Below, one piece after another: positions 1 through 64,000 of a stretch of DNA of 64,000 bases (position 1 is its first letter; each line of letters starts with the position of its first letter). A program made the position numbers and the translations under genes. A model generated the notes under the pieces. The model was given only the letters and a program-made list of their open reading frames with translations, ran no database searches and was not told where the DNA came from. Source of the DNA: Promethearchaeota archaeon (lineage in GTDB: Archaea; Asgardarchaeota; Lokiarchaeia; Sigyniarchaeales; SOKP01); the NCBI GenBank assembly GCA_016839705.1, contig JAEOTR010000041.1:50251-114250 (forward strand). Direction: 5' to 3'.

Positions 1-729
1 AATCCCATAAACAAGGTTTACAGATGGTCCCGCTGCTTTACATAAACCTGTTTTTTTACTCACCTTTTCTAGCCCTAAAACTACAACTGCACCTGGTAAA
101 GCTAAAGAAGGTATTGGTATATTTAATAGTCCAGCAACTAGTGAAATAACAGTCAATAGCATACCGAATGTAAGAAGTCGAAATTTTGTCTGCAATTTAA
201 AACGTAAAGCTACTTGTCGATGACCGAATTCATGGAAAAGAAAAGCTGTCATGTAGATACCTGCTAGCATAAATGTTGTCCAACCATAACCTATGGCAAA
301 TAGAACTGGATCATAAAAGATCATAACTCCTATAACGAAAATCAAAACTGAGGCTATTACAAAATGTATTAACTCTGATAAATGTGGAAATAAGATTCCC
401 TTAAACTTTATCCCGGAATCGGGTTCAAAAGCATTTGCAGGAACGTGAGTTTCTTGACGAAACCATGTATAAGTCCCGTCTGTTGTCCCACGAGCTACAC
501 CCGGAGGTGATTGTTGATACTCCTGTACATGGTGAGTGGGTGAAATTTGAGTAGATTCAGTATAAGAACTCGTAGGAGGTTGCACTTGTGGAATATTCAG
601 AGCCTCCCTGACAATATTACATTCATGATCTATTGGATCTTTATGAAAAGAACAATAATCTTGACTACAATTGCTACAAAAAAAAGGTTCTCCCATAATT
701 TCATTTCCACAGTGAGCACATCTTACCAT
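1..729 (-). CDS. AN1 zinc finger-site-2 protease fusion (C-terminus cut by window edge)
   Basis: The first 243 codons of a membrane protein run off the left edge. Residues 4-37 show a complete AN1-type zinc-finger pattern: C4-x2-C7-x10-C18-x2-C21-x4-C26-x2-H29-x5-H35-x-C37. A Pro/Thr/Ser/Gln-rich linker follows to about residue 100. From about residue 118 there are hydrophobic segments, with the metalloprotease motif HEFGH at 166-170 and a GPxxN-like stretch (GPSVN) near 235, both typical of the M50 site-2 protease family. Members cleave transmembrane substrates within the membrane; the AN1 finger probably binds a cytosolic partner or degron (inference). The ATG at 729 places the finger at the extreme N-terminus. 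No substrate gene is visible nearby. Confidence 0.88.
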   Translation of the reverse strand, partial: MVRCAHCGNEIMGEPFFCSNCSQDYCSFHKDPIDHECNIVREALNIPQVQPPTSSYTESTQISPTHHVQEYQQSPPGVARGTTDGTYTWFRQETHVPANAFEPDSGIKFKGILFPHLSELIHFVIASVLIFVIGVMIFYDPVLFAIGYGWTTFMLAGIYMTAFLFHEFGHRQVALRFKLQTKFRLLTFGMLLTVISLVAGLLNIPIPSLALPGAVVVLGLEKVSKKTGLCKAAGPSVNLVYGI

Positions 730-922
730 TATTATAACCTAATATTATGAAATTTTTTTTGTGTTATTTTTTAATTAATTTATTATTAAATTCCAAATTT
801 AAAACTTTATTTAGATAGTTAGAGACACTTTTCTTCTGTGCTTATTAACCTTGTTTTTGCTAAATTTTATTAATGTAAAGTTTACTATTTTAGTAGAGTT
901 AAAGGATTTATAAGTGAGTGTG

Positions 923-1075
923 ATGAGTGAGGAAGAAGAACAAGATGAAAAATCTCTAGAAGAGGAACGACAAAAACTAGCTGAATTAGGTGTGGATAAC
1001 ACTTGGGGATTACTGACATCTGGTGAAAAAAAGAAAGAAGAACCGGAAAAGAAACCTTTTAGAGGTTTCAAATAA
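923..1075 (+). CDS. Small highly charged hypothetical protein (50 aa)
   Basis: A short open frame starts at ATG 923; an in-frame GTG at 914 would add three residues. The product is very acidic at the N-terminus (MSEEEEQDEK), has a possible short helix in the middle and a basic C-terminus ending PFRGFK. It has no cysteines and no membrane segment. It sits alone between the protease gene and a small zinc-ribbon gene. No family is recognised. The strong charge pattern and a complete frame in an otherwise gene-free gap argue that it may be real, but length alone cannot prove it. Confidence 0.4.
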   Translation: MSEEEEQDEKSLEEERQKLAELGVDNTWGLLTSGEKKKEEPEKKPFRGFK

Positions 1076-1166
1076 AAATATAAAACTTTCCTATTTTTAC
1101 AGAAACAGAATGTAATTATATTTCTAATTACTTAGTATAATTATTATAACTTATATAGAAGTCGGG

Positions 1167-1421
1167 TTGATACATACGAAAAAATCAAAAAGAACAGTGT
1201 ATTGCCCAACCTGTGAGTGTGAAGTTGTATTACGCAGAAAGAATTTTGAACACCAATATCATGAGTTACTTTGCTTTCTTGTAATCCTTACAATGGGTAT
1301 TGGATTTATTATTTATTATCTGTTAAAACATAGCAAAAAACCTAATACATGTCCTAATTGTGAAACTGAATTTGACTTGGAAACCCATAAAGAGATTATT
1401 ATTAAAGAAAGAGATTTTTAA
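1167..1421 (+). CDS. Small zinc-ribbon membrane protein
   Basis: An 84-residue protein starting at TTG. It has two CxxC knuckles, one near residues 13-16 (CPTC) and one near 62-65 (CPNC), separated by a single strongly hydrophobic segment of about 20 residues (roughly 35-54). The knuckles could form one split zinc ribbon with the membrane helix as a hairpin, or pair between subunits. The function is unknown. No ATG lies upstream in frame, so the TTG start is taken. It is followed, convergently, by another small zinc-ribbon gene. Confidence 0.6.
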   Translation: MIHTKKSKRTVYCPTCECEVVLRRKNFEHQYHELLCFLVILTMGIGFIIYYLLKHSKKPNTCPNCETEFDLETHKEIIIKERDF

Positions 1422-1464
1422 ATTCACTACATGACGAAATTGGTAATAATTAGACAAAAGAACT

Positions 1465-1725
1465 CTATTTTATTTTCATTTCCTTTTTGCATCTTGGACA
1501 AATTTTATCATCTTCAGATAACTGCTTTTTCATAATTATCTTTTGATATTTGCATTTCGAATTAGGACATGTAAGAGTATATTTTGATAACTTAATATTT
1601 GATTTTTCAGGGACTTTAGCGTTATTAGTTTTACTCTCGATTTTTTTCTTTAGACTTGGAATTGGTGTCTTTCCTTTTGGCTTTAATTCTTCATCCTCTG
1701 GTTTAAGCCACTTGTCTAATCCCAC
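1465..1725 (-). CDS. Small zinc-ribbon protein (86 aa)
   Basis: Starts MGLDKWLKPEDEE, then a lysine-rich, probably disordered stretch, then a C-terminal ribbon with two cysteine pairs (CPNSKC and CPRC). The product is soluble and basic. The N-terminal sequence followed by a basic linker and zinc ribbon looks like a small conserved archaeal protein, but I cannot name a characterised homologue. It has its own short upstream region, downstream of and on the same strand as the SAM synthetase gene. Confidence 0.6.
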   Translation of the reverse strand: MGLDKWLKPEDEELKPKGKTPIPSLKKKIESKTNNAKVPEKSNIKLSKYTLTCPNSKCKYQKIIMKKQLSEDDKICPRCKKEMKIK

Positions 1726-1835
1726 TTGATACTCACTTTAAAAATGCTCTCTATCAGTAATAAGGAAAAATAGAGCTTTAATATATTTTATAAAAAAGAG
1801 AAAAAAATAAAAATTTGTTTATCAAAATTTTCGAA

Positions 1836-3080
1836 TTAGAAGACTTGTACCTTTCCTGCTATTAAACGTCTTCTTAAGTCAAGAAAACTATCCTTGCTCA
1901 TTTTTTCCTCAAAAACTTCATTCGCAATCTTTCTTACCGACTCAAAATTAACATTTTCCGCTTCGATTAATTCTATACTCGCGATCCAAGGATCCGTAAT
2001 AGGCCTTCCTATCTGAGAGAGCAATTTTACATGAGCTTCTGCTATGTCACCTTGACCTAGTTGAAAAATTTCTCTTGCGATTTCCGTACTCAATACATTA
2101 TAAAGTTTTCCCACATGATTAACTGGGTTTTTTCCACAAACCGCTTCTAAACTCATAGTTCGGCAAGGAGTAATAAGGCCATTAGACCTATTGCCACGTC
2201 CTACTTCTCCATCATCTCCTGCTTCTGCTGAAGTGCCCGTAATTGTAAGATACATGATTCCTTTCTCAATATTATCTGCGACATTAACCTGACAAGTAAC
2301 ATCGCGTTCTGGAATGATATCTGAAGCTAAATCTAAAACAGCGTCTTTAATTTGATTTGTGTAACTCATATATTCACTTGCGTCTTCTATATATTTACTT
2401 ACCATTGCTGCTGCTACGGTTATCCCAACTTCATCTCCAATTCTCTCCACCATTATTTTAATATCCTCACCAGAACCTTTGCACTTCTTTTTGAATTTAT
2501 TTGAATTAATCATCCTTTCAGCTTCTAAAGCAATTTTTTCAACATCAGAATATGGGGCATAGCCCACTCCGAAACTAGTATCATTAGCAAGTGGAATATC
2601 CTCAGTATGATGTGATTCATCAAAAACTCCGGTTAAATCTATCGACCCGGGTCTAACCGCATAATCAAACTGAATATCTCGGTTTAAATCAAGGTTTCTA
2701 AATATTTCAGATAGTACTTTACGTTGTGTTTCAATACAGATAGTTGCGACAGGAATATAATCGAGTTTATTAGACCCATCAGAACATTCTGTAAGAATTT
2801 GGTGTATTGCCCTTCCAACAATCAAGAAATATTGTGGTTGGATGATTAAGCCTCCACCAAATTCTGGTTTTGCAGTTCCTCCAACAAGAGCCGCTTTATC
2901 AACATTATGGTGGTACACACGATCGTAATTTTCAAGATAATAAGCACACAAGGCTCTTGAGCAGGCATCAGCAACTGCATCGCAAACCGTATCAGGATGT
3001 CCAATACCTTTCCTTTCAACAAGCTCCGGAAATTCGCTTTTTTCTATTGGTAAAAAACCGGCTTTCGTTACCTTTAACAC
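1836..3080 (-). CDS. mat: S-adenosylmethionine synthetase, archaeal type
   Basis: The 414-residue product matches the archaeal methionine adenosyltransferase family in length and motifs: [10 protein letters not shown] near the N-terminus, [11 protein letters not shown] around residues 67-77, and [18 protein letters not shown] around 290-307. It makes S-adenosylmethionine from methionine and ATP in the cytoplasm, supplying donors for the methyltransferases in this window (fibrillarin, TrmY) and for radical SAM Elp3. Translation starts at GTG 3080, since the family-conserved N-terminus begins directly after it. Monocistronic; the divergent neighbour is an XRE-CBS regulator, with about 214 bases between the two starts. 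Confidence 0.95.
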
Positions 3081-3294
3081 AAAATATCAACTTTTACTTA
3101 GTTCGTTTTTTAAAATTATTTATTAAAAAGGTCCTTATTGTAAATATTTTATCTTTATTAAATGAAAAATGCTGTTATTGCATTTTATATAACTGCTAAA
3201 TATTGCATGATTTATATATTTTGTAACTATAATATGCATAATTGATATATTTTTTATAATTATAAAACTAAGAAAGATTTTTGAGTCAAATAGA

Positions 3295-3867
3295 ATGCAG
3301 AAATTTCCATCTTTAAGCGAAATAAAACCTTTAAGGAAAAAATTAAATATAAGCCAAAAAGAACTTGCTTTTGAAATGAAATTAACTCAGTCCACTATCT
3401 CAAGAATTGAAAGTGGTACAGTTGATCCTCCATATTCTAAAGTTAAAAACATATTTGAATATTTAGAGAGTGAACGCATAGCTCGTAAGAAATCAAAAAA
3501 GCAAGCTAAAGATATAATGACTCGTACAATCATTTCTATCAAGCCTAATTCATCAATAAGAGATGCTGTAGAATTAATGAATCAACATGGATATTCTCAA
3601 CTCCCCTTATTAGAGCAAAATGATAATTTTGGAAGCATTACATCGAAAAAAATTCAGAAATATATAACTGACAACCCTGAGATTCTTGGCGCTGATGTGT
3701 CCCTTATAAAAGAATTACCATTTCCTGAAGTTGATGAGAATTGGAATGTAAAGGATATTTCAGATTTACTTGTGAAATATTCCGCTGTATTGGTAAAAAA
3801 TGAAACACATAATATTGTTGGAATAATTACAGATGCTGATTTTCTCAAACTTTCTGGTAACTTTTAA
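3295..3867 (+). CDS. XRE-type HTH regulator with two CBS domains
   Basis: The 190-residue protein has an N-terminal helix-turn-helix (about residues 13-45, with SQKELAFEMKLTQSTISRIE typical of XRE/Cro folds) followed by two CBS motifs (about 75-125 and 130-188, the first opening KDIMTRTIISI). CBS pairs usually bind adenosyl ligands such as AMP, ATP or SAM. The divergent position next to SAM synthetase makes a SAM- or nucleotide-sensing role possible, but that is inference. This architecture is common in archaea. The ATG at 3295 follows a short AT-rich promoter region. Confidence 0.85.
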   Translation: MQKFPSLSEIKPLRKKLNISQKELAFEMKLTQSTISRIESGTVDPPYSKVKNIFEYLESERIARKKSKKQAKDIMTRTIISIKPNSSIRDAVELMNQHGYSQLPLLEQNDNFGSITSKKIQKYITDNPEILGADVSLIKELPFPEVDENWNVKDISDLLVKYSAVLVKNETHNIVGIITDADFLKLSGNF

Positions 3868-3985
3868 TACATCACATGAAACCGTGCGAAAGATACGAAA
3901 ATAGAATTGATTTAAAAATATAATACAACATTAACAACATAAAAAAAATTTATTTATAACTTACCATTTAAGTAAACGGGAATTG

Positions 3986-4987
3986 ATGACTAGCACTGTA
4001 ATTGAAAAAGTTAACAACTTGTTAAAAAAGGCTAATTTTGAAACCTTTGTTTTAGGAAATTTTGCCACAAAGACGAGTAAATTTTGTTTTGATTTATTAG
4101 GAAAAAAGGATGATGTAGTGTTTAGTGTTAAAGTTTTTTCTAACATAGATAACATAAATCCCGAAGTAATTCAAGATATCAAATCACTTTCTCTGATATT
4201 AAAGTCTAAACCATTATTGATAGGATTGAAGAACCGATATCAAAAATTAGAAGATAATACAATATACGTAAGAGATGGATTACCTTTCATAACCGTTAAC
4301 ACGTTCGAGAATATTCTAAATAACAATATCTTTCCATATGTTTTAGCTCGGAGAGGTGGCGGCGTAATATTTCTGAATGGATTTTTGATGAAAAAAATAA
4401 GAGAAGAACATTCAATAACAAGAAAAGAGTTATCAGAACAATTAGGAGTAGCTAAGAGAACTATTAGTGCCTATGAAAATGAAAGTATGCGTCCATCGGA
4501 GGAAATGGCAGAAAAAATTCTAAGCATCTTAGAAAATAATGAAATTTTCAAAAAAATAAACATTTTCAAATGGAAAATTAAATACGACATGGATGCCCAA
4601 GAAATTTCTGAAGAAAAAGAGTTAAGTGAATTTGAATCGCATATAAAAACAATTATTGATGATATAGGATTATCGTCTTATTGGTATAAAAAAGCTACAG
4701 TTCCGTTCAAATTATCATTATTTTCCTCACTTAATCAAACAAAGAATGATGGTTTTTATCCTCTCTTTTCTAACATCTCTGAAGATCAGAATAATGTTAA
4801 TGAGATGAATTTTAACAGTTTGAAAATGTTCAATGATTTATTTCATAAAACAGCGTTATATATTATCGATAATAATGTAAGAATACCCGGAGCTACTAAA
4901 AGAAAAGATATCCATGTTGTAAAAATAAAAAATCTGGAAGAAGTTAATGATGAAGAAGAATTCATCGATCTCATTCAAGATTCATAA
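3986..4987 (+). CDS. Archaeal HTH-type transcriptional regulator (COG1395-like)
   Basis: A 333-residue protein. The N-terminal third (about 1-120) is an alpha/beta domain resembling the nuclease-like domain of a conserved archaeal regulator family. An XRE-type HTH follows at about residues 135-185 (ITRKELSEQLGVAKRTISAYE), then a C-terminal helical domain. Family identity is from overall layout and the HTH; no target is known. A TTG at 3983 directly precedes the ATG at 3986; either may be used. It ends 13 bases before the start of rnhB on the same strand, and an aaggaga Shine-Dalgarno-like sequence lies just after its stop. Confidence 0.75.
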   Translation: MTSTVIEKVNNLLKKANFETFVLGNFATKTSKFCFDLLGKKDDVVFSVKVFSNIDNINPEVIQDIKSLSLILKSKPLLIGLKNRYQKLEDNTIYVRDGLPFITVNTFENILNNNIFPYVLARRGGGVIFLNGFLMKKIREEHSITRKELSEQLGVAKRTISAYENESMRPSEEMAEKILSILENNEIFKKINIFKWKIKYDMDAQEISEEKELSEFESHIKTIIDDIGLSSYWYKKATVPFKLSLFSSLNQTKNDGFYPLFSNISEDQNNVNEMNFNSLKMFNDLFHKTALYIIDNNVRIPGATKRKDIHVVKIKNLEEVNDEEEFIDLIQDS

Positions 4988-5000
4988 GGAGAAATAAAAT

Positions 5001-5690
5001 TTGATCTGCGGTATTGACGAGGCTGGTAGAATATAATCTATCTCGGATTATATACCAAAAGGCCCCGTAATTGGTCCTCTTGTGTTATGTGGAGTTTGCT
5101 ATAAAGAATCCAATTTATCCTATTTAGAGCGGATTGGCGTAAAAGACTCTAAAAAATTAACTGCCAAAAGGAGGAGAATTTTAGCTAAATTAATAAAGGA
5201 ATCGTGCCATTCATTTAAAATAATTGTCGTTCCTCCCCGAGAAATTGATGAAAGGGAAGAAAAAAGAATTACTCTGAATAAACTCGAGGAATTAAAAATG
5301 GCTGAAATTATTAGAGAATTAAAACCTGATACTATCTATATTGACGCAGTTGATGTAAATGAAGAAAGATTTACCCAATCAATCCTAGACCTCTTAAATT
5401 ATAGCCCAAAAGAAATTATTTCAAAACATAAAGCTGATGACCTATTCCCTATTGTATCTGCGGCTTCAATTATAGCAAAAGATAAAAGAGATGCATTAAT
5501 TGAGGAATTAAAGGAAAAATATGGAGATTTCGGCTCTGGATATCCCTCAGATTTAAGAACCACAGATTTTCTTCGGGAATATATAAAGAAAAAACAAAAA
5601 ATACCCCCCTACGCGAGAAAAACATGGGATACAATAAAGAAAATAGTGGATGAAGAATTAGGAAACAAAAAAATAACCGATTTTTTCTAA
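5001..5690 (+). CDS. rnhB: Ribonuclease HII, gene interrupted by a 30-nt BHB intron
   Basis: RNase HII cuts the RNA strand of RNA-DNA hybrids and starts ribonucleotide excision. Exon 1 (5001-5029, TTG start, aaggaga 11 bases upstream) encodes M-I-C-G-I-D-E-A-G and the first two bases of Arg. Exon 2 (5060-5690) continues with GPVIGPLVLCG. Joined, they give the invariant GIDEAGRGPVIGP motif and a 219-residue protein, normal for the archaeal family. Catalytic acids are D6 and E7, with further Asp residues in IDAVD and AKDKRDA. Between the exons lies an in-frame TAA, so the unspliced message would stop after 11 codons. The rest of the gene is intact, arguing against a pseudogene. The C-terminus ends KKITDFF, resembling a PCNA-binding tail. 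Confidence 0.93.
5030..5059 (+). other. Predicted bulge-helix-bulge intron in the rnhB coding sequence
   Basis: This 30-nt segment interrupts the Arg codon of GIDEAGR. The RNA folds as a BHB. The central helix is TGGT (5024-5027) with ACCA (5054-5057). The 5' bulge is AGA (5028-5030) and the 3' bulge AAA (5058-5060). The inner stem is ATATAATC (5031-5038) with GATTATAT (5046-5053), 8 bp without mismatch, closed by a 7-nt loop. An outer helix between CGAGGC (5018-5023) and GCCCCG (5062-5067) has one mismatch and leaves one extra base. Cleavage after the second base of each bulge, as the archaeal splicing endonuclease does, removes exactly 30 nt and restores the frame. Confidence 0.9.
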
Positions 5691-5692
5691 GT

Positions 5693-6385
5693 TTATCGTT
5701 TTTTCACTAATAAAACAATATGATTTGCTGCGTATTTATGAATGTTAATGCTTTCAATAATTTTATATCCCCTGTTTTCAAGAATTTTCTTTTCTTGGGC
5801 ATAGATATATTCAGATTTTTGGACACTATCAATAGATTGAGATTTGACTGCTAAAACTAATAATCCTTTCTCGTTTAGATAATAATTACTATTATCTATA
5901 GCTATTTCTGCTTGGTTAGGTTGAGAAACATCCTGATAAATTAAATCTATTTTTGAAAATATTGATTTTGCATATTCATCTGGATATCGAGCATCAGCAA
6001 AAATGGGAATAACATTTTTCCTTCGAGAGGTATTTTGTATTAACTGCCGAATGCTTCTTTCTGCAAATTCAACACCATAAATTATACCGTTCGTCAGTAT
6101 ATCAGAAAGATGAGAAATAGTAGTGCCAGAAGAAGCTCCTAAATATAAACAGCTTAAATCGTCGGATAGAAAATTATTAATTGGATTTTCCAATATTAGA
6201 GCTGCCAGTTTACTCCGAAATGGGTCCCATTCCCTATATTCATTTTCTTTATATTCGAGCAACCGTTCTCCATAAACTCTATTTCCTTTATCTCTGTTTC
6301 TTGTATAAAGTCTCAATTTTTCTTTGGATCCAGATGTGAAAACATTGCAAAATTTAGGATGATTTTTTATTTCAATTTGTGACAT
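5693..6385 (-). CDS. flpA: Fibrillarin-like rRNA/tRNA 2'-O-methyltransferase
   Basis: A 230-residue fibrillarin. The SAM-binding motif LYLGASSGTTISHLSDI is around residue 75-95, and DLIYQDVSQPNQAEI is the conserved acidic motif following the fold's central strands. As the catalytic subunit of archaeal C/D-box snoRNP-like particles it transfers methyl groups to ribose 2'-OH of rRNA and tRNA. The gene lies 11 bases downstream of nop5 on the same strand, the usual archaeal pairing of the enzyme with its scaffold. It converges with rnhB (2 bases between the stops). Confidence 0.96.
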   Translation of the reverse strand: MSQIEIKNHPKFCNVFTSGSKEKLRLYTRNRDKGNRVYGERLLEYKENEYREWDPFRSKLAALILENPINNFLSDDLSCLYLGASSGTTISHLSDILTNGIIYGVEFAERSIRQLIQNTSRRKNVIPIFADARYPDEYAKSIFSKIDLIYQDVSQPNQAEIAIDNSNYYLNEKGLLVLAVKSQSIDSVQKSEYIYAQEKKILENRGYKIIESINIHKYAANHIVLLVKKR

Positions 6386-6396
6386 GCTTTATCACC

Positions 6397-7599
6397 TTAT
6401 CTTCTCTTTTTTGGCTTCTTTTTCTTTCCTTTAACAGGCTCTTCCTTTTTAGGTGGATTTGGATATTTAATTTCGATTTCGTTTATTTTAGATTCAATTT
6501 CTTTTGCTAGCTTATCTCCTATGAATTCACCGTTAAAATAATCGAGTTTAGCAGCAACTCCAATTTTCCCTGCGACTATTCGAGCAATTTTTCCACGATG
6601 ATATGATTTTGCTGACCTTATTTGATTCCATTGGAATATTAAACCATGTTTTGGGCGTTTCTCTCCCGTTTTGAGAAAACGATAAAGAGCTTTTTCAGCC
6701 CCTAACAATTGTATTCTTGATGCTGGCATAAAAGCCAGTTTTTTCATACTACCTGCTTTGGCGATAAGTTTAGCTCCGATTAATGCTCCGATAATAGCAT
6801 TTATGTTGGGGGCAATCTTTTCCATTATATCTGCTAGATTAATTTCTAAATCTTGTCTATACGAGTCTATAGAGATTATTTGATTTGCATAATCTTTAAC
6901 CATTCCTAAATCAAAATCCGCTCCCATTGAATCTGAAGCAAATTTCTGCAAAATTCGAATTTTTTTCTCTCCAAGTTCAAAATGTTTTATTAGATTTTCG
7001 TAAGTATATCTCTCCCTTGCTCCTAAAGTAGAAACCATTTTTGCTAAAAGAATGTTATCTTCAATAATCTTATCGGTTAATTCTGGAAAATATAAACCAT
7101 ACCATTCTCTGAGTTGACTTGAAAATAAACTTATAGATTTTTTAAGTATATCTAGAGTACCAATGATCTGAATAATTAAATTATCAGAATGACCACTTTC
7201 TTCTCTTACTTTTTTCTTGGTTAATTCCTCGTTGATTATTTTATATTGTGCGAGAATTTCATCTTTCCTTTTAATTATTCCTATGTTTTTTAATTGAGTT
7301 TCTAAATTGAGACGAAAATTTTTAAGTTCAAGTGAATCACTTTCTAAAAGTATACCATATCCTAATTGTTTTGTTAGTGTATGTAATTGTTTATTATCAA
7401 ATACAAACTCTTCAAATCCAGAATTCTTCAATTCAGATAAAAACTCTTTGTATTTACTCTGAATGATACCTTTATCAATATCAATATAGAATTGAATAAT
7501 TTTCTGGGTATCATTTTCAAAATCAATAAAATTCAAAATGGTTCCAGTTTCATCAAAAGCGAAAATCCCAACTAAAGTATCTGCTATATATGACTTCAT
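6397..7599 (-). CDS. nop5: Nop5/Nop56-like C/D RNP scaffold protein
   Basis: A 400-residue protein with an N-terminal fibrillarin-binding region, a long coiled-coil middle (about 110-250) and the NOP domain around residues 255-370 (including NINAIIGALIGAKLI, MPASRIQLLGAEKALYRF and KHGLIFQW), which binds L7Ae and guide RNA. The lysine-rich C-terminal tail (KGKKKKPKKRR) is typical of archaeal and eukaryotic members. It bridges L7Ae, guide RNA and fibrillarin. First gene of a two-gene unit with flpA; the start at 7599 is divergent from pyrD at 7675, leaving a short shared promoter region. Confidence 0.96.
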   Translation of the reverse strand: MKSYIADTLVGIFAFDETGTILNFIDFENDTQKIIQFYIDIDKGIIQSKYKEFLSELKNSGFEEFVFDNKQLHTLTKQLGYGILLESDSLELKNFRLNLETQLKNIGIIKRKDEILAQYKIINEELTKKKVREESGHSDNLIIQIIGTLDILKKSISLFSSQLREWYGLYFPELTDKIIEDNILLAKMVSTLGARERYTYENLIKHFELGEKKIRILQKFASDSMGADFDLGMVKDYANQIISIDSYRQDLEINLADIMEKIAPNINAIIGALIGAKLIAKAGSMKKLAFMPASRIQLLGAEKALYRFLKTGEKRPKHGLIFQWNQIRSAKSYHRGKIARIVAGKIGVAAKLDYFNGEFIGDKLAKEIESKINEIEIKYPNPPKKEEPVKGKKKKPKKRR

Positions 7600-7674
7600 T
7601 TTTATGAGAAAAACAGAGATATTTTTTCGTCATTAATAATTATTATAAAATTATAATCATTATTTTCTTAAAAA

Positions 7675-8601
7675 ATGCTTGAAATAAATCTCTCTGGGTT
7701 AAAGCTAAAATCTCCTCTTATTTTAGCTTCTGGAATTCTAGGTGTATCCTATTCTTCAATGAAGAGAATATTCAATGCCGGGGCTGGGGCAGTAACTTCT
7801 AAATCGATTGGACCTAGAGCAAGAAAAGGTTATAAAAACCCTTCTATCTTAGAGATTTATCCCGGTACTTTTATAAATGCTGTTGGTCTTGGAAATCCTG
7901 GAATTGATAATTTCTTATCTGAAATTAAAGAAATAAAAGAAAATAAAATCCCCCTTATAGTTAGTGTGTTTGGAGATACAAACCAATCATATTTAAATGT
8001 TGCTACTAAAGCAGAACAGGCAGGTGCCGATGCTATTGAGATTAATATATCTTGTCCACACGCAGAGGTATCATCGATAGGAATAGACAAAGATCTAACT
8101 TATTCCCTAGTTAAAACTCTAAAAGAAAAATTAGAAGTCCCGCTTTTTGTTAAGTTAAACCCTAACGTTACAAGTATAGGGGAAATAGCTTTAGCAGCGG
8201 AAAAGGGTGGTGCTGATGGAGTCGTTGCGATAAATACTCTAAGTGCTATGGTAATTGATATAAACACTAAAAGACCAATATTAGCTCATGGAAGTGGGGG
8301 TCTATCTGGAAGGGCGATTCATCCAATTGCCATTAAAAAAGTATATGATCTTTATCAATTATTAAAAATTCCAATTATTGGATGCGGAGGCATCTCTACT
8401 TGGAAAGAAGTAGTCGAATTTATATTGGCGGGTGCTTCTGCTGTTCAAATTGGGACTGCACTTTATAGGGGTGTCGAGATCATTACTGAAATTAATAATT
8501 CCTTACTCAATTTTCTAAAGATTAACGGATATAAATCTATATCTGAATTAATTGGATTATCACATGAATTTAAAACTCAGGAGGTACCTGATTTTGACTG
8601 A
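7675..8601 (+). CDS. pyrD: Dihydroorotate dehydrogenase, catalytic subunit (class 1B)
   Basis: A 308-residue TIM-barrel flavoprotein that oxidises dihydroorotate to orotate in pyrimidine synthesis. Visible motifs include LKLKSPLILASGILG at the start, the NISCPHAE segment with the active-site cysteine, LFVKLNPNV, and the FMN-phosphate site GCGGISTWKE...GASAVQIGTAL near the C-terminus. Class 1B is supported by the adjacent pyrK electron-transfer gene, which overlaps the end of pyrD by 8 bases. Dihydroorotase is encoded separately at 58935-60335. The ATG at 7675 fits the family N-terminus. Confidence 0.95.
   Translation: MLEINLSGLKLKSPLILASGILGVSYSSMKRIFNAGAGAVTSKSIGPRARKGYKNPSILEIYPGTFINAVGLGNPGIDNFLSEIKEIKENKIPLIVSVFGDTNQSYLNVATKAEQAGADAIEINISCPHAEVSSIGIDKDLTYSLVKTLKEKLEVPLFVKLNPNVTSIGEIALAAEKGGADGVVAINTLSAMVIDINTKRPILAHGSGGLSGRAIHPIAIKKVYDLYQLLKIPIIGCGGISTWKEVVEFILAGASAVQIGTALYRGVEIITEINNSLLNFLKINGYKSISELIGLSHEFKTQEVPDFD
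8579..8585 (+). promoter_or_regulatory. Strong Shine-Dalgarno that sets the pyrK start
   Basis: AGGAGGT lies inside the last codons of pyrD, 8 bases before TTG 8594. It supports re-initiation at the TTG rather than at the upstream in-frame ATG 8552, which has no such site. Confidence 0.75.
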
Positions 8602-9442
8602 AAACATAATAAGAACAGTCATTATAACAAAATCAACAGATGAATGTAAAGACATTAAAACATTATCATTCAATATGAAAGAGGAGAACACAAACTACAT
8701 TCCACCAAAACCTGGGCAATTTGTTATGATTTGGGTTCCTGGTGTTGATGAAATCCCTATGTCTATATCTGATTGTGATATAAATGGAAATTGGAGTATT
8801 ACAGTAAAAAATATTGGTGAATGTACCAATGCGATTTATAACCTAAAAGAGGGTGATTTTATTGGCGTCAGAGGACCTTTAGGTAATTGGTTTGAACTTC
8901 CGGAAGAAAAATCTAAAAACATATTTTTAATCGGGGGAGGAATAGGTATGGCTCCTCTTCGTTTTCTTACCCAAGAGTTGTATAAACATAAATTTTCCTT
9001 TATTCTAATTCAAGGTGCAAAAATCAAAAGCGAATTAATGTTTACAACTCAATTTCAAATGTTAGACAAGAATTCTACCGATATTTTTTATTGTACTGAA
9101 GATGGGAGTTATGGAACCGAAGGCATTGTAACTCTAGCTTTTGAAAGAATTTTGGAAACTTACTCAAAAAGGCTACATTCAAATGCAATAACTTATACTT
9201 GTGGTCCTGAAAAAATGATATATTCTATCTACGAAATATGTGAGAAATGGAATATAGAACTTCATGCTAGTCTGGAGCGAATAATGAGATGTGGGTGTGG
9301 GCTGTGTGGATTGTGTGCAATCGATCCTTTAGGTTTATTAGTTTGTAAAGACGGACCTGTATTTAAGACTGAATCCTTAAAGAAGATGGAAGATTTTGGA
9401 AAATATAAAAGAGATTTTACCGGTAGGAAAGTAAAATTGTAA
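8594..9442 (+). CDS. pyrK: Dihydroorotate dehydrogenase electron-transfer subunit
   Basis: A 282-residue ferredoxin-reductase-like protein. An FAD-binding barrel (PKPGQFVMIWVPG and related) is followed by an NAD-binding domain (IFLIGGGIGMAPLRFL, about residues 100-117) and a cysteine cluster RCGCGLCGLC...C that holds the [2Fe-2S] centre of class 1B enzymes. It passes electrons from PyrD FMN to NAD. An in-frame ATG at 8552 would add 14 residues overlapping pyrD. The TTG at 8594 is preferred because a full AGGAGGT precedes it and the homologous N-terminus begins there. The short overlap suggests translational coupling. Confidence 0.93.
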   Translation: MTENIIRTVIITKSTDECKDIKTLSFNMKEENTNYIPPKPGQFVMIWVPGVDEIPMSISDCDINGNWSITVKNIGECTNAIYNLKEGDFIGVRGPLGNWFELPEEKSKNIFLIGGGIGMAPLRFLTQELYKHKFSFILIQGAKIKSELMFTTQFQMLDKNSTDIFYCTEDGSYGTEGIVTLAFERILETYSKRLHSNAITYTCGPEKMIYSIYEICEKWNIELHASLERIMRCGCGLCGLCAIDPLGLLVCKDGPVFKTESLKKMEDFGKYKRDFTGRKVKL

Positions 9443-9473
9443 AAACCTAATTATTTTTTGAATATCACTTGAC

Positions 9474-11105
9474 ATGGCTTCTGAAAAAACTGAATTTCCT
9501 GAAAAAATTGAAAAAATCTCTAGGGAAATAATCAAATTCCTAATTCAGAATCCACAGACTTCTCGGAAAAGAATTACTAATATAAAAGGTAAAATAGGAA
9601 AAAAATTCAACTTTAAAAAAGTTATTAAGAATGCTACAATCTTAGATTATGCTACTCCAGATGAGAAAGAAATTATTCTTCCAATCCTGAAAAGGAGATC
9701 TACTAGAACCTTATCAGGTGTCTCTGTTATAGCTATAATGACGAAACCACTTCCATGTCCAGGAACATGCATTTACTGTCCCGGACAGAATTCACAACCC
9801 GGTGAAAAGGTAGCCCAATCTTACACTGGTCGAGAACCCGCAGCCATGAGATCTATCCATAATAATTATGACCCTTATCAACAAGTACAGAGCAGAATCA
9901 GAGATTTGGAGGTCATCGGTCATACTGTAGACAAAATTGAGCTTATTTGTATGGGAGGTACCTTTTTATCTACAGATCTCAATTATCAACAAGAATTCAT
10001 TAAGGGTGCTCTTGAAGGGATTATTGAACAGAGAGTTAAGAGCTTAGAGGAAGCTAAAAAGCTTGCTGAAACTTCTAAAAGAAGAGTTATAGGAATTACT
10101 GTTGAAACTAGACCAGATTATTGTAAAGAGGAACATGTAGACAGAATGCTTAAATATGGAACAACTCGAGTTGAACTTGGCATACAAACAGTCTATGATG
10201 ATGTTTATGATTTGGTTAAAAGAGGTCATACCTCTATTGATAGCATTGAAGCAATTAGAATTGCTAAAGATGCGGGTTTAAAAATAAATGCTCATATAAT
10301 GCCCAATCTGCCTGGTTCTGATTATTCTAAAGATTTAGAATTATTTGATACATTATTTTCTAACTCCAATTATCGGCCAGATATGCTAAAGATTTATCCA
10401 ACTTTAGTAATACATGGGACAGAATTGTATAATTGGTGGAAAGAAGGCAAATATTCTCCTTACTTAGATGAAGAATTAATAGATTTAATCGCAAAGGTTA
10501 AAACTAATCTTCCACCTTATGTTAGGATTCAAAGAATTATGAGAGATATTCCCGCAACTTTAATTGAAGCTGGTTGCAAAAACAGCAATTTAAGGCAAAT
10601 AGTGCAAGAAAGATTAAGAGAAATAGAAGATACATGTAAATGTATAAGATGTAGGGAGTATGGGATCAGGAAGAAAAAGGAAATTATCGATGAGCGCTCT
10701 CTCGACGAAATTAAATTATATCGACTAGATTATGAAGCATCCGAAGGACAAGAAATTTTCTTGTCTTACGAGAATCAGAAAGAAGGATATTTGGTAGGTT
10801 ATTTACGCTTACGACAACCCTCTGAATCTGCTCATAGACCTGAATTAAATGATGGAAGGACCTTGATCGTAAGGGAAATTAAAGTTGTTGGCGAATTAGT
10901 ACCAAGGGATATGAAGCCAAATCGATTTTCTCAAATCCAGCATCGAGGATTTGGAAAGATGTTAATGCAAAATGCTGAGAAAATCTCATTCGAAGAATTC
11001 AATGCAAAAAAATTAGCCGTGATTAGCGGTATAGGTGCTAGAGATTGGTTCTATGAAATGGGATATAATTTAGATGGGGTATATGTTTCTAAATCTTTTG
11101 AATAA
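9474..11105 (+). CDS. elp3: Elp3 tRNA uridine-34 carboxymethylation enzyme (radical SAM/GNAT)
   Basis: A 543-residue protein with an N-terminal tRNA-binding region, a radical SAM domain with the cluster motif CPGTCIYCPG (near residue 94-103) and the downstream LICMGGTF and VELGIQTVYDDV motifs. A C-terminal GNAT acetyltransferase domain (about 400-543) carries the REIKVVGELVP strand and the QHRGFGKMLM acetyl-CoA-binding loop. Cysteines around 385-400 (CKCIRC) match the zinc site between the domains. Elp3 adds carboxymethyl groups to wobble U34 of tRNAs. It is the only Elongator subunit here, as expected in archaea, where Elp3 acts alone. Confidence 0.96.
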   Translation: MASEKTEFPEKIEKISREIIKFLIQNPQTSRKRITNIKGKIGKKFNFKKVIKNATILDYATPDEKEIILPILKRRSTRTLSGVSVIAIMTKPLPCPGTCIYCPGQNSQPGEKVAQSYTGREPAAMRSIHNNYDPYQQVQSRIRDLEVIGHTVDKIELICMGGTFLSTDLNYQQEFIKGALEGIIEQRVKSLEEAKKLAETSKRRVIGITVETRPDYCKEEHVDRMLKYGTTRVELGIQTVYDDVYDLVKRGHTSIDSIEAIRIAKDAGLKINAHIMPNLPGSDYSKDLELFDTLFSNSNYRPDMLKIYPTLVIHGTELYNWWKEGKYSPYLDEELIDLIAKVKTNLPPYVRIQRIMRDIPATLIEAGCKNSNLRQIVQERLREIEDTCKCIRCREYGIRKKKEIIDERSLDEIKLYRLDYEASEGQEIFLSYENQKEGYLVGYLRLRQPSESAHRPELNDGRTLIVREIKVVGELVPRDMKPNRFSQIQHRGFGKMLMQNAEKISFEEFNAKKLAVISGIGARDWFYEMGYNLDGVYVSKSFE

Positions 11106-11252
11106 TTAAGATTTCTAAATTCCTAGAGTATTGAATAGTCTGAACTTGAAAAGTTATTAACTTACATTTAAAAAATTATGTTTTTTTATAAGTTAATATA
11201 CAAAAAGTTACATTATATTTTTGTGTCTAAAAAATAGGGTTATGGGTAAAAA

Positions 11253-12323
11253 ATGACATCAACAACAAAAAAAACTTCTCAACAAACAATTTCGATAAGT
11301 CCTAAACTTAAAGAACGAATTGAAAAATATGTCACGGCAAACCAACAGAAATTTCCAAAAGATAATAGGTTTAAAAGTATTTCTGCTTTTTATACCAGCG
11401 TGATGGAAAAGGTATTGGATAGTTTTGAAAAAGGTAAAACTCTTGATGATTTTGAAAGCTTTGTGGATAGTGATATTAAAGATTTTTTCGAGAAAATCTC
11501 CTTTAATGGGCTTATTCCGTATTACGAGGATGCAATTATAGCCAATAGATACCAAACTACTACTCTTGAAAGAAATCCTTTTTTCTACTTCACACTGAGA
11601 AGGTTCTATACATCAAGAATGGACCCCTATGATATTAAGAGCATACAATCCGTGTTCGATAGAGTTAGAAATTATATTCTTTCAAATAATCTTACTAAAG
11701 AATTCAGGTTAGATATTTTCTCTGGAAAAGGTGAAAAAAATCTAACGGCGGTTTTTGAACAAGCAGGTTTACATCAAAATTTATGTTTTGAGAATTTCAA
11801 ATTTTCGGCAGCACTTTTCGGCTTATTAGGCGCAAAAATTACTAATTATCTATATTCCAGAAAAAATAATTATTGTAGATTTGATCTAAAAACTACAGAT
11901 TTATTTTATCGAAAAGAGCTTTTAAAAAGAGAAAGGATCAAGCTAATGGAAGATAACTTATCCCATTTTATAAATTATAATAGAATAGTAGAAGATAAAG
12001 ACTTTTTCCTATGGATGAAGATAGCGAGAGATAAGAATGCTTTCATATCGTTTACTAATGATGAAACTAAACAAGAATGGGTAAACTTAATAGAAAGCGA
12101 AATTGAACAATTTGGGGATGAAGATGATTATCATCTTAATATACTAAGGCTTTTTCAGAGACTTCATTGGATCGAAATTGAAAATGAGAAAGAATTGTTA
12201 TTCCGAATTATACTACCCACATCTACAGACCAAAGTAATATCGATTATTTATTAGAAACCCTTTCAAAAAAGGTAGAAATTATAATAAACAATGGTAAAT
12301 ATCAATTAAAAAAAAGGAAATGA
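11253..12323 (+). CDS. Unknown protein with N-terminal ribbon-helix-helix, paralogue of 12675-13751
   Basis: A 356-residue protein. Residues about 8-70 look like a ribbon-helix-helix unit: a strand (QQTISIS), a helix (PKLKERIEKYV) and, after an insertion, a second helix starting SISAFYTSVMEKVL. The remaining roughly 280 residues are alpha/beta without a recognised motif. They contain FAALFG-like, WMKIARDKNAF and LFQRLHWIEIE stretches that recur in the neighbouring paralogue. No catalytic residues stand out. DNA binding through the RHH is inference. The pair is separated by a 350-base gap, and each gene has its own upstream AT-rich region, so they are probably transcribed separately. Confidence 0.8.
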   Translation: MTSTTKKTSQQTISISPKLKERIEKYVTANQQKFPKDNRFKSISAFYTSVMEKVLDSFEKGKTLDDFESFVDSDIKDFFEKISFNGLIPYYEDAIIANRYQTTTLERNPFFYFTLRRFYTSRMDPYDIKSIQSVFDRVRNYILSNNLTKEFRLDIFSGKGEKNLTAVFEQAGLHQNLCFENFKFSAALFGLLGAKITNYLYSRKNNYCRFDLKTTDLFYRKELLKRERIKLMEDNLSHFINYNRIVEDKDFFLWMKIARDKNAFISFTNDETKQEWVNLIESEIEQFGDEDDYHLNILRLFQRLHWIEIENEKELLFRIILPTSTDQSNIDYLLETLSKKVEIIINNGKYQLKKRK

Positions 12324-12674
12324 AAGGCTAAAAAGATTAGATCTCATCCCTCAATTATCCTGTTTTGTTAATACCTGGTTTTTGCCTTTATGTCCTTAAA
12401 GATTCCCGTCTTTCCCCTTGATTTTATTGTCTAAATATAATTCATGACTATGAATATTTAAAGTAATATATTAGTCATTAAAAACATGAAATTTTAAAAA
12501 TGTACACTAAAAAAAGATTTTTAAAGAAAATTAGAATAGAAACATAATATTGGATAATATGTATTTTGTAAAGTAAATAATATTAAAGAAAATTTATATT
12601 TAGCTTATGTGAATTAAAAACATGGTAGATTTTATCTACTAAATATTTAATAATTAAGTAAAATGTTTATAATT
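12324..12674. other. Intergenic gap between the RHH paralogues
   Basis: About 350 very AT-rich bases. Several TATA-like stretches are present just before the downstream gene. A pyrimidine-rich patch around 12400-12420 could act as a terminator for the upstream gene. No open frame of convincing length or RNA structure is seen. Confidence 0.5.
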
Positions 12675-13751
12675 ATGTCATCAAAGAAGTTCCTGTCAAC
12701 AAAAAAAACAGCACAACAAACTATTTCTATTAGTCCTGCGCTTAAAGATTGGATAACAAGGTATGTCCGAGTAAATCACCAAAAAAATCAGAAAGATGAT
12801 CGATATAAAAGTGTTTCAGCTTTCTATAATTATGTCATGGAAAAAACCCTGAGTCTATATAAAAAGGGAAAGACTCTGGACGATATTGAAAGAATTGAGG
12901 ATAAAAAAATTAAAGATTTCTTTGATCGTTTTACATTTAAAGCTACAATTCCACTTTATGAAATGGTAATAGAGGATCACAAGTATTCGCCCTTTTCATT
13001 TGAATTTAATACCCGTTTTCTATTATTGTATTTAGATATGTTTAGGAGAGAAGTAAAATCACATAATTTTGAAGATGTCGACATTTTCTTCGAAAGGATA
13101 AGAAGTCGATATGCAAAGACTACAGTATCAAAAGAAATGAGATTAGACTTGTCTCTAGGTAATGATAGAGAACCTGCCAGGGGAATTTTAGAGTTTATCG
13201 GAAAATACAAGAATCTCCATTTTGAAAATTGTAAGTTTTTCGCTGCGGTTTTCGGTATCCTTGGAGTGCGAATTACTGATTTCATTTATTCACCAGATGA
13301 TTATTATTGTCGATTAGAACTCCTTGAAACTGATCTTTTGTTTAACAGAGAAGATCTTGCAAAGAAAGAGAGACTGAAACTAATAGAAGAGAATGTAGAG
13401 TACATAATTAATTACGATAGGTTGCTCGAAGAAAAGGATATGTACCTGTGGGTGAAATTAGCTGACGATAATGAAGTATTTCTATCTTTCAAAAATCAAA
13501 CCGCATTTAATAAATGGATTAAAACTATCGAGGTTCAATTGCAAAAATTTGGGAAGAAAGAAGAATTTTTAGAAAAAATATTATTATTCTTTAATAAACT
13601 TCATTGGATTGGAATTGAGAATAGGAAACACCTTTCTTTTCGAATTGAACAAGTAATAGAAGAAACTAAAGAACAGAAACAGTATCTAATTAATTATCTT
13701 TCAAAATTTTCAAAAATCTCAGAAATGGAGGGAATTTATTACTTGAAATAG
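12675..13751 (+). CDS. Unknown protein with N-terminal ribbon-helix-helix, paralogue of 11253-12323
   Basis: A 358-residue protein clearly related over its whole length to the upstream neighbour. The shared N-terminus is KKTAQQTISISPALKDWI, followed by SAFYNYVMEKTL and KGKTLDDIE, with shared internal LHFENCKFFAAVFGILGVRI and LFFNKLHWIGIEN segments. The RHH fold is at about residues 10-70; the large C-terminal domain is unrecognised. An upstream in-frame ATG at 12663 would add four residues (MFII), but the paralogue starts at the position equivalent to ATG 12675. Tandem duplication with strong divergence suggests different targets or ligands (inference). Confidence 0.8.
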   Translation: MSSKKFLSTKKTAQQTISISPALKDWITRYVRVNHQKNQKDDRYKSVSAFYNYVMEKTLSLYKKGKTLDDIERIEDKKIKDFFDRFTFKATIPLYEMVIEDHKYSPFSFEFNTRFLLLYLDMFRREVKSHNFEDVDIFFERIRSRYAKTTVSKEMRLDLSLGNDREPARGILEFIGKYKNLHFENCKFFAAVFGILGVRITDFIYSPDDYYCRLELLETDLLFNREDLAKKERLKLIEENVEYIINYDRLLEEKDMYLWVKLADDNEVFLSFKNQTAFNKWIKTIEVQLQKFGKKEEFLEKILLFFNKLHWIGIENRKHLSFRIEQVIEETKEQKQYLINYLSKFSKISEMEGIYYLK

Positions 13752-13880
13752 AATTTATTTATAGGTAACTTAAATTAGGATAAAATAGATCTGTATTTCC
13801 ACTTAACATTATACCCCAAACTTTTTTTAAAAATGATTATATCTAAAATTCTTGAGAAATTACTTTTTATGTGATTTATT

Positions 13881-15794
13881 ATGGAAGAGTTTGATTATGA
13901 AAAGCTGGGGCTCAAATGCGGATTAGAGATTCATCAGCAACTTGATACAGATACTAAATTGTTTTGTCGGTGTCCTTCAAAGCTTCAAGGTACAAGAGAA
14001 CCAGATTTTACTGTAAATCGGAAAATGCGCCCTGTACTCTCAGAACTTGGTGTTTATGATGAAGCAATGATTACAGAATACCAGAAAGGAATGGGAATTA
14101 CATATGAAGGTTACAATGATGTCGTTTGTACATACGAGCTAGATGATACGCCCCCGTTTTCCTGCAACGATGAGGCCAGAAGGGTTGCTCTACAAATTGC
14201 ACTGCTCCTTAATGCTAATATCATCGAAGAAATGCATGTAGTTAGAAAAAATTACCTAGACGGAAGTGTTCCTTGTGGTTTTCAACGCACTATGATTCTA
14301 GGCACAGATGGTTTTATCACCTTAGACAGCGGAAAAAAGATTCGAATCGATATATTAAGTTTAGAAGAAGAAGCAGCCAGAAGAATTAAAACAGAGAATA
14401 AAACAAACTTTTTCCGGTTAGACAGATTAGGAATACCTTTAGTTGAAGTTACCACTAAACCCGATATTAGCACACCTGATGAATGTCGAGAATGTGCAGA
14501 AAGAATAGGTTTGTTATTGTGGTCAACTAACGTAAAGAAAATACTTGGCTCTGTTAGACAAGATATTAATGTAAGTATTAAATCAGGAACGAGAATTGAA
14601 ATAAAAGGAGTGCAGAAACTTGGATGGATTCCTGTTTTAATTAATCATGAGATTTCTAGACAACTTAAACTCCTTGAATTAAAAGGGGAACTTGAAAAGA
14701 GAAAGCTGGATGAAAAAAATGCTAATCAGAAGCCAATTGATTTAACTCAAACTTTATCTAAAACTAAATCGAAGTTTTTAACCAAAGGTATTAAATCAGG
14801 AAAAAAATTATACGGTATTACCTTCAGTGGTTTTAAGGGTATCTTTGGAAAAGTATTAATGGAGGATTATAGGTTTGGTACGGAAGTGAGTAGTAAAGTA
14901 AAATTAATTTCTGGATTAAAAGGAATAATTCATTCTGATGAGGATCTAAACAATTACAATTTTTCTAATGAAGATATTAAGAAAATAGAAGAAAAACTGG
15001 ATGCAAAAGAAGAAGATTGCTTTGTTTTAGTTTTAGGCTCCATGATAGAAGTAAATAAAGCAATGGATGTCATTACGAAAAGAGTAAAATATGCCTTTAA
15101 GGGTGTTCCTCCTGAAACTAGAAAAGCTCTTGAAAATGGAAATACAGAATTTTTACGAGAACTACACGGGGGAGCAAGATTGTATCCTGACACCGATACG
15201 GAAGCGATTTTCAATCCTGAAGAAGATATTGCTGAAATAAAAAATAATCTTCCAGAATATCCATGGATTGTTATAAAGCAGTATTCTAAGAAATATAAAA
15301 CCGAAGAAAGATTAATAAAAGATCTTATTTTTACTGGAAGGTTAAAATTATTTGACGATTTGATAAAATTACATCCAGAGAATTCCTCATTGATCCTTAA
15401 CACATTATTAGAAACTACAACCGCTCTTAGAAGAGAAGGGAAGAACATCGATAACATAGCTGATAAAGATTTTATTGAGATATTTGATCTATTGAAAAAA
15501 AAGGAAATCAGTAAAGAAGCAATCGAAGATATTATGAACCTTAAGGCAGATTATACAGATCTTTCTATTAACCAAATAAGAAAGAAGCTAAATATTGAAA
15601 GTATCTCCGTTGATGACCTTAAAAATTTGATTATTGAAATTGTAAATAAGAATTCTACTTTAATAAAAGAAAAAGGAATTAGAGCAAAAGGACCATTAAT
15701 GGGAGAAATTATGAAAAAAGTGCGAGGTAAAATAGATGGTGCCATTGTTTCTAAGGAAATAGATAATGCTTTAAAAGAAATAATAGGGAAGTGA
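13881..15794 (+). CDS. gatE: Glu-tRNA(Gln) amidotransferase subunit E
   Basis: A 637-residue GatE, the tRNA-binding and kinase subunit of the archaeal GatDE enzyme that converts Glu-tRNA(Gln) to Gln-tRNA(Gln). The GatB/E signature is intact at the N-terminus (LKCGLEIHQQLDT, then LFCRCPS with zinc-ligand-like cysteines). RKNYLDGSVPCGFQRT, LEEEAARRI and RLGIPLVEVTT follow. An AspRS-like insertion lies in the middle, then the GatB/YqeY helical tail (final 120 residues, including RAKGPLMGEIMKKVRGKIDG). gatD follows after 5 bases. Presence of GatDE implies indirect Gln-tRNA formation. Confidence 0.97.
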   Translation: MEEFDYEKLGLKCGLEIHQQLDTDTKLFCRCPSKLQGTREPDFTVNRKMRPVLSELGVYDEAMITEYQKGMGITYEGYNDVVCTYELDDTPPFSCNDEARRVALQIALLLNANIIEEMHVVRKNYLDGSVPCGFQRTMILGTDGFITLDSGKKIRIDILSLEEEAARRIKTENKTNFFRLDRLGIPLVEVTTKPDISTPDECRECAERIGLLLWSTNVKKILGSVRQDINVSIKSGTRIEIKGVQKLGWIPVLINHEISRQLKLLELKGELEKRKLDEKNANQKPIDLTQTLSKTKSKFLTKGIKSGKKLYGITFSGFKGIFGKVLMEDYRFGTEVSSKVKLISGLKGIIHSDEDLNNYNFSNEDIKKIEEKLDAKEEDCFVLVLGSMIEVNKAMDVITKRVKYAFKGVPPETRKALENGNTEFLRELHGGARLYPDTDTEAIFNPEEDIAEIKNNLPEYPWIVIKQYSKKYKTEERLIKDLIFTGRLKLFDDLIKLHPENSSLILNTLLETTTALRREGKNIDNIADKDFIEIFDLLKKKEISKEAIEDIMNLKADYTDLSINQIRKKLNIESISVDDLKNLIIEIVNKNSTLIKEKGIRAKGPLMGEIMKKVRGKIDGAIVSKEIDNALKEIIGK

Positions 15795-15799
15795 AATGA

Positions 15800-17158
15800 A
15801 TGAGTGAAAATTTAAAGGGATATAAAGGAGAGGGGAAAGAACTTTTAGAAAAGTATAAAGTAAATATTTGGGATATAATTCAAATTAAAACCGCAAAAAC
15901 CAGTTATGAAGGGATAATTTTACCCAGAAGTGAATATTCTGTTGCGAATTATATAAACCTTAAGTTAGAAAATAATTATAATGTTGGAATTAAAGTTACC
16001 GAAATCAAGGAAATAAAAAAGATTGGAAAAAGAGAAGCTTCATATAAAATTCCTGAGAAAGAATTTCCAAAAAATAAGGCTCTTCCTAATGTAACTCTTT
16101 TAGGAACTGGTGGAACTGTTGCTTCACGATTAGATTATACCACTGGGGGAGTAATCCCATCCTTTACACCTGGAGAATTATTTAGTTCTGTTCCAGAGTT
16201 GGCTGAAATATGCAACCTTGATTGTGAAATGGTATTTGAAATCTTATCCGAAAATATGAAACATGAATACTGGCAGAAATTGGCCAAAAAAGTCGAGGAA
16301 GCAGCTAATTCCGGCATTGAGGGGATTATGATTGGTCATGGTACAGACACTATGTCTTTTACTAGCGCAGCTTTGTCCTTCATGCTCAAAGATTTATCAA
16401 TTCCCGTAGTGTTGGTAGGGAGTCAAAGAAGCTCTGACAGGCCTTCTTCCGATGCTGCTTTAAACTTAATTAACGCAGCTGTCGTAGCTAGCTCTGATAT
16501 CGCTGAAGTAGTGGTTTCAATGATGGGATCATCTTCTCATACCTATGCTTTAATTCATCGAGGAACATTAGTAAGAAAAATGCATTCTTCTGTTAGACAC
16601 ACATTCAGAACCATAGATAGCATTCCTTTAGGAATGGTTCGAAATAGAAAAACCAAAATGTTTACCCAAGATTATAGAAAAAGATCAAAATCAGAAACGA
16701 AGGCAATTACAGAATTCGAAAATAAAATCACTCTAATCTATTCATATCCTGAAATAGATAATGAATTGATCGATTTTTTCATTGATAAAGGGTATAAAGG
16801 GATAGTTCTAGCCGGAACGGGATTAGGACATGTACCTACAACTCTTTATGATTCAATAAAAAGAGCAATTCAGGAAGGAATAACCATTCTTATGACTACT
16901 CAAACTCTACATGGTTATGTGGGTATGAATGTGTATTCGACTGGAAGAGAACTACAAAACATGGGTGTTATACCCGGTAGAAACCTGTTACCGGAAGTTG
17001 GTTATGTTAAATTAGGTTGGGTATTAGGACAGACAAGCAATCCTGAAGAAATTAAAAAATTACTTCTACAAAATATCGCAGGTGAATTTGTAGCTAGAGA
17101 ACTACCTATTGCTTTTAATTATAATATTGATGAACTTCTCAAAAATAAAAAACTCTAA
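15800..17158 (+). CDS. gatD: Glu-tRNA(Gln) amidotransferase subunit D
   Basis: A 452-residue GatD, the glutaminase subunit. A small N-terminal barrel domain (residues 1-85) precedes an L-asparaginase-like domain with the first catalytic threonine motif VTLLGTGGTVASRLDY near residue 93-108 and the second motif IMIGHGTDTMSFTSAAL near 175-191. It releases ammonia from glutamine and channels it to GatE. Start at ATG 15800, 5 bases after the gatE stop. An out-of-frame ATG at 15797 is ignored. The two genes form an operon. Confidence 0.97.
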   Translation: MSENLKGYKGEGKELLEKYKVNIWDIIQIKTAKTSYEGIILPRSEYSVANYINLKLENNYNVGIKVTEIKEIKKIGKREASYKIPEKEFPKNKALPNVTLLGTGGTVASRLDYTTGGVIPSFTPGELFSSVPELAEICNLDCEMVFEILSENMKHEYWQKLAKKVEEAANSGIEGIMIGHGTDTMSFTSAALSFMLKDLSIPVVLVGSQRSSDRPSSDAALNLINAAVVASSDIAEVVVSMMGSSSHTYALIHRGTLVRKMHSSVRHTFRTIDSIPLGMVRNRKTKMFTQDYRKRSKSETKAITEFENKITLIYSYPEIDNELIDFFIDKGYKGIVLAGTGLGHVPTTLYDSIKRAIQEGITILMTTQTLHGYVGMNVYSTGRELQNMGVIPGRNLLPEVGYVKLGWVLGQTSNPEEIKKLLLQNIAGEFVARELPIAFNYNIDELLKNKKL

Positions 17159-17289
17159 AATCTCTTCTCTTAATAGATACAACAGTAAAACCTTTATTCA
17201 TATCCTTTACATCACTTCTTAGCGAAAATGATAAAAAATTTATAGTTAAAATAATTTAAAATTATATCCACAAAATATCGTGAAGTTTT

Positions 17290-18012
17290 ATGGGAAAACG
17301 AATACTTGCTCAGCGAAAAGGTCGAGGATCTTTACCATTTCGATCACCCTCACATCGCCATATAGGTGCTGTAAAATATCGTCCATTTTTAGAAGGACAA
17401 AATGAATTCACATTTAAAGTAATTGAATTACTGCACTCTCCTGGTAGAGGTGCGCCTGTGGCATTAATAAAATACAATGATGATAAAAAATCTCTATGGC
17501 TTCCTCCCGAAGGTATTTTTGAAGGTGAAGAATTCATCCAATCTAATTCCCAAACTGAGATTAAAGTAGGGAATATCTTACCCTTAAAAGATATACCACT
17601 TGGAACTTTAGTATTTAATGTTGAATCAGCTCCTCAAGATGGAGGAAAATTCGCGAGATCCTCTGGAGTTTCGGCAATTGTAAGAAATAGAACCGGAAAT
17701 AAAGTAGAACTTCTATTCCGTTCGAAAAGAACAAAATGGATCCATGAAAAATGCTTAGCAACTATCGGTGTGGTCGCTGGTGGAGGTCGTACAGATAAAC
17801 CTTTCCTTAAAGCGGGGAACAAGTATCATTACAATAAATCCAAAGCAAAGAAATGGCCCGTCGTTCGCGGTGTTGCTATGAATGCTGTATCTCATCCTTA
17901 TGGAGGCGGCGCAAAACAAAGTCCACATAAATCAACCACAACTTCAAGAAATAGACCTCCTGGACGTAAAGTAGGACAAATTGCGGCTAGGAGAACAGGA
18001 CATCAAAATTAA
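17290..18012 (+). CDS. rpl2: Large-subunit ribosomal protein uL2
   Basis: A 240-residue uL2. The conserved KGRGSLPFRSPSHRHIG N-terminus, the PLKDIPLGTLVFNVE strand, and the C-terminal segment WPVVRGVAMNAVSHPYGGG are all present; the last contacts the peptidyl-transferase centre and includes the conserved histidine. It is monocistronic here, away from the usual S10-type ribosomal protein cluster, which is noteworthy but seen in rearranged archaeal genomes. ATG 17290 is preceded by a short AT-rich promoter region and GTGA at 17280-17283. Confidence 0.97.
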   Translation: MGKRILAQRKGRGSLPFRSPSHRHIGAVKYRPFLEGQNEFTFKVIELLHSPGRGAPVALIKYNDDKKSLWLPPEGIFEGEEFIQSNSQTEIKVGNILPLKDIPLGTLVFNVESAPQDGGKFARSSGVSAIVRNRTGNKVELLFRSKRTKWIHEKCLATIGVVAGGGRTDKPFLKAGNKYHYNKSKAKKWPVVRGVAMNAVSHPYGGGAKQSPHKSTTTSRNRPPGRKVGQIAARRTGHQN

Positions 18013-18179
18013 AATCTCTATTCTAAATTTAATACAACAATCTATTGAAGCTTTAATTCATTTTAGTGCGAAAAATAGAGCATCTAAGATCTTATAAAGC
18101 TAAATCTAAAAGTTATTTAAAAATTAGAAAATATTACTTTTTAGCCCTAATCTTATTTAAAAAAAGAATAACAGAATAA

Positions 18180-19070
18180 TTAGTTTGCATTAAAATTGAA
18201 ACTAATATGTTGTAAAAACTCCTTATATCTTGAGCGAAGTGTTACTTCTGTCACCCCGATAACTCTTGAAATGTCCTTCTGGCTTATTTTTTGGTTTTTT
18301 AGCTTGGAAATCAAATAAATCGATCCTGCACACAAACCTTTTGGATCCTTGCCGCAAATTGATGTATTTGCTATGAAGTTCTTTAAAACTTTAATTGCCT
18401 CCTTCTCTATCTGAATATCAAGCCCTAAATCTGCACAATACCTTGGAATTAACGCAACCGGATCGATATGTGGTGATTTTAAGTTGAGCTCACGTACTAA
18501 AATTTTATAGCACTTCTTCACAATGTTATCATTAATCGATGCCTCGTCTAATATCTCCTGCAAGGTTATTGGAACTCTCTCCTGCTTGCATACATAATAC
18601 GCGCACGCTGCAATCATCCCATTAATAGACCTTCCCCGTAAAAGGTTTTTCTTAAATACCTCTTTATAAAGACGGACTGCTGCCTTCTTCACACGCTCAG
18701 GAAAATTTAAATTGCCACCAATTCTCTTTAACTCAGTTATGGCTATAAGCATATTTCTTTTTTCCCATGATAAATGCGTGTTCCATTTAGCTGCCCTCCT
18801 TAAATCAGGATTCTTGATCATCTTCCTATCAATGATAGTACTCAACCCAATATCCGGCATTAAAATAGAAATAGGACAGCCTGTCCGTTCTTTTTTATCC
18901 TTCTCCGACTTTGAATAGGCTCTTATACCACTATGAGAAATATCTACTTCTTTCTCACCTACAACTAAACCACACTGCTGACACACTGTCTCCCCTCTCT
19001 GGTGGATAGAGATTGTACCCCCGCCACATTCCGGACAAAAATTCGATTGTGGAATTACCTCAACGACCAT
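18180..19070 (-). CDS. tfb: Transcription initiation factor B
   Basis: A 296-residue TFB. The N-terminal zinc ribbon has C12, C15, C30 and C33. A B-finger/linker region (about 45-90) and two cyclin-like repeats (about 100-190 and 195-290) follow. The last contains the BRE-reading helix-turn-helix (KDISRVIGVTEVTLRSRYKEF). It recruits RNA polymerase to TBP-TATA complexes. The long gap upstream (19071-19881) holds its promoter. Whether other TFB copies exist cannot be seen from this window. Confidence 0.95.
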   Translation of the reverse strand: MVVEVIPQSNFCPECGGGTISIHQRGETVCQQCGLVVGEKEVDISHSGIRAYSKSEKDKKERTGCPISILMPDIGLSTIIDRKMIKNPDLRRAAKWNTHLSWEKRNMLIAITELKRIGGNLNFPERVKKAAVRLYKEVFKKNLLRGRSINGMIAACAYYVCKQERVPITLQEILDEASINDNIVKKCYKILVRELNLKSPHIDPVALIPRYCADLGLDIQIEKEAIKVLKNFIANTSICGKDPKGLCAGSIYLISKLKNQKISQKDISRVIGVTEVTLRSRYKEFLQHISFNFNAN

Positions 19071-19881
19071 GTCTTTTTACCTTTTCCCAAATCTTATGTT
19101 TAATTTGTATTTTTGTTAATTTTTTACACACACTTTCAATGAAAAATCCTTTTGTACTCATAAAGGTGTAAAAAGTTATTCTTTGTTATAACAATAGATC
19201 CCTAATTCATATATAAATCTTTTCGTTATAAAAATTCCTTTATATATGCAAATTTTTCAAAATTTTTGTTCAAATTTGTTATAATATTTATATGGGTTAT
19301 AATGTAAAAAAGTATGAAATATCTTTTATTGAAATGACATAATATCAGCATAATACATATTTTGGGTAAAAATCCATAATAAGAAAGAATTGAAGTACGA
19401 TTTGGGGGTACAAATGAGGTATAGCTAATTTTTTATTACAAAAATGTAAAAGAGAGAGTTATTTTTCGGATACAATTAACGACAAAAAACGACGTAAATC
19501 AAATATTCCGCAATTTTGACAAAAATATGGTTTGTGGTAAAAAAATATAAATACGAATTTTTTGTGAAAATTTGTAATCAATGGAAGTTAAACCAGTTTA
19601 GATCTTTATATAATCAATTTATTTTTTATATCATCCTTATAACAGCACAATTGATATTAGAAAATACATGAATCAAAGATATTATGAGAAAATCGATTTA
19701 AACATAATTTCGCATTGAAATCCACATTCTTATACATTACATCTAAAAAAAATTTAGTTAACTATTATTTTTATCCATAATGACATCTCGCAAATATTAT
19801 CTAATAAAAAAACATTAAATACAAGTTCTTTTATTAAGTTTTCAACAAAAACTAACACATTCATTTAGTGGTCAAAAAACT
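19071..19881. other. Long AT-rich intergenic region between TFB and the RHH-receiver gene
   Basis: About 810 bases without a credible gene on either strand. It is a divergent promoter region for tfb and the receiver gene. The heptamer GTTATAA occurs at 19185, 19225, 19278 and 19296, all in the half nearest tfb. The half nearest the receiver gene has homopolymeric A/T tracts. I see no tRNA-like fold, long palindrome or tandem repeat. Confidence 0.55.
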
Positions 19882-20832
19882 TTGAAGCCAGAGGAGCCAG
19901 AGAACCCATCTGATAAAATTATTGGTAATCCAGATGACATGGATTTAATTAAAATTGATTATAATTCCTTTGAGAAGACGGAAGATATGAAAAGATATGA
20001 GGATGAAACTGGCAAATACTCGGTATGGCGGGGCATTGTAACGGAAGGATTTAAAAAGTGGCAACGAGGAGAAAAAATCTATCATCGAGAAAAAGAACGA
20101 ATTTCACTCTATGTTTCCGATGAAACCAAAGCAAAATGGATAGAATATACCAAAAGTGATGGCACTACCATTTCGAAGTTGATAAGGGAAGCGGTTGAGT
20201 CATTTATTGAAAATCAAGAGAATCATAGTAATCATAATTTATCGATGTTCGATCCTCAAACGATTTCCACTATTTCTCATACATTAAAAGAACCGTTAAC
20301 TTCAATTAAAGGTTATTCGCAATTGCTTATTGAAAATTACCGAGAAAAATTGAATGATCAAGTTTTAGAGACGGTAAAAAATATATTTGAGCAGAGTATT
20401 CTTCTCGAAAAGAAAATTATTAACATATTAGATAATATTAAAGTAGAACCTGAGCATGAAGTTTTACTAATTGAAGATGACCTTGCAACTATTCGACTTA
20501 TTAAAAACTATTTTGAAAGTAAAGGCTATAAATGTAAAGGAGTTGTTAGTGGTTCGAAAGGATTGGAAGAATTAGGAAATGCTATTCCAAAACTGATATT
20601 ATTAGATATAATTTTACCAGATTTGAGTGGATACGATATCTGTATAAATATAAAATCTGATAATGAATATAAAAATATCCCTGTTTTTTTCTTAACTGCT
20701 ATAGCGGGTTCTGAAGTACAGAAAAACTTAGAGGAAACTAAAGCCGATGGGTATATCTTAAAACCTTTTAATTTTTCTGACTTCGAAGTTATCTTCGATA
20801 TTTTAAAAAAGAAGAGAAAAAAAGAAAAATAA
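19882..20832 (+). CDS. RHH-DHp-receiver fusion protein lacking a kinase domain
   Basis: A 316-residue protein starting at TTG. Order of parts: an acidic N-terminus; a conserved segment around 45-68 (YSVWRGIVTEGFKKW); a ribbon-helix-helix at about 71-112 (RISLYVSDETKAKW...TTISKLIREAVESFI); a DHp-like helical hairpin with H-box TISHTLKEPLTSIKGYSQLL (His133); and a receiver domain at about 192-306 with acidic pocket E198/D199/D200, phospho-acceptor D242, T272 and K294. There is no ATP-binding HATPase domain. In typical histidine kinases the residue after the His is acidic; here it is Thr. Likely a DNA-binding response regulator that could take phosphate from a separate kinase (inference). Confidence 0.85.
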   Translation: MKPEEPENPSDKIIGNPDDMDLIKIDYNSFEKTEDMKRYEDETGKYSVWRGIVTEGFKKWQRGEKIYHREKERISLYVSDETKAKWIEYTKSDGTTISKLIREAVESFIENQENHSNHNLSMFDPQTISTISHTLKEPLTSIKGYSQLLIENYREKLNDQVLETVKNIFEQSILLEKKIINILDNIKVEPEHEVLLIEDDLATIRLIKNYFESKGYKCKGVVSGSKGLEELGNAIPKLILLDIILPDLSGYDICINIKSDNEYKNIPVFFLTAIAGSEVQKNLEETKADGYILKPFNFSDFEVIFDILKKKRKKEK

Positions 20833-21234
20833 ATTTCTAGATATTTGAAGACTCATACTAAATTCTCGAATATTCACCATTTCACTAACATATATAGGCT
20901 ATTTTAGGGATAACACAATAATATAAATATTCTTGAGTAAGATATATAAAATGATAAAAAACTACACAATATTGTAAACAACTATTTAATGAACTGCAAA
21001 TTTTATAAAAAAAGGAATTATCTACAACAATGGTTATCAATTTTAAATAAATAGTATACAAAAATATTAATAACAGAAATTTTACCTAATTATATAGAAA
21101 TATTACTCAAAGAAGAAAGAGGGGGAAAGGATATTTCAAAAGAGAAAAAAAACTCCAATAACAATGATTCTAAAGATCTAGAAAATGATTATGAAAAATT
21201 AAGTTTCACCGATGAAGAAATAACGAACTTAAAG

Positions 21235-22095
21235 GTGGGGAGCAAACAATTTGAGGAGTTAAGGAAATTATACGAAGATCAGACTCATAAATACGCCGAA
21301 TGGCGTGGTACTATAACCGAAGGGTTTAAAAAGTGGTTAAAAGGAGAAAAAATCTATGACAGAGATAAAGAACGAATCTCTCTCTATGTATCAGAAGATA
21401 CTAAAACAAAATGGGAAGATTTTAAGGATTCAAATAAATATTCGACAATATCCGCATTAATCAGAGATAGTGTTGATTATTACATTGAACAAAAATCCGA
21501 TTTTTTAAGTGGAGGATTACAGGGGATGCCTGAAAAGACCATCTCCAACATATCTCATGCCTTAAAGGAGCCGTTGACAACTATAAAAGGCTTCAGTCAA
21601 CTTCTTCTGGAGAATTACAAAGATGAATTAGATTCTGAAGTATTATCGACAATAAAGAACATTTTTGATCAGTCTATGTTGCTTGAGAATAAAATTATTA
21701 ATATTCTTGATAACATTAAAACAGAAGACGTTGAACATCAGTATGATATCCTCCTGATTGAAGATGACCTTGTCACGATTAGGTTATTAACGAGTTACTT
21801 CGAAAGTAAGGGCATTAAATGTAAGGGAGTGGTTAGTGGTACCAAAGGTTTAGAGGAAATAAGAGGTGGTGCCCCCAAATTAATACTTTTAGACATAATT
21901 CTACCTGATATATCCGGATATGAAATCTGTAAAATGATAAAAGATCATAGTAAATATAAAGAAGTGCCTGTATTCTTGTTGACAGCTATTCCTGGTTCTG
22001 AAGTTGAAAAGAAAATTGCTGAAACGAAAGCAGATGGTTACATCTTAAAACCATTTGATTTTTCAGATTTCGAAATATTATTCCAATACATTTAG
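21235..22095 (+). CDS. RHH-DHp-receiver fusion protein, paralogue of 19882-20832
   Basis: A 286-residue product if GTG 21235 is used. Same architecture as its neighbour: YAEWRGTITEGFKKW (20-34), RHH (about 46-86), DHp-like H-box NISHALKEPLTTIKGF with His108, and a receiver domain with LIEDD, acceptor LLDIILPD and LKPF lysine. No kinase ATP-binding domain. The frame stays open upstream to about 21088 with acidic and Asn-rich codons like the paralogue's N-terminus, but has no ATG, GTG or TTG. An ATT at 21133 sits 10 bases after GAGG (21119-21122) and would give 320 residues. The true start is therefore uncertain. Confidence 0.82.
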   Translation: MGSKQFEELRKLYEDQTHKYAEWRGTITEGFKKWLKGEKIYDRDKERISLYVSEDTKTKWEDFKDSNKYSTISALIRDSVDYYIEQKSDFLSGGLQGMPEKTISNISHALKEPLTTIKGFSQLLLENYKDELDSEVLSTIKNIFDQSMLLENKIINILDNIKTEDVEHQYDILLIEDDLVTIRLLTSYFESKGIKCKGVVSGTKGLEEIRGGAPKLILLDIILPDISGYEICKMIKDHSKYKEVPVFLLTAIPGSEVEKKIAETKADGYILKPFDFSDFEILFQYI

Positions 22096-22115
22096 GATCC
22101 CAAGTTAAAACTTTT

Positions 22116-22559
22116 TTATTTAATTGACCCTAAATAAACATAGGTTTTTTTCTGTCGGTTTTTTTTAAGAATCTTATAACGGGTATATCCATCCAACAAT
22201 TCCATTCCATTATTATTAACTATTAAAGGTTCGATGGAACTCCCTCGTAATACCGATTCTTCCATCTCTTCAGCCCTCAAAGTTAATTCTTCTAAAAAAT
22301 TATAACCATCTTTTTGATAATTCATTAAGTTAGATCTAAGTTTAATATCATCCAAATTTATGATTACTAATTTAAATTTCATATTGGGTACGAGATTTAA
22401 CCATTCAGTAGTCCATGTTTGGTCGGGAAATTCCTCATGATCACGTTGCCATTCTTTTCCAATCCATTTTAACAAAAATGGCTTCAAATTGTTTTTGTTT
22501 TTTACTAAGTAATATGTGAAGTTGCCGAGTTTTTTATATATAAATATCTTTCTCATCAA
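22116..22559 (-). CDS. Small ParB/sulfiredoxin-fold protein
   Basis: A 147-residue protein. The C-terminal half contains SSIEPLIVNNNG followed by LLDGYTRYKILKKN, matching the ParB-like nuclease N-terminal domain pattern in which a D/E-G-x-x-R-Y motif follows two short strands. The N-terminal half is basic and aromatic without a recognised fold. Free-standing domains of this type bind nucleotides and occur in varied roles, so function is open. The gene starts 11 bases from the tRNA-Lys gene on the same strand and converges with the receiver gene. Confidence 0.65.
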   Translation of the reverse strand: MMRKIFIYKKLGNFTYYLVKNKNNLKPFLLKWIGKEWQRDHEEFPDQTWTTEWLNLVPNMKFKLVIINLDDIKLRSNLMNYQKDGYNFLEELTLRAEEMEESVLRGSSIEPLIVNNNGMELLDGYTRYKILKKNRQKKTYVYLGSIK

Positions 22560-22570
22560 GGAATAATAAC

Positions 22571-22643
22571 GGGCTATGAGGGAATCGAACCCCCGACCGT
22601 CAGGTTAAGAGCCTGCTGCGCTACCTGCCTGCGCTAATAGCCC
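22571..22643 (-). tRNA. tRNA-Lys (CUU)
   Basis: A 73-nt cloverleaf without intron. The acceptor stem is GGGCTAT/ATAGCCC, the D-stem GCGC/GCGC with GG in the loop, and the anticodon loop CTCTTAA gives anticodon CUU. The T-stem GGGGG/CCCTC encloses TTCGATT. CCA is not encoded. It lies head-to-tail with an intron-containing tRNA-Ser, 23 bases apart. Confidence 0.95.
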
Positions 22644-22666
22644 AAATAATATGTCCAATGAAAATG

Positions 22667-22768
22667 CGCAGATGGAGGGACTCGAACCCCCGAGCGCTCC
22701 CGCGCACTGGCTTGCTTGAATGCATTAGATACTCAAGGCCAGCGTCTTACCAGCTAGGCTACATCTGC
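22667..22768 (-). tRNA. tRNA-Ser (UGA) with a 19-nt intron
   Basis: Acceptor GCAGATG/CATCTGC with discriminator G73, and a long variable arm (class II). The anticodon stem CTGGC/GCCAG encloses C-U-UGA-G, then the intron, then A38. The anticodon UGA plus G73 point to serine. The intron at 37/38 leaves a mature length of 83 nt, equal to the other tRNA-Ser in this window. CCA is not encoded. Confidence 0.93.
22713..22731 (-). other. BHB intron of tRNA-Ser(UGA), position 37/38
   Basis: On the RNA, the 4-bp central helix CTTG/CAAG pairs exon bases 32-35 with the intron. Bulges are AGT (5') and CAA (3'), and the outer helix is the anticodon stem. The inner stem is weak because only 12 bases separate the two halves. 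The 19-nt length is near the minimum for such introns. Confidence 0.88.
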
Positions 22769-22945
22769 TGATTTAAAATTATTTTGTATTTTTATTTTAA
22801 AATATTGTAGTTCTATTAAAATAGATTATATACAGCAAAATAAATGTTTTTTCATTTTTTTCTTTATATCTTTAGAGCTCTCCCGTCGTTTTAAGAAAAA
22901 TATAAATTTTATGATACATTGAATCCTACTTGAGATGATAAAAAT

Positions 22946-23434
22946 ATGAGTGGATCAAAAGATTTTCGTTATCTGATACCTGAAAGTTTATTTCAAGAAA
23001 TTACCCAAAAGAGCGCAGAAGAGCATCCTATGATTTGTCACGGGTGGCTCTTTGCAGAGCGTAAAGAAAACTTCGGTATTTGCACTAAATTTATTATGAA
23101 TACAGATTTACGTAAGACTAAAGCTCACGTTAAGCCAAGAAGCTGGATGAGATATAAAAAATCAAAGATTTATAATATGCGGAAATTTAAAGAGGAGCTT
23201 GGTGTGGACATTGTGTGGCAATGGCACTCTCATCCTAGTGGTAATGAGAAGCTACACGCTATTGACAAGAGGATATTGAAGTATTTATCAAACGGGGTTA
23301 TGATAATCGTGATCCCATCAGTTCCAGGGAAAGAACCAGAACAAAAAGCACATCTGGTTGGGTGGTACTATGACAAACGGTATACCAAAAAGCCAATCAT
23401 AGAAAAAATGGTTTTTGAAATAATTTCCGAATAA
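22946..23434 (+). CDS. JAMM/MPN-like metalloprotein
   Basis: A 162-residue protein with the metal-binding core of the JAMM fold: H94-S-H96-P-S-G, then ten residues to D107. In deubiquitinases of this family (Rpn11, AMSH type) these His and Asp residues hold zinc. Differences are visible: the serine usually three residues before the Asp is His (HAID). The N-terminal segment where the catalytic Glu is expected reads HPMICHGWLFAERK, so the Glu could be E38 or may be missing. No ubiquitin, E1 or E2 gene adjoins; tRNA genes flank it. Isopeptidase activity is possible but unproven from sequence. Confidence 0.7.
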   Translation: MSGSKDFRYLIPESLFQEITQKSAEEHPMICHGWLFAERKENFGICTKFIMNTDLRKTKAHVKPRSWMRYKKSKIYNMRKFKEELGVDIVWQWHSHPSGNEKLHAIDKRILKYLSNGVMIIVIPSVPGKEPEQKAHLVGWYYDKRYTKKPIIEKMVFEIISE

Positions 23435-23514
23435 ACAATATTCTTTTTCTTTTATTTTTTTTGATAAGATGCATGAAATCATATTTTATAATAAAATATT
23501 AAAATTTTAAATCG

Positions 23515-23523
23515 TTATATATA
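23515..23523 (+). promoter_or_regulatory. TATA box of tRNA-Ser(GCU)
   Basis: TTATATATA lies about 33-41 bases before the tRNA 5' end at 23556. An archaeal start site about 26 bases downstream of the box would leave a leader of roughly 11 bases for RNase P. Confidence 0.55.
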
Positions 23524-23561
23524 CTTACAACTCTACGCTCGGGAAATTAAACGAAGCTCAG

Positions 23562-23591
23562 ATCATCAATCCTTTAGATTGCTGAAAGAAA
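23562..23591 (+). other. Intron 1 of tRNA-Ser(GCU), in the acceptor stem at 6/7
   Basis: A 30-nt segment. TCAG of the 5' acceptor strand (23558-23561) can pair with an intron-encoded CTGA, and the inner stem is CAATC/GATTG with a 5-base loop. The bulges are longer than the canonical three bases, so the motif is relaxed. The position is inferred mainly because removal gives a perfect acceptor stem and an 83-nt tRNA. Confidence 0.7.
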
Positions 23592-23654
23592 GTCGCTTAG
23601 CCTGGTAGAGCGCTGGATTGCTAATCCAGTGTCCATCGGATACGTGGGTTCGAA

Positions 23655-23683
23655 AAGAAACGCATTTCGCATATTCTTGAAAT
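23655..23683 (+). other. Intron 2 of tRNA-Ser(GCU), T-loop position 59/60
   Basis: A 29-nt segment. The outer helix is the T-stem GTGGG/CCCAC, the central helix TTCG/TGAA (one G-T pair), the bulges AAA and ATT, and the inner stem AGAA/TTCT. Cleavage after the second base of each bulge leaves the canonical seven-base T-loop TTCGAAT. The intron starts and ends like that of tRNA-Val in the same position. Confidence 0.88.
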
Positions 23684-23898
23684 TCCCACCCTGAGCGCTT
23701 AAATATTTCGATATATTCAAATCTTCAAGATCAATTTGAAAAATCATCTAACCTTCTTTCTTTACGTTTAATAGAATTTGTTAAAAGATCATAAAATAAA
23801 TTATACTTTTGTGGTAATTTTATGCCTAAATTTTGGAAAAACTCAGTAGCAAATAAGTCCGACATCAAACGATATTCTAAATAAAAATAACTCAAAGG

Positions 23899-24135
23899 AT
23901 GTGGACAAACAAAATTACTGGTAAAACGTCAATTTCATATAAAACTGCTGTTGCATCAAAAAGTCAGATTTCAAAATTCCTTTCTATAGTGAAGCCCAAA
24001 AAGTGGCAATTTAATTGGGAAAGAATAGGTCATAGACTGAAATTAGTCGGTTCAAATTTTAAAGAAGCACTCAAATATAATAAAGAGAAAACCCTAAGCA
24101 ATTTTGCTAAAGATGCCTTAAAGGACTTAGAATAG
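23899..24135 (+). CDS. Small basic hypothetical protein (78 aa)
   Basis: An open frame from ATG 23899 between two tRNA genes. The product is rich in Lys, Ser and aromatic residues, with no cysteines, no membrane segment and no motif I recognise (KPKKWQFNWERIGHRLKLVG in the middle). An in-frame stop lies shortly upstream, so the start is fixed. It may be a genuine small protein or a chance frame. Confidence 0.35.
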   Translation: MWTNKITGKTSISYKTAVASKSQISKFLSIVKPKKWQFNWERIGHRLKLVGSNFKEALKYNKEKTLSNFAKDALKDLE

Positions 24136-24250
24136 TTATATATCATCTAAATTCTATATTTAAAAAAATATTAAAATATTGAATGATTATATTATTTCTC
24201 TGTGTATTGAGTATATGAGTGTTAACATGGGCCAGTGGTCTAGCGGTTAT

Positions 24251-24280
24251 AACAGTAGTTAATTTCTAAAATGTAACAAA
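24251..24280 (+). other. Intron 1 of tRNA-Val(UAC), D-arm position 22/23
   Basis: A 30-nt insertion after GGTTAT of the D-loop. Exon GGTT can pair with intron AACA (three pairs plus a mismatch). The bulges are ATA and AAG, and the inner stem begins ACA/TGT, so the BHB is weak. Removal restores the usual TCTAGCGGTTATGAC D-arm. A second register with helix GTTA/TAAC exists but leaves an over-long D-loop. Confidence 0.78.
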
Positions 24281-24317
24281 GACGTCTCGCTTACACCGAG
24301 AAGGTCGGGAGTTCAAA

Positions 24318-24347
24318 AAGAAATAATAATTCATTATTTCTTGAGAA
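24318..24347 (+). other. Intron 2 of tRNA-Val(UAC), T-loop position 59/60
   Basis: A 30-nt intron in a canonical BHB. The outer helix is the T-stem GGGAG/CTCTC, the central helix TTCA/TGAG, the bulges AAA and AAC. The inner stem is AGAAATAAT (24319-24327) with ATTATTTCT (24333-24341), nine pairs with no mismatch. Confidence 0.93.
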
Positions 24348-24374
24348 CCTCTCCTGGCCCACCATTACACTTCT

Positions 24375-25169
24375 CTAATTGAATAATTGTCTAATTCTTT
24401 TGGGCCGTAAAGCACTAAATTTACAATTTTCTAGATATGTTCCAATATGAGAAATTATACCTGGGGCGTTAGAATCCTCCTTTAGTAATACCATATTTTC
24501 TAAAAATCCGAATCTTTTAACCGTTATAATGTCTCGGAAGTGACCTTTTCTAGTTATTGCTTTTTTAAATTGCCCTTTTGTCTCTCCGCTTAAAAAAACA
24601 GCTTCAAGGTTTTCGTCTAAAATCTTTTTAAATAAGTCTAGGGTAATTGGAGCGAGCTCTCCTTGCACTTTTAAGTTTTCTTTGTCGGTTTTAAGAATCT
24701 TTACATAAACAGGAAAATGATCTATAAAATCATAAGCTTCAATTATTTGCTTTAAAGATTTTTCCTTTCCGTGGCATAACTGTTCTCTAAGTGTATGTAA
24801 ATTTAATAAAACTTCAACTTTGGGGTTCATAAAAGCACAATCGACAAATAATCCAAAACCAACTTTCCCTACATCAGTAAAATTACCCTGATAAATTGCA
24901 CCTTCATCAATGTCTTTAAACTCCTTAATGTTCCCTATTTCTTTTTTCAAGATATTATACATGAAAACTTCTTCAGGACCACTGATTGAAACTTCGAATC
25001 TTTTATCGAAATCTCGTAATTTTTTTATTTCTAAAGAGGTATCAGGAAATCCTTTAACACGTTCTTTTAGATATTTTAAATACCTCAGATACACGTCTTC
25101 TTTCCGCCCAGCCTTAGGGATATTATAAATTTGGTCAAATAGAACAAGCGTTTTTACCATGATGAACAC
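24375..25169 (-). CDS. Conserved archaeal protein, DUF2110-like
   Basis: A 264-residue soluble protein without cysteine clusters or membrane segments. The central VGFGLFVDCAFMNPKVEVLLNLHTL region and the C-terminal HFRDIITVKRFGFLE and APGIISHIGTYLE segments resemble an uncharacterised archaeal family (DUF2110); this assignment is from memory of the pattern. An internal ATG at 25160 (MVKTLVLFDQ) is an equally good start. The function is unknown. It converges with tRNA-Val, and its divergent neighbour is the profilin-like gene. Confidence 0.6.
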   Translation of the reverse strand: MFIMVKTLVLFDQIYNIPKAGRKEDVYLRYLKYLKERVKGFPDTSLEIKKLRDFDKRFEVSISGPEEVFMYNILKKEIGNIKEFKDIDEGAIYQGNFTDVGKVGFGLFVDCAFMNPKVEVLLNLHTLREQLCHGKEKSLKQIIEAYDFIDHFPVYVKILKTDKENLKVQGELAPITLDLFKKILDENLEAVFLSGETKGQFKKAITRKGHFRDIITVKRFGFLENMVLLKEDSNAPGIISHIGTYLENCKFSALRPKRIRQLFN

Positions 25170-25317
25170 AAAATAGTTGGAAACATATGGAATTTAAGTA
25201 TTTTAATATATGAGAAGTAAAATACTTTTCTCATCTCATTCAGATTCAGTTTTTTTGTTTCTAAAAAGACTTAAATTCTAATATTATTATTTTTCAATGT
25301 AACCAAAAACAGATTAA

Positions 25318-25707
25318 TTGAAAGATGAAAAAAGTATGGAAGAACAAAGATTTCACTCATTAGTCGAAGCTCTAAGAGAGCAGGAAGGAGTTGAAGAAAT
25401 TTTCCTTTTAAATAGTGAAGGTGAAATAGTTCACAAGTCAGGGGATTTTCAATTAACTAGTGAAGAAGCAAAACTGATTCTTACTGCCTGGAAGACAAAA
25501 GAACCCGCTCTTATATTTCAGGGTCATCGATTCGCAGTTTTAAAAAATGACGATATCCAACTTGCTGCTAGAAATGTAGTTGGGGGAAAAGGAAATATTG
25601 TGGGTTCAATTACGAGGGAAGGAGATTATCTCGTCGCTCACACTAGAGATGAAGGATTGATAATTTTAGAATGGTCAATTTTCATTAATAAAGTCGCTTG
25701 GTCATAA
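25318..25707 (+). CDS. Profilin-like protein
   Basis: A 129-residue single-domain protein. It has an N-terminal helix (EEQRFHSLVEAL), strands around EEIFLLNSEGEIVHKSGDF, a helix LTSEEAKLILTAWK, then QGHRFAVLKNDDIQLAARN, GDYLVAHTRDE and a C-terminal helix (LIILEWSIFINKVAW). This order of elements, the GHRFAVL strand matching profilin G-x-K/R-Y-x-V/I, and the terminal helix all fit profilin, which buffers actin monomers. Roadblock/LC7 proteins share a related fold and are the main alternative. Start TTG 25318; ATG 25336 is an alternative. No actin gene is in the window. Confidence 0.55.
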   Translation: MKDEKSMEEQRFHSLVEALREQEGVEEIFLLNSEGEIVHKSGDFQLTSEEAKLILTAWKTKEPALIFQGHRFAVLKNDDIQLAARNVVGGKGNIVGSITREGDYLVAHTRDEGLIILEWSIFINKVAWS

Positions 25708-25929
25708 TTTCCCTAAAAAATAGGATAGATTATTTAAACCTATTCTATAATGTTTTTTCATTAAAATTTTCCCCTTTTTTTAAATTATTTGAACAAAATA
25801 TTTATGGCATAATTTATTACTACTTGTTAACTAAGTAAGTTAAAAAAATAAAAAAATAATATAAATACAACAAAGTAGTTAGATAAATAAAATCTTTCAG
25901 GATTTTATTTGAATATTTAAATGCGTAAA

Positions 25930-25936
25930 GGAGGTT
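25930..25936 (+). promoter_or_regulatory. Shine-Dalgarno of psmA inside a five-codon frame
   Basis: GGAGGTT, 8 bases before the psmA ATG. The same bases form the end of a tiny frame ATG CGT AAA GGA GGT TAA (25921-25938). Translation of that frame could in principle compete with psmA initiation, or the frame could be chance. Confidence 0.6.
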
Positions 25937-25944
25937 AAAGAAAA

Positions 25945-26667
25945 ATGTTTCAACAAGCAGGACGGGGATATGATATGGCTATTACCCAGTTTTCACCTGA
26001 AGGGAGACTTTTCCAAGTTGAATATGCCATAGAAGCAGTTCGTCGTGGGACAACTGCTGTCGTATGTAGGAATAATCAATCTGTTGCGTTTGCCGTTGAG
26101 AAAAAAAGTTCTGAGCTTCAAGAAGTTATTGGCTCGGAAAAAATTTTTAAGATTGACGACCATATTGGAGTCGCAATCTCAGGGTTGACAGCTGACGCTC
26201 GTGTGTTAATCGACCGAGCCAGAATACAAGCCCAGGTTAATCTGTTAAATTATGATGAAAAAATATCTGTGAAGGATAGCACGCTAAATATTTGCGAGTA
26301 TAAACAAGTATTTACCCAGAATGCAGGAGTGCGTCCATTCGGAGTTTCATTTCTAATTGCAGGTATTGACGCAGACGGGCCTAAACTTTACTTAACGGAT
26401 CCCAGTGGTGCTTTTTGGAACTACTTCGCGTTTGCAATTGGTGCTAACGCAACTGAAGCAAGAGCTTATCTTGAAGAACATTATAATGAAGATATGAGCG
26501 ATGAAGAATTGAAATTATTGCCCTTAAAAACTTTAAGTGAATTAATGGGCGATACCTTAAATAAGACCACGTGTGATGTAGCTTTTATATTAAAAGAAGA
26601 TATGACTTTTAAGTTATTAAGTTTGGATGAAAAGGAAGAGTTGTTAAATAAGATTTCAACTTCCTAA
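25945..26667 (+). CDS. psmA: Proteasome alpha subunit
   Basis: A 240-residue alpha-type subunit of the 20S proteasome. The alpha signature YDMAITQFSPEGRLFQVEYA spans residues 10-29, preceded by the gating N-terminus MFQQAGRG. An alpha subunit is not proteolytic; it forms the outer rings that gate substrate entry and dock AAA unfoldases such as the CDC48 homologue at 51259-53502. First gene of the proteasome-exosome cluster with sdo1 and the exosome genes, an arrangement widespread in archaea. Confidence 0.97.
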   Translation: MFQQAGRGYDMAITQFSPEGRLFQVEYAIEAVRRGTTAVVCRNNQSVAFAVEKKSSELQEVIGSEKIFKIDDHIGVAISGLTADARVLIDRARIQAQVNLLNYDEKISVKDSTLNICEYKQVFTQNAGVRPFGVSFLIAGIDADGPKLYLTDPSGAFWNYFAFAIGANATEARAYLEEHYNEDMSDEELKLLPLKTLSELMGDTLNKTTCDVAFILKEDMTFKLLSLDEKEELLNKISTS

Positions 26668-26784
26668 AATTAAATATCAAAATCAAGGTTATAGCTCTTT
26701 ATATTTATCAATTATCGCAAAGGCAAAAGAAAGAATAGGGTAGAAATCAAGGATAATTAAGTTATCGTTAAAGGGAGTTATATT

Positions 26785-27588
26785 ATGATCGATCGACCAA
26801 CTGACCGAGCAAGAATTGATTTAGGCGGGTATATCATCGGAAAGATTGAGAAATCTGGTAGACGTTTTGAAATGTTATTGGATCCAGAGAAAGCTTGGGA
26901 AGCCAAGAAATTAATTCGGGAAGAAATCGAAAATCGTCTAAAAGAGGGAAAGGATAAATCAAGATTAAGCGTTGACGAAATATTGAACAGTAATAAGATC
27001 GATCTGGAACTAATTTTTGAAAGTTTTACGGTATTTGAAGACTTACGGAGAGGAAAAAAAGCAACAGATGGTGATATGGAAGTTGTTTTTGATACAACAG
27101 ATGGTAGAAGAATCGCGGGACATATCTTAATCGATGGAGAAATGCATTGGACTCAAACTCAAAGAGAAGAGGAGAGAAGTAAGAAATTGAAGCAAATTAT
27201 TACGATTATTAGTAAAAATGCGATTAATCCTCAGAATAAGAAACCTCATCCCTATCAAAGAATAGAAAAGGCAATCGAAGAAGGTAATGTTAAAATTGAT
27301 TTAATGAGGAACGCTGAAGAACAAGTTGATGATGTACTCAAAAGTATTCGATCTATCATTCCTATTCGCATGGAACAAGTGGAGATGGCAATAAAACTAC
27401 CTTCAGCTTTTACCGCAAAGGGTTATAATATCGTAGCTCAATTAGCCCAAATTAAGAAAGAAGAATGGCAATCAGATGGCTCTTGGGTTTCTGTTGTTAG
27501 TTTACCTGCAGGACTTCAAATGGAATTAATTGATAAATTAAATAAACTCACGCATGGGAGAGTTCAAACCAAATTTTTAAAATCCTGA
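26785..27588 (+). CDS. Ribosome maturation protein SBDS/Sdo1
   Basis: A 267-residue three-domain SBDS protein, slightly longer than many archaeal members. The N-terminal FYSH domain (RRFEMLLDPEKAWEAK...VDEILNSNKIDLELIFESFTVFEDLRRGKKA) is followed by the helical middle domain (HPYQRIEKAIEE) and a C-terminal ferredoxin-like domain (SWVSVVSLPAGLQMELID). In eukaryotes it helps release eIF6 from the 60S subunit; archaeal members bind rRNA. It lies between psmA and rrp4, the usual archaeal order. Confidence 0.95.
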   Translation: MIDRPTDRARIDLGGYIIGKIEKSGRRFEMLLDPEKAWEAKKLIREEIENRLKEGKDKSRLSVDEILNSNKIDLELIFESFTVFEDLRRGKKATDGDMEVVFDTTDGRRIAGHILIDGEMHWTQTQREEERSKKLKQIITIISKNAINPQNKKPHPYQRIEKAIEEGNVKIDLMRNAEEQVDDVLKSIRSIIPIRMEQVEMAIKLPSAFTAKGYNIVAQLAQIKKEEWQSDGSWVSVVSLPAGLQMELIDKLNKLTHGRVQTKFLKS

Positions 27589-27672
27589 CCTAAAAACATC
27601 TAATTACTTCTCATTATGTTATTTTTTTGCAACAGTTAGGTAAAATAAAGTAAAAAAAGAGTGTGAGTAATA

Positions 27673-28515
27673 ATGGAGAATGAAACAGATAATGAATCAG
27701 ATAATGAATCCATCGAATTAGACTCAGAAGATGAGGAATATGAAGAATTTGCTGACGATGAAGGTTCAAGAGAGGTTGTTGTACCTGGTGAAATCTTGAC
27801 AGAAGATACAAAAACCTATTTACCGGGAAGAGGAACAATATATAATAATGATAGAACGAAAATTATGTCATTAAATATTGGTTTAAAACAAATCACCAAG
27901 AACTATATTAATGTAATACCTCTAAGGGGTTTTTACACCCCTAGACCAGGTGATAAAGTTATAGCTCTTGTGGTAGATAAAAATCCTGTGAAATACAAGT
28001 GTGATATCAACGCAAAAGATTTTGGGACTCTTAAACCCAAAAACACAATAAAGAAAGATAAATCAAGATCTTTCAGAGGAAGTGGAGGGAGTAGAGGAAG
28101 AGGAGGCGGAGGCGGCTATAGTCAAGAAGAAGTAAATACTAGTAAATACAAAATAGGAGATATCTTAATAGTAAAAATCCTATCAGCTGATCGAATCAAC
28201 AAGCCTGAACTAACAACAGTCGGAAAATACTTAGGGATAAGGAATAATGGGATTGTGATTTCAATTGATCCACCAAAGATCCCGAGAGTTATTGGTCGTA
28301 GTGGTTCGATGATTAAAATGTTAAAGAATTTAACGAAAACTAATATATTTGTTACCCAAAATGGACGTATTTGGATCAAAGGGGAAGACCTTGCTCATGA
28401 AAGACTTTTGATAGAATCAATACATAAGATAGAAGATGAAGCGCACACTGTGGGTTTAACAGATCGAATAAAAGAATTTATTATGAATGAAAAAAAAATT
28501 AGAGGTTTAGAATAA
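27673..28515 (+). CDS. rrp4: Exosome RNA-binding subunit Rrp4
   Basis: A 280-residue exosome cap subunit. A very acidic N-terminal tail of about 35 residues precedes the Rrp4 N-domain (VVVPGEILTEDTKTYLPGRGT), an S1 domain (about 90-195) and a KH domain (GRSGSMIKMLKNLTKTNIFV...GRIWIKG). Unusually, the S1 region contains a Gly/Arg-rich insertion (about residues 138-153, RGSGGSRGRGGGGG) resembling an RNA-binding RGG loop. The family core is otherwise complete. The stop abuts the rrp41 start directly. Confidence 0.95.
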   Translation: MENETDNESDNESIELDSEDEEYEEFADDEGSREVVVPGEILTEDTKTYLPGRGTIYNNDRTKIMSLNIGLKQITKNYINVIPLRGFYTPRPGDKVIALVVDKNPVKYKCDINAKDFGTLKPKNTIKKDKSRSFRGSGGSRGRGGGGGYSQEEVNTSKYKIGDILIVKILSADRINKPELTTVGKYLGIRNNGIVISIDPPKIPRVIGRSGSMIKMLKNLTKTNIFVTQNGRIWIKGEDLAHERLLIESIHKIEDEAHTVGLTDRIKEFIMNEKKIRGLE

Positions 28516-29292
28516 ATGCCATTAGTAATAAAAGATGAATATCCTGAGAAACTCTTCCGTAAAGATGGAAAAAGGCTCGATGGGAGAGACTTAGACGAAT
28601 TAAGACCCATCAAGATGGAAGTTGGTGTAATTAAAAATGCAGATGGTTCTGCGTATTTAGAATGGGGGAATAACAAAGTTTATGCAGCAGTTTATGGACC
28701 AAGAGAAGTCCATCCTCATCACTTATCTAAACCAGATCGAGGGATTCTAAGAGTATTTTATAGGATGGCTACTTTTTCCGTTTTTGACCGAAAAAGACCA
28801 GCTCCTGGACGTAGAGAGAAAGAAATATCTATGATTGTATCAGATTGCTTAGAACCAATTCTATTTCTCGAACTATATCCGGGTACCAGCTTTGAAGTTT
28901 TCATTGAAGTAATGGATGCGGATGGCGGAACTAGATGTGCAAGCACTACCGTAGCAGCCTTAGCTTTAGCTGATGCGGGAATACCCATGAAAAGTTTGGT
29001 CTCAGCAATAGCTGTAGGTAAGATTGATGGAAAAAGAGTGGTGGATCTTTCTGGAATTGAGGATAAAGCCGGTGAAGCAGATTTTCCAATCGCTATTACA
29101 TGGTATAACGAAGAAATTTCGCTATTACAATTTGATGGGGATATGGATTTAGATGAAATGAATGATTTCTTAGAAAAAGCAAAGGTAGCCTTAAGTAAAA
29201 TACATCAAATACAATTGGACACACTAAAAAGTAAATATCTTCTCGCGCAAGGAGAATTAACAAATGAAAAAGAAATAGAGGGTGAGAACTAA
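28516..29292 (+). CDS. rrp41: Exosome catalytic subunit Rrp41
   Basis: A 258-residue RNase PH-type phosphorolytic exoribonuclease. Visible features include the start DGKRLDGRDLDELRPIKMEVGV, the RNA/phosphate-binding arginines in RVFYRMATFSVFDRKRPAPGRREKE, and the catalytic region GGTRCASTTVAALALADAGIP followed by VDLSGIEDKAGEADFPIAI. It forms the hexameric ring with Rrp42 and degrades or tails RNA from the 3' end. The ATG follows the rrp4 stop with no gap. Confidence 0.97.
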   Translation: MPLVIKDEYPEKLFRKDGKRLDGRDLDELRPIKMEVGVIKNADGSAYLEWGNNKVYAAVYGPREVHPHHLSKPDRGILRVFYRMATFSVFDRKRPAPGRREKEISMIVSDCLEPILFLELYPGTSFEVFIEVMDADGGTRCASTTVAALALADAGIPMKSLVSAIAVGKIDGKRVVDLSGIEDKAGEADFPIAITWYNEEISLLQFDGDMDLDEMNDFLEKAKVALSKIHQIQLDTLKSKYLLAQGELTNEKEIEGEN

Positions 29293-29294
29293 TA

Positions 29295-30122
29295 ATGATG
29301 GATGTCAAACGTATTGTCTCGAGAATTGAAAAAAATTATATTACTTCGAACTTGAGAAAAGAAGAACGGATTGATGGACGAGGACTCTGGGAGTACCGAA
29401 AGTTTGAAGTTAAAAGTGATATTATTGCCTCAGCTGAAGGTTCTGCTGATGTGACATTAGGAGATACAAGGATAATTACCGGTTTAAAATACGAAGTCGG
29501 TGAACCTTTTCCAGATCTTCCAAATGAAGGTGTTTGCACTATAATGGCGGAGTTACTTCCATTAGCATCCCCATTGTTTGAAAGAGGACCTCCAGATGAA
29601 CAATCAATAGAATTAGCACGAGTTGTTGATCGAGGAATCAGGCATGCAGATTGTGTTCAAACTAAAAAACTTTGTATTAAAGAGAAGGAAGCAGTTTATA
29701 TACTTTTTGTTGATATGTACGTATTAAATCATAACGGGAATTTAATTGATGCTGGAGCTGTAAGTGCGTTGACTACATTACTTTCTGCACACATTCCTGA
29801 AGGGATAATTGGGGATAATGGTCTAGAATGGACAGGTAAATATCTAAAAGGAAAGGATATAGTTAATGAGTTGCCATTAGCATTAACTTATGGAAAAATT
29901 GATGATATAATTTTTCTCGATCCTATGTTACCTGAAGAATTAGTATGTGACGGGAGAATGTCAATATCGGTCACAAAAGATAAAATAACTTCAATTCAAA
30001 AGAGTGGAACTGCTACATTTTCAATTGATGAGATTAAAATGCTCGGTAAAAAATCAATTGAAATTGGCCAACAATTAAGAAAACAGTTAAATCTATCCCA
30101 GTATCAATCTTCTAATAAATAA
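29295..30122 (+). CDS. rrp42: Exosome ring subunit Rrp42
   Basis: A 275-residue RNase PH-like subunit, catalytically inactive in archaea but needed to form the active site with Rrp41. It has the R-x-D-G-R-G start (KEERIDGRGLWEYRKFEV), AEGSADVTLGDTRIITGL, and ELARVVDRGIRHADCVQTKKL. It starts two bases after the rrp41 stop, with GGGTGA upstream. A run of ten T bases follows at 30149-30158, probably ending transcription of this block. Confidence 0.97.
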   Translation: MMDVKRIVSRIEKNYITSNLRKEERIDGRGLWEYRKFEVKSDIIASAEGSADVTLGDTRIITGLKYEVGEPFPDLPNEGVCTIMAELLPLASPLFERGPPDEQSIELARVVDRGIRHADCVQTKKLCIKEKEAVYILFVDMYVLNHNGNLIDAGAVSALTTLLSAHIPEGIIGDNGLEWTGKYLKGKDIVNELPLALTYGKIDDIIFLDPMLPEELVCDGRMSISVTKDKITSIQKSGTATFSIDEIKMLGKKSIEIGQQLRKQLNLSQYQSSNK

Positions 30123-30482
30123 AATAATTTTATTCCTATTTTTTTGTATTTTTTTTTTGGAAATAATTTTTTTAAGAAAGTTGTTTCGAATTAATATAGT
30201 CAGATTAAATGCTTTATTATCAACTTCTAAATAATCATCAATAATCTGGTTTCAATCTATAAGGAATGACATCTTACTCGACATTTAAGTCAACAAGAAT
30301 TTAGTTTGATCTTTTAGATCTTTAATATAATTGTTTAATTTGTGTTTATTTATAAATTTCCTTTAAATGAGATGATTCTTTAAGGTAGAATATATAAAAT
30401 ATCTTGGAAACATATTAAACTGTTTAGAAAAATTTATAGTTTATTCAATATTTAAAATTACATCAATTATTAAAAATAAACT
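30123..30482. other. Gap after rrp42 with a T-run terminator
   Basis: About 360 AT-rich bases. Oligo-T runs at 30140-30145 and 30149-30158 fit an archaeal terminator for rrp42. A TATA-like tract just before 30440 probably serves rpl37ae. No further gene is evident. Confidence 0.55.
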
Positions 30483-30779
30483 TTGATTAAATTGGGAAAA
30501 ACAAAAAAAGTCGGTCCAACGGGAAAGTACGGGGCACGATTTGGGAGCACTTTGCGTAAAAGAACTCGCTTAATTTTAGAAAAGATGAAAGGCGATTCTA
30601 GATGTCCTAAATGTCTGACTAAAGGAACCACACATAGAATTTCAACAGGAATTTGGCATTGTAAAAAATGCGATGCACGATTCACTGGTGGAGCCTATTA
30701 CATTGAAACCCCTCGTGGTGCTGAATCTTTCCGAATCAGTAAACGCAGGCAAAGAGAATTAGAAGCAATTGAAGAATAA
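30483..30779 (+). CDS. rpl37ae: Large-subunit ribosomal protein eL43 (L37Ae)
   Basis: A 98-residue zinc-binding ribosomal protein. The basic start GKTKKVGPTGKYGARFGSTLRK is followed by a C-x2-C...C-x2-C ribbon (CPKC and CKKC) and the conserved ARFTGGAY segment. The reading frame opens at TTG 30483, but TTG 30492 would give the more typical MGKTKKVG start; the sequence does not settle it. It overlaps pcc1 by one base (ATGA type), as in other archaeal genomes where this gene neighbours the exosome genes. Confidence 0.93.
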   Translation: MIKLGKTKKVGPTGKYGARFGSTLRKRTRLILEKMKGDSRCPKCLTKGTTHRISTGIWHCKKCDARFTGGAYYIETPRGAESFRISKRRQRELEAIEE

Positions 30780-31051
30780 TGAGTCAAAACAGAATTTTTT
30801 CAATTTCATCATCTATAGAGTTAAAATTTAATAATTCTGAGACACGAGATAGATCTTATAACTCATTTATTCCAGATATAAAAAAATTACAAACTAATCG
30901 TTCTAAAGTTTTGATGGAGAAAAAAAATTCTAAAATTCTTATTTTTAAGATTGAGAGTAATGACATCACAGCTTTTAGAGCATCAGTTAATGAGGTTATA
31001 AACTTTGGGAAAATAGTTGATAATGTTGTAAGAATATCAGAAATTTCTTAA
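30779..31051 (+). CDS. pcc1: KEOPS complex subunit Pcc1
   Basis: A 90-residue protein with the Pcc1 fold pattern: a strand (SIELKFNN), a helix containing the variable region, two strands (ILIFKIESNDI) and a C-terminal helix (ITAFRASVNEVINFGKIVD) matching the family D-x-x-A-x-R-A-x-x-N motif. Pcc1 dimerises the KEOPS complex that makes t6A37 in tRNA together with Sua5 (36274-36933 here) and binds Kae1. It overlaps rpl37ae and sits upstream of prefoldin beta. Confidence 0.8.
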   Translation: MSQNRIFSISSSIELKFNNSETRDRSYNSFIPDIKKLQTNRSKVLMEKKNSKILIFKIESNDITAFRASVNEVINFGKIVDNVVRISEIS

Positions 31052-31108
31052 GAAAATAAATACTATCTACAATAATATAATAAATACTGAAAATAGGGAA
31101 AAGAAAAT

Positions 31109-31474
31109 ATGACAATTAATCTTGATGATTTAGATGAAGAACAGAAAAATAAAATCCAAAATCTGGCTAATTTACAACAAACTTATGAAATTATTGAAAC
31201 CCAGCGAAGGCAAACAGAATCTCATCTAAGAGAAACAGAATTTGCTATTGAAGAATTGGAAAAAGTGACTTCTGAGGATACAACAGTATATAAATCCTTA
31301 GGTGGAATTCTTGTATTGAGTGATAAGAATAAGTTACTTGATGAGAAAAAAAGTCTTAAAGTAACTCTTGAAATGAGATTGAAAACATTAGACCAGAAAA
31401 AATCAAGATTGGAAAATCAAATAAAAACATTAACTAGTTCAATTCAGAGTGATCTTCAAAATAAAGACGACTAG
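31109..31474 (+). CDS. pfdB: Prefoldin beta subunit
   Basis: A 121-residue coiled-coil protein: a long helix (residues 8-50), a short beta-hairpin (TVYKSLGGILVLSDK) and a second long helix with heptad pattern. Prefoldin beta subunits of this length form the alpha2-beta4 hexamer that holds unfolded proteins for the thermosome. Located after pcc1 and before a DHH phosphoesterase, as in many archaeal exosome loci. Confidence 0.92.
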   Translation: MTINLDDLDEEQKNKIQNLANLQQTYEIIETQRRQTESHLRETEFAIEELEKVTSEDTTVYKSLGGILVLSDKNKLLDEKKSLKVTLEMRLKTLDQKKSRLENQIKTLTSSIQSDLQNKDD

Positions 31475-31482
31475 CCAACTTT

Positions 31483-32505
31483 ATGTTAAATTTCAAATAT
31501 GAAGATTTTTTATCCTATTTGAAAGGTAAAAAGATCCTCATTACAACTCATGATCTAGTAGATATTGACGGTCTTGCTTCATGTTTTGCATTAAAGTTTT
31601 TTTTAACTGAGTATTTTTACAAACCAACTATCTCTATATTTTTTTCAGAATTATCGAAACCTACTAGAAACTACATGGTTAAATTTTCTGAGAAATTCCC
31701 TGAATTTATTTTTACCTACAGCAATAATGTTAAACTGTCTAATTATGATGTGTGTTTAATAATTGATGCAAATGAAGTTAACCAAATAGGATTAACCACG
31801 AAAAATAATACTTCACAATTAAGTATACCTTATATTATTATAGATCATCATCACTTCAATAAAGATAACTTGAATAATGAAAATTTGGGATTGTTAAATT
31901 TAATTAATGATAATTTTTCTTCCACTGCTGAAATAATTTTGAATTTATGTCAGCAATATTCTCAAAAATTACCTACCCCTTATAAATATCTAATTACCAC
32001 CGCAATTTTAACTGATTCTGGCTTTTTTAATTATGGAAACAATAATACCATAAAAAATGTAAGTGATTTATTAGATAAAGATTTAGATATTCAAGACGTT
32101 AGATTATTATTGAATAAAGAAATCGATATTTCTGAAAGAATAGCACAGATTAAAGGATTACAGAGAGTAGAATTAATCCGAGAAGGAAATTATTTAATTG
32201 GGATTTCAAATGTCAGTAGTTTTGGGGCAAAGGTTGCAAGTACTCTCCTTAAAATTGGTTTTGATATCAGTATTATCCATTCAATAGAAAAAGAACAGAA
32301 AATAATTAATGGTAGAGTTAAAAAAACTATATGTATTAAAACGGGGTTACACATTGGGAAAATATTTGAAGAAATATCCAAGAAATTTGGGGGAAGTGGG
32401 GGCGGACATGATGGTGCTGCCGCATTAACCGTTGATATGGATTCAGAAGTGATACTGAAAAAAATTATTGAAAAAATAATAGAAGTGTTACGATCTAAAA
32501 TTTAA
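31483..32505 (+). CDS. DHH-family phosphoesterase
   Basis: A 340-residue protein. The N-terminal DHH domain shows a THDLVDIDGLAS motif (about 20-32), DANE (about 90), and DHHHF (about 121) metal-binding motifs. The C-terminal DHHA1 domain ends with GGSGGGHDGAAA (about 303-314), which binds the substrate backbone. Family members act on small nucleotides or short oligonucleotides and include RecJ-like and NrnA-like enzymes; the substrate cannot be read from sequence. It begins 8 bases after pfdB, so it is likely co-transcribed. Confidence 0.9.
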   Translation: MLNFKYEDFLSYLKGKKILITTHDLVDIDGLASCFALKFFLTEYFYKPTISIFFSELSKPTRNYMVKFSEKFPEFIFTYSNNVKLSNYDVCLIIDANEVNQIGLTTKNNTSQLSIPYIIIDHHHFNKDNLNNENLGLLNLINDNFSSTAEIILNLCQQYSQKLPTPYKYLITTAILTDSGFFNYGNNNTIKNVSDLLDKDLDIQDVRLLLNKEIDISERIAQIKGLQRVELIREGNYLIGISNVSSFGAKVASTLLKIGFDISIIHSIEKEQKIINGRVKKTICIKTGLHIGKIFEEISKKFGGSGGGHDGAAALTVDMDSEVILKKIIEKIIEVLRSKI

Positions 32506-32556
32506 TTTAATAAAAGATTATTATAATTCAAAATTTAAAATCGATTTACTTTAAGC

Positions 32557-33402
32557 ATGGATTTAATAAGATTCGAAAATTTCTTTTACCGTTATAAAGG
32601 AAATGAGGAATATGCCTTAAATAATATTAATTTAAAAATAGAAAAAGAAGATAATTTCATATTACTCTGTGGAGAAACAGGATCTGGAAAAACAACATTA
32701 ATTAAATGCATGAACGGGTTAATCCCGCAATTTTATTCGGGTTTTTATAAAGGGAGTGTGTTTATAAATGAAAAAAACACAGTTGATACATCAATTGCTA
32801 ATTTATCGACGGAAGTTGGTATAGTTTTTCAAAATCCGGAGAACCAGTTAATTGCTATGAATGTAGAACACGAAATCGCATTTGGGTTAGAAAATCTTGG
32901 CATACCTCGCAAAGAAATAGCTCAAAAAATAGAAGAAAGTGCTTCATTAACTGAAATTGAACATCTCCTTGATAAAGCACCATTTGAATTAAGTGGTGGG
33001 GAACAACAACGTGTAGCAATTGCTTCAATATTAGTACTAGAACCAAAAATATTGATCTTAGATGAACCCACAGCATTATTAGATCCCAAAATGGCAAGGA
33101 AGATTATTCGTCTCTTAAAAGAGATTCAATTAGAAAGAAAAATTACAATTTTGATAAGCGAACATCGACTAGATTTGTTACTCCCGTTCGCTGATCAAAT
33201 GATCTTGATGAAAAATGGGAGAGTTATTGAACATAATTCTCTTGAAATGGTTATTAATGGAGAAAACTTCCAGAATTTAAATCTTAACAAACCAATAATT
33301 TATTCCATTTTCATGAAATTAAAGGAAGAAAATTTGTTTGAAGGAAAGATTCCCACCTCTATTCCAGAGGCGGTGAATTCCTTAAAAAGTGTATTAAAAT
33401 AA
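32557..33402 (+). CDS. ecfA1: ECF transporter ATP-binding protein EcfA1
   Basis: A 281-residue ABC ATPase with Walker A GETGSGKTTLIK, Q-loop VFQNPENQLIA, signature LSGGEQQRVAIA, Walker B ILILDEPTALLDP and a switch His in SEHRLDLLLPF. The pattern (FQNPE and the C-terminal alpha region) is that of energy-coupling-factor ATPases for vitamin or metal uptake. It pairs with EcfA2 and EcfT directly downstream. No substrate-binding S component follows, so substrate is unknown. Confidence 0.93.
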   Translation: MDLIRFENFFYRYKGNEEYALNNINLKIEKEDNFILLCGETGSGKTTLIKCMNGLIPQFYSGFYKGSVFINEKNTVDTSIANLSTEVGIVFQNPENQLIAMNVEHEIAFGLENLGIPRKEIAQKIEESASLTEIEHLLDKAPFELSGGEQQRVAIASILVLEPKILILDEPTALLDPKMARKIIRLLKEIQLERKITILISEHRLDLLLPFADQMILMKNGRVIEHNSLEMVINGENFQNLNLNKPIIYSIFMKLKEENLFEGKIPTSIPEAVNSLKSVLK

Positions 33403-33432
33403 TTGGTGAGATAGATAAGTCCTGAATTACCC

Positions 33433-34278
33433 TTGATAATGATTAAAGATGTAGTGTATACTTACCCAAATGGCACTACGGCATTGAAAGAAATTAATTT
33501 AAACATTTATCAAGGAGAATTAGTTGGTATAATGGGTAAAAACGGAGCAGGTAAGACAACCCTTATTCGAACTTTAAATGGATTAATAAGACCAACGCAA
33601 GGTAATATCTATATTAATAACAACAATATTAAGAACACTACTATTGCATCATTATCAAAAGAGGTAGGACTTATATTTCAGAATGCTTCTCATCAACTTT
33701 TTGCAAACACTTTAGAGGACGAAATTAAATTTTCCTTGAAAAGTTTTAATTTAAGTAAGGAAGAGAGTCAAAAAAAAACAAATGAGATTTTACACCAGTT
33801 TAATCTTGAGAAATATAAAAATAGATCTCCCCTGAATCTATCTGGAGGGGAATCAAAAAAATTAGCTATTGCATCGATATTTTGTAGAGATCCAGATATT
33901 TTAATATTTGATGAACCGACTTTAGGTCAAGATGCTAAAGAAATTGATTTCTTTTTAAGATTAATCAAAAAAGAAAGAGAGTATAACAAAACTATAATAA
34001 TTATCACCCACAATGTTGAATTTGCGTTTGAATATATACCTAGGACAATTTTAATGGCAGAGGGGAAAATAATTGCTGATGGACCGACACAAAAAGTATT
34101 AAAAAATAAGAAGTTAGTGGAGGATTCTTCATTAGTATTGCCCCAATCCCAACAACTATCCTTAGCATTAGAATCAGAGGGATTTCAAAACACGGATACT
34201 TTACTTTCTAAGTCTGATGCAACACTATATTTAATGCAATTTTTTAAGAACGCTATTAGGAGGAATCAGGGGGAATAA
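33433..34278 (+). CDS. ecfA2: ECF transporter ATP-binding protein EcfA2
   Basis: The second ATPase, 281 residues: Walker A GKNGAGKTTLIR, Q-loop IFQNASHQLFA, signature LSGGESKKLAIA, Walker B ILIFDEPTLGQD and switch His in ITHNVEF. It is more diverged from EcfA1 than a recent duplicate would be, consistent with a heterodimer. An internal start at ATG 33439 (second methionine) is possible. Followed by ecfT after 5 bases. Confidence 0.93.
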   Translation: MIMIKDVVYTYPNGTTALKEINLNIYQGELVGIMGKNGAGKTTLIRTLNGLIRPTQGNIYINNNNIKNTTIASLSKEVGLIFQNASHQLFANTLEDEIKFSLKSFNLSKEESQKKTNEILHQFNLEKYKNRSPLNLSGGESKKLAIASIFCRDPDILIFDEPTLGQDAKEIDFFLRLIKKEREYNKTIIIITHNVEFAFEYIPRTILMAEGKIIADGPTQKVLKNKKLVEDSSLVLPQSQQLSLALESEGFQNTDTLLSKSDATLYLMQFFKNAIRRNQGE

Positions 34279-34283
34279 ATAGT

Positions 34284-35051
34284 ATGTCTTTAGAATTTCT
34301 TAACGCCTTTAAATTTATGAGAAAAGAATCATTTTTACATAATTTAGATCCTCGGGCTAAATTAATTCTTGCGATAACTTATACAATTATAGCATTATTA
34401 TTCAATCAAATCATTCCATTATTCTTAATTTTCTTAAGCTTAATTCCACTCATAATCATTGGAAAGATTTTTAGACAGTGGATTAAAAGTATTCGAGGAT
34501 TATCCTTTTTGGTCATTTTTATAGTAGTTTTAAATACGTTGTTTATTTCGTTATCTTTTGCAATTGCGATGATACTGAGAATTTTCATTATGATTTCAGC
34601 ATTTTCAATCTTTTTCTTAACAGTAGATCCAAATAATTTAGCTCTTTCTTTAATATCTATGAAATTGCCTTATGAATTTGCCTTCTCTTTTTCCTTAGCC
34701 TTTAGATTTGTTCCAACCATCGCAAAAGAAGCCCAAAATATAATGGATGCTCAACAAAGTAGAGGGTACGAAATGCAAGAAAAAGGACTTATTAACCAAA
34801 TTAAAAATCTTTTTCCATTATTAATTCCATTAATCATATGCTCAATTAGAAGAGCCTTTAACGTAGCTGAAGCTCTAGAATCAAGAGCATTTGGAAGTAA
34901 AAAAGAACGTTCATATTATTACACAATTAAATATTCTGTCAAAGACTGGATTTTTACGCTCTATTTGTTATTATTTCTTACATTTTTTATTATATTAAAA
35001 ATTCAATTTAATTTAATGCCTGAATTCTTTTCATGGAGTTTACCGTTGTGA
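34284..35051 (+). CDS. ecfT: ECF transporter membrane component EcfT
   Basis: A 255-residue membrane protein with four to five hydrophobic segments, two of them between residues 20 and 110. Coupling motifs are seen around AQQSRGYEM and EALESRAFG, matching the two A-R-G/S signatures that contact the ATPases. Together with EcfA1/EcfA2 it energises uptake through an interchangeable S subunit. The stop overlaps the start of cgi121. Confidence 0.92.
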   Translation: MSLEFLNAFKFMRKESFLHNLDPRAKLILAITYTIIALLFNQIIPLFLIFLSLIPLIIIGKIFRQWIKSIRGLSFLVIFIVVLNTLFISLSFAIAMILRIFIMISAFSIFFLTVDPNNLALSLISMKLPYEFAFSFSLAFRFVPTIAKEAQNIMDAQQSRGYEMQEKGLINQIKNLFPLLIPLIICSIRRAFNVAEALESRAFGSKKERSYYYTIKYSVKDWIFTLYLLLFLTFFIILKIQFNLMPEFFSWSLPL

Positions 35052-35728
35052 TTGTAAAAGATTTTAACATTGAACACATAGGTTTAAAATATTATGTTGG
35101 GATTTCTCAAATAAGAATCGAATTAAATCAATTTTTAAAATCTTATAACTTACCTAATGAAGAAGAAGCGCTAAATTATTTGTTTAAAATAATAGAGGAC
35201 GTTCAAAATAAAAATAAAGAATTGATAATACAAGTTTTCAAGGATAAATATGTTTTAAACCAAGATCATATTTTTATCGCATGTTATTATCTACAAAAAG
35301 CAATATTTCATGAAACCCTAATATCTAAAAAGAAAAATATTGAATTACTATTATATTTATCAACATATAGGCAAATAGGTAAGGGTATAAAATCGTTTGG
35401 TGTTGATACTTCTGACTTAAAGAAGGGCACATTTCTAATCTGTATTATCTCACCGATTAACAACCTCACCAAGATTAATAATGATATTTTAGAAATTCTT
35501 AATGCAACAGAGTTAGACATATCTATCAATGATTTAACAGATGAGAAGATCAAAGAAATACTAAAGTTTTATGAGATGTCTAAACCACAAATCAAATCTG
35601 TATTAAATTCTTATGGGATTAAAAATATCAATATAGAAAATCCAAATAACAACTTAAATGATATATCAGTGGCAATATTTGACTTAATATGTGAGAAAAT
35701 GGCGCTGTTGAGTTTGGAAAAAATATAA
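35048..35728 (+). CDS. cgi121: KEOPS complex subunit Cgi121
   Basis: A 226-residue protein. The central ELLLYLSTYRQIGKGIKSFGV segment matches the Cgi121 core (LLYxSxxRQIxxAI), preceded by a helical region that binds Bud32 in known structures. Cgi121 brings tRNA to KEOPS for t6A37 synthesis. GTG 35048 overlaps the ecfT stop (GTGA) and has GGAG nine bases upstream. An in-frame ATG at 35033 would add five residues without such a site. The C-terminal 70 residues are rich in Asn/Ile and extend beyond the usual core. Confidence 0.75.
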   Translation: MIVKDFNIEHIGLKYYVGISQIRIELNQFLKSYNLPNEEEALNYLFKIIEDVQNKNKELIIQVFKDKYVLNQDHIFIACYYLQKAIFHETLISKKKNIELLLYLSTYRQIGKGIKSFGVDTSDLKKGTFLICIISPINNLTKINNDILEILNATELDISINDLTDEKIKEILKFYEMSKPQIKSVLNSYGIKNINIENPNNNLNDISVAIFDLICEKMALLSLEKI

Positions 35729-35743
35729 TTAGGCATATCAAAC

Positions 35744-36259
35744 TTAATCTACTTTATGGACAATATCATTCTTTTGCAAAAAAGATACACTACTAAAATT
35801 ACCTAAAATTTCTATCCTAATTACTTTATCGGGATTCTCAAGATCAACTTTATTATGTATTCCCGCAGCAATTCGTTCGATAAGAGTATCTCTTTCTATT
35901 TTCTCATGCTTTCTCCGCTTTAATTCAATTTTAAAAGAATCTTGTTCTTTGATAAATGTGTTACAATGATGATGTATCAAATTTACCAATATTTTGGTAT
36001 TTGTTTCACATACAAAATCTATAGGGATAATTTTCAGTATATATTGGAAAAAGTGGGATTTTTCTTTCAATAGCTTTCGAATTTTTCGAGTAACTAATTT
36101 GGCATTTATCTCAGTTAACGCAGTTAATAACCCGGGAAATGTCAATGTTGAGATTATTGGATAGGTATCACCACATATTAATAGAGTAAACCATAACTCT
36201 GTACTGGCATTTGTCTCATTATATCTTGACGTAGAAATTAATAAATTGAAATTTTTTAT
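35744..36259 (-). CDS. THUMP-domain protein, Tan1-like; non-canonical start likely
   Basis: The frame encodes the N-terminal FNLLISTSRYNE, then WFTLLICGDTYPI and TFPGLLTALT, followed by a THUMP domain (HFFQYILKIIPIDFVCET...ERIAAGIHNKVDLENPDKVIRIEILG). This is the layout of archaeal relatives of Tan1, the adaptor for tRNA C12 acetylation. The conserved N-terminus lies upstream of the first canonical start (TTG 36145, which would delete about 38 residues). From the in-frame TAA at 36262 to that TTG there is no ATG, GTG or TTG. AUA at 36259, four bases after GTGAT, is the best start candidate. It lies downstream of sua5, 14 bases apart. Confidence 0.78.
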   Translation of the reverse strand: MKNFNLLISTSRYNETNASTELWFTLLICGDTYPIISTLTFPGLLTALTEINAKLVTRKIRKLLKEKSHFFQYILKIIPIDFVCETNTKILVNLIHHHCNTFIKEQDSFKIELKRRKHEKIERDTLIERIAAGIHNKVDLENPDKVIRIEILGNFSSVSFLQKNDIVHKVD

Positions 36260-36273
36260 TTATATCACTTTCT

Positions 36274-36933
36274 TTATTTTGACAAAAACTCTAAAATCTC
36301 TTCTTTAGGGATCTTCCCAATTCTTAAAAACTTTGGTACAGGTGTTGAACAGTCAATAATGGTAGTTGAAAGTTGAGATTGAGACTTACCCCCATCAATA
36401 ATTAAATCAATTGGACTTAGTATTTTCTTTGCTACTTCGTCCCCACTAATACAGGGAGGTTCCCCTGAATAGTTTGCTGAAGTTCCTATTATAATCCCTA
36501 AGAAGCCTTGAGATTTTAAAATATTTAATATTTCCGCAATAATTTCATTCTCAGGAACTCGCAATCCAATTGTATCTTTGTATGCAGTAACTTCGGGTGG
36601 TATTATACATTGGTCTTTCTTTCTTAATATTAGTGTCAATTGACCTGGCCAATATTTTTTTGCCAATCTAAGAGCTAAATCGTTAAATTCAGCAATCTTT
36701 AAAGCCTCTTCAATATCGGAAGCTAAAAGTAAGAATCCTTTAGATTTATCTCGAAACTTTATATCATACAATCTGTTGATAACATTTAAATTTAACGGGT
36801 TACCTCCAATACCATAAACGGAATTAGTAGGGAAGGCAATTATTTTCCCCTCTATTATATTTTCAACAGCAACCTCTAAATAGAAGGCTACTTCTCTCAA
36901 ATCTTTCCCAGCAAGCTTTACTAAAAATCCCAT
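36274..36933 (-). CDS. sua5: Threonylcarbamoyl-AMP synthase (Sua5/YrdC domain)
   Basis: A 219-residue YrdC-fold enzyme: the IIAFPTNSVYGIGGN motif (about 33-47), KFRDKSKGFLLLA, YWPGQLTLIL, GLRVPEN and GTSANYSGEPP. It makes threonylcarbamoyl-AMP from Thr, bicarbonate and ATP, the first step of t6A synthesis; KEOPS (Pcc1, Cgi121 here) completes it. It is of the short type, without the C-terminal Sua5 domain. Followed on the same strand by the THUMP gene. Confidence 0.93.
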   Translation of the reverse strand: MGFLVKLAGKDLREVAFYLEVAVENIIEGKIIAFPTNSVYGIGGNPLNLNVINRLYDIKFRDKSKGFLLLASDIEEALKIAEFNDLALRLAKKYWPGQLTLILRKKDQCIIPPEVTAYKDTIGLRVPENEIIAEILNILKSQGFLGIIIGTSANYSGEPPCISGDEVAKKILSPIDLIIDGGKSQSQLSTTIIDCSTPVPKFLRIGKIPKEEILEFLSK

Positions 36934-37105
36934 GAATATTAGCTAAGTTTGTTCAATATTTAAATTCATTAAATTGAAAAAAATCAATATTAATTATAAA
37001 TTTGTTTTATTAGACTATAATTTGCGATAACAAACCACTCAGAAATCAATTTTTAAATTGATAATATTTATTTACAATAATAAGTGTAGTTTAAAAGATT
37101 TGTAA

Positions 37106-38047
37106 TTATTTTGGATATTGGTCTTGACAACTTAATTCTACGGTTATTCGTTCCCAATTATGATCCAATTGTTCTTGAAGTTCTATCAAATCTTTTTCAG
37201 AAATTTGTGAGAATCGTTTCTGTTTGGAAAGATAATCGATTAATGGAGCTCTCCTAGAAGCATCTGTCAACGATTTACTTTTTTTCGATAATGTCATTAT
37301 ACCATTTTCAACCTCAAACAATATCCACGAACCTGATTTTACTGCCAATCGTGCAACTTCAATTGCATTTTCAGAATTGAATCCCCATCCCGGAGGGCAA
37401 GGAGCTAAAATATGAATATATTTACAGCCTTTAATTGATTTTGCTTTTTTAAATTTATCATATAAATCAAGTGGTTCGCTAATACTGCAGGTTGCAACAT
37501 AAGGTATCTCATGGGCTGCTAAAATAGCTGGAAGGTTCTTCTTAAACCTATCTTTTCCAAGAGTTGTAGTTGTAGTAATTGCTCCGTGAGGTGTGCTTGA
37601 AGACCGCTGAATTCCAGTGTTCATATATGCCTCGTTATCATAACAGCAATAAATTATATTTGTATTTCTTTCTGCTGCTCCGCTTAGACCTTGAATACCT
37701 ATGTCTGCTGTGCCTCCATCTCCCGCAAATACTAATGTAGTTATTTCTTCCCATCCTCTATTTGGGAACTTATATGCTTTCGCATCGAATGCAGCTTTCA
37801 TTCCAGTAGCTGCAGCTGCCCCTGCCGCAAATGCCATATTGGTAAATGGGAAATTTGGAGCTGTTTTAGGCCATAACCCAATAACAACATTTAAGCATGA
37901 CGCAGGGGTTACAAGAGCGGTATTAGGACCTAAAGCTTTCATTGCCCATCTAAGTGCAATCTCAAGACCACAACCCGCACAGCAAGAGTTACCCGGGAGA
38001 AAAAACTCCTCTTGACATGAATCTAACGCTTCTTTTAATTTTACCAT
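37106..38047 (-). CDS. porB: 2-oxoacid:ferredoxin oxidoreductase beta subunit (pyruvate synthase type)
   Basis: A 313-residue thiamine-pyrophosphate subunit. N-terminal GNSCCAGCGLEIALRW carries cysteines of the proximal [4Fe-4S] cluster. FAGDGGTADIGIQGLSGA is the TPP/Mg motif, followed by CYDNEAYMNTGIQRSSSTP, and LAPCPPGW lies late in the protein. It is typical of pyruvate:ferredoxin oxidoreductase beta. Last gene of the porC-porD-porA-porB operon, 3 bases after porA. Confidence 0.95.
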   Translation of the reverse strand: MVKLKEALDSCQEEFFLPGNSCCAGCGLEIALRWAMKALGPNTALVTPASCLNVVIGLWPKTAPNFPFTNMAFAAGAAAATGMKAAFDAKAYKFPNRGWEEITTLVFAGDGGTADIGIQGLSGAAERNTNIIYCCYDNEAYMNTGIQRSSSTPHGAITTTTTLGKDRFKKNLPAILAAHEIPYVATCSISEPLDLYDKFKKAKSIKGCKYIHILAPCPPGWGFNSENAIEVARLAVKSGSWILFEVENGIMTLSKKSKSLTDASRRAPLIDYLSKQKRFSQISEKDLIELQEQLDHNWERITVELSCQDQYPK

Positions 38048-38050
38048 CTT

Positions 38051-39307
38051 TTACTCAACCTCCAATAATCCATCCCAGAGAGTTCCATGAAGTATATCTT
38101 TCGGAAGCTCTCCGGTTTCATTTAATTTAACTAACATTTTTAATTGGTTTTTTTGGTGCTCCACGGAAACCTCTCTTCCACCTAATCCATTAATGATTGG
38201 CAATACCTTCGCAGTTTCCTTAATACCATGTAAAGCAGCTTTGACTTCACAACTAACTGGACCTCCTGTTTGAGATCCAAATGCAGTTGCTCTATCAATA
38301 ATCCCTATTAAATCAACCTTTTTAACAACATTTATGATGTCTTCAACAGGAAAAGGACGAAAATGTCTCAACTTTACCATCCCTACCTTGTAACCTTCTT
38401 CTCGTACTTCATCAATAGCTTGTTCCATTTGTAATGCGAGATCACCATAAGCCATAACCGCTACATCAGCGTCATTTATTTTATACTCTTGAATTAATCC
38501 ATTCCCATAATTTCTCCCAAAAACTTTTTCAAACTCTTTAGTGGCATTTCTAATTTTTTCTTTTGCTTGAATGTGAGCATCATGAATTTTCATTCTAAAT
38601 TCATAATAAAAGCCTGAGGGCATAATCAAATTTCCGAACATCATTGGTCTTTTAGGATCCATCCATATATGAGGCCATCCCTCTTCCGCTGGTAAGGAAG
38701 GCAAATATTCATTAACAAGATCTTGGTCTTCTATGATTACTGGTTTTGAAGTGTGAGACAGAATAAAACCCCCATAGGCAATAAATTTTGGAAGCAATAT
38801 CTCGTGATCTTCACACACTTTGTACGACATCAATATTTCATCATAAATTTCTTGATGAGAGGCACAAAATGAACTCATCCATCCTGTGTCTCGTTGACTT
38901 AATACATCAGTAAAATCCGCCCAAATGTTCCAAGGAGGTGCTGGACCTCTTGAAGCAATCGCAACAACAATTGGAAGTCTCGCTCCAGCAGCCCAGTGAA
39001 TCATTTCATGGGCATAAAATATACCTTGACCAGAGGTAGCAGTGAATGTTCTCGTCCCCGCTTTACTAGCACCTATAACCGCGGCAAAAACGCTATGCTC
39101 GGATTCGACCTTAATAAATTGAGTTCCCGGCATTTCTCTATTATCCGCAAATTCAGATAATTTTTCTACAACAGTTGTTTGAGGGGTTATTGGATATGCA
39201 CTGATTACTTGAACTCGTGCTGATTTTGCAGCATAAGCTGCCGCTACATTTCCTTTAATTATTTTAGTTTCTCTTTCTTGAATAAAATCTTGTTGGGTTT
39301 CAACCAT
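38051..39307 (-). CDS. porA: 2-oxoacid:ferredoxin oxidoreductase alpha subunit
   Basis: A 418-residue alpha subunit with GNVAAAYAAKSARVQVISAYPITPQT, SEHSVFAAVIGASKAGTRTFTATSGQG and IASRGPAPPWNIWADF motifs that build the pyruvate and TPP site. It oxidises pyruvate to acetyl-CoA and reduces ferredoxin, or runs in reverse for carbon fixation. It overlaps porD by 8 bases, suggesting coupled translation. Confidence 0.95.
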   Translation of the reverse strand: MVETQQDFIQERETKIIKGNVAAAYAAKSARVQVISAYPITPQTTVVEKLSEFADNREMPGTQFIKVESEHSVFAAVIGASKAGTRTFTATSGQGIFYAHEMIHWAAGARLPIVVAIASRGPAPPWNIWADFTDVLSQRDTGWMSSFCASHQEIYDEILMSYKVCEDHEILLPKFIAYGGFILSHTSKPVIIEDQDLVNEYLPSLPAEEGWPHIWMDPKRPMMFGNLIMPSGFYYEFRMKIHDAHIQAKEKIRNATKEFEKVFGRNYGNGLIQEYKINDADVAVMAYGDLALQMEQAIDEVREEGYKVGMVKLRHFRPFPVEDIINVVKKVDLIGIIDRATAFGSQTGGPVSCEVKAALHGIKETAKVLPIINGLGGREVSVEHQKNQLKMLVKLNETGELPKDILHGTLWDGLLEVE

Positions 39308-39683
39308 CGTTTAAATCACACTCTCTAATCATTTCAATTGAATTTGATGGACATTCTTTAGCACAGATTCCGCAACCTTTACAGTATTCAAGCTCAATTT
39401 CAAATGTACCATCTTCTTTCCTTTTAACAACCCCTTCAGGGCAATACATCCAACAAATACCACATTGATTACATCCTTCCTTGATTATGGGTCTAAAAGT
39501 TCTCCAATCACCTGTTGAGCCGATACTCCCTTCTATAGGTAATGAAATGGGGATTGGGGGTAATTCTTTCCAATTTTTATATTCTTGAACTTTAGGACGT
39601 TCCTTTACTGATTTATTAATTTTTTTCCAATTTTTTGATTTAGATTTTGACATATTAACTCTCTCTAACTGTCTCATAAGCAT
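39300..39683 (-). CDS. porD: 2-oxoacid:ferredoxin oxidoreductase delta subunit
   Basis: A 127-residue ferredoxin-like subunit with two [4Fe-4S] motifs, CNQCGICWMYCPEG and CKGCGICAKECPSN, in its C-terminal half. The basic N-terminal 30 residues may include an over-long start; ATG 39653 (MSKSKSKNW) is an alternative. It carries electrons from the catalytic subunits to external ferredoxin. It overlaps porC upstream and porA downstream. Confidence 0.93.
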   Translation of the reverse strand: MLMRQLERVNMSKSKSKNWKKINKSVKERPKVQEYKNWKELPPIPISLPIEGSIGSTGDWRTFRPIIKEGCNQCGICWMYCPEGVVKRKEDGTFEIELEYCKGCGICAKECPSNSIEMIRECDLNDG

Positions 39684-40233
39684 CTTTAGCGACGCTCATA
39701 TTCTTTTCTACTCTACTATCTCCAAATTCTTTTTTGATAACTTTTTCCATAATTTTTAAATCATAATACCCAGTGACTTTACCGAAAGCCCCTAACATAG
39801 GAATGTTTAAAATAGGACCACTAGAATGCATAAATTCTCTTTTAATGCAAATACCTGTAGCATCAACAATAAAAATCTTTATATTTTTTGGTAATCCATT
39901 AGTATCTATTGGATTAGGGCTATTTACAATGAGTGTAACTCCCTCCTTTATAGTGTCCTTAATTCTTGGTACATCCAATAGTGATACATCAAATAATAGA
40001 AAGTAATCAGGATTTACTACACTATCATAAGTTTTAATTGGTTTTTTCATTGAAATTTTTGCAAATGCTTGTATTGGGGCACCTCTTCTTTCTGCTCCGA
40101 TGATGGGAATAGCTATTGTATCTTTAAAACCTTTTTCAAATGCCATTTCTGCCAATAATTGACTTGCTGTTATACAAGTTTGACCCCCTCTACAATGCAT
40201 TGAAATTTCCACAATTTTTTCATCGTTCGACAA
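39655..40233 (-). CDS. porC: 2-oxoacid:ferredoxin oxidoreductase gamma subunit
   Basis: A 192-residue gamma subunit with the motifs MHCRGGQTCITASQLLAEMA and IIGAERRGAPIQAFAKI, which bind CoA in this enzyme family. First gene of the operon; start TTG 40233 with AGGAAGC about ten bases upstream. Gene order gamma-delta-alpha-beta is the classical archaeal por order. Confidence 0.94.
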   Translation of the reverse strand: MSNDEKIVEISMHCRGGQTCITASQLLAEMAFEKGFKDTIAIPIIGAERRGAPIQAFAKISMKKPIKTYDSVVNPDYFLLFDVSLLDVPRIKDTIKEGVTLIVNSPNPIDTNGLPKNIKIFIVDATGICIKREFMHSSGPILNIPMLGAFGKVTGYYDLKIMEKVIKKEFGDSRVEKNMSVAKDAYETVRES

Positions 40234-40463
40234 TTTTTTTTCAGCTTCCTACGGTTTTTCTGGAGTAAACTATACTTATTTCATTATTTCTTTAAAAATA
40301 GAGATCAATAAAAAATTTTCGAAATAAATTTATAATCTGTAGGGTTTTTATGGTAATATTTCATTTACCCGAATATTTTAACCCAAAAGGAACAAAAATG
40401 ATGGTAATTTTATTTAATAATCAGACTAACTTTTAACTTATAGATACATCAGAAGTAGTCACT

Positions 40464-41015
40464 ATGACACAAGAAGAATTTTCAATCAAATGTCCTGCTT
40501 GTGAACAAGGAATTATTGTTATCAGCAAAACTATGTATGATTTGCCGGATAAGGACAAAATGCTCATTTTGAAATTTGAATGTGATAAATGTAGTTTTTT
40601 CAAAAATGATATTATCCCTCTTACGACAAATATGGATTCTGGGGTAATGACTCTTGAAATTACAAATGAAGCAGATCTCAAATCAAAAATATACCGCTCT
40701 CCTATGGGGAAATTGGAAATCCCTGAGCTTGAGCTAGAGGTAGAACCAGGTCCGAGAGCAGATTTCTACTACACTAATGTAGAAGGCATACTACTTCGTT
40801 TTGAAAATGCAGTTTCAATTTATAGGAACAATCTCGAGGAAGATGATCAACAAATTGTTGAAATTGAGAAACTTCAAAATGATCTGAAAAAGGCAATGAA
40901 AGGAAAATTAAAATTTACTTTAATAATTACTGATACTCAAGGAGGGAGTTATATAATTCCACAGGATAAATCAAAATACACATTTGAAAAATTAATGAAA
41001 AACGATTTAGAATAA
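40464..41015 (+). CDS. ZPR1-type zinc-finger protein
   Basis: A 183-residue archaeal ZPR1 protein with one zinc finger (C-P-A-C near residue 10 and C-D-K-C near 44) and one beta-rich domain (GVMTLEITNEADLKSKIYRSPMGKLEIPELELEVEPG). Eukaryotic ZPR1 has this unit twice and chaperones eEF1A folding; archaeal single-copy homologues are presumed to act on aEF1A (inference). It stands alone between the por operon and the phosphofructokinase gene. Confidence 0.88.
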   Translation: MTQEEFSIKCPACEQGIIVISKTMYDLPDKDKMLILKFECDKCSFFKNDIIPLTTNMDSGVMTLEITNEADLKSKIYRSPMGKLEIPELELEVEPGPRADFYYTNVEGILLRFENAVSIYRNNLEEDDQQIVEIEKLQNDLKKAMKGKLKFTLIITDTQGGSYIIPQDKSKYTFEKLMKNDLE

Positions 41016-41072
41016 ATATAAAAAATGATTTTATCATAATGTTTTATTAAATTAAATCAACTCTGAAATATT

Positions 41073-42236
41073 GTGAAAGTGATGGGAGATCAAATAAAAA
41101 GAATTGGAATCTTAACCGGTGGTGGGGATTGTCCAGGTTTGAATTCAGTAATCTATGGAATTATGCTCAAAGCTTATGACGCGGGTATTGAATGTATTGG
41201 GATTTTAAAAGGTTGGAAAGGTTTTATTGAAAACCTTACCATACCCTTGAACATAGCTGACCATGATGACCTACATACTGTGGGTGGGACCATTCTATAT
41301 ACAAGTAGAACAAATCCTTTCAAAACAAATTCATCAAAAGAACAGGTCGCCAAGGATCTAGCTAGTAAATTTGAAGAACTTGGAATTGATGCTTTAGTTG
41401 CAATAGGGGGCGATGACACACTCGGGGTTGCTGATGCTTTATATAAATATGCCGATGCAAAAGTGGTAGGCGTGCCAAAAACCATTGATAATGACTTAAA
41501 AGGAACACATTATACGTTTGGATTTTGGAGTGCTGTTCAATTGGCATCAAATTCAATGGATAATTTAACAACAACAGCAAGATCTCACCAAAGAGTCTTT
41601 GTTGTGGAAATTATGGGTCGAGATGCAGGATTTCTTACAATGTATAGTGGTATATCTGCTGGAGCCGATATTATTTTGATCCCTGAAACTCCATTTGACT
41701 TAGAGAAAGATATTATTGAAGTGTTAAAAAATCGAGTAAAATCAGGTTATAAACACCATATAATTGCAGTTTCAGAGGGTGCTTATCCCGAAGCTGAATC
41801 GTTAAAAAACGATTTTAAAACGATTTCACAAGATACTATTAATAAATTACCCAAAGATACGTTTGGAAATCCTTTACTTACTCATTTGAAAATCTCGCAA
41901 ATAATTGTAGAAGAATTGAATTTAAGAGATGACCTAAAACAAGAATTCAATAAGAATGGAGTAGATTATGAGTGTAGAAGTGTTATTCTTGGTCATACTA
42001 TGAGAGCTGGAACACCAAACTCATTCGATAGAATTTTAGGATTAAGATTTGGATTAGCAGCTATGAAGTTAATAATAGAATCTAAATTTGGGAATATGGT
42101 CTCACTTCAAGGCAATAAAATGGAAACAGTTCCTCTCTCAGAAGGAGTAAAAAAGAAATATATTACCCCCGATAATGATAAAATGGAATTAAGAGATTTG
42201 CTAGTGAAAATTAGGTATCTCTCTAAACAAAAGTAA
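41073..42236 (+). CDS. pfkA: 6-phosphofructokinase, probably pyrophosphate-dependent
   Basis: A 387-residue PfkA-family enzyme with ILTGGGDCPGLNSVI at the nucleotide/PPi site, MGRDAGFLTMYSGISAGADI, and LGHTMRAGTPNSFDRILG. Two selectivity positions read as in PPi-using enzymes: GGDDT at 112-116 (ATP enzymes have GGDGS/T) and PKTIDND at 135-141 (ATP enzymes have PGTIDND). It therefore probably interconverts fructose 6-phosphate and fructose 1,6-bisphosphate with PPi/Pi, a reversible step. Start GTG 41073 or ATG 41082; the sequence does not decide. Confidence 0.92.
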   Translation: MKVMGDQIKRIGILTGGGDCPGLNSVIYGIMLKAYDAGIECIGILKGWKGFIENLTIPLNIADHDDLHTVGGTILYTSRTNPFKTNSSKEQVAKDLASKFEELGIDALVAIGGDDTLGVADALYKYADAKVVGVPKTIDNDLKGTHYTFGFWSAVQLASNSMDNLTTTARSHQRVFVVEIMGRDAGFLTMYSGISAGADIILIPETPFDLEKDIIEVLKNRVKSGYKHHIIAVSEGAYPEAESLKNDFKTISQDTINKLPKDTFGNPLLTHLKISQIIVEELNLRDDLKQEFNKNGVDYECRSVILGHTMRAGTPNSFDRILGLRFGLAAMKLIIESKFGNMVSLQGNKMETVPLSEGVKKKYITPDNDKMELRDLLVKIRYLSKQK

Positions 42237-42254
42237 GACTAATCTTCTCACACT

Positions 42255-43508
42255 CTAGCCAAAATGTTTTTCTTCTTCGGCATCTGAGTCTAATGCATCT
42301 TGCTCTACGTCACGACCTAACCATTTATCACTTAAAATCTCTTTATAATACTCATGCTGGATTATCAAATTCATGATTTCAGTTGTACCCGTCCATATTT
42401 CACCTAATCTCGCATCTCGTAATAACCGTTCAATTGGATAGACCGTAGTATAACCGATACCCCCCATGATCTGCATAGCATTATTAATAACTTTCCAGCA
42501 AGCTTTTGTTGAAAACTTCTTTGATTCGGAAACCAATCTTCTCTGTAGAGATGCTGGAGCCTCAGCATCAATACTCTTTGCAGTATTGTAAACCATCGCT
42601 CTAACAGCATCTAAAAGTGTAATGCTATCAGAAATTTTAAAGCTGACTCCTTGAAAATTTTTAATAGTTTGCCCAAAAGCTTTTCTTTTAGTGCTATATT
42701 TAGTAGCAATCCTAAGACAAGCTCTAGCAAGTCCAATAAAACCAGAAGCGGTAGTTAACCTTTCTGGGACCATCATTTGATAGAAAATCTGTCCTCCCGC
42801 ACCTTCTTTAAGAAGAATATTCTCTTGGGGGACTTCCACATCCTTAAATCGTATACGTCCCGCTCCTCCCCCACGAGTGCCTAGCAATCCAAAGAGATAT
42901 TCTACTTTGATATCCTCATTTCTATCTACGATAAATAAACTTAGGGAGTTTCGTGGATCTATATCTGGATTTAAAATTGTTTTTGCATAAACCAATAAGA
43001 AATCAGCGCCTTCTGCTCCTACCACAAACCGTTTTTCCCCGTTTAAGATATAATTGTCTCCCTTCTTTTCCGCTGTACAAGTGGCTCCAAAAAAATCAGA
43101 ACCACCTCTTGGCTCAGTTAAAGCTTCAGCGGTACACTTTTTCCCTTCACACATTGGTTTGAGATATTTTCGTTTCTGGTCTTCTGTCCCAAATTTATTA
43201 AGAGCTTCTCCACAAATACTTGGTAATGAAAATAAACATGCCAGAGAACTCCCTAATTCCCCAATTTCTTCTAGAGCAATAACTTCACTCTCCCAATTTA
43301 ATCCACGACCTCCATATTCTTTGGGGAATCTTACTCCTATTAAATTTTGCTTTGCTAAAGCCTTTAAATACTCAGTAGGGTATTGGATCTCATCTTTATC
43401 TAATTTTTTTAATAGTGAGGGAGGAACAGCATTTTTTACAAATTCACGAACCTCTTCTCTAAATTTTCTATTTTCTTCACTCAATAAGTAGTCATACATG
43501 TTCTTCAC
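42255..43508 (-). CDS. Acyl-CoA dehydrogenase
   Basis: A 417-residue flavoprotein of the acyl-CoA dehydrogenase family. The N-terminal helical domain ([25 protein letters not shown]), the middle beta domain ([27 protein letters not shown]) and the C-terminal helical domain ([20 protein letters not shown]...IMGGIGYT...[15 protein letters not shown]) are complete. It oxidises an acyl-CoA to an enoyl-CoA; chain length is not readable. No electron-transfer flavoprotein genes adjoin it. Converges with pfkA. Confidence 0.92.
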
Positions 43509-43710
43509 TATTTAGGAATTTAACAAATATACTAAGGTTTGGTAGTATTAATTTTTTTTACAACTTCGTGAAATCTATCTTTCACGAAAATTTTTTTAAA
43601 AAAATTTTCTAAAAATTCCCGTTTATTCAAACTTCAATTATAGTTCAACAATTTAATCTATAAATAGTAAAAATCATTATTTAAAACACATTAAAAACCT
43701 AAAAATATTA

Positions 43711-43719
43711 TTATATAAA
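43711..43719 (+). promoter_or_regulatory. TATA box of the MFS transporter gene
   Basis: TTATATAAA. A start site about 26 bases downstream falls near 43741, just before the GGTGA ribosome-binding sequence at 43744-43748, so the message probably has only a very short leader. Confidence 0.5.
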
Positions 43720-43755
43720 GACAATCTGTTTTAAGGGTTCACAGGTGACTTTATT

Positions 43756-45027
43756 ATACTCACAAAAATTAAACATATATATAATAGCTATCCTAATGCT
43801 TTTAAAGTGCTGACTCTTGCCACGTTCATTGACATGCTTGGATCTTTTTTATTATATCCTTTTTATGCACTGTATGTAACCGAGCATTTTGGGGTGGGTA
43901 TGACTCATGTAGGAATTTTATTTTCAATTTTCTCGGTAGGAAATATATTTGGCGGTATAATCGGAGGTGCATTAGCCGACAAATATGGACGTCGTTTGAT
44001 GGTCCTGATAGGGTTGATTACAAGCGGAGTTGGAAGTATTTTTCTAGGATTCATCAATGAACTGAATTTATTTTTTATTTTTTCCGCATTATTAGGTTTG
44101 GTTGGCGCCTTTGGACGTCCTGCTCGACAAGCGATGGTGGCTGATCTACTTCCTGAGGGAAAACAAGCAGAAGGATTTGGAATACTACGTGTAGCTTTCA
44201 ATATTTCAGCTACAATCGGACCTATCCTTGGTGGATTTTTAGCCACCCAATCTTATATGTCTTTATTTATCGCAGATGCAGTGAGTAGTATAATTACGGC
44301 TATAATCGTATATCTCGTCATTCCGGAAACAAAACCTCAAACACATGATGATAAATCTGAAGAAACAGTAATGAAAACAATTATTGGATACAAAGAGGTG
44401 TTAAAGGACGGAACTTTTATTGTATTTATCTCTGTGTCTGCTCTTATGGTATTAGTATATATGCAAATGAATAGTACTTTGTCAGTATTCTTGCGGGATG
44501 TTCATGAATTTCCCGTGCAGAATTTTAGCTTATTATTAAGTATGAATGCGCTTATGGTGGTAGTATTTCAATTCTGGATAGCCAGAAAGATTTCAAAATA
44601 TGCTCCTATGAAGATGATGGCTTTTGGGACTCTTTTTTATATGGTTGGTTTTGGTATGTATGGTTTTGTTGCTGAGTCATATCTGTTTTTCATCGCTATG
44701 GCGATTATCACCATAGGCGAGATGATTGTGACACCTGTTGGACAAGCTGCGGCAGCTTCTTTTGCTCCTGAAGATAAACGAGGACGATACATGGCGGTTT
44801 ACAGTTTCCAGTGGACGATTCCTAATCTTTTTGGGATTCTAGTCGCTGGATTAGTTATGGAAAATCTTGGACCAAACTGGGTGTGGTATTTGGCGGGGAT
44901 CCTGAGTCTAATTTCAGTTGTAGGTTTTTGGTTACTTAATGTTGCTACAAAAAATCGCTTATTAAAAGAAGAGAAATCTTTGGATGAAGAAGACAAACTA
45001 ACTACTCTACCTCAAATACAATCTTAA
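43756..45027 (+). CDS. MFS transporter; AUA start likely
   Basis: A major-facilitator permease of about 12 transmembrane segments with the loop 2-3 signature GGALADKYGRRLMV. It resembles drug/efflux-type MFS proteins; substrate unknown. The first canonical start (GTG 43807) lies within the first helix region and would remove the SYPNAFKVLTLATFIDMLG context that precedes helix 1 in this family. Upstream the frame is open to a TAA at about 43732 and has no ATG, GTG or TTG. AUA 43756 lies seven bases after GGTGA (43744-43748) and gives 423 residues. The start is therefore inferred, the product is not in doubt. Confidence 0.88.
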   Translation: MLTKIKHIYNSYPNAFKVLTLATFIDMLGSFLLYPFYALYVTEHFGVGMTHVGILFSIFSVGNIFGGIIGGALADKYGRRLMVLIGLITSGVGSIFLGFINELNLFFIFSALLGLVGAFGRPARQAMVADLLPEGKQAEGFGILRVAFNISATIGPILGGFLATQSYMSLFIADAVSSIITAIIVYLVIPETKPQTHDDKSEETVMKTIIGYKEVLKDGTFIVFISVSALMVLVYMQMNSTLSVFLRDVHEFPVQNFSLLLSMNALMVVVFQFWIARKISKYAPMKMMAFGTLFYMVGFGMYGFVAESYLFFIAMAIITIGEMIVTPVGQAAAASFAPEDKRGRYMAVYSFQWTIPNLFGILVAGLVMENLGPNWVWYLAGILSLISVVGFWLLNVATKNRLLKEEKSLDEEDKLTTLPQIQS

Positions 45028-46150
45028 GATATTCATATTTAGAATTAAGTAATTTCAGAACATTTCCTGCAAATAACCTTAAATTTCGGACATGAAGAGG
45101 TTTTTCATCTTTTTGTTCTAGGAAGAATTCATGTAGCATATTTCTGGTTGCATCTGGACCATTTTTTTCGAGATATTGCATCCAGTGGATTGAGGTTCTA
45201 CAGATTTTTTCTAATTCTTCATCAGGATATTCATTTTTATCAAGAATTTTATTATGATACTTATCTAAAGCATTGTTTATCCGTTCTAAGTGATCAGCAA
45301 TACCTAATGAATAGCGACATAAACTAATTAAATTGGAAGTAATTCTAGAGTTTCTTGTGTTAGTGGCTGCTTCAAATGATTCCCAGACATCATTCCACTC
45401 ATCTTTATTTCTACCATTTAAACCATTATTAAAGAGCGCAACATTAATTATATCACTTAAATCAACATCATGCCCTCTTTTTAACTTCTTATTAAAAATC
45501 TCTTTTAATCTTGTTCCTTCCAGATAGCTTCCAGCACCAAAATCAAGTAATTGATTTAAATTATTTGCAGCACAAAGTGCTTCATATCTAGTTTCCCCTG
45601 TATCTGGGTTAACCCATGAAACCCTCTTCTCGAATTCTCCCGTTTCTTTGTTTTTAATCCAACCGCATTCTTTTAGCGCATGGTCTAAAACACTTATCTG
45701 AAAGCACCAAAAGTCGATATCATCAGTAAAGCGTTTTCTTCTCCAATCTCGGGATGTGTATTTGCCCAGGTAAAGCTTTAAAGTACCTCGCACCATAGCC
45801 TTTTTACCTTCCTTTAAAGCTTTTTTAGCATTGTCACAATATGGATTACTTGAATCATTTGAACAAGCAACAATATGGTTTAGAACATCTCTAGCTTCGG
45901 CAGCAACAATATCGCAAGGGATTTTCCCATCAGAGGGATAGGATCTTGAACCTCCATCTACAAACTTTTTAAATAACTCCAAGTCATCATCAGGAATGGT
46001 ATACCATGAATTGCTGAATAGCAATTTGCTGAATATATAATGCGTAAAACCATTTTCATCCACATTAGTTTTTTTAGTCAAAGGAGAAACATCTCTCAGT
46101 TTATCTCCTTTTTGAACAGCATCAGCTTTAGTATCCCAAATTGAAGTCAT
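45002..46150 (-). CDS. Unknown 382-aa protein with a nucleotidyltransferase-like motif
   Basis: A soluble protein, rich in charged and aromatic residues. Around residues 120-165 it reads GTLKLYLGKYTSRDWRRKRF then TDDIDFW and a helix DHALKECGW. This recalls the G...hR-x-T-x-D-I-D pattern of AbiEii-like nucleotidyltransferases, but the first glycine motif is imperfect. The rest is mostly helical without a known motif. Converges with the MFS gene (stop overlap of 26 bases). Roles such as toxin, tRNA modifier or housekeeping enzyme cannot be separated from sequence. Confidence 0.72.
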   Translation of the reverse strand: MTSIWDTKADAVQKGDKLRDVSPLTKKTNVDENGFTHYIFSKLLFSNSWYTIPDDDLELFKKFVDGGSRSYPSDGKIPCDIVAAEARDVLNHIVACSNDSSNPYCDNAKKALKEGKKAMVRGTLKLYLGKYTSRDWRRKRFTDDIDFWCFQISVLDHALKECGWIKNKETGEFEKRVSWVNPDTGETRYEALCAANNLNQLLDFGAGSYLEGTRLKEIFNKKLKRGHDVDLSDIINVALFNNGLNGRNKDEWNDVWESFEAATNTRNSRITSNLISLCRYSLGIADHLERINNALDKYHNKILDKNEYPDEELEKICRTSIHWMQYLEKNGPDATRNMLHEFFLEQKDEKPLHVRNLRLFAGNVLKLLNSKYEYLKIVFEVE

Positions 46151-46237
46151 ACGAGATAATATATTGCATGTAATTTTTAAAAATTATTAATTTAAAATAT
46201 AAAATCAATTAATAAGTATTGATTCTATTGATAATAT

Positions 46238-46918
46238 ATGAGTGATTTTTTTAATGTGAAATTATTTACGCCTTGGGATTCACTTAATTCAAAAAATCTA
46301 ACTCAAGTGAAGCTATTTTCATTACAAAATATTTTCAAATCATTTCCTGTAATAGAACCTCAGTTTTTTGATGATCTTCTCTCAAATTTGTATAAATTCA
46401 AACATTATTCATGGACTGAATGTATTAAAAGAATAGTTGGACCTTATGATGAAGATTATGATATCTCTAGCTTTAATTTTATTTGGGGTTATGATGACCA
46501 AAATCGGATATATCAATTCCTGTTTCAAAAAATCGAAGAAAAGGAGACGACTCAAGCAATATTGGCAGCTTTAGCACCACCAGAGCTAGGGAAATTATTT
46601 AAACAATATAAAGATGAAGCCATATTGCGTACATTGACTTTACTGAATAATCCAAAAAAAATGAAATTTGTAATGGTTTTAGCACCACAAGGAAAATCCA
46701 TTGCCGAAGAACAACAGTTACTTCAAGTGGGTAAAAAAGATCTGGAAAAATTGAAATTCAATGCCATGCTCAAGCAAATGCCTAACATAAAAGGACAGTG
46801 GTTTCCGGAGTATTCACCATGTTGTCCCAGTTGCAATAGGATTATCACAGAGATAAAAGGATTTAATGTTGGTCTTCTTAAATTAAAATGTCCTTATTGT
46901 GGGTATCAAACAAAGTAA
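46238..46918 (+). CDS. Unknown protein with C-terminal zinc ribbon
   Basis: A 226-residue protein. Residues 1-185 are alpha/beta with no recognised motif (PPELGKLFKQYKDEAILRTL in the middle). The C-terminal 40 residues contain CPSC and CPYC knuckles separated by about 24 residues, a zinc ribbon typical of nucleic-acid-binding or ribosome-associated archaeal proteins. It is divergent from the 382-residue unknown, with 87 bases between them; the two may share regulation. Confidence 0.72.
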   Translation: MSDFFNVKLFTPWDSLNSKNLTQVKLFSLQNIFKSFPVIEPQFFDDLLSNLYKFKHYSWTECIKRIVGPYDEDYDISSFNFIWGYDDQNRIYQFLFQKIEEKETTQAILAALAPPELGKLFKQYKDEAILRTLTLLNNPKKMKFVMVLAPQGKSIAEEQQLLQVGKKDLEKLKFNAMLKQMPNIKGQWFPEYSPCCPSCNRIITEIKGFNVGLLKLKCPYCGYQTK

Positions 46919-47001
46919 GGTAAACTTTAATAAGAATTTTTATTCAATAATTCGCTCTATAATTTATTAATAGAACTAATAAATATGGAAGTAATTCAAT
47001 T

Positions 47002-48537
47002 TTGTATGTTACAGCTTTAGATTTAGGAACATCAGGGTGTAGAACATTTATTTTCGATTTAGCTGGGACAATTATTGCTAGCGATTACCAAGAATGGGAA
47101 AGCTACTTTCCTTCCCCATCATATGTTGAACAAGATGCAAATATCTGGTGGGATTCTATCAAAAAAACAATTGAACGAGCAATTATAAAAAGTGGAATTG
47201 ATAAAACGGATATTGTAAGCCTTTCTGTAACCAATCAACGTGAAACTATTGTTCCTGTTGATAAAGAGGGTAATCCACTTCATAATGCTTTAGTCTGGCA
47301 AGATAGACGTACGATTGATCAAGTAGAATTTATTGAGAAGGTAGTAGGAATCGATAAAATCTATGAAATTACTGGGCTAACAATTGATCCCTATTTTTCA
47401 GCGACAAAAATCCTGTGGTTCAAAGATGTAAAACCAGAAATTTACAAAAATACTCATAAATTTCTCCTTGTTTCAGATTTTATTATTCATAAATTAACCG
47501 GAAATTTCTATACCGATTTCTCAAATGCATCACGAACGATGCTATTTGATATAAATAAATTGCAATATTCTGATCAAATTGCTTCTGATTTAGGGATTGA
47601 CTTGGATAAAATGCCAGATGCTTTAGAGAGTGGAGTTGACATCGGAGAAATTAATACTAATGAGACAGTATTTGATAAAAAAACATTAGTTGTAACTGGT
47701 GCTGGAGATCAGCAATCTGCAGCATTAGGAGTTGGAGTTGTTTCTCCAGGAGAAATTAAATGCACCACGGGAACGGGGAGCTTTATTTTAGCTTATCAAT
47801 CACACCCTAAATTTGATCCTGAGAAAAGAGTCTTATGTAGTTGTCATGCCATTCCAGGTGCTTGGGTACAAGAAGCAAGTATTTTTACAACTGGGGCCGT
47901 GTTAAGGTGGTTTAGGGATCAAATTGGATATGCAGAATGTGCTGCGGCTCAAGAAGGTCAAGATCCTTATAATTTAATTACTGCTGAAGCAGAAAAATCA
48001 TCTATTGGTGCGAATGGTTTACTTCTCATTCCCCATTTTGTTGGTTCTGGAGCACCTCATTGGAATCCACTTGCGAAGGGGATTATTTTTGGATTAGCAT
48101 TAGGACATGAACGTAAGGATCTTTATAGAGCCGTGCTTGAGGGTGTAGCCTTCGAAATACGAAAAAACATTGAAGTTTTCAAAGATTTAGGAATCGAACC
48201 AAATGAACTAATGCTAACTGGTGGGGGTTCTCGTTCTGATTTATGGAATCAAATTATTACAGATGTACTAGGAATCACCTGTGTTAGAAATGTTATTGAA
48301 GAATCAACCTCCCTAGGAGCTGCAATATTAGCTGCTTCAGGGGCAGGAATATTTCCTGATATAGCAAAAGCAGCAGAAAATTTATGCAAAGTTGATAAAA
48401 AATGGATTCCCAATGATGATCGACACAAATTCTACCAAAAATATTATGACTTCTCTTATGAAATATATGAAGTGCTAAATAGCAAAAATCTATACAAGAA
48501 ATATAATGATATTATTCTACACAAAGATTTTGAGTAA
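47002..48537 (+). CDS. FGGY-family carbohydrate kinase, glycerol kinase-like
   Basis: A 511-residue sugar/polyol kinase starting at TTG 47002 (next residues YVTALDLGTSGCRTFIFD, the first phosphate-binding loop). The N-terminal half has SVTNQRETIVPVD and LVWQDRRT, typical of glycerol kinases. The C-terminal half has GAGDQQSAALGVGVVSPGEI, TTGTGSFIL and LMLTGGGSRSDLWNQII, which also occur in xylulokinases. Glycerol is the most likely substrate. No transporter or dehydrogenase for a matching pathway adjoins it. Confidence 0.85.
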   Translation: MYVTALDLGTSGCRTFIFDLAGTIIASDYQEWESYFPSPSYVEQDANIWWDSIKKTIERAIIKSGIDKTDIVSLSVTNQRETIVPVDKEGNPLHNALVWQDRRTIDQVEFIEKVVGIDKIYEITGLTIDPYFSATKILWFKDVKPEIYKNTHKFLLVSDFIIHKLTGNFYTDFSNASRTMLFDINKLQYSDQIASDLGIDLDKMPDALESGVDIGEINTNETVFDKKTLVVTGAGDQQSAALGVGVVSPGEIKCTTGTGSFILAYQSHPKFDPEKRVLCSCHAIPGAWVQEASIFTTGAVLRWFRDQIGYAECAAAQEGQDPYNLITAEAEKSSIGANGLLLIPHFVGSGAPHWNPLAKGIIFGLALGHERKDLYRAVLEGVAFEIRKNIEVFKDLGIEPNELMLTGGGSRSDLWNQIITDVLGITCVRNVIEESTSLGAAILAASGAGIFPDIAKAAENLCKVDKKWIPNDDRHKFYQKYYDFSYEIYEVLNSKNLYKKYNDIILHKDFE

Positions 48538-48630
48538 GTTCAGAAATTATCTCATAATAATCAATTTTATATATTTTAAATGTTATTCTTTCTTTAATTA
48601 AAACTACTTTCAGAGCAGAAAAAGAAAGAA

Positions 48631-49248
48631 GTGATTGAAATGGGATATGAATCTTCAAGTATTACTAAAGAATATAGGAAAAGTCAGAGATTTATAGCTT
48701 TAACATTCTTTATAATAATAGTTATTGCAAGTATAGTTACTCTGGGGGGAGTTGTTTGGACTTTTGCAGACATTTTTATCGGTACAACAGGAAAATGGGT
48801 TGCATTTCTTGGACTTAACTTAGGATATCAGATAGCTATTATTGGTGGGCTTCTAGCTGGGATGTTTTTCTTACTCGTTTTTTTCTTTGGATTATTTAAA
48901 AAAACTTCAAAGTCATTAATCCATTTTATATATAAAAAAAGGGAGCTTGAAGAAAAATATAAAAATCGAATGGATGTAAAAATTGCAGCATGGGGTTTAT
49001 TAATTAGTTTAATTGGTATTATTATCGGAGTTATTTTTGCAATTATCTTAGATATTTTTGCAAGTTCCTCGGGAGATCCATCAACTATAATGACTTTTTT
49101 GGGCAGTACTGGTCCTCGAGTGCTATTTATTGGAATTGGACTCTTTTTAATCGTTGGCATTGCCCTTTTTATGATTTATTTTTGGAAGAATGGGTATTAC
49201 CTGATATTAAGAATTTTGGGTGGCTTAGAAAAAGAAAAAAAGGATTAA
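48631..49248 (+). CDS. Four-helix membrane protein of unknown function
   Basis: A 205-residue integral membrane protein with four hydrophobic segments (about 22-45, 67-92, 120-150 and 165-190) and short basic loops. No transporter or enzyme motif is seen. Start GTG 48631 or ATG 48640 (MGYESSSITKEYRKS). It is not recognisable as an ECF S component, although that would be about the right size. A T-run terminator follows. Confidence 0.7.
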   Translation: MIEMGYESSSITKEYRKSQRFIALTFFIIIVIASIVTLGGVVWTFADIFIGTTGKWVAFLGLNLGYQIAIIGGLLAGMFFLLVFFFGLFKKTSKSLIHFIYKKRELEEKYKNRMDVKIAAWGLLISLIGIIIGVIFAIILDIFASSSGDPSTIMTFLGSTGPRVLFIGIGLFLIVGIALFMIYFWKNGYYLILRILGGLEKEKKD

Positions 49249-49271
49249 TTTAACAGAAACCTTAAATTTAC

Positions 49272-49281
49272 TTTTTTTTTT
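49272..49281 (+). terminator. Oligo-T terminator
   Basis: Ten T bases shortly after the membrane-protein stop and before the herA-like gene, the usual form of an archaeal terminator. A second T-run lies near 49312-49319. Confidence 0.55.
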
Positions 49282-49383
49282 GGTTAAATTAGAAATTTTC
49301 TGCCCTTATCTTTTTTTTATGTAAAAAACATCTCTAATACACTCAAACCATTATCATGAATCAAGCGTCGCCAAGTAAAGAAT

Positions 49384-50910
49384 ATGGCTATTAAAATTGG
49401 AACTGTGTTTAATTTTCTTCAATTACCTGATGTCTCACAGTTCCCTTTCGTTATCAGTAAAAGAAACGATGACACTTTTATTCAAAAAGGATTATTTGTC
49501 TATACATATTCTAATGAGGGATTCCTAATCGGCATTATTGAACGAATTGCTCTTTTAAATGAATACTTTACTGATGCCTTAACAATTAAAGCCTACAATA
49601 ACAATAACAATCCAAATATATTAAAAGGATTATTCCCAAGTGAGGATTTCGAATTCGCGATTGGTATTGTAAAATGTCTAGGAATAATAAAGTTCGAGGA
49701 TGATTCTGAAAGGGAAATTAAGAAGATTTTAAGAATGACTTATCCCGCTAGTCCTGGAAGAGACGTCTATATTCTTGAAGAAATCCTCCTTAATCAATTC
49801 ATTGGGTTTTCTAGAGAAGATGGGTTAGAAGTAGGTAAGGTTAAAGTTTGCACCATGGATGCAAAAATTAATATGAATAGGTTATTGAATAAACATTTTG
49901 CAATTCTTTCTATTTCTGGTGGTGGAAAAAGTTACCTTACATCAGTTCTCATTGAAGAATTATTAACAAGGGACGAGGAATATGGCACTCCCGCGATAAT
50001 ACTTTTTGATGTGCATGGTGAATATCTATATTTAAAGCAAACACCGGAATTACAAGACAGAGTAAGAATTCAAGATGTTTCCTATTTTCAAATAGCAGTC
50101 CCTAAAATGTCAGCATACTCCTTTAAAAAATATCAAGAAGACATTTCACCCGTTCAAGTACGAGAATTATCAAAATATATCAAAAAATTGAGGAAAAGGG
50201 ATGACAAGAAAGGACATTATGCCATAAGTGATATTATTAATCAAATTGAGGACGAATCTGATGGAAATAAAAGTACACGCCAAGCTTTAATAGGTTGGTT
50301 ATCTGATCTTGAACGTTTGACTTTATTTGGCTCTCAAGAAAATCCTACATTAGATAAAATAATTGAAAAACAAAAAATAACTATTTTTAATCTTCAAAAA
50401 GAGATAAGTATCAGAAAGAAGCAAATTATTCTAGACTACATTTGCGATCGATTATTTAAATTAAGAAGAATGGATAAAATTCCCCCATTTTTGCTTATTG
50501 TTGAAGAAGCCCATCAGTTTTGTCCTGAGGCTGCTCATTCTAAAGCAATTTCGAAACCTATAATTGAAATGATTGCAAGGGAGGGGAGAAAATTCATGGC
50601 ATGTTTATGTCTCATTAGTCAAAGACCTAAAAGATTAAGTACCACAGCCCTTTCTCAATGTAATTCAAAAATGGTATTAAATATAAAAAATCCTTATGAT
50701 TTAAAGCATCTTATGGATAGTTCTGAAGCAATCACCAAAGAATATGCCACAATGATTTCAAGTCTAGGGGTAGGTGAAATGTTACTAATGGGGAATGCGG
50801 TAAATTATCCTGTTTTTATTGACATAAGAGAAAGAAGATATAAATCTGTAACAGATAAAATATCACTATCTCAGGTTTGTTTGAGTTGGGATAAAAAACA
50901 ACTAAATTAA
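49384..50910 (+). CDS. herA: HerA-like DNA-translocating ATPase
   Basis: A 508-residue P-loop ATPase of the HerA/FtsK class. An N-terminal HAS-barrel region (about 1-150) precedes Walker A ISGGGKSYL (about 178-186), Walker B FLLIVEEAHQFCPEA (about 371-385), and the arginine-finger/sensor region ISQRPKRLSTTALSQCNSKMVL. HerA hexamers work with the nuclease NurA and Mre11-Rad50 in end resection. None of those partner genes is present in the window, so this may be a paralogue with another role. It converges with a small wHTH gene (9-base overlap). Confidence 0.85.
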   Translation: MAIKIGTVFNFLQLPDVSQFPFVISKRNDDTFIQKGLFVYTYSNEGFLIGIIERIALLNEYFTDALTIKAYNNNNNPNILKGLFPSEDFEFAIGIVKCLGIIKFEDDSEREIKKILRMTYPASPGRDVYILEEILLNQFIGFSREDGLEVGKVKVCTMDAKINMNRLLNKHFAILSISGGGKSYLTSVLIEELLTRDEEYGTPAIILFDVHGEYLYLKQTPELQDRVRIQDVSYFQIAVPKMSAYSFKKYQEDISPVQVRELSKYIKKLRKRDDKKGHYAISDIINQIEDESDGNKSTRQALIGWLSDLERLTLFGSQENPTLDKIIEKQKITIFNLQKEISIRKKQIILDYICDRLFKLRRMDKIPPFLLIVEEAHQFCPEAAHSKAISKPIIEMIAREGRKFMACLCLISQRPKRLSTTALSQCNSKMVLNIKNPYDLKHLMDSSEAITKEYATMISSLGVGEMLLMGNAVNYPVFIDIRERRYKSVTDKISLSQVCLSWDKKQLN

Positions 50911-51183
50911 ATCTCTAGTAAGTTCTTCCCTTATCACTTTGTTACGCTTATTAAACACAATCATTTTTTTATTCTTAGATACGCGAAACACATTGATTAT
51001 TCCCATACTCTCCATTTTCATGAATAATTCTTCTAAAAGTAAATAATTAACATGTGGGAATTCTTTCCTTAAGAGCTCTTCAAGACGTTTATCCAAGATT
51101 TCTCCCTTGTTTTTAATTAAGAGATCCATAATTGAATTTATAATCGGTTTTTTATTCCAACGACTAGATTCGATATTAATCAC
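50902..51183 (-). CDS. Small winged-helix-like protein
   Basis: A 93-residue protein whose predicted pattern (helix KPIINSIMDLLI, helix LDKRLEELLRKEF, helix YLLLEELFMKMESMG, then strands INVFRVSKNKKMIVF) fits a winged helix. It could bind DNA or act as a protein-interaction wing. No named family is recognised. Its 3' end overlaps the herA-like gene on the opposite strand, and it lies upstream of nothing on its own strand. Confidence 0.6.
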   Translation of the reverse strand: MINIESSRWNKKPIINSIMDLLIKNKGEILDKRLEELLRKEFPHVNYLLLEELFMKMESMGIINVFRVSKNKKMIVFNKRNKVIREELTRDLI

Positions 51184-51258
51184 CTGATGAATTTATTTAA
51201 AATTGGGTTTATTTAATCTACATTTGATAGTATTTTCTTTCTAAATAATATTATGTCC

Positions 51259-53502
51259 TTATACAAATAGTCTATCTTCTTTCTTTTCTTCTATTCTTCT
51301 ACTTTTTAATTTTTCACCGAATTTTTCATACCAATCAATTATTTCTTTTGTCATCGTAGGATGCATATCTTTTCTGGATTCTTTGAAATGATCTTCTGTA
51401 ACTTTTCTTGCTCTAATATTTTCTCGAAGCGCTAACATCGCAGCTTCACGGCACCATGTTTCTAAATCCGCACCAGAAAATCCCTCGGTTAACTCAGTTA
51501 ATTTTTCAATGCTTATATTCGTGGCTAGAGGCATTTGCTTTGTGAATATTTTAAGGATTTCAATTTTTGCTTTATGATCTGGGGGAGGAACCAACAAAAT
51601 ACGATCAATTCTTCCAGGTCTAATCAGTGCAGGATCTAAAATATCAGGGCGATTAGTTGCAGCTATCACGACGATATCTTTCATTACTTCTAATCCATCT
51701 AATTCTGTTAAAAATTGAGATAATACTTTTTCTGATACTCCTGAATCAGATGTATATCTTCCACGACTTGGTGCTATTGAATCGAATTCATCAAAAAAGA
51801 TAATACATGGCGCTGCCATTTTAGCTTTTCTAAATACTTCTCTTATGGCTTTTTCACTTTCCCCGACCCATTTAGAAAGAAGTTCTGGTCCCTTTATTGA
51901 TATAAAATTCGCTTTACTTTCTGTAGCAACTGCCCTTGCAAGTAAAGTTTTACCACATCCAGGAGGTCCATATAACAAAATCCCTTTCGGAGGTGATATT
52001 CCCATACGGGTAAATATAGTTGGATGAGACAGTGGCCATTCTACAGCCTCAACTAATCGTTGTTTTAATTCTTCTAACCCTCCTACTTGATCCCAGGTTA
52101 CATTTGGAACTTCGACGAATACTTCTCTTATTCCAGAGGGTAATACCTCTTTTAAGGCAGAATCGAAATCATTTTGAGTTACCTCAATTTGCTCTAAAAG
52201 CTCTGGATCAATAATCTCTGATTCTAAATCTATGTGGGGTAAATATCTTCTTAATGCTGCCATCGCAGCCTCTCGAGATACAGCAGATATATCTGCCCCA
52301 ACAAACCCATGAGTTATTTTTGAAAATTGTTTTAATGAAATTGTCTTATCTAAGGGCATATTACGTGTATGAATTTGAAAAATCTCTAACCTTCCCTTTT
52401 CATTTGGTACTTTTATCTCAATTTCACGATCAAATCTCCCAGGTCTCCTTAAAGCAGGATCCAAGGAATTTGGTCTATTGGTTGCCCCAATGACAATAAC
52501 CTTACCCCTTCCATGCAAACCGTCCATTAAGGCCAAAAGCTGAGCAACTACTCGACGTTCTACCTCTCCAGTAACAGTTTCTCTTTTTGGAGCAATAGCA
52601 TCTATTTCATCAATAAAGATAATAGATGGGCTTTTTTCTTCAGCTTCAATAAAAAGCTTTCGTAGTTTTTTCTCAGATTCGCCGTAAAATTTGCTCATAA
52701 CTTCTGGTCCATTTATTGATATAAAATGTGCTTCACTCTCATTAGCAACAGCTTTAGCGAGTAAAGTCTTCCCACAACCGGGTGGTCCTCTTAACAATAC
52801 CCCTTTTGGAGGATCTATTCCTAGTCGTTTAAATAAAGAAGGATGTCTCAAAGGCAATTCAACCATTTCTCTAACACGTTGGATTTCCCTATCCAGACCA
52901 CCAACATCTTCATATGTAATATAACCAACACCAGTTTCAACATCTTCGGTAACTTTTTCACTAATGTTGAGAACGGTTTCTGGTTTTATTATGCACACAA
53001 CGTTTGGTCTCATACTAATTACTTTAAAGGTAATCTCTCTGCTGATCCCTAAAGAAATGAATACAAAATCATCAACTGTTATCGGATAGTTAGTTAACTT
53101 TCTTTTGACAAAACTTTCGAATCGGGGAGTATTTCTTAATTTCACGCTTGATGGTGCTAAAACTATATTTTGCGCAACCTCTGCTTTTACTTTGCGAATT
53201 TCCACTGTATCATCTATTCTTGTTCCTGTGTTCTTCTGTAATCTTGAGTCAACACGAACAATTCCTAAACCATTATCTTGAGGATAACTTGGCCATGCAA
53301 TCCCTGCACTCTGTTTCTTACCAATGACCTCAATGTGATCACCAGTTTGAATATTTAATTTTTCCATTGTCTTTTGGTCAATTCTTATTATACTCTTCCC
53401 AATATCTCTCTTTTTGGCTTTTTGGACTCTTAAAACGACACTAGGGGCTTTATTTTCCCCATTCTCAATGTCTTTATCCTCTTTATTGTCTTTCGACGAC
53501 AT
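51259..53502 (-). CDS. cdc48: CDC48/VAT-type AAA+ ATPase
   Basis: A 747-residue p97 homologue. N-terminal double-psi barrel and beta-clam domain (1-190), then D1 with [18 protein letters not shown] and [16 protein letters not shown], then D2 with [19 protein letters not shown] and [15 protein letters not shown]. It unfolds proteins, probably feeding the 20S proteasome (psmA here) or other proteases. The C-terminal tail [13 protein letters not shown] ends with a hydrophobic residue pattern compatible with docking on the proteasome (inference). Monocistronic. Confidence 0.97.
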
Positions 53503-53591
53503 AATATTTCAATTATTAGTAAATACTTTTCAACTAAGATTTTAAATTAATAATTCTGTAAAAATTTTTCTATTTTTTTTTAAGCGATTCC

Positions 53592-54647
53592 TTAAGAACT
53601 TTTAAGAAAATCATCCAGAGATACTTGGACTTTAGAGGAATCTAATTTCCTTAAGCGATCTAAAGCATTTTGCACCCTCTGTCTTGAGAAATTATGTTGT
53701 TCAATTAGTAATTCCTCAATTCTTTCATAATTGATCTTTTTAGATTTTGGTGCATTATAATCCTTTTTAACATCAGGAAACAAAAATATTTTTTTAACTT
53801 GCTCTGCTAATTTTAGATCTAAATTAATTTCTTTAGTTCCCACTTTAACTTTATTTTTTAAGATATTTTCAATAGAGCCAAATTTTTTAATTAACTCTAA
53901 GGCAGTCTTTTGACCAATTCCTTTAATCCCTGGGAAAAAATCAGTTCCAATTAAAATGCCCATTTCAACTAGCTGCTCACGGTTTATCTCTAATTTCTTT
54001 AAAAATTTTGATAATGAAACATATTCTATATCTAAAGTTACAGTTGTATCTCTTACTTTTTTCGTTCGATTAATGGCGAAATTCCGGAGTAATCTATCAC
54101 CCCCAAATAATAGAGTGTCATAATCTTGAGAAGCACAAGCCCAAGCATCTCCAACCTCAACCATATATGCGGATTGAGCTTCCCCTTCAGAGCTAGCTTG
54201 AATAATTGGAATACCCATAGATTCAATTAATTTTTTGCTTTCCTCAATCATGTCTGCATCAAGTTTAGATGTCAATTGTGCAAATTTCTTTGCTTCTTTA
54301 AAGTCTTCAGCATCTTGAGCTTCGATCATTTTCTTTTGAGCTTCTACCTTAATTTTTTTCCGTTCTCTAATCGTTTCTAACTTTAAATCAGAAGAAATCC
54401 CATCAAAAACATAAATTGGTTTGATATTATGCTCTAAAAAATTTATACTCCTGTAGAATAATCCTGATAGATGTGAGGTAATATTTCCTTGGTAATCTTT
54501 TAAAGGAGTTCCATCTCGTTGGCGGATTATAGCTAAAAATTGATATATTGTGTTAAACGCGTCAATACTTATAACTTTTTTAAAAAGATTATCAAACGTT
54601 ATTGTTCTTTTAACTTCATTTACTAATTCATTGATTTTTAATCCCAT
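53592..54647 (-). CDS. fen1: Flap endonuclease 1
   Basis: A 351-residue FEN1/XPG nuclease. The N-region has ISIDAFNTIYQFLA (metal-binding Asp) and PIYVFDGISSDLK. The I-region has EGEAQSAYMVEVGDAWACASQDYDTLLFG with catalytic acids, and a helix-hairpin-helix DFFPGIKGIGQKTALELIK. The C-terminal QVSLDDFLKSS is a PCNA-interacting motif. It removes 5' flaps in replication and repair. Nob1 lies upstream on the same strand. Confidence 0.97.
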   Translation of the reverse strand: MGLKINELVNEVKRTITFDNLFKKVISIDAFNTIYQFLAIIRQRDGTPLKDYQGNITSHLSGLFYRSINFLEHNIKPIYVFDGISSDLKLETIRERKKIKVEAQKKMIEAQDAEDFKEAKKFAQLTSKLDADMIEESKKLIESMGIPIIQASSEGEAQSAYMVEVGDAWACASQDYDTLLFGGDRLLRNFAINRTKKVRDTTVTLDIEYVSLSKFLKKLEINREQLVEMGILIGTDFFPGIKGIGQKTALELIKKFGSIENILKNKVKVGTKEINLDLKLAEQVKKIFLFPDVKKDYNAPKSKKINYERIEELLIEQHNFSRQRVQNALDRLRKLDSSKVQVSLDDFLKSS

Positions 54648-54716
54648 GGTAACACTTTTACCTCTTTTTTACTCCTGCAATCATTATTTATGATCCAATT
54701 TATATAATTACCACGA

Positions 54717-55250
54717 TTATAATTCTTTACTTTTTGGTCTTCTTTTTAACTTGGAACCACATATTTCACATCTTCTCTTTAGGTCTTCTGCTTTAAAAGT
54801 CTTTTGACAAAACGAACAATACACTTCCCACATAATTTTTGTTTCAATTCCCTCTTTATATAATGGAGAATAGGAGATATTTAATTCAGAACATACGTTT
54901 TCAATTGAATAATCATCCGAAAAAAGAATTACATTTTGATTTTCAGTATCAATTAGTTCAACGGCTAAAGCTATAAGTTGTTTATCCGCTTCAGATAAGG
55001 CATTAAAATCACCAGTATTCTTTGCCTTTTCTTCAACAATTTTAGAATACTTCTCCATTGGGGATTTTATAATTAACTTTTTATTATCTAAAGCAACTTG
55101 TATTCGGTTTAAGATATTTCTATTCTTTTCTTTATATTTATAAAATTTGATTTCTTCGATAATCCTAGGAGTAGTATATATTATTCCTGGTATTAAATTA
55201 AACTCTAATCCTTTTAGAAATATATTAGTATCAAATATGTGAAACTTCAT
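54717..55250 (-). CDS. nob1: rRNA maturation endonuclease Nob1
   Basis: A 177-residue protein with an N-terminal PIN nuclease domain (FDTNIFLKG at the start, LSEADKQLIALAVEL and LFSDDYSIENVC carrying acidic metal ligands) and a C-terminal zinc ribbon (C-S-F-C ... C-E-I-C). It cleaves pre-16S rRNA at its 3' end. Lies between nadK and fen1 with short gaps (11 bases after nadK), suggesting a shared transcript. Confidence 0.93.
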   Translation of the reverse strand: MKFHIFDTNIFLKGLEFNLIPGIIYTTPRIIEEIKFYKYKEKNRNILNRIQVALDNKKLIIKSPMEKYSKIVEEKAKNTGDFNALSEADKQLIALAVELIDTENQNVILFSDDYSIENVCSELNISYSPLYKEGIETKIMWEVYCSFCQKTFKAEDLKRRCEICGSKLKRRPKSKEL

Positions 55251-55261
55251 TATTCAAATAA

Positions 55262-56158
55262 TTATTCCTCTGGGCTATCATCCAAAGGTACTCTGACAGT
55301 TCCTATAATTTTCTTTCTTAAACGTGAATAATAACTTCTCTTAAAACGAATAAACTTATTTTTAGTAGTTGATTTACGAATTCTGATTCTCGTATTAGGT
55401 GCAATTCTTTTAATTATACGTTGTCCATCAATAACAATTTTTGCATCTAATCGGGGTCTTAAAACCTGAATTTCAACAACAGAATCAAGTGAAACTATAA
55501 TTGGCTTTAACCCTGATCCTGCAAAACTATTTAAAGGGGTAATTTGCATAACTTCTATACTAGGATTCACAATTGCTCCTCCTGCACTTAAATTATACGC
55601 TGTGGATCCTGTTGATGTAGAAATTATTACGCCATCCAAATAACTTCGATTAAGAAACACATTGTTTATCCTTATTGATACTTGTAAAACCTTGGAACTT
55701 TTGGAGGATATAATCAAAACCTCATTTAAAGCATCACTTAATCTAATTTCATCAGAGTTTTTGACGATATAGGGTGTTATTTTCGAACATATTTCATATT
55801 CATATTCACCCTTTAATGCCTTCGATAAGTCTTTAAAAATTGTTATTTCATTTGATTCATCTAAGAAACCTATAGAACCAACATTTACTCCTAAAATAGG
55901 GGGAGGATCTCTTTGAGATAAACTGCTAGCAACTCGTAATACAGAACCATCTCCTCCAATTATAATAATGAATTTTATGTTTTTTTCAGTCATCTCACTT
56001 AAATCCATGCCATTATGTGGAAAAATCTTTGGCGCGATTCTCGTTTCTAAAGAAACTACTTCCCCGTTCTTAACTAAAAACTCAAATATTTTCTTTGCTA
56101 ACTTAATTGCTCTTTCTGAATCCAGTCTACATGCTATAGCAATAGGTTTCTTTTCCAT
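55262..56158 (-). CDS. nadK: NAD kinase
   Basis: A 298-residue ATP/polyphosphate NAD kinase. FIIIIGGDGSVLRVASSL holds the GGDG motif, GVNVGSIGFLDE follows, then LDGVIISTSTGSTAYNLSAGG, which binds NAD and contributes catalysis, and VIDGQ near the C-terminus. An in-frame GTG at 56185 would add nine residues. ATG 56158 is preferred because AAAGG lies nine bases upstream. Makes NADP for biosynthesis. Confidence 0.95.
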   Translation of the reverse strand: MEKKPIAIACRLDSERAIKLAKKIFEFLVKNGEVVSLETRIAPKIFPHNGMDLSEMTEKNIKFIIIIGGDGSVLRVASSLSQRDPPPILGVNVGSIGFLDESNEITIFKDLSKALKGEYEYEICSKITPYIVKNSDEIRLSDALNEVLIISSKSSKVLQVSIRINNVFLNRSYLDGVIISTSTGSTAYNLSAGGAIVNPSIEVMQITPLNSFAGSGLKPIIVSLDSVVEIQVLRPRLDAKIVIDGQRIIKRIAPNTRIRIRKSTTKNKFIRFKRSYYSRLRKKIIGTVRVPLDDSPEE

Positions 56159-56282
56159 AATTCTCTGCCTTTGAAATGAATTCACACCTAATTAATCAAT
56201 ATTAAATCTTGATCCAAAAAATAAAGGATTATCTGGAAATTAAAATTAATGATTTTTGACCTTTATAATCTTCAAAGCGGGA

Positions 56283-56723
56283 TTAGTTAGTGAAAACTCT
56301 ATTGATAAGAGTTTTACCAGCTAGTTGCCAATAATCAACTTGGGCTGTGGAAATTTTATCTGGACTTGCTTGGAGTTCTTTTAATTTCTTTATTAAATCC
56401 TCTTCTTTCGGCCAATCAACGTCAATTGATTCATATGATTCTAAATCCATAATATTTATTGAATTATCTTCAATAAAGTTGATTTGAGCACTTCCCTTGA
56501 ATATCTCAGGAACCTCAACCATATGACCACTTGGAATGGTTAGTGAGCGTTTGTTGTTGTCAAAGAGACCAACACATACTACCCTAACTTTAGCGTGACC
56601 ATGTTTCCCACTTTTAGACCTTTCTGTTGACTTAATAATGCAAGGTTCGCTCTCATCTCCCTCTCCAACCATGATATATTGCCCGTTTTTTAACTTCTGT
56701 ATCTCTGTTCTTCTAATAGACAA
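56283..56723 (-). CDS. Translation factor aIF5A
   Basis: A 146-residue IF5A. N-terminal SH3-like domain with SKSGKHGHAKVRV, the hypusination loop (modified lysine expected at K40), and a C-terminal OB domain (VEVPEIFKGSAQINFIED...). It relieves ribosomes stalled at difficult peptide bonds. TTG 56723 is the start, with GAGGTG ten bases upstream and no other candidate nearby. The C-terminal extension (about 20 residues beyond the usual end) is slightly longer than in many archaeal members. Confidence 0.96.
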   Translation of the reverse strand: MSIRRTEIQKLKNGQYIMVGEGDESEPCIIKSTERSKSGKHGHAKVRVVCVGLFDNNKRSLTIPSGHMVEVPEIFKGSAQINFIEDNSINIMDLESYESIDVDWPKEEDLIKKLKELQASPDKISTAQVDYWQLAGKTLINRVFTN

Positions 56724-56876
56724 TCAGTTTTACACCTCAGTTTATTAATTTATATCCAAAATTTTTTAATTTTGACATTTCTTTTTCTTTATGATAATAT
56801 TATATTATTTCAAAAAAAAATATTAGTTTTTGAGACTTTTTTGAAATACAAATAAAAATTTAAAAGCTGGGATTAA

Positions 56877-58250
56877 ATGGTTTTAGAAAAACTTGGTAGA
56901 TCTTTAGATAATGCCATTCGTAAAATTAGACGTTTACCTATAGTAGATAAAGATGCAGTAGACGCGCTACTACAAGATCTTCAACGCAGTTTACTACAAG
57001 CTGATGTGCTTGTGGAACTAGTTTTTGAAATGACAGAAAACATAAGAAAAGAAGCAATGAATACAAAGCTACAGAAAGCCCGAAGGAAAGACTTTATAAT
57101 AAAATTAGTACATGACGAATTAATTCATCTTTTAGGAGGGAAACCTTCCCCAATTCGGATAAAACCTGGAAAAAAGAATGTAATTTTACTCGTTGGGATT
57201 CAAGGTTCTGGAAAAACAACTACAATTGGTAAACTTGCGAAATATTATAAAAGTAAAGGATTTAAGGTTGCAGCTTTAACAACCGATACATGGCGCCCCG
57301 GAGCTTATGAACAATTAGTACAATTAACCAGTAAAATTGGGGTCAAATGTTATGGGAATCCAAATGAAAAAAATGCAATTAAAATTGCTATCCAAGAGAC
57401 AAAAAAAGCGATCAATGATGGTAATGATCTGATAATTGCTGATACCGCAGGAAGACATAAAGAAGAGAAAGAATTAATGAAAGAAATGACCATTCTTGAA
57501 CAAAAATTTAAACCTAACGAAGTTTGTCTGGTGATTGATGGAACTCTCGGCCAACAAGCCTTCAATCAGGCAGAAGAATTTGCTAAAACCACTAATCTTG
57601 GAAGCATTATCGTCACAAAACTAGACGGAACGGCTAAAGGTGGGGGTGCTCTGTCGGCATGTGCTGCGACGAATGTTGGGATTAGATTTATAGGTACTGG
57701 AGAAAAAATCGATGATCTTGAAGAATTTGAACCTACAAAGTTTGTCGGAACCCTCCTTGGGGTACCAGATTTAGAATCATTAGTTCAAAAAGTGCAAGAA
57801 GCTGAAATTACACCAGATGATGAGACAGTAAGACGAATGATGCACGGAAAATTCACACTTGAAGATTTGTATATTCAATTGTCTCAGATTAAGAAAGTGG
57901 GAAAATTTCAGCAAATATTATCAATGATGGGCGGTGGAAATATCCCAGACGCTTTAAAGGACGATGCAGAGCGAAACCTTGAAAGATGGAGAATAGTGTT
58001 AGACTCTATGACCCATGAAGAGAAAATGGAACCAAAAATCATTAAAAAGACGAGGAAAAGAAGGATTGCTATTGGTTCAGGAACTAATTATTCCGTAATA
58101 AATAAAATGCTTGATCAGTATAACCAAATGAAGAAGTTTATGAAAAGATTTCTACAAATGCAAAAGAAAGGAAAAAGCATCCCTGGTATGCCTGGTTTAC
58201 CCGGTGGAAAAGCTGGTGCGGATTTCATGAAAAAGTTAGGTAAATTTTAG
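56877..58250 (+). CDS. srp54: Signal recognition particle protein SRP54
   Basis: A 457-residue SRP54. The N domain (1-90) is followed by the G domain with GIQGSGKTTTIGKLA, TDTWRPGAYEQL, IADTAGRHK and VTKLDGTAKGGGALSACA. The methionine-rich M domain (about 300-457, including GKFQQILSMMGGG and the MKRFLQMQKKGK stretch) binds 7S RNA and signal sequences. It targets membrane and secreted proteins co-translationally. trmY follows on the same strand after 25 bases. Confidence 0.97.
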   Translation: MVLEKLGRSLDNAIRKIRRLPIVDKDAVDALLQDLQRSLLQADVLVELVFEMTENIRKEAMNTKLQKARRKDFIIKLVHDELIHLLGGKPSPIRIKPGKKNVILLVGIQGSGKTTTIGKLAKYYKSKGFKVAALTTDTWRPGAYEQLVQLTSKIGVKCYGNPNEKNAIKIAIQETKKAINDGNDLIIADTAGRHKEEKELMKEMTILEQKFKPNEVCLVIDGTLGQQAFNQAEEFAKTTNLGSIIVTKLDGTAKGGGALSACAATNVGIRFIGTGEKIDDLEEFEPTKFVGTLLGVPDLESLVQKVQEAEITPDDETVRRMMHGKFTLEDLYIQLSQIKKVGKFQQILSMMGGGNIPDALKDDAERNLERWRIVLDSMTHEEKMEPKIIKKTRKRRIAIGSGTNYSVINKMLDQYNQMKKFMKRFLQMQKKGKSIPGMPGLPGGKAGADFMKKLGKF

Positions 58251-58275
58251 TAATTATTTTATATTAAAATTAAGT

Positions 58276-58926
58276 TTGATTAGATTGGTTAACTTCCTAT
58301 TACTCATTGAAGAGATTATTCAATATAATAAAGAGAACATTGATAAAGGTCTCACTCCTCAAAAAATCTACGAGTTATGTTCCTGTATTAGAGAAACTTT
58401 TTGTTTATCATATTCGATTAGGAAAGATAATAATCTATTTTTATATTTTCAAAAAGAATATATTTTTGTTAGTTTTATCGGTGAAGAATTAAGGTACTTG
58501 GGGCCGGATGAACGATCTCAAGCTCTACTATTAGAGAAAGCTTTGAAAAAATCTAAAGGGATAGATCCCAACTTAGAAGAGGGAAGAAAACTATCGACTC
58601 CGGGAATTTATATCTCAAGGTTTTTTGATCATATTTCATTTCTCGGTTATTTTAAGTCCATAGTTAGGGGAACCTTTTATCTCATAACTGATAAAGATGA
58701 ATATTTTAGAAAGGAAAGAGTTATTAATACTTTTAATCTCACTTTTGAACCGTTTTTAGATGATATTGCTTTTATATTACCAGCTTATGAGAATTCTAAT
58801 AATGATTCAAAGATCTTGAATTTATTTCAGGAAATGAAAAATATAAAATTCTTTTCTCTTTCTAAAATTAAACAAATAGAAAATAAAATTTTATATCTTA
58901 ATTATCTAAAAGATCTTCAAAAATAA
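58276..58926 (+). CDS. trmY: tRNA pseudouridine-54 N1-methyltransferase TrmY
   Basis: A 216-residue SPOUT-fold protein. The diagnostic run is LCSCIRETFCLSYSIRKD, then FIGEELRYLGPDERSQALLLEKAL, then STPGIYISR, matching TrmY, which makes m1-pseudouridine at tRNA position 54. The N-terminal region is shorter and more divergent than the reference families, so the match rests on the central and C-terminal motifs. TTG 58276 is the start. Another SPOUT methyltransferase is the alternative. Lies in tandem with srp54 and pyrC. Confidence 0.8.
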   Translation: MIRLVNFLLLIEEIIQYNKENIDKGLTPQKIYELCSCIRETFCLSYSIRKDNNLFLYFQKEYIFVSFIGEELRYLGPDERSQALLLEKALKKSKGIDPNLEEGRKLSTPGIYISRFFDHISFLGYFKSIVRGTFYLITDKDEYFRKERVINTFNLTFEPFLDDIAFILPAYENSNNDSKILNLFQEMKNIKFFSLSKIKQIENKILYLNYLKDLQK

Positions 58927-58934
58927 GCATAGTT

Positions 58935-60335
58935 ATGATTTTAACAAACGGTAAAATCTTCTCTGGAGGATTAATACATAACGGAGATATACTCATCAAC
59001 AACGGCATAATCTCAAAAGTCGTATATGAACCAGAGGAGCAAGAATTCAAAAAATTGGTTAATAAAAATCAAGACGGGAAAATCATAGACTGTGAAAATA
59101 AAATTGTCTTACCTGGAATAATCGATATCCATTCTCATTTACGCGATATGAAACAAAGCGAGAAAGAAACCTTCTTTACAGGAACGATGGCTGCAGCATA
59201 TTCGGGAATTACAACTGTCTTTAACATGCCTAATACGAATCCCCCTGCTAATACTGAGGATCAAGTTAAAAAGTGGATGGATAAAGCTAAAAATAGCATC
59301 AACGTAGATGTCGGATTCATTGCTGGTGTTCCTAAAGGAATTGATGAAGATCAGATTAAAAAAATATTAGATTTAGGTGTAATTGGTTTTAAAATTTACC
59401 CATTAAGTCCATTAAGCGAAATTGATTGGAAAAAATCTGTATCCCTTCAAAAAATCCTAGATATATCTTCTAAATATCAAGTTCCTATATTTATTCATGC
59501 TGCTTTTCCTATCTCCGACAAAGAACATCACAAATTAGTTGATGATTTTAAAGTAATAAAATTTCCTATCCTAGAGTTTCATGATAGATTAAATCCTGTT
59601 AGGATGGAAGTAAAATATTCTGAGTTTGTGATACAAAATTATAAGGACTACATCACAGATAATAAAACAGAACCTAAGAGATATCCAATTATTCATTTTT
59701 GTCATGTAAGTTGTAAAGAGGCTTTTCTACTTATCCAGAAAGCAATAAATTCAGATAAAAACTTTCGAATAACTTTTGAAGTTACTCCTCATCATCTACT
59801 TTTATCAAAGGATATATCATTAGATAATGAAACTCACGGGAAAGTTTTACCTCCCTTAAGAGGTAGAGAACATAGTCAATTTTTGTTAAATGAACTCAAA
59901 GAAGGCAATATATTATTAATTGGAACTGATCATGCTCCTCATACTAGAGAAGAAAAATCTCAAGAATATTTAAAAACACCATCCGGGTTTCCTGGTTTTG
60001 AAACTTATCCAATAATATTGTTTGATCAAATTTTTAGATACAAACTCTCCTTAGAAAACTTTGTAAAGGCCTCTTCAGAAAATCCGGCAAAAGTTTTTAA
60101 TTTGAGAAATAAAGGCTTTATTGAAGAAGGATATGATGCGGATTTAATAATAATTAATAAAATCCCTGAATATTTGATTAAGGCCCAGAATTTTAAGACT
60201 AAAGCTAAATTTTCTCCATTTGAAAACTTTACTAGCACAGTTAATATTTGGAAAGTTTTCTTGAAAGGAATTGAAATAAATGTTGAGAAACATATCACAA
60301 AAGGGACAATCATAAAAGCGAACTATAAAGTATAA
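58935..60335 (+). CDS. pyrC: Dihydroorotase
   Basis: A 466-residue amidohydrolase. DIHSHLRDMKQSEKETFFTGTMAAAYSGITTVFNMPNT-type N-terminal motif (metal-binding HxH), the FKIYPLSP segment with the carboxylated-lysine position, FCHVSCKEA, TPHHLLL, and GTDHAPH late in the barrel identify the dihydroorotase family. It closes carbamoyl-aspartate to dihydroorotate, one step before PyrD/PyrK. Allantoinase or hydantoinase is less likely given length and the DHAPH region. Begins 8 bases after trmY. Confidence 0.9.
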   Translation: MILTNGKIFSGGLIHNGDILINNGIISKVVYEPEEQEFKKLVNKNQDGKIIDCENKIVLPGIIDIHSHLRDMKQSEKETFFTGTMAAAYSGITTVFNMPNTNPPANTEDQVKKWMDKAKNSINVDVGFIAGVPKGIDEDQIKKILDLGVIGFKIYPLSPLSEIDWKKSVSLQKILDISSKYQVPIFIHAAFPISDKEHHKLVDDFKVIKFPILEFHDRLNPVRMEVKYSEFVIQNYKDYITDNKTEPKRYPIIHFCHVSCKEAFLLIQKAINSDKNFRITFEVTPHHLLLSKDISLDNETHGKVLPPLRGREHSQFLLNELKEGNILLIGTDHAPHTREEKSQEYLKTPSGFPGFETYPIILFDQIFRYKLSLENFVKASSENPAKVFNLRNKGFIEEGYDADLIIINKIPEYLIKAQNFKTKAKFSPFENFTSTVNIWKVFLKGIEINVEKHITKGTIIKANYKV

Positions 60336-60388
60336 ATGGTTAAACGATATAATATTACATAACTCAAAAGAATCATGTGAAATAGAAT

Positions 60389-61021
60389 ATGTCAGATGAG
60401 GAAAGGTTTACACTAGAAGATGGAGAAATGCTAATTAAGTTTGCGCGAGATAATATTGAATATTTCATTAAAAACAATAGAAAAATTCCTGTAGCAGAAG
60501 AAATAAAAGAAAAATTTAAGGATAAATATGGTGCCTTTGTTACTTTAAACAGATACGGTGTATCAGATAATTCACTAAGAGGATGTATTGGCTACATTGA
60601 GCCTATATATTCTTTGTATGAAGCTATCCACAGAGTTTCCATTAGTTCTGCCATTGAGGACCCTCGATTTTCTTCTGTAGCACTTGAAGAAATGGAGAAT
60701 ATCGTGATTGAATTATCGATACTGACTCCACCTAAACTGATAGAAGTTAACGATCCAAAAGAATATATAGAAAAAATCGTAATTGGAAGAGATGGTTTAA
60801 TTGCTGAAAGAGGAATGAGGCGAGGTTTGCTTCTTCCACAAGTACCGGTTGATCATGAAAGAAATTGGGACGTAAAAACATTTCTTTCTCATACATGTTC
60901 AAAAGCTTGGTTAGATCCTGATGCTTGGAAAGAATTGGAAACTAAAATTTATTCTTTTCAAGCAATATTATTTGAAGAGGAAACACCAAGAGGAGAAGTT
61001 ACGAGAAAGTATCTTAAATAG
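60389..61021 (+). CDS. AMMECR1-domain protein
   Basis: A 210-residue AMMECR1 domain protein with the LRGCIGYIEPIYSLYEAIHR motif (about 67-86), AIEDPRFSSV and IVIELSILTPPKLI, and GRDGLIAERGMRRGLLLPQVP. The family is widespread in archaea and eukaryotes; its biochemical role is uncertain. In some archaea AMMECR1 is adjacent to the MEMO1-like gene and a radical SAM gene; neither is seen here. Starts at ATG 60389, 53 bases after pyrC. Confidence 0.93.
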   Translation: MSDEERFTLEDGEMLIKFARDNIEYFIKNNRKIPVAEEIKEKFKDKYGAFVTLNRYGVSDNSLRGCIGYIEPIYSLYEAIHRVSISSAIEDPRFSSVALEEMENIVIELSILTPPKLIEVNDPKEYIEKIVIGRDGLIAERGMRRGLLLPQVPVDHERNWDVKTFLSHTCSKAWLDPDAWKELETKIYSFQAILFEEETPRGEVTRKYLK

Positions 61022-61237
61022 AACATTACTATTTGTATAATACCCTTGGATATTTTTCTAAAACTGAAATCCCGGTTTTTTTAAACAAATCATATCAAAT
61101 TCATTTAAATTTAATACTTGATTATTATTAAGATAATTACAGTATCATATGTGTTTCTCCAAGAATAAATTTCTTCAAAAATTGTAAATACTCAAAAAAC
61201 TAACATTTATATACTTTTTCTAGAAGAGGAAGCTAAA

Positions 61238-63328
61238 GTGCCACAAATCAATGGCGTTATGTGTAATACCTTAACATTCTACGATAAAAACTTCAACATA
61301 ATGGAAGAACTAAATTCATTACTTTTTAAACACATTCTTACTAATGATGCAAATTCTCTCCTCCTCTTTGGGAGTACCGGGGAGGGTGCTTTATTTTCAA
61401 ATAATATTGAAGAAAAAACCAAACTGATCAATATAGCTCTTAAAACTACTGAAGGGAAAATACCTATTATTGTCCGATTATATGGTGAGGAGGCAGAAGA
61501 AATAATAAGTCAGGTTGAAACTATAGGTAAAAAGTCTGAAAATATTTGTTTTATGATTTCACCCCCTATTTCTCTAAATATAACACTTGATGCACTGAAA
61601 TCATACTTTCACAACATTTTAGGCTCAATTAACACTAGACATCCTTTATTTTTGGAAAATAATCCCCTTCAATTTTCTAGAAATGAAATTGATCCTGACC
61701 TCTTAAAATCATTATTGAGTTTTGATAATTTGAAAGGTATAAATGATTCATTTTATAATATTAGAATTTGTAGATCTTATGCTCAATTAATAAATGAGGA
61801 TTTTTCTTTTTTTTGCGGATTAGAACAAAATTTTCACAATTTTTTCCAGCTTATTCCTCCAAATCAGAGAAAAAGTACAGGAATTATATCCAGCATCAGT
61901 AATTTAGTTAATTTATGCTCCAAACTATATTTTTATGCTTTAGAAGACAATTTATTGGAGCTTCTAAATTTGCAAGAGCAGATAAATGATATTAGGAGTA
62001 AAATATATAATATTAAATCAAAGGAAGATAACTCAGAACAAGGATTAAAGTTCGCATTTCTAAACTTATATAAGGATTCAATATTAAAATCAAATGAAGG
62101 TTTTGAATTCATCAATTCAAAACTAGATACTGAAATTGATAAAATATCAAAAGAGAGAATTGAAGCAACTGTTCATTATTTACTTAATCACAAACAAATT
62201 TATCAATTATATTCTATTGGCAAAAAAGATCTTTATCAGTTTCATGAAATTATCAAAATTTTCTCAAAAATTGATGCATTGGTTCAACAAGGTAAAGTAA
62301 AGAAAATAACAGGTCCCTATAGAGCGGACGTTAATACCATTTATAAGGTTAAGTTTGATAATAATCAATTAGTTTTTAGATTTCGAACTAGTAATTTTTT
62401 CCAATATGAAAATTTGATTAAGGAAAAACTCTTATATCCTTTTTTAGATAGATATTTAAGACCTATGGATATTCATTTGAGAAAAAAAGTAAAAGAAATA
62501 ATCACTACAGAAACTGGGGCTTACATCTTTAAAAAAGAGACTCCTCCTATCATTCCCGTCTGCAACTTAGTCTATTTTGACGAAACAAAAGAAATAGTTC
62601 CTTATGTTTTCTCGGTACAAGAATATATTAAAGGAAAACCATTATTCCCGATCATAAATAGATATATTAATGATGCAAAGAATTTGAATACAGCTAAGTT
62701 TCTAAACTTATTTAGTATATTAGGAGAACATCTAGGAAATTTGCATCAAATAAAATTCGATTCTTTCTATAAAAGTATTATCAATATTGGGAAAAAAGAT
62801 AAAGTTTCATATTATGAATTTTTTCAAGGTAAATTGGGAAAAGAATTACAGGAAGCCAAAAAGAATAATATTGATTTTGGAAATGAAATTAGACGATACT
62901 TCAAAGATAATCAGGCATTAATAGAGGATGAAAATGAATTTGTTTTGCTACATAATGATTTTAATAGTCAAAATGTTATTATAAAAGAAGATCGTGGTGT
63001 ATTCCATCTTAATGGTTTTGTAGATTTTGATAATTGGTGTGTTGGAAGTAGAGCACAAGATTTTATTAAACTAGATTATTTGATTTTCAAACCTTTAAAT
63101 ATCCCCTCCCTATATGAAGCATTTCAAAAAGGATATTCTAAAAATTACTTTTTTGATAAGGAATTTAGCAAAAAAATTGAAATATATAAACTACTATGGC
63201 TTTTAAAGGAATATAATATAGAATCAGAATTAAAAAGGAATTCTAATGAGTTCCAAATTACAAGTTCAACTTCGACTTCATTAGAAAATTATCTCTTTGA
63301 GATACAAGCTATTATCCGGGACCTATAA
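61238..63328 (+). CDS. DapA-like/aminoglycoside-phosphotransferase-like fusion
   Basis: A 696-residue protein. Residues 1-300 follow the dihydrodipicolinate synthase/NAL barrel pattern: INGVMCNTLTFYDKNFN start, FGSTGEGALFS (44-54) in place of GTTGEG, ENNP (140-143) and KGINDS (166-171). At the Schiff-base position, normally G-I-K-D, there is N169, and the usual Tyr of Y-N-x-P is E140, so aldolase chemistry is probably lost. Residues about 345-690 form an APH-like kinase fold: EYIKGKPL hinge (462-469), HNDFNSQN catalytic loop (572-579), and VDFDNW metal motif (595-600). GTG 61238 is the start. Confidence 0.82.
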   Translation: MPQINGVMCNTLTFYDKNFNIMEELNSLLFKHILTNDANSLLLFGSTGEGALFSNNIEEKTKLINIALKTTEGKIPIIVRLYGEEAEEIISQVETIGKKSENICFMISPPISLNITLDALKSYFHNILGSINTRHPLFLENNPLQFSRNEIDPDLLKSLLSFDNLKGINDSFYNIRICRSYAQLINEDFSFFCGLEQNFHNFFQLIPPNQRKSTGIISSISNLVNLCSKLYFYALEDNLLELLNLQEQINDIRSKIYNIKSKEDNSEQGLKFAFLNLYKDSILKSNEGFEFINSKLDTEIDKISKERIEATVHYLLNHKQIYQLYSIGKKDLYQFHEIIKIFSKIDALVQQGKVKKITGPYRADVNTIYKVKFDNNQLVFRFRTSNFFQYENLIKEKLLYPFLDRYLRPMDIHLRKKVKEIITTETGAYIFKKETPPIIPVCNLVYFDETKEIVPYVFSVQEYIKGKPLFPIINRYINDAKNLNTAKFLNLFSILGEHLGNLHQIKFDSFYKSIINIGKKDKVSYYEFFQGKLGKELQEAKKNNIDFGNEIRRYFKDNQALIEDENEFVLLHNDFNSQNVIIKEDRGVFHLNGFVDFDNWCVGSRAQDFIKLDYLIFKPLNIPSLYEAFQKGYSKNYFFDKEFSKKIEIYKLLWLLKEYNIESELKRNSNEFQITSSTSTSLENYLFEIQAIIRDL

Positions 63329-63379
63329 TCTACCATAACATCTTTCGAAATTGTTCAAATGTTTCATGTAATAAAATCT

Positions 63380-64000
63380 TTATGCAAAAACGTAATTTAA
63401 AATATCTTCCTGTCGAACTCTTACATTTTTTTCGAGATTAGATAATTTAATCCCAACCAGTCTCACCTTCTTGTCATTATTTGAAAATTCTTTAAATAAA
63501 TCTAAAATAACATTAAGGACCTTTTGTTTGTTTTGAATAGAGAAAAGTAATGTCTTAGAGCGTGTATAAGTTTGAAAACCTTCAAACCGAATCTTTAAAG
63601 TAATGGTTTTATACGTGATTTGGTGCTTATTAACTGATTTATGGATTTTATTATTTATGTCTGTAATTTTTGATAAAATTTCATTAAAATCCTTTGTATC
63701 ATTAAAGAAAGTTCTCTCGGCACTTATTGATTTTCTCTCTTCATGGAATTCGTTGACTTTTCGATTATCTAAACCATTTGCTACATTCCAAATCCATTTA
63801 CCATGCTTCCCATATAGATTTATCATTTCAGGTAAAGATGTGTTTAGTATATCCCCAATTGTTTTTATTCCTTTCTTAACAAACTTAATTTTTGTTTTTT
63901 TTCCAATACCAGGGATACAAGTTATATCTTTGTCTTTTAAAAGGGCTTTGAAATTGTCTAGTGTGAATATTGTTAATCCATTAGGCTTTTCAAAATCAGA
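63380..64000 (-). CDS. dinB: Y-family DNA polymerase (Dpo4/DinB), N-terminus beyond the right edge
   Basis: The C-terminal 206 residues are present and continue past the window. They include the helix-hairpin-helix IPGIGKKTKIKFVKKGIKTIGDIL of the thumb, YGKHGKWIWNVANGLDNRKV, KSISAERTF (start of the little finger) and the little-finger domain to the end. The tail VRQEDILNYVFA resembles a PCNA-binding motif. Y-family polymerases copy damaged DNA. The catalytic palm lies outside the window. Confidence 0.93.
   Translation of the reverse strand, partial: SDFEKPNGLTIFTLDNFKALLKDKDITCIPGIGKKTKIKFVKKGIKTIGDILNTSLPEMINLYGKHGKWIWNVANGLDNRKVNEFHEERKSISAERTFFNDTKDFNEILSKITDINNKIHKSVNKHQITYKTITLKIRFEGFQTYTRSKTLLFSIQNKQKVLNVILDLFKEFSNNDKKVRLVGIKLSNLEKNVRVRQEDILNYVFA

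Follow-up and report, generated by a model that had tools for sequence, protein, structure and literature searches.

The rnhB gene of a Lokiarchaeial genome raises the question of how an RNase HII could be made from a reading frame whose catalytic motif is split by a short insert with a stop codon. The gene lies in the window analysed here, a stretch of 64,000 nucleotides (contig C25:50251-114250, JAEOTR010000041.1) from a Promethearchaeota assembly (G000, GCA_016839705.1; 3.36 Mb, 97 contigs, 93% complete, 6.8% contaminated). An earlier note on this DNA had described a 30-nt segment, 5030-5059, with an in-frame TAA, and had read it as an archaeal BHB intron. Comparison with related genomes leads to the same answer: the insert is very probably a BHB intron, predicted to be cut by the tRNA-splicing endonuclease and closed by RtcB, and similar inserts interrupt other protein genes of the genus.

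The rnhB locus and its insert

The rnhB gene runs on the + strand from a TTG codon at 5001 to the stop codon TAA at 5688-5690, with a gene for an HTH protein (3983-4987) upstream and convergent genes for fibrillarin and Nop5 downstream (Table 1). The bases 5001-5029 read TTG ATC TGC GGT ATT GAC GAG GCT GGT AG, and those from 5060 read A GGC CCC GTA ATT GGT, giving RGPVIG, with the insert falling inside the Arg codon of the catalytic motif DEAGR/GP, after its second base. The closest solved structures to exon 2 are those of RNase HII (2dff_A, E 4.6e-52). The bases of the segment are as the earlier note described them, and of its BHB anatomy the 8-bp inner stem, the TGGT/ACCA helix and the bulges AGA and AAA all stand; that the two exons may also pair in an outer helix had been missed. 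A T.G pair (5039/5045) supplies a ninth pair of the inner stem, below the loop ATCTC.

A second intact rnhB, with decay of the copy in the window, had been named as an outcome that would speak against an intron, and was not found: a search of the whole genome returned a single rnhB match. The insert recurs in two single-record entries titled chromosomes (CP070831.1 and CP070805.1), which bears on the other worry, an error of assembly. One rnhB match in the genome and the same insert in these two records rule out both a decaying second copy and an error of assembly.

Many genomes of the window's family, f1, have no ATG, GTG or TTG near the CG(I/L)DEAG of rnhB (upstream region of L001-L070), and their nearest in-frame start lies further upstream, where the HTH gene ends in another frame.

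Table 1. Parts of the interrupted rnhB gene in the window, and inserts at other sites in genomes of the same genus
Feature	Positions	Strand	Description
rnhB exon 1	5001-5029	+	TTG start; MICGIDEAG and first 2 bases of Arg codon
Possible outer (exon-exon) helix, 5' strand GACGAGGC	5016-5023	+	pairing count
Central helix, 5' strand TGGT	5024-5027	+	pairs with 5054-5057; covariation
5' bulge AG^A	5028-5030	+	predicted cut 5029/5030; register set by G043 (third bulge base T)
Predicted BHB intron, 30 nt, phase 2	5030-5059	+	in-frame TAA 5034-5036
Inner stem, 5' strand	5031-5038	+	8/8 pairs in G000; two-sided changes at all 8 pairs over 35 genomes
Apical loop ATCTC	5040-5044	+	loop end TC in 31/34 rnhB introns of 30 nt
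Inner stem, 3' strand	5046-5053	+	covariation
Central helix, 3' strand ACCA	5054-5057	+	covariation
3' bulge AA^A(G)	5058-5061	+	predicted cut 5059/5060
rnhB exon 2	5060-5690	+	GPVIGP... to TAA 5688-5690; Pfam RNase_HII, E 1.9e-41
Possible outer (exon-exon) helix, 3' strand GCCCCGTA	5062-5069	+	pairing count
S3 site a (GLVIG-K/GGK)			30-31-nt insert; filled 3/18 (G018, G016, G006); rest empty, incl. G000
S3 site b (LE/PQIE)			30-nt insert; filled 4/18 (G018, G016, G006, G002); rest empty, incl. G000
AMP phosphorylase (DKHS-T/GGVPGNK)			30-nt insert; filled 7/15; empty 8/15, incl. G000
Thiolase			insert in one genome (G017); no empty allele read
P-loop GTPase			insert in one genome; no empty allele read

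Filled and empty sites among relatives

Exon 2 served as the query against 97 genomes and matched in 90. Within the family f1, 61 genomes were searched, 56 matched and 55 were readable at the insert site, the match in G036 being partial. The alignment to relatives that the earlier note had proposed as a check yields exact empty sites: rnhB is filled in 35 of the 55 genomes and cleanly uninterrupted in 20. Filled sites make up 19/19 in the window's own genus (g1), 6/18 in g2, 3/5 in g3, 2/2 in g4, 2/3 in g5, 2/2 in g6 and 1/1 in g8, with 0/4 in g7 and 0/1 in g9. Outside the family, the insert was absent from all 15 genomes fetched of the 34 that matched. The inserts differ in sequence among genomes and are 30 nt long in 34 of the 35 cases and 28 nt in G034. 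Among 80 named GTDB loci, 14 carry an insert at the same nucleotide, namely 13 Loki contigs, apparently the same contigs as in the family count, and one Bathyarchaeon.

On a tree of 62 RnhB proteins, the presence of the insert requires 7 changes (7-8 over bootstraps, at least 4 being forced by well-supported branches), as against a mean of 20.8 for shuffled labels. One old gain followed by many losses is a possible history, as are a few gains. In the four genomes of genus g7 (L050-L053), RnhB reads GIDEAGRGCLIGSM in place of GPVLGPM and sits on a long branch.

Base pairing and splice register

The 35 inserts with their flanks (33 distinct) were aligned (alignment A1), and the BHB was counted as the earlier note had named it, without refitting. 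Paired cells amount to 86.3% of 393, compared with 73.3% in shuffled alignments and 34-43% after sliding by 1-3 columns (slid maximum 42.7%). Changes on both sides occur at 10 of the 12 pairs, two of the four central pairs varying on one side only, and the pair adjoining the 5' bulge is found as U.G, G-C, U-A and C-G. The covariation score is 0.420, against 0.201 +/- 0.017 for shuffles (0/500 reach the real value) and at most 0.089 for slid controls. Kinship alone can beat shuffles, but the slid controls keep the relatedness and yet drop to chance. The structure has the elements of the cbf5 type, with two 3-nt bulges (4 nt on the 3' side if the outer helix forms), a 4-bp central helix and an inner helix, and compensatory changes between species preserve its pairs.

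The folding energy of the 90-nt window sequence is unremarkable (z = -0.19), so that one sequence alone is no proof and the comparative evidence carries the case. Vienna favours the inner stem in 30 of 34 inserts; the central helix exceeds P = 0.5 in only 6 of the 34, five of them from the window's own subclade, because many relatives hold two or three G.U pairs there. Rfam has no match at the insert, only a sub-threshold lncRNA match beside it.

The possible outer helix, GACGAGGC with GCCCCGTN, has 6-7 of 7 pairs in all 34 thirty-nt cases (7 in 24, 6 in 10; 6 in G000) and forms only with a 3' bulge of 4 nt (AAAG), not 3, whereas in a canonical hBHBh' intron the outer helix would directly follow a 3-nt bulge. 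Among 16 intronless genes of the family, a count that leaves out 4 further genes (g7), the same positions give 7 pairs in 2, 6 in 6, 5 in 6 and 4 in 2. The Glu codon of the motif is GAG in 35/35 insert-bearing genes compared with 13/20 intronless ones. Both contrasts could be explained in part by shared ancestry.

If both bulges are cut behind their second base, Arg and an intact DEAGRGP result in 35/35 genomes. The register is fixed by G043, in which the third base of the bulge is T, and a later cut would give Ser; the empty S3 alleles described below fix it as well. The tRNA-endonuclease rule by which the earlier note had restored frame and motif thus holds throughout. An in-frame stop codon is present in all 35 inserts, as against about 57% of shuffled inserts. 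Covariation, exact empty sites, the stop codons and the splice rule together support the BHB reading: the comparison is proof of the BHB structure, from which we infer that the rnhB RNA itself is spliced. The tRNA-splicing endonuclease would excise the 30 nt from the rnhB mRNA at 5029/5030 and 5059/5060, and RtcB would ligate the exons; unspliced RNA would presumably yield no active RNase HII. The further idea that splicing is regulatory found no support, and no regulatory function is needed to explain the inserts.

Inserts in other genes of the genus

The covariance model R2, built from the rnhB inserts and run on 58 relatives, gave 27 rnhB matches and 17 others. Eight of the others were examined, and four were real (one each in S3 and thiolase, and AMP phosphorylase in G013 and G018); L212, L215/L184, L185 and L246 were rejected. 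Some of the weak extra matches of this model fall inside interrupted genes, namely S3 (G018), thiolase (G017) and AMP phosphorylase (G013). A second model, R3, combined 12 rnhB rows with 4 others; applied to all 19 genomes of the genus, it produced 37 matches with E up to 5, recovering all 19 rnhB inserts together with 18 others. Each of the best nine of these (E up to 0.2) is located in an interrupted gene, four being rows of the model and five new; from the nine weaker matches, seven were examined (L245-L249, L254, L255), and none was convincing. Under R3 the rnhB insert is the sole match in the window's genome, and the match L218, from a model run on that genome, was rejected.

The host genes were identified from the sequences on either side of the inserts. 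The two halves of S3 match KH_2 and Ribosomal_S3_C in Pfam, and those of AMP phosphorylase match Glycos_trans_3N and Glycos_transf_3. Thiolase matches Thiolase_N at 23 bits, below the cut-off, its second half having no Pfam match, and the GTPase was recognised by eye on the strength of its P-loop. Searches of the 19 genomes detected S3 in 18 and AMP phosphorylase in 15 (Table 1). For S3 site b in G018, the BHB rule was applied before the empty alleles were read and gave LE-M-PQIE; 14/14 empty alleles read LEMPQIE, matching the predicted splice product. The AMP phosphorylase inserts have 4/4 central and 8-9/9 inner pairs, and a change from TAGC/GTTA to CAGT/GCTG is seen among them.

Thirteen of the 15 tabulated non-rnhB inserts are 30 nt long (the insert of G002 at S3 site b was read, and stands outside this set). 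The remaining two are 31 nt long (G016 and G006, S3 site a); in the fixed register they pair at 5-6 of 9 inner positions and, judged by eye, a single bulged base recovers their stem. At S3 site b, the central helix has only 2-3 of 4 pairs. The R3 listing misses 3/4 of the S3 site-b inserts and 4/7 of those in AMP phosphorylase, so its sensitivity is limited, and further BHB introns of about 30 nt probably exist in these genomes.

Generic searches proved less useful. A generic BHB scan of the window for inserts that join open frames gave 36 candidates including rnhB, and its reversed and complemented controls were uninformative; candidates at about 55287 (with NAD kinase and PIN neighbours) and in the frame through 58429 were examined and rejected. 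A relaxed scan over 400 kb of G004 returned at least several dozen matches, compared with 60 for a parallel-pairing decoy. A strict 30-nt scan of the same 400 kb, whose loop rule misses the window's own insert, gave 2 unconvincing sites, compared with 8, 2 and 11 in Markov shuffles. Such scans are too unspecific in AT-rich DNA, so only covariance models together with gene context are informative.

One mobile family or separate origins

A common layout of 4/3/9/5/9/4/3 (4-bp central helix, 3-nt bulges, 9-position inner stem and 5-nt loop) is found in 13 of the 15 tabulated non-rnhB inserts, all of 30 nt. The loop end UC, present in 31/34 rnhB inserts, is also that of most inserts at S3 site a and in AMP phosphorylase, thiolase and the GTPase, and loops of the ANNUC type occur in rnhB, S3 site a, AMP phosphorylase (4/7), thiolase and the GTPase. 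This sharing of size, geometry and loop by most inserts suggests, without proving it, that the inserts of different genes may descend from one another. We tentatively propose, at slightly under an even chance, that the Lokiarchaeia harbour a dispersed mobile family of 30-nt mini-introns, a single structural element spliced by the tRNA endonuclease and RtcB and copied by reverse splicing or through cDNA into several protein genes, with RNase HII, S3 (twice), AMP phosphorylase, thiolase and the GTPase as putative hosts. That the inserts would move by either of these steps is speculation. Introner elements of eukaryotes are short, near-uniform introns multiplied over genes; unlike the putatively mobile Loki inserts, introners are spliceosomal and far more numerous.

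The inserts might instead be BHB introns by anatomy that arose separately in each gene, their size and loop being set by the preference of the endonuclease, a reading that we hold possible at somewhat under an even chance. The enzyme recognises structure, and the loops at S3 site b are of other types (TAATC, ATGAA, GTCTA and, by eye, AATTA in G002), as separate origins would allow. The identical length and layout of 13/15 non-rnhB inserts and the recurrence of ANNUC loops at five host sites count against it.

A Bathyarchaeal case also favours separate origins. Candidatus Bathyarchaeota PFL18 (L126:1471-1499, JALHTG010000036.1) carries a 29-nt BHB-like insert, different from those of the Lokiarchaeia, at the same rnhB nucleotide. 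By eye it has a TGGG/CCCA central helix, bulges AGA and ATG and inner GAGC/GCTC pairs; the Vienna minimum fold of the site does not show the BHB. The genome has two EndA genes. The case, from one MAG of another phylum, suggests that this conserved coding stretch of rnhB is a preferred insertion site.

Readings of the rnhB insert without splicing

A ribosome could in principle hop over the hairpin with no RNA splicing at all. Translational bypassing, as in phage T4 gene 60 and the mitochondrial byp elements, would account for a short, stop-containing hairpin within a conserved frame, and for the 28-nt insert of G034, as any length can be skipped. Known bypass elements need matched take-off and landing codons, whereas here the take-off AGA (AGT in G043) faces AAA, ATA or ACA at landing. 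Moreover, hopping requires neither the pairing of the insert's 3' end with the exon nor that of the exons with each other, and it is the splice rule that predicts the Met of the empty S3 alleles. We regard bypassing as very improbable.

It is equally hard to credit that rnhB is simply broken, or encodes a shortened protein initiated within or downstream of the insert, the version given in public gene models. In favour of this, the annotated starts of relatives fall in the insert or behind it, and the list of open reading frames offers a start at 5082. Among the best 120 of 3020 matching database proteins, the joined motif (regular expression DEAGRG) occurs in 54, and in 0 of the 27 closest to the window among the 120 matches listed; these 27 start within or downstream of the insert. 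Database proteins are translations of DNA and uninformative on splicing. Against this reading, the DEAGR of exon 1 is retained in 35/35 insert-bearing genomes, with synonymous changes, and a protein without DEAG would lose catalytic Asp and Glu; the exon 2 matches of all 35 are free of stops, and G000 has no other rnhB match. Unlike decaying sequence, the insert is maintained and covaries. Group I or II introns are ruled out by the size of the inserts (28-31 nt, as against a core of hundreds of nt) and the lack of an Rfam match, and an intein or in-frame peptide insert by the stop codon in 35/35 and the 28-nt case.

Splicing machinery

The predicted BHB intron calls for a tRNA-splicing endonuclease and a ligase. 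A search of the 58 relatives with the EndA profile PF01974 found the endonuclease in 57, with two genes in 46, three in one and one in ten, the last including G000 (93% complete), where only one was found. Intronless genomes likewise carry two EndA genes, and the distribution of the enzyme therefore does not follow that of the insert. Of the two types, the first was read in G004 (the EndA domains of which lie at C1:3057881-3058105 and C1:1978706-1978954); its residues 18-198, of 198, can be aligned with the tRNA-splicing endonuclease 3p1z_B, which we take to be from Aeropyrum (E 5e-36), and the alignment includes the presumably catalytic Tyr, His and Lys positions. The second type matches another solved tRNA-splicing endonuclease, 1a79_A (E 7.5e-25). 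A partial, third endonuclease-like match is present in one genome of the family (G025:C53:22042-22209). The two subunits may form a heteromeric enzyme that accepts relaxed BHB substrates. As predicted from sequence, the pair fits the two-subunit (alpha-beta)2 splicing endonuclease described in the available text of PMC6379350, and that of PMC2738675 connects a hetero-oligomeric endonuclease with the unconventional BHB in cbf5 pre-mRNA.

The RtcB gene of G000 is on the window's contig, outside the window. Of 20 tRNA genes found in this genome, ARAGORN assigns introns to 11, and splicing of the tRNA type must therefore be in routine use. Introns are present in 92-95% of the tRNA genes of three other Asgard genomes, according to the text available of PMC11291895. 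In the window, an intron-containing tRNA gene (Glu TTC; 22667-22768, - strand) adjoins tRNA-Lys at 22569-22644 and appears when ARAGORN is run with introns, being absent from the default tRNA scan. A 135-nt tRNA gene at L205 (G000:C76:33586-33720, - strand), which ARAGORN could not resolve, maybe holds more than one intron.

Comparison with known BHB introns

The nearest precedents are the cbf5 pre-mRNA introns of Desulfurococcales and Sulfolobales, the splicing of which was shown by cDNA (PMC2738675, here and below as far as its available text goes). Like these, the Loki inserts place a BHB in coding sequence with predicted cuts between the second and third bases of the bulges, have an unconventional BHB suited to a hetero-oligomeric endonuclease, and are compatible with an old gain and losses by lineage (PMC2738675). 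They differ from cbf5 in gene and phylum, in their near-uniform 30 nt, in affecting several genes and sites of one genus, and in being known from DNA, whereas cbf5 splicing is backed by cDNA (PMC2738675). For the tRNA BHB introns of Thermoproteales, transposition by an unknown mechanism was proposed (PMC4090602, available text); similar introns across host genes that depend on the endonuclease are common to both systems, but the Loki hosts are protein genes, and spread is suggested there by geometry and loop only. The HVO_1309 mRNA of Haloferax volcanii contains BHB sites in its 5' UTR (PMC7714728, in the part available). Cutting of an mRNA by the splicing endonuclease, as in HVO_1309, is predicted for the Lokiarchaeia; unlike the HVO_1309 sites, which lie outside the coding frame, the Loki insert disrupts the frame within the active-site motif (PMC7714728).

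As of 2020, cbf5 was the only additional BHB intron reported besides the HVO_1309 case, going by the same text (PMC7714728). In the partly accessible literature searched, without bioRxiv and most subscription journals, no BHB intron is recognised for rnhB, S3, AMP phosphorylase or Asgard coding genes, in agreement with the earlier note, which had known of none for rnhB; cbf5, a single crenarchaeal gene, is the one case found in print of a BHB intron that lies within archaeal coding sequence. New beyond that note are the comparative proof of the structure, the fixed splice register, the empty alleles and the further genes.

Implications

In Asgard archaea, the group in which eukaryotes are thought to have originated, housekeeping genes seem to rely on the machinery of tRNA splicing, and one ribosomal protein gene among them carries two inserts. 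The active-site motif is missing from public gene models of intron-bearing rnhB, and insert-bearing genomes would probably be misread by sets of marker genes with S3 among them. The exact empty alleles in sister genomes make the gain and loss of protein introns open to study in Asgard archaea. If the inserts are indeed a mobile family, relatives of the eukaryotes would own intron-bearing protein genes without a spliceosome.
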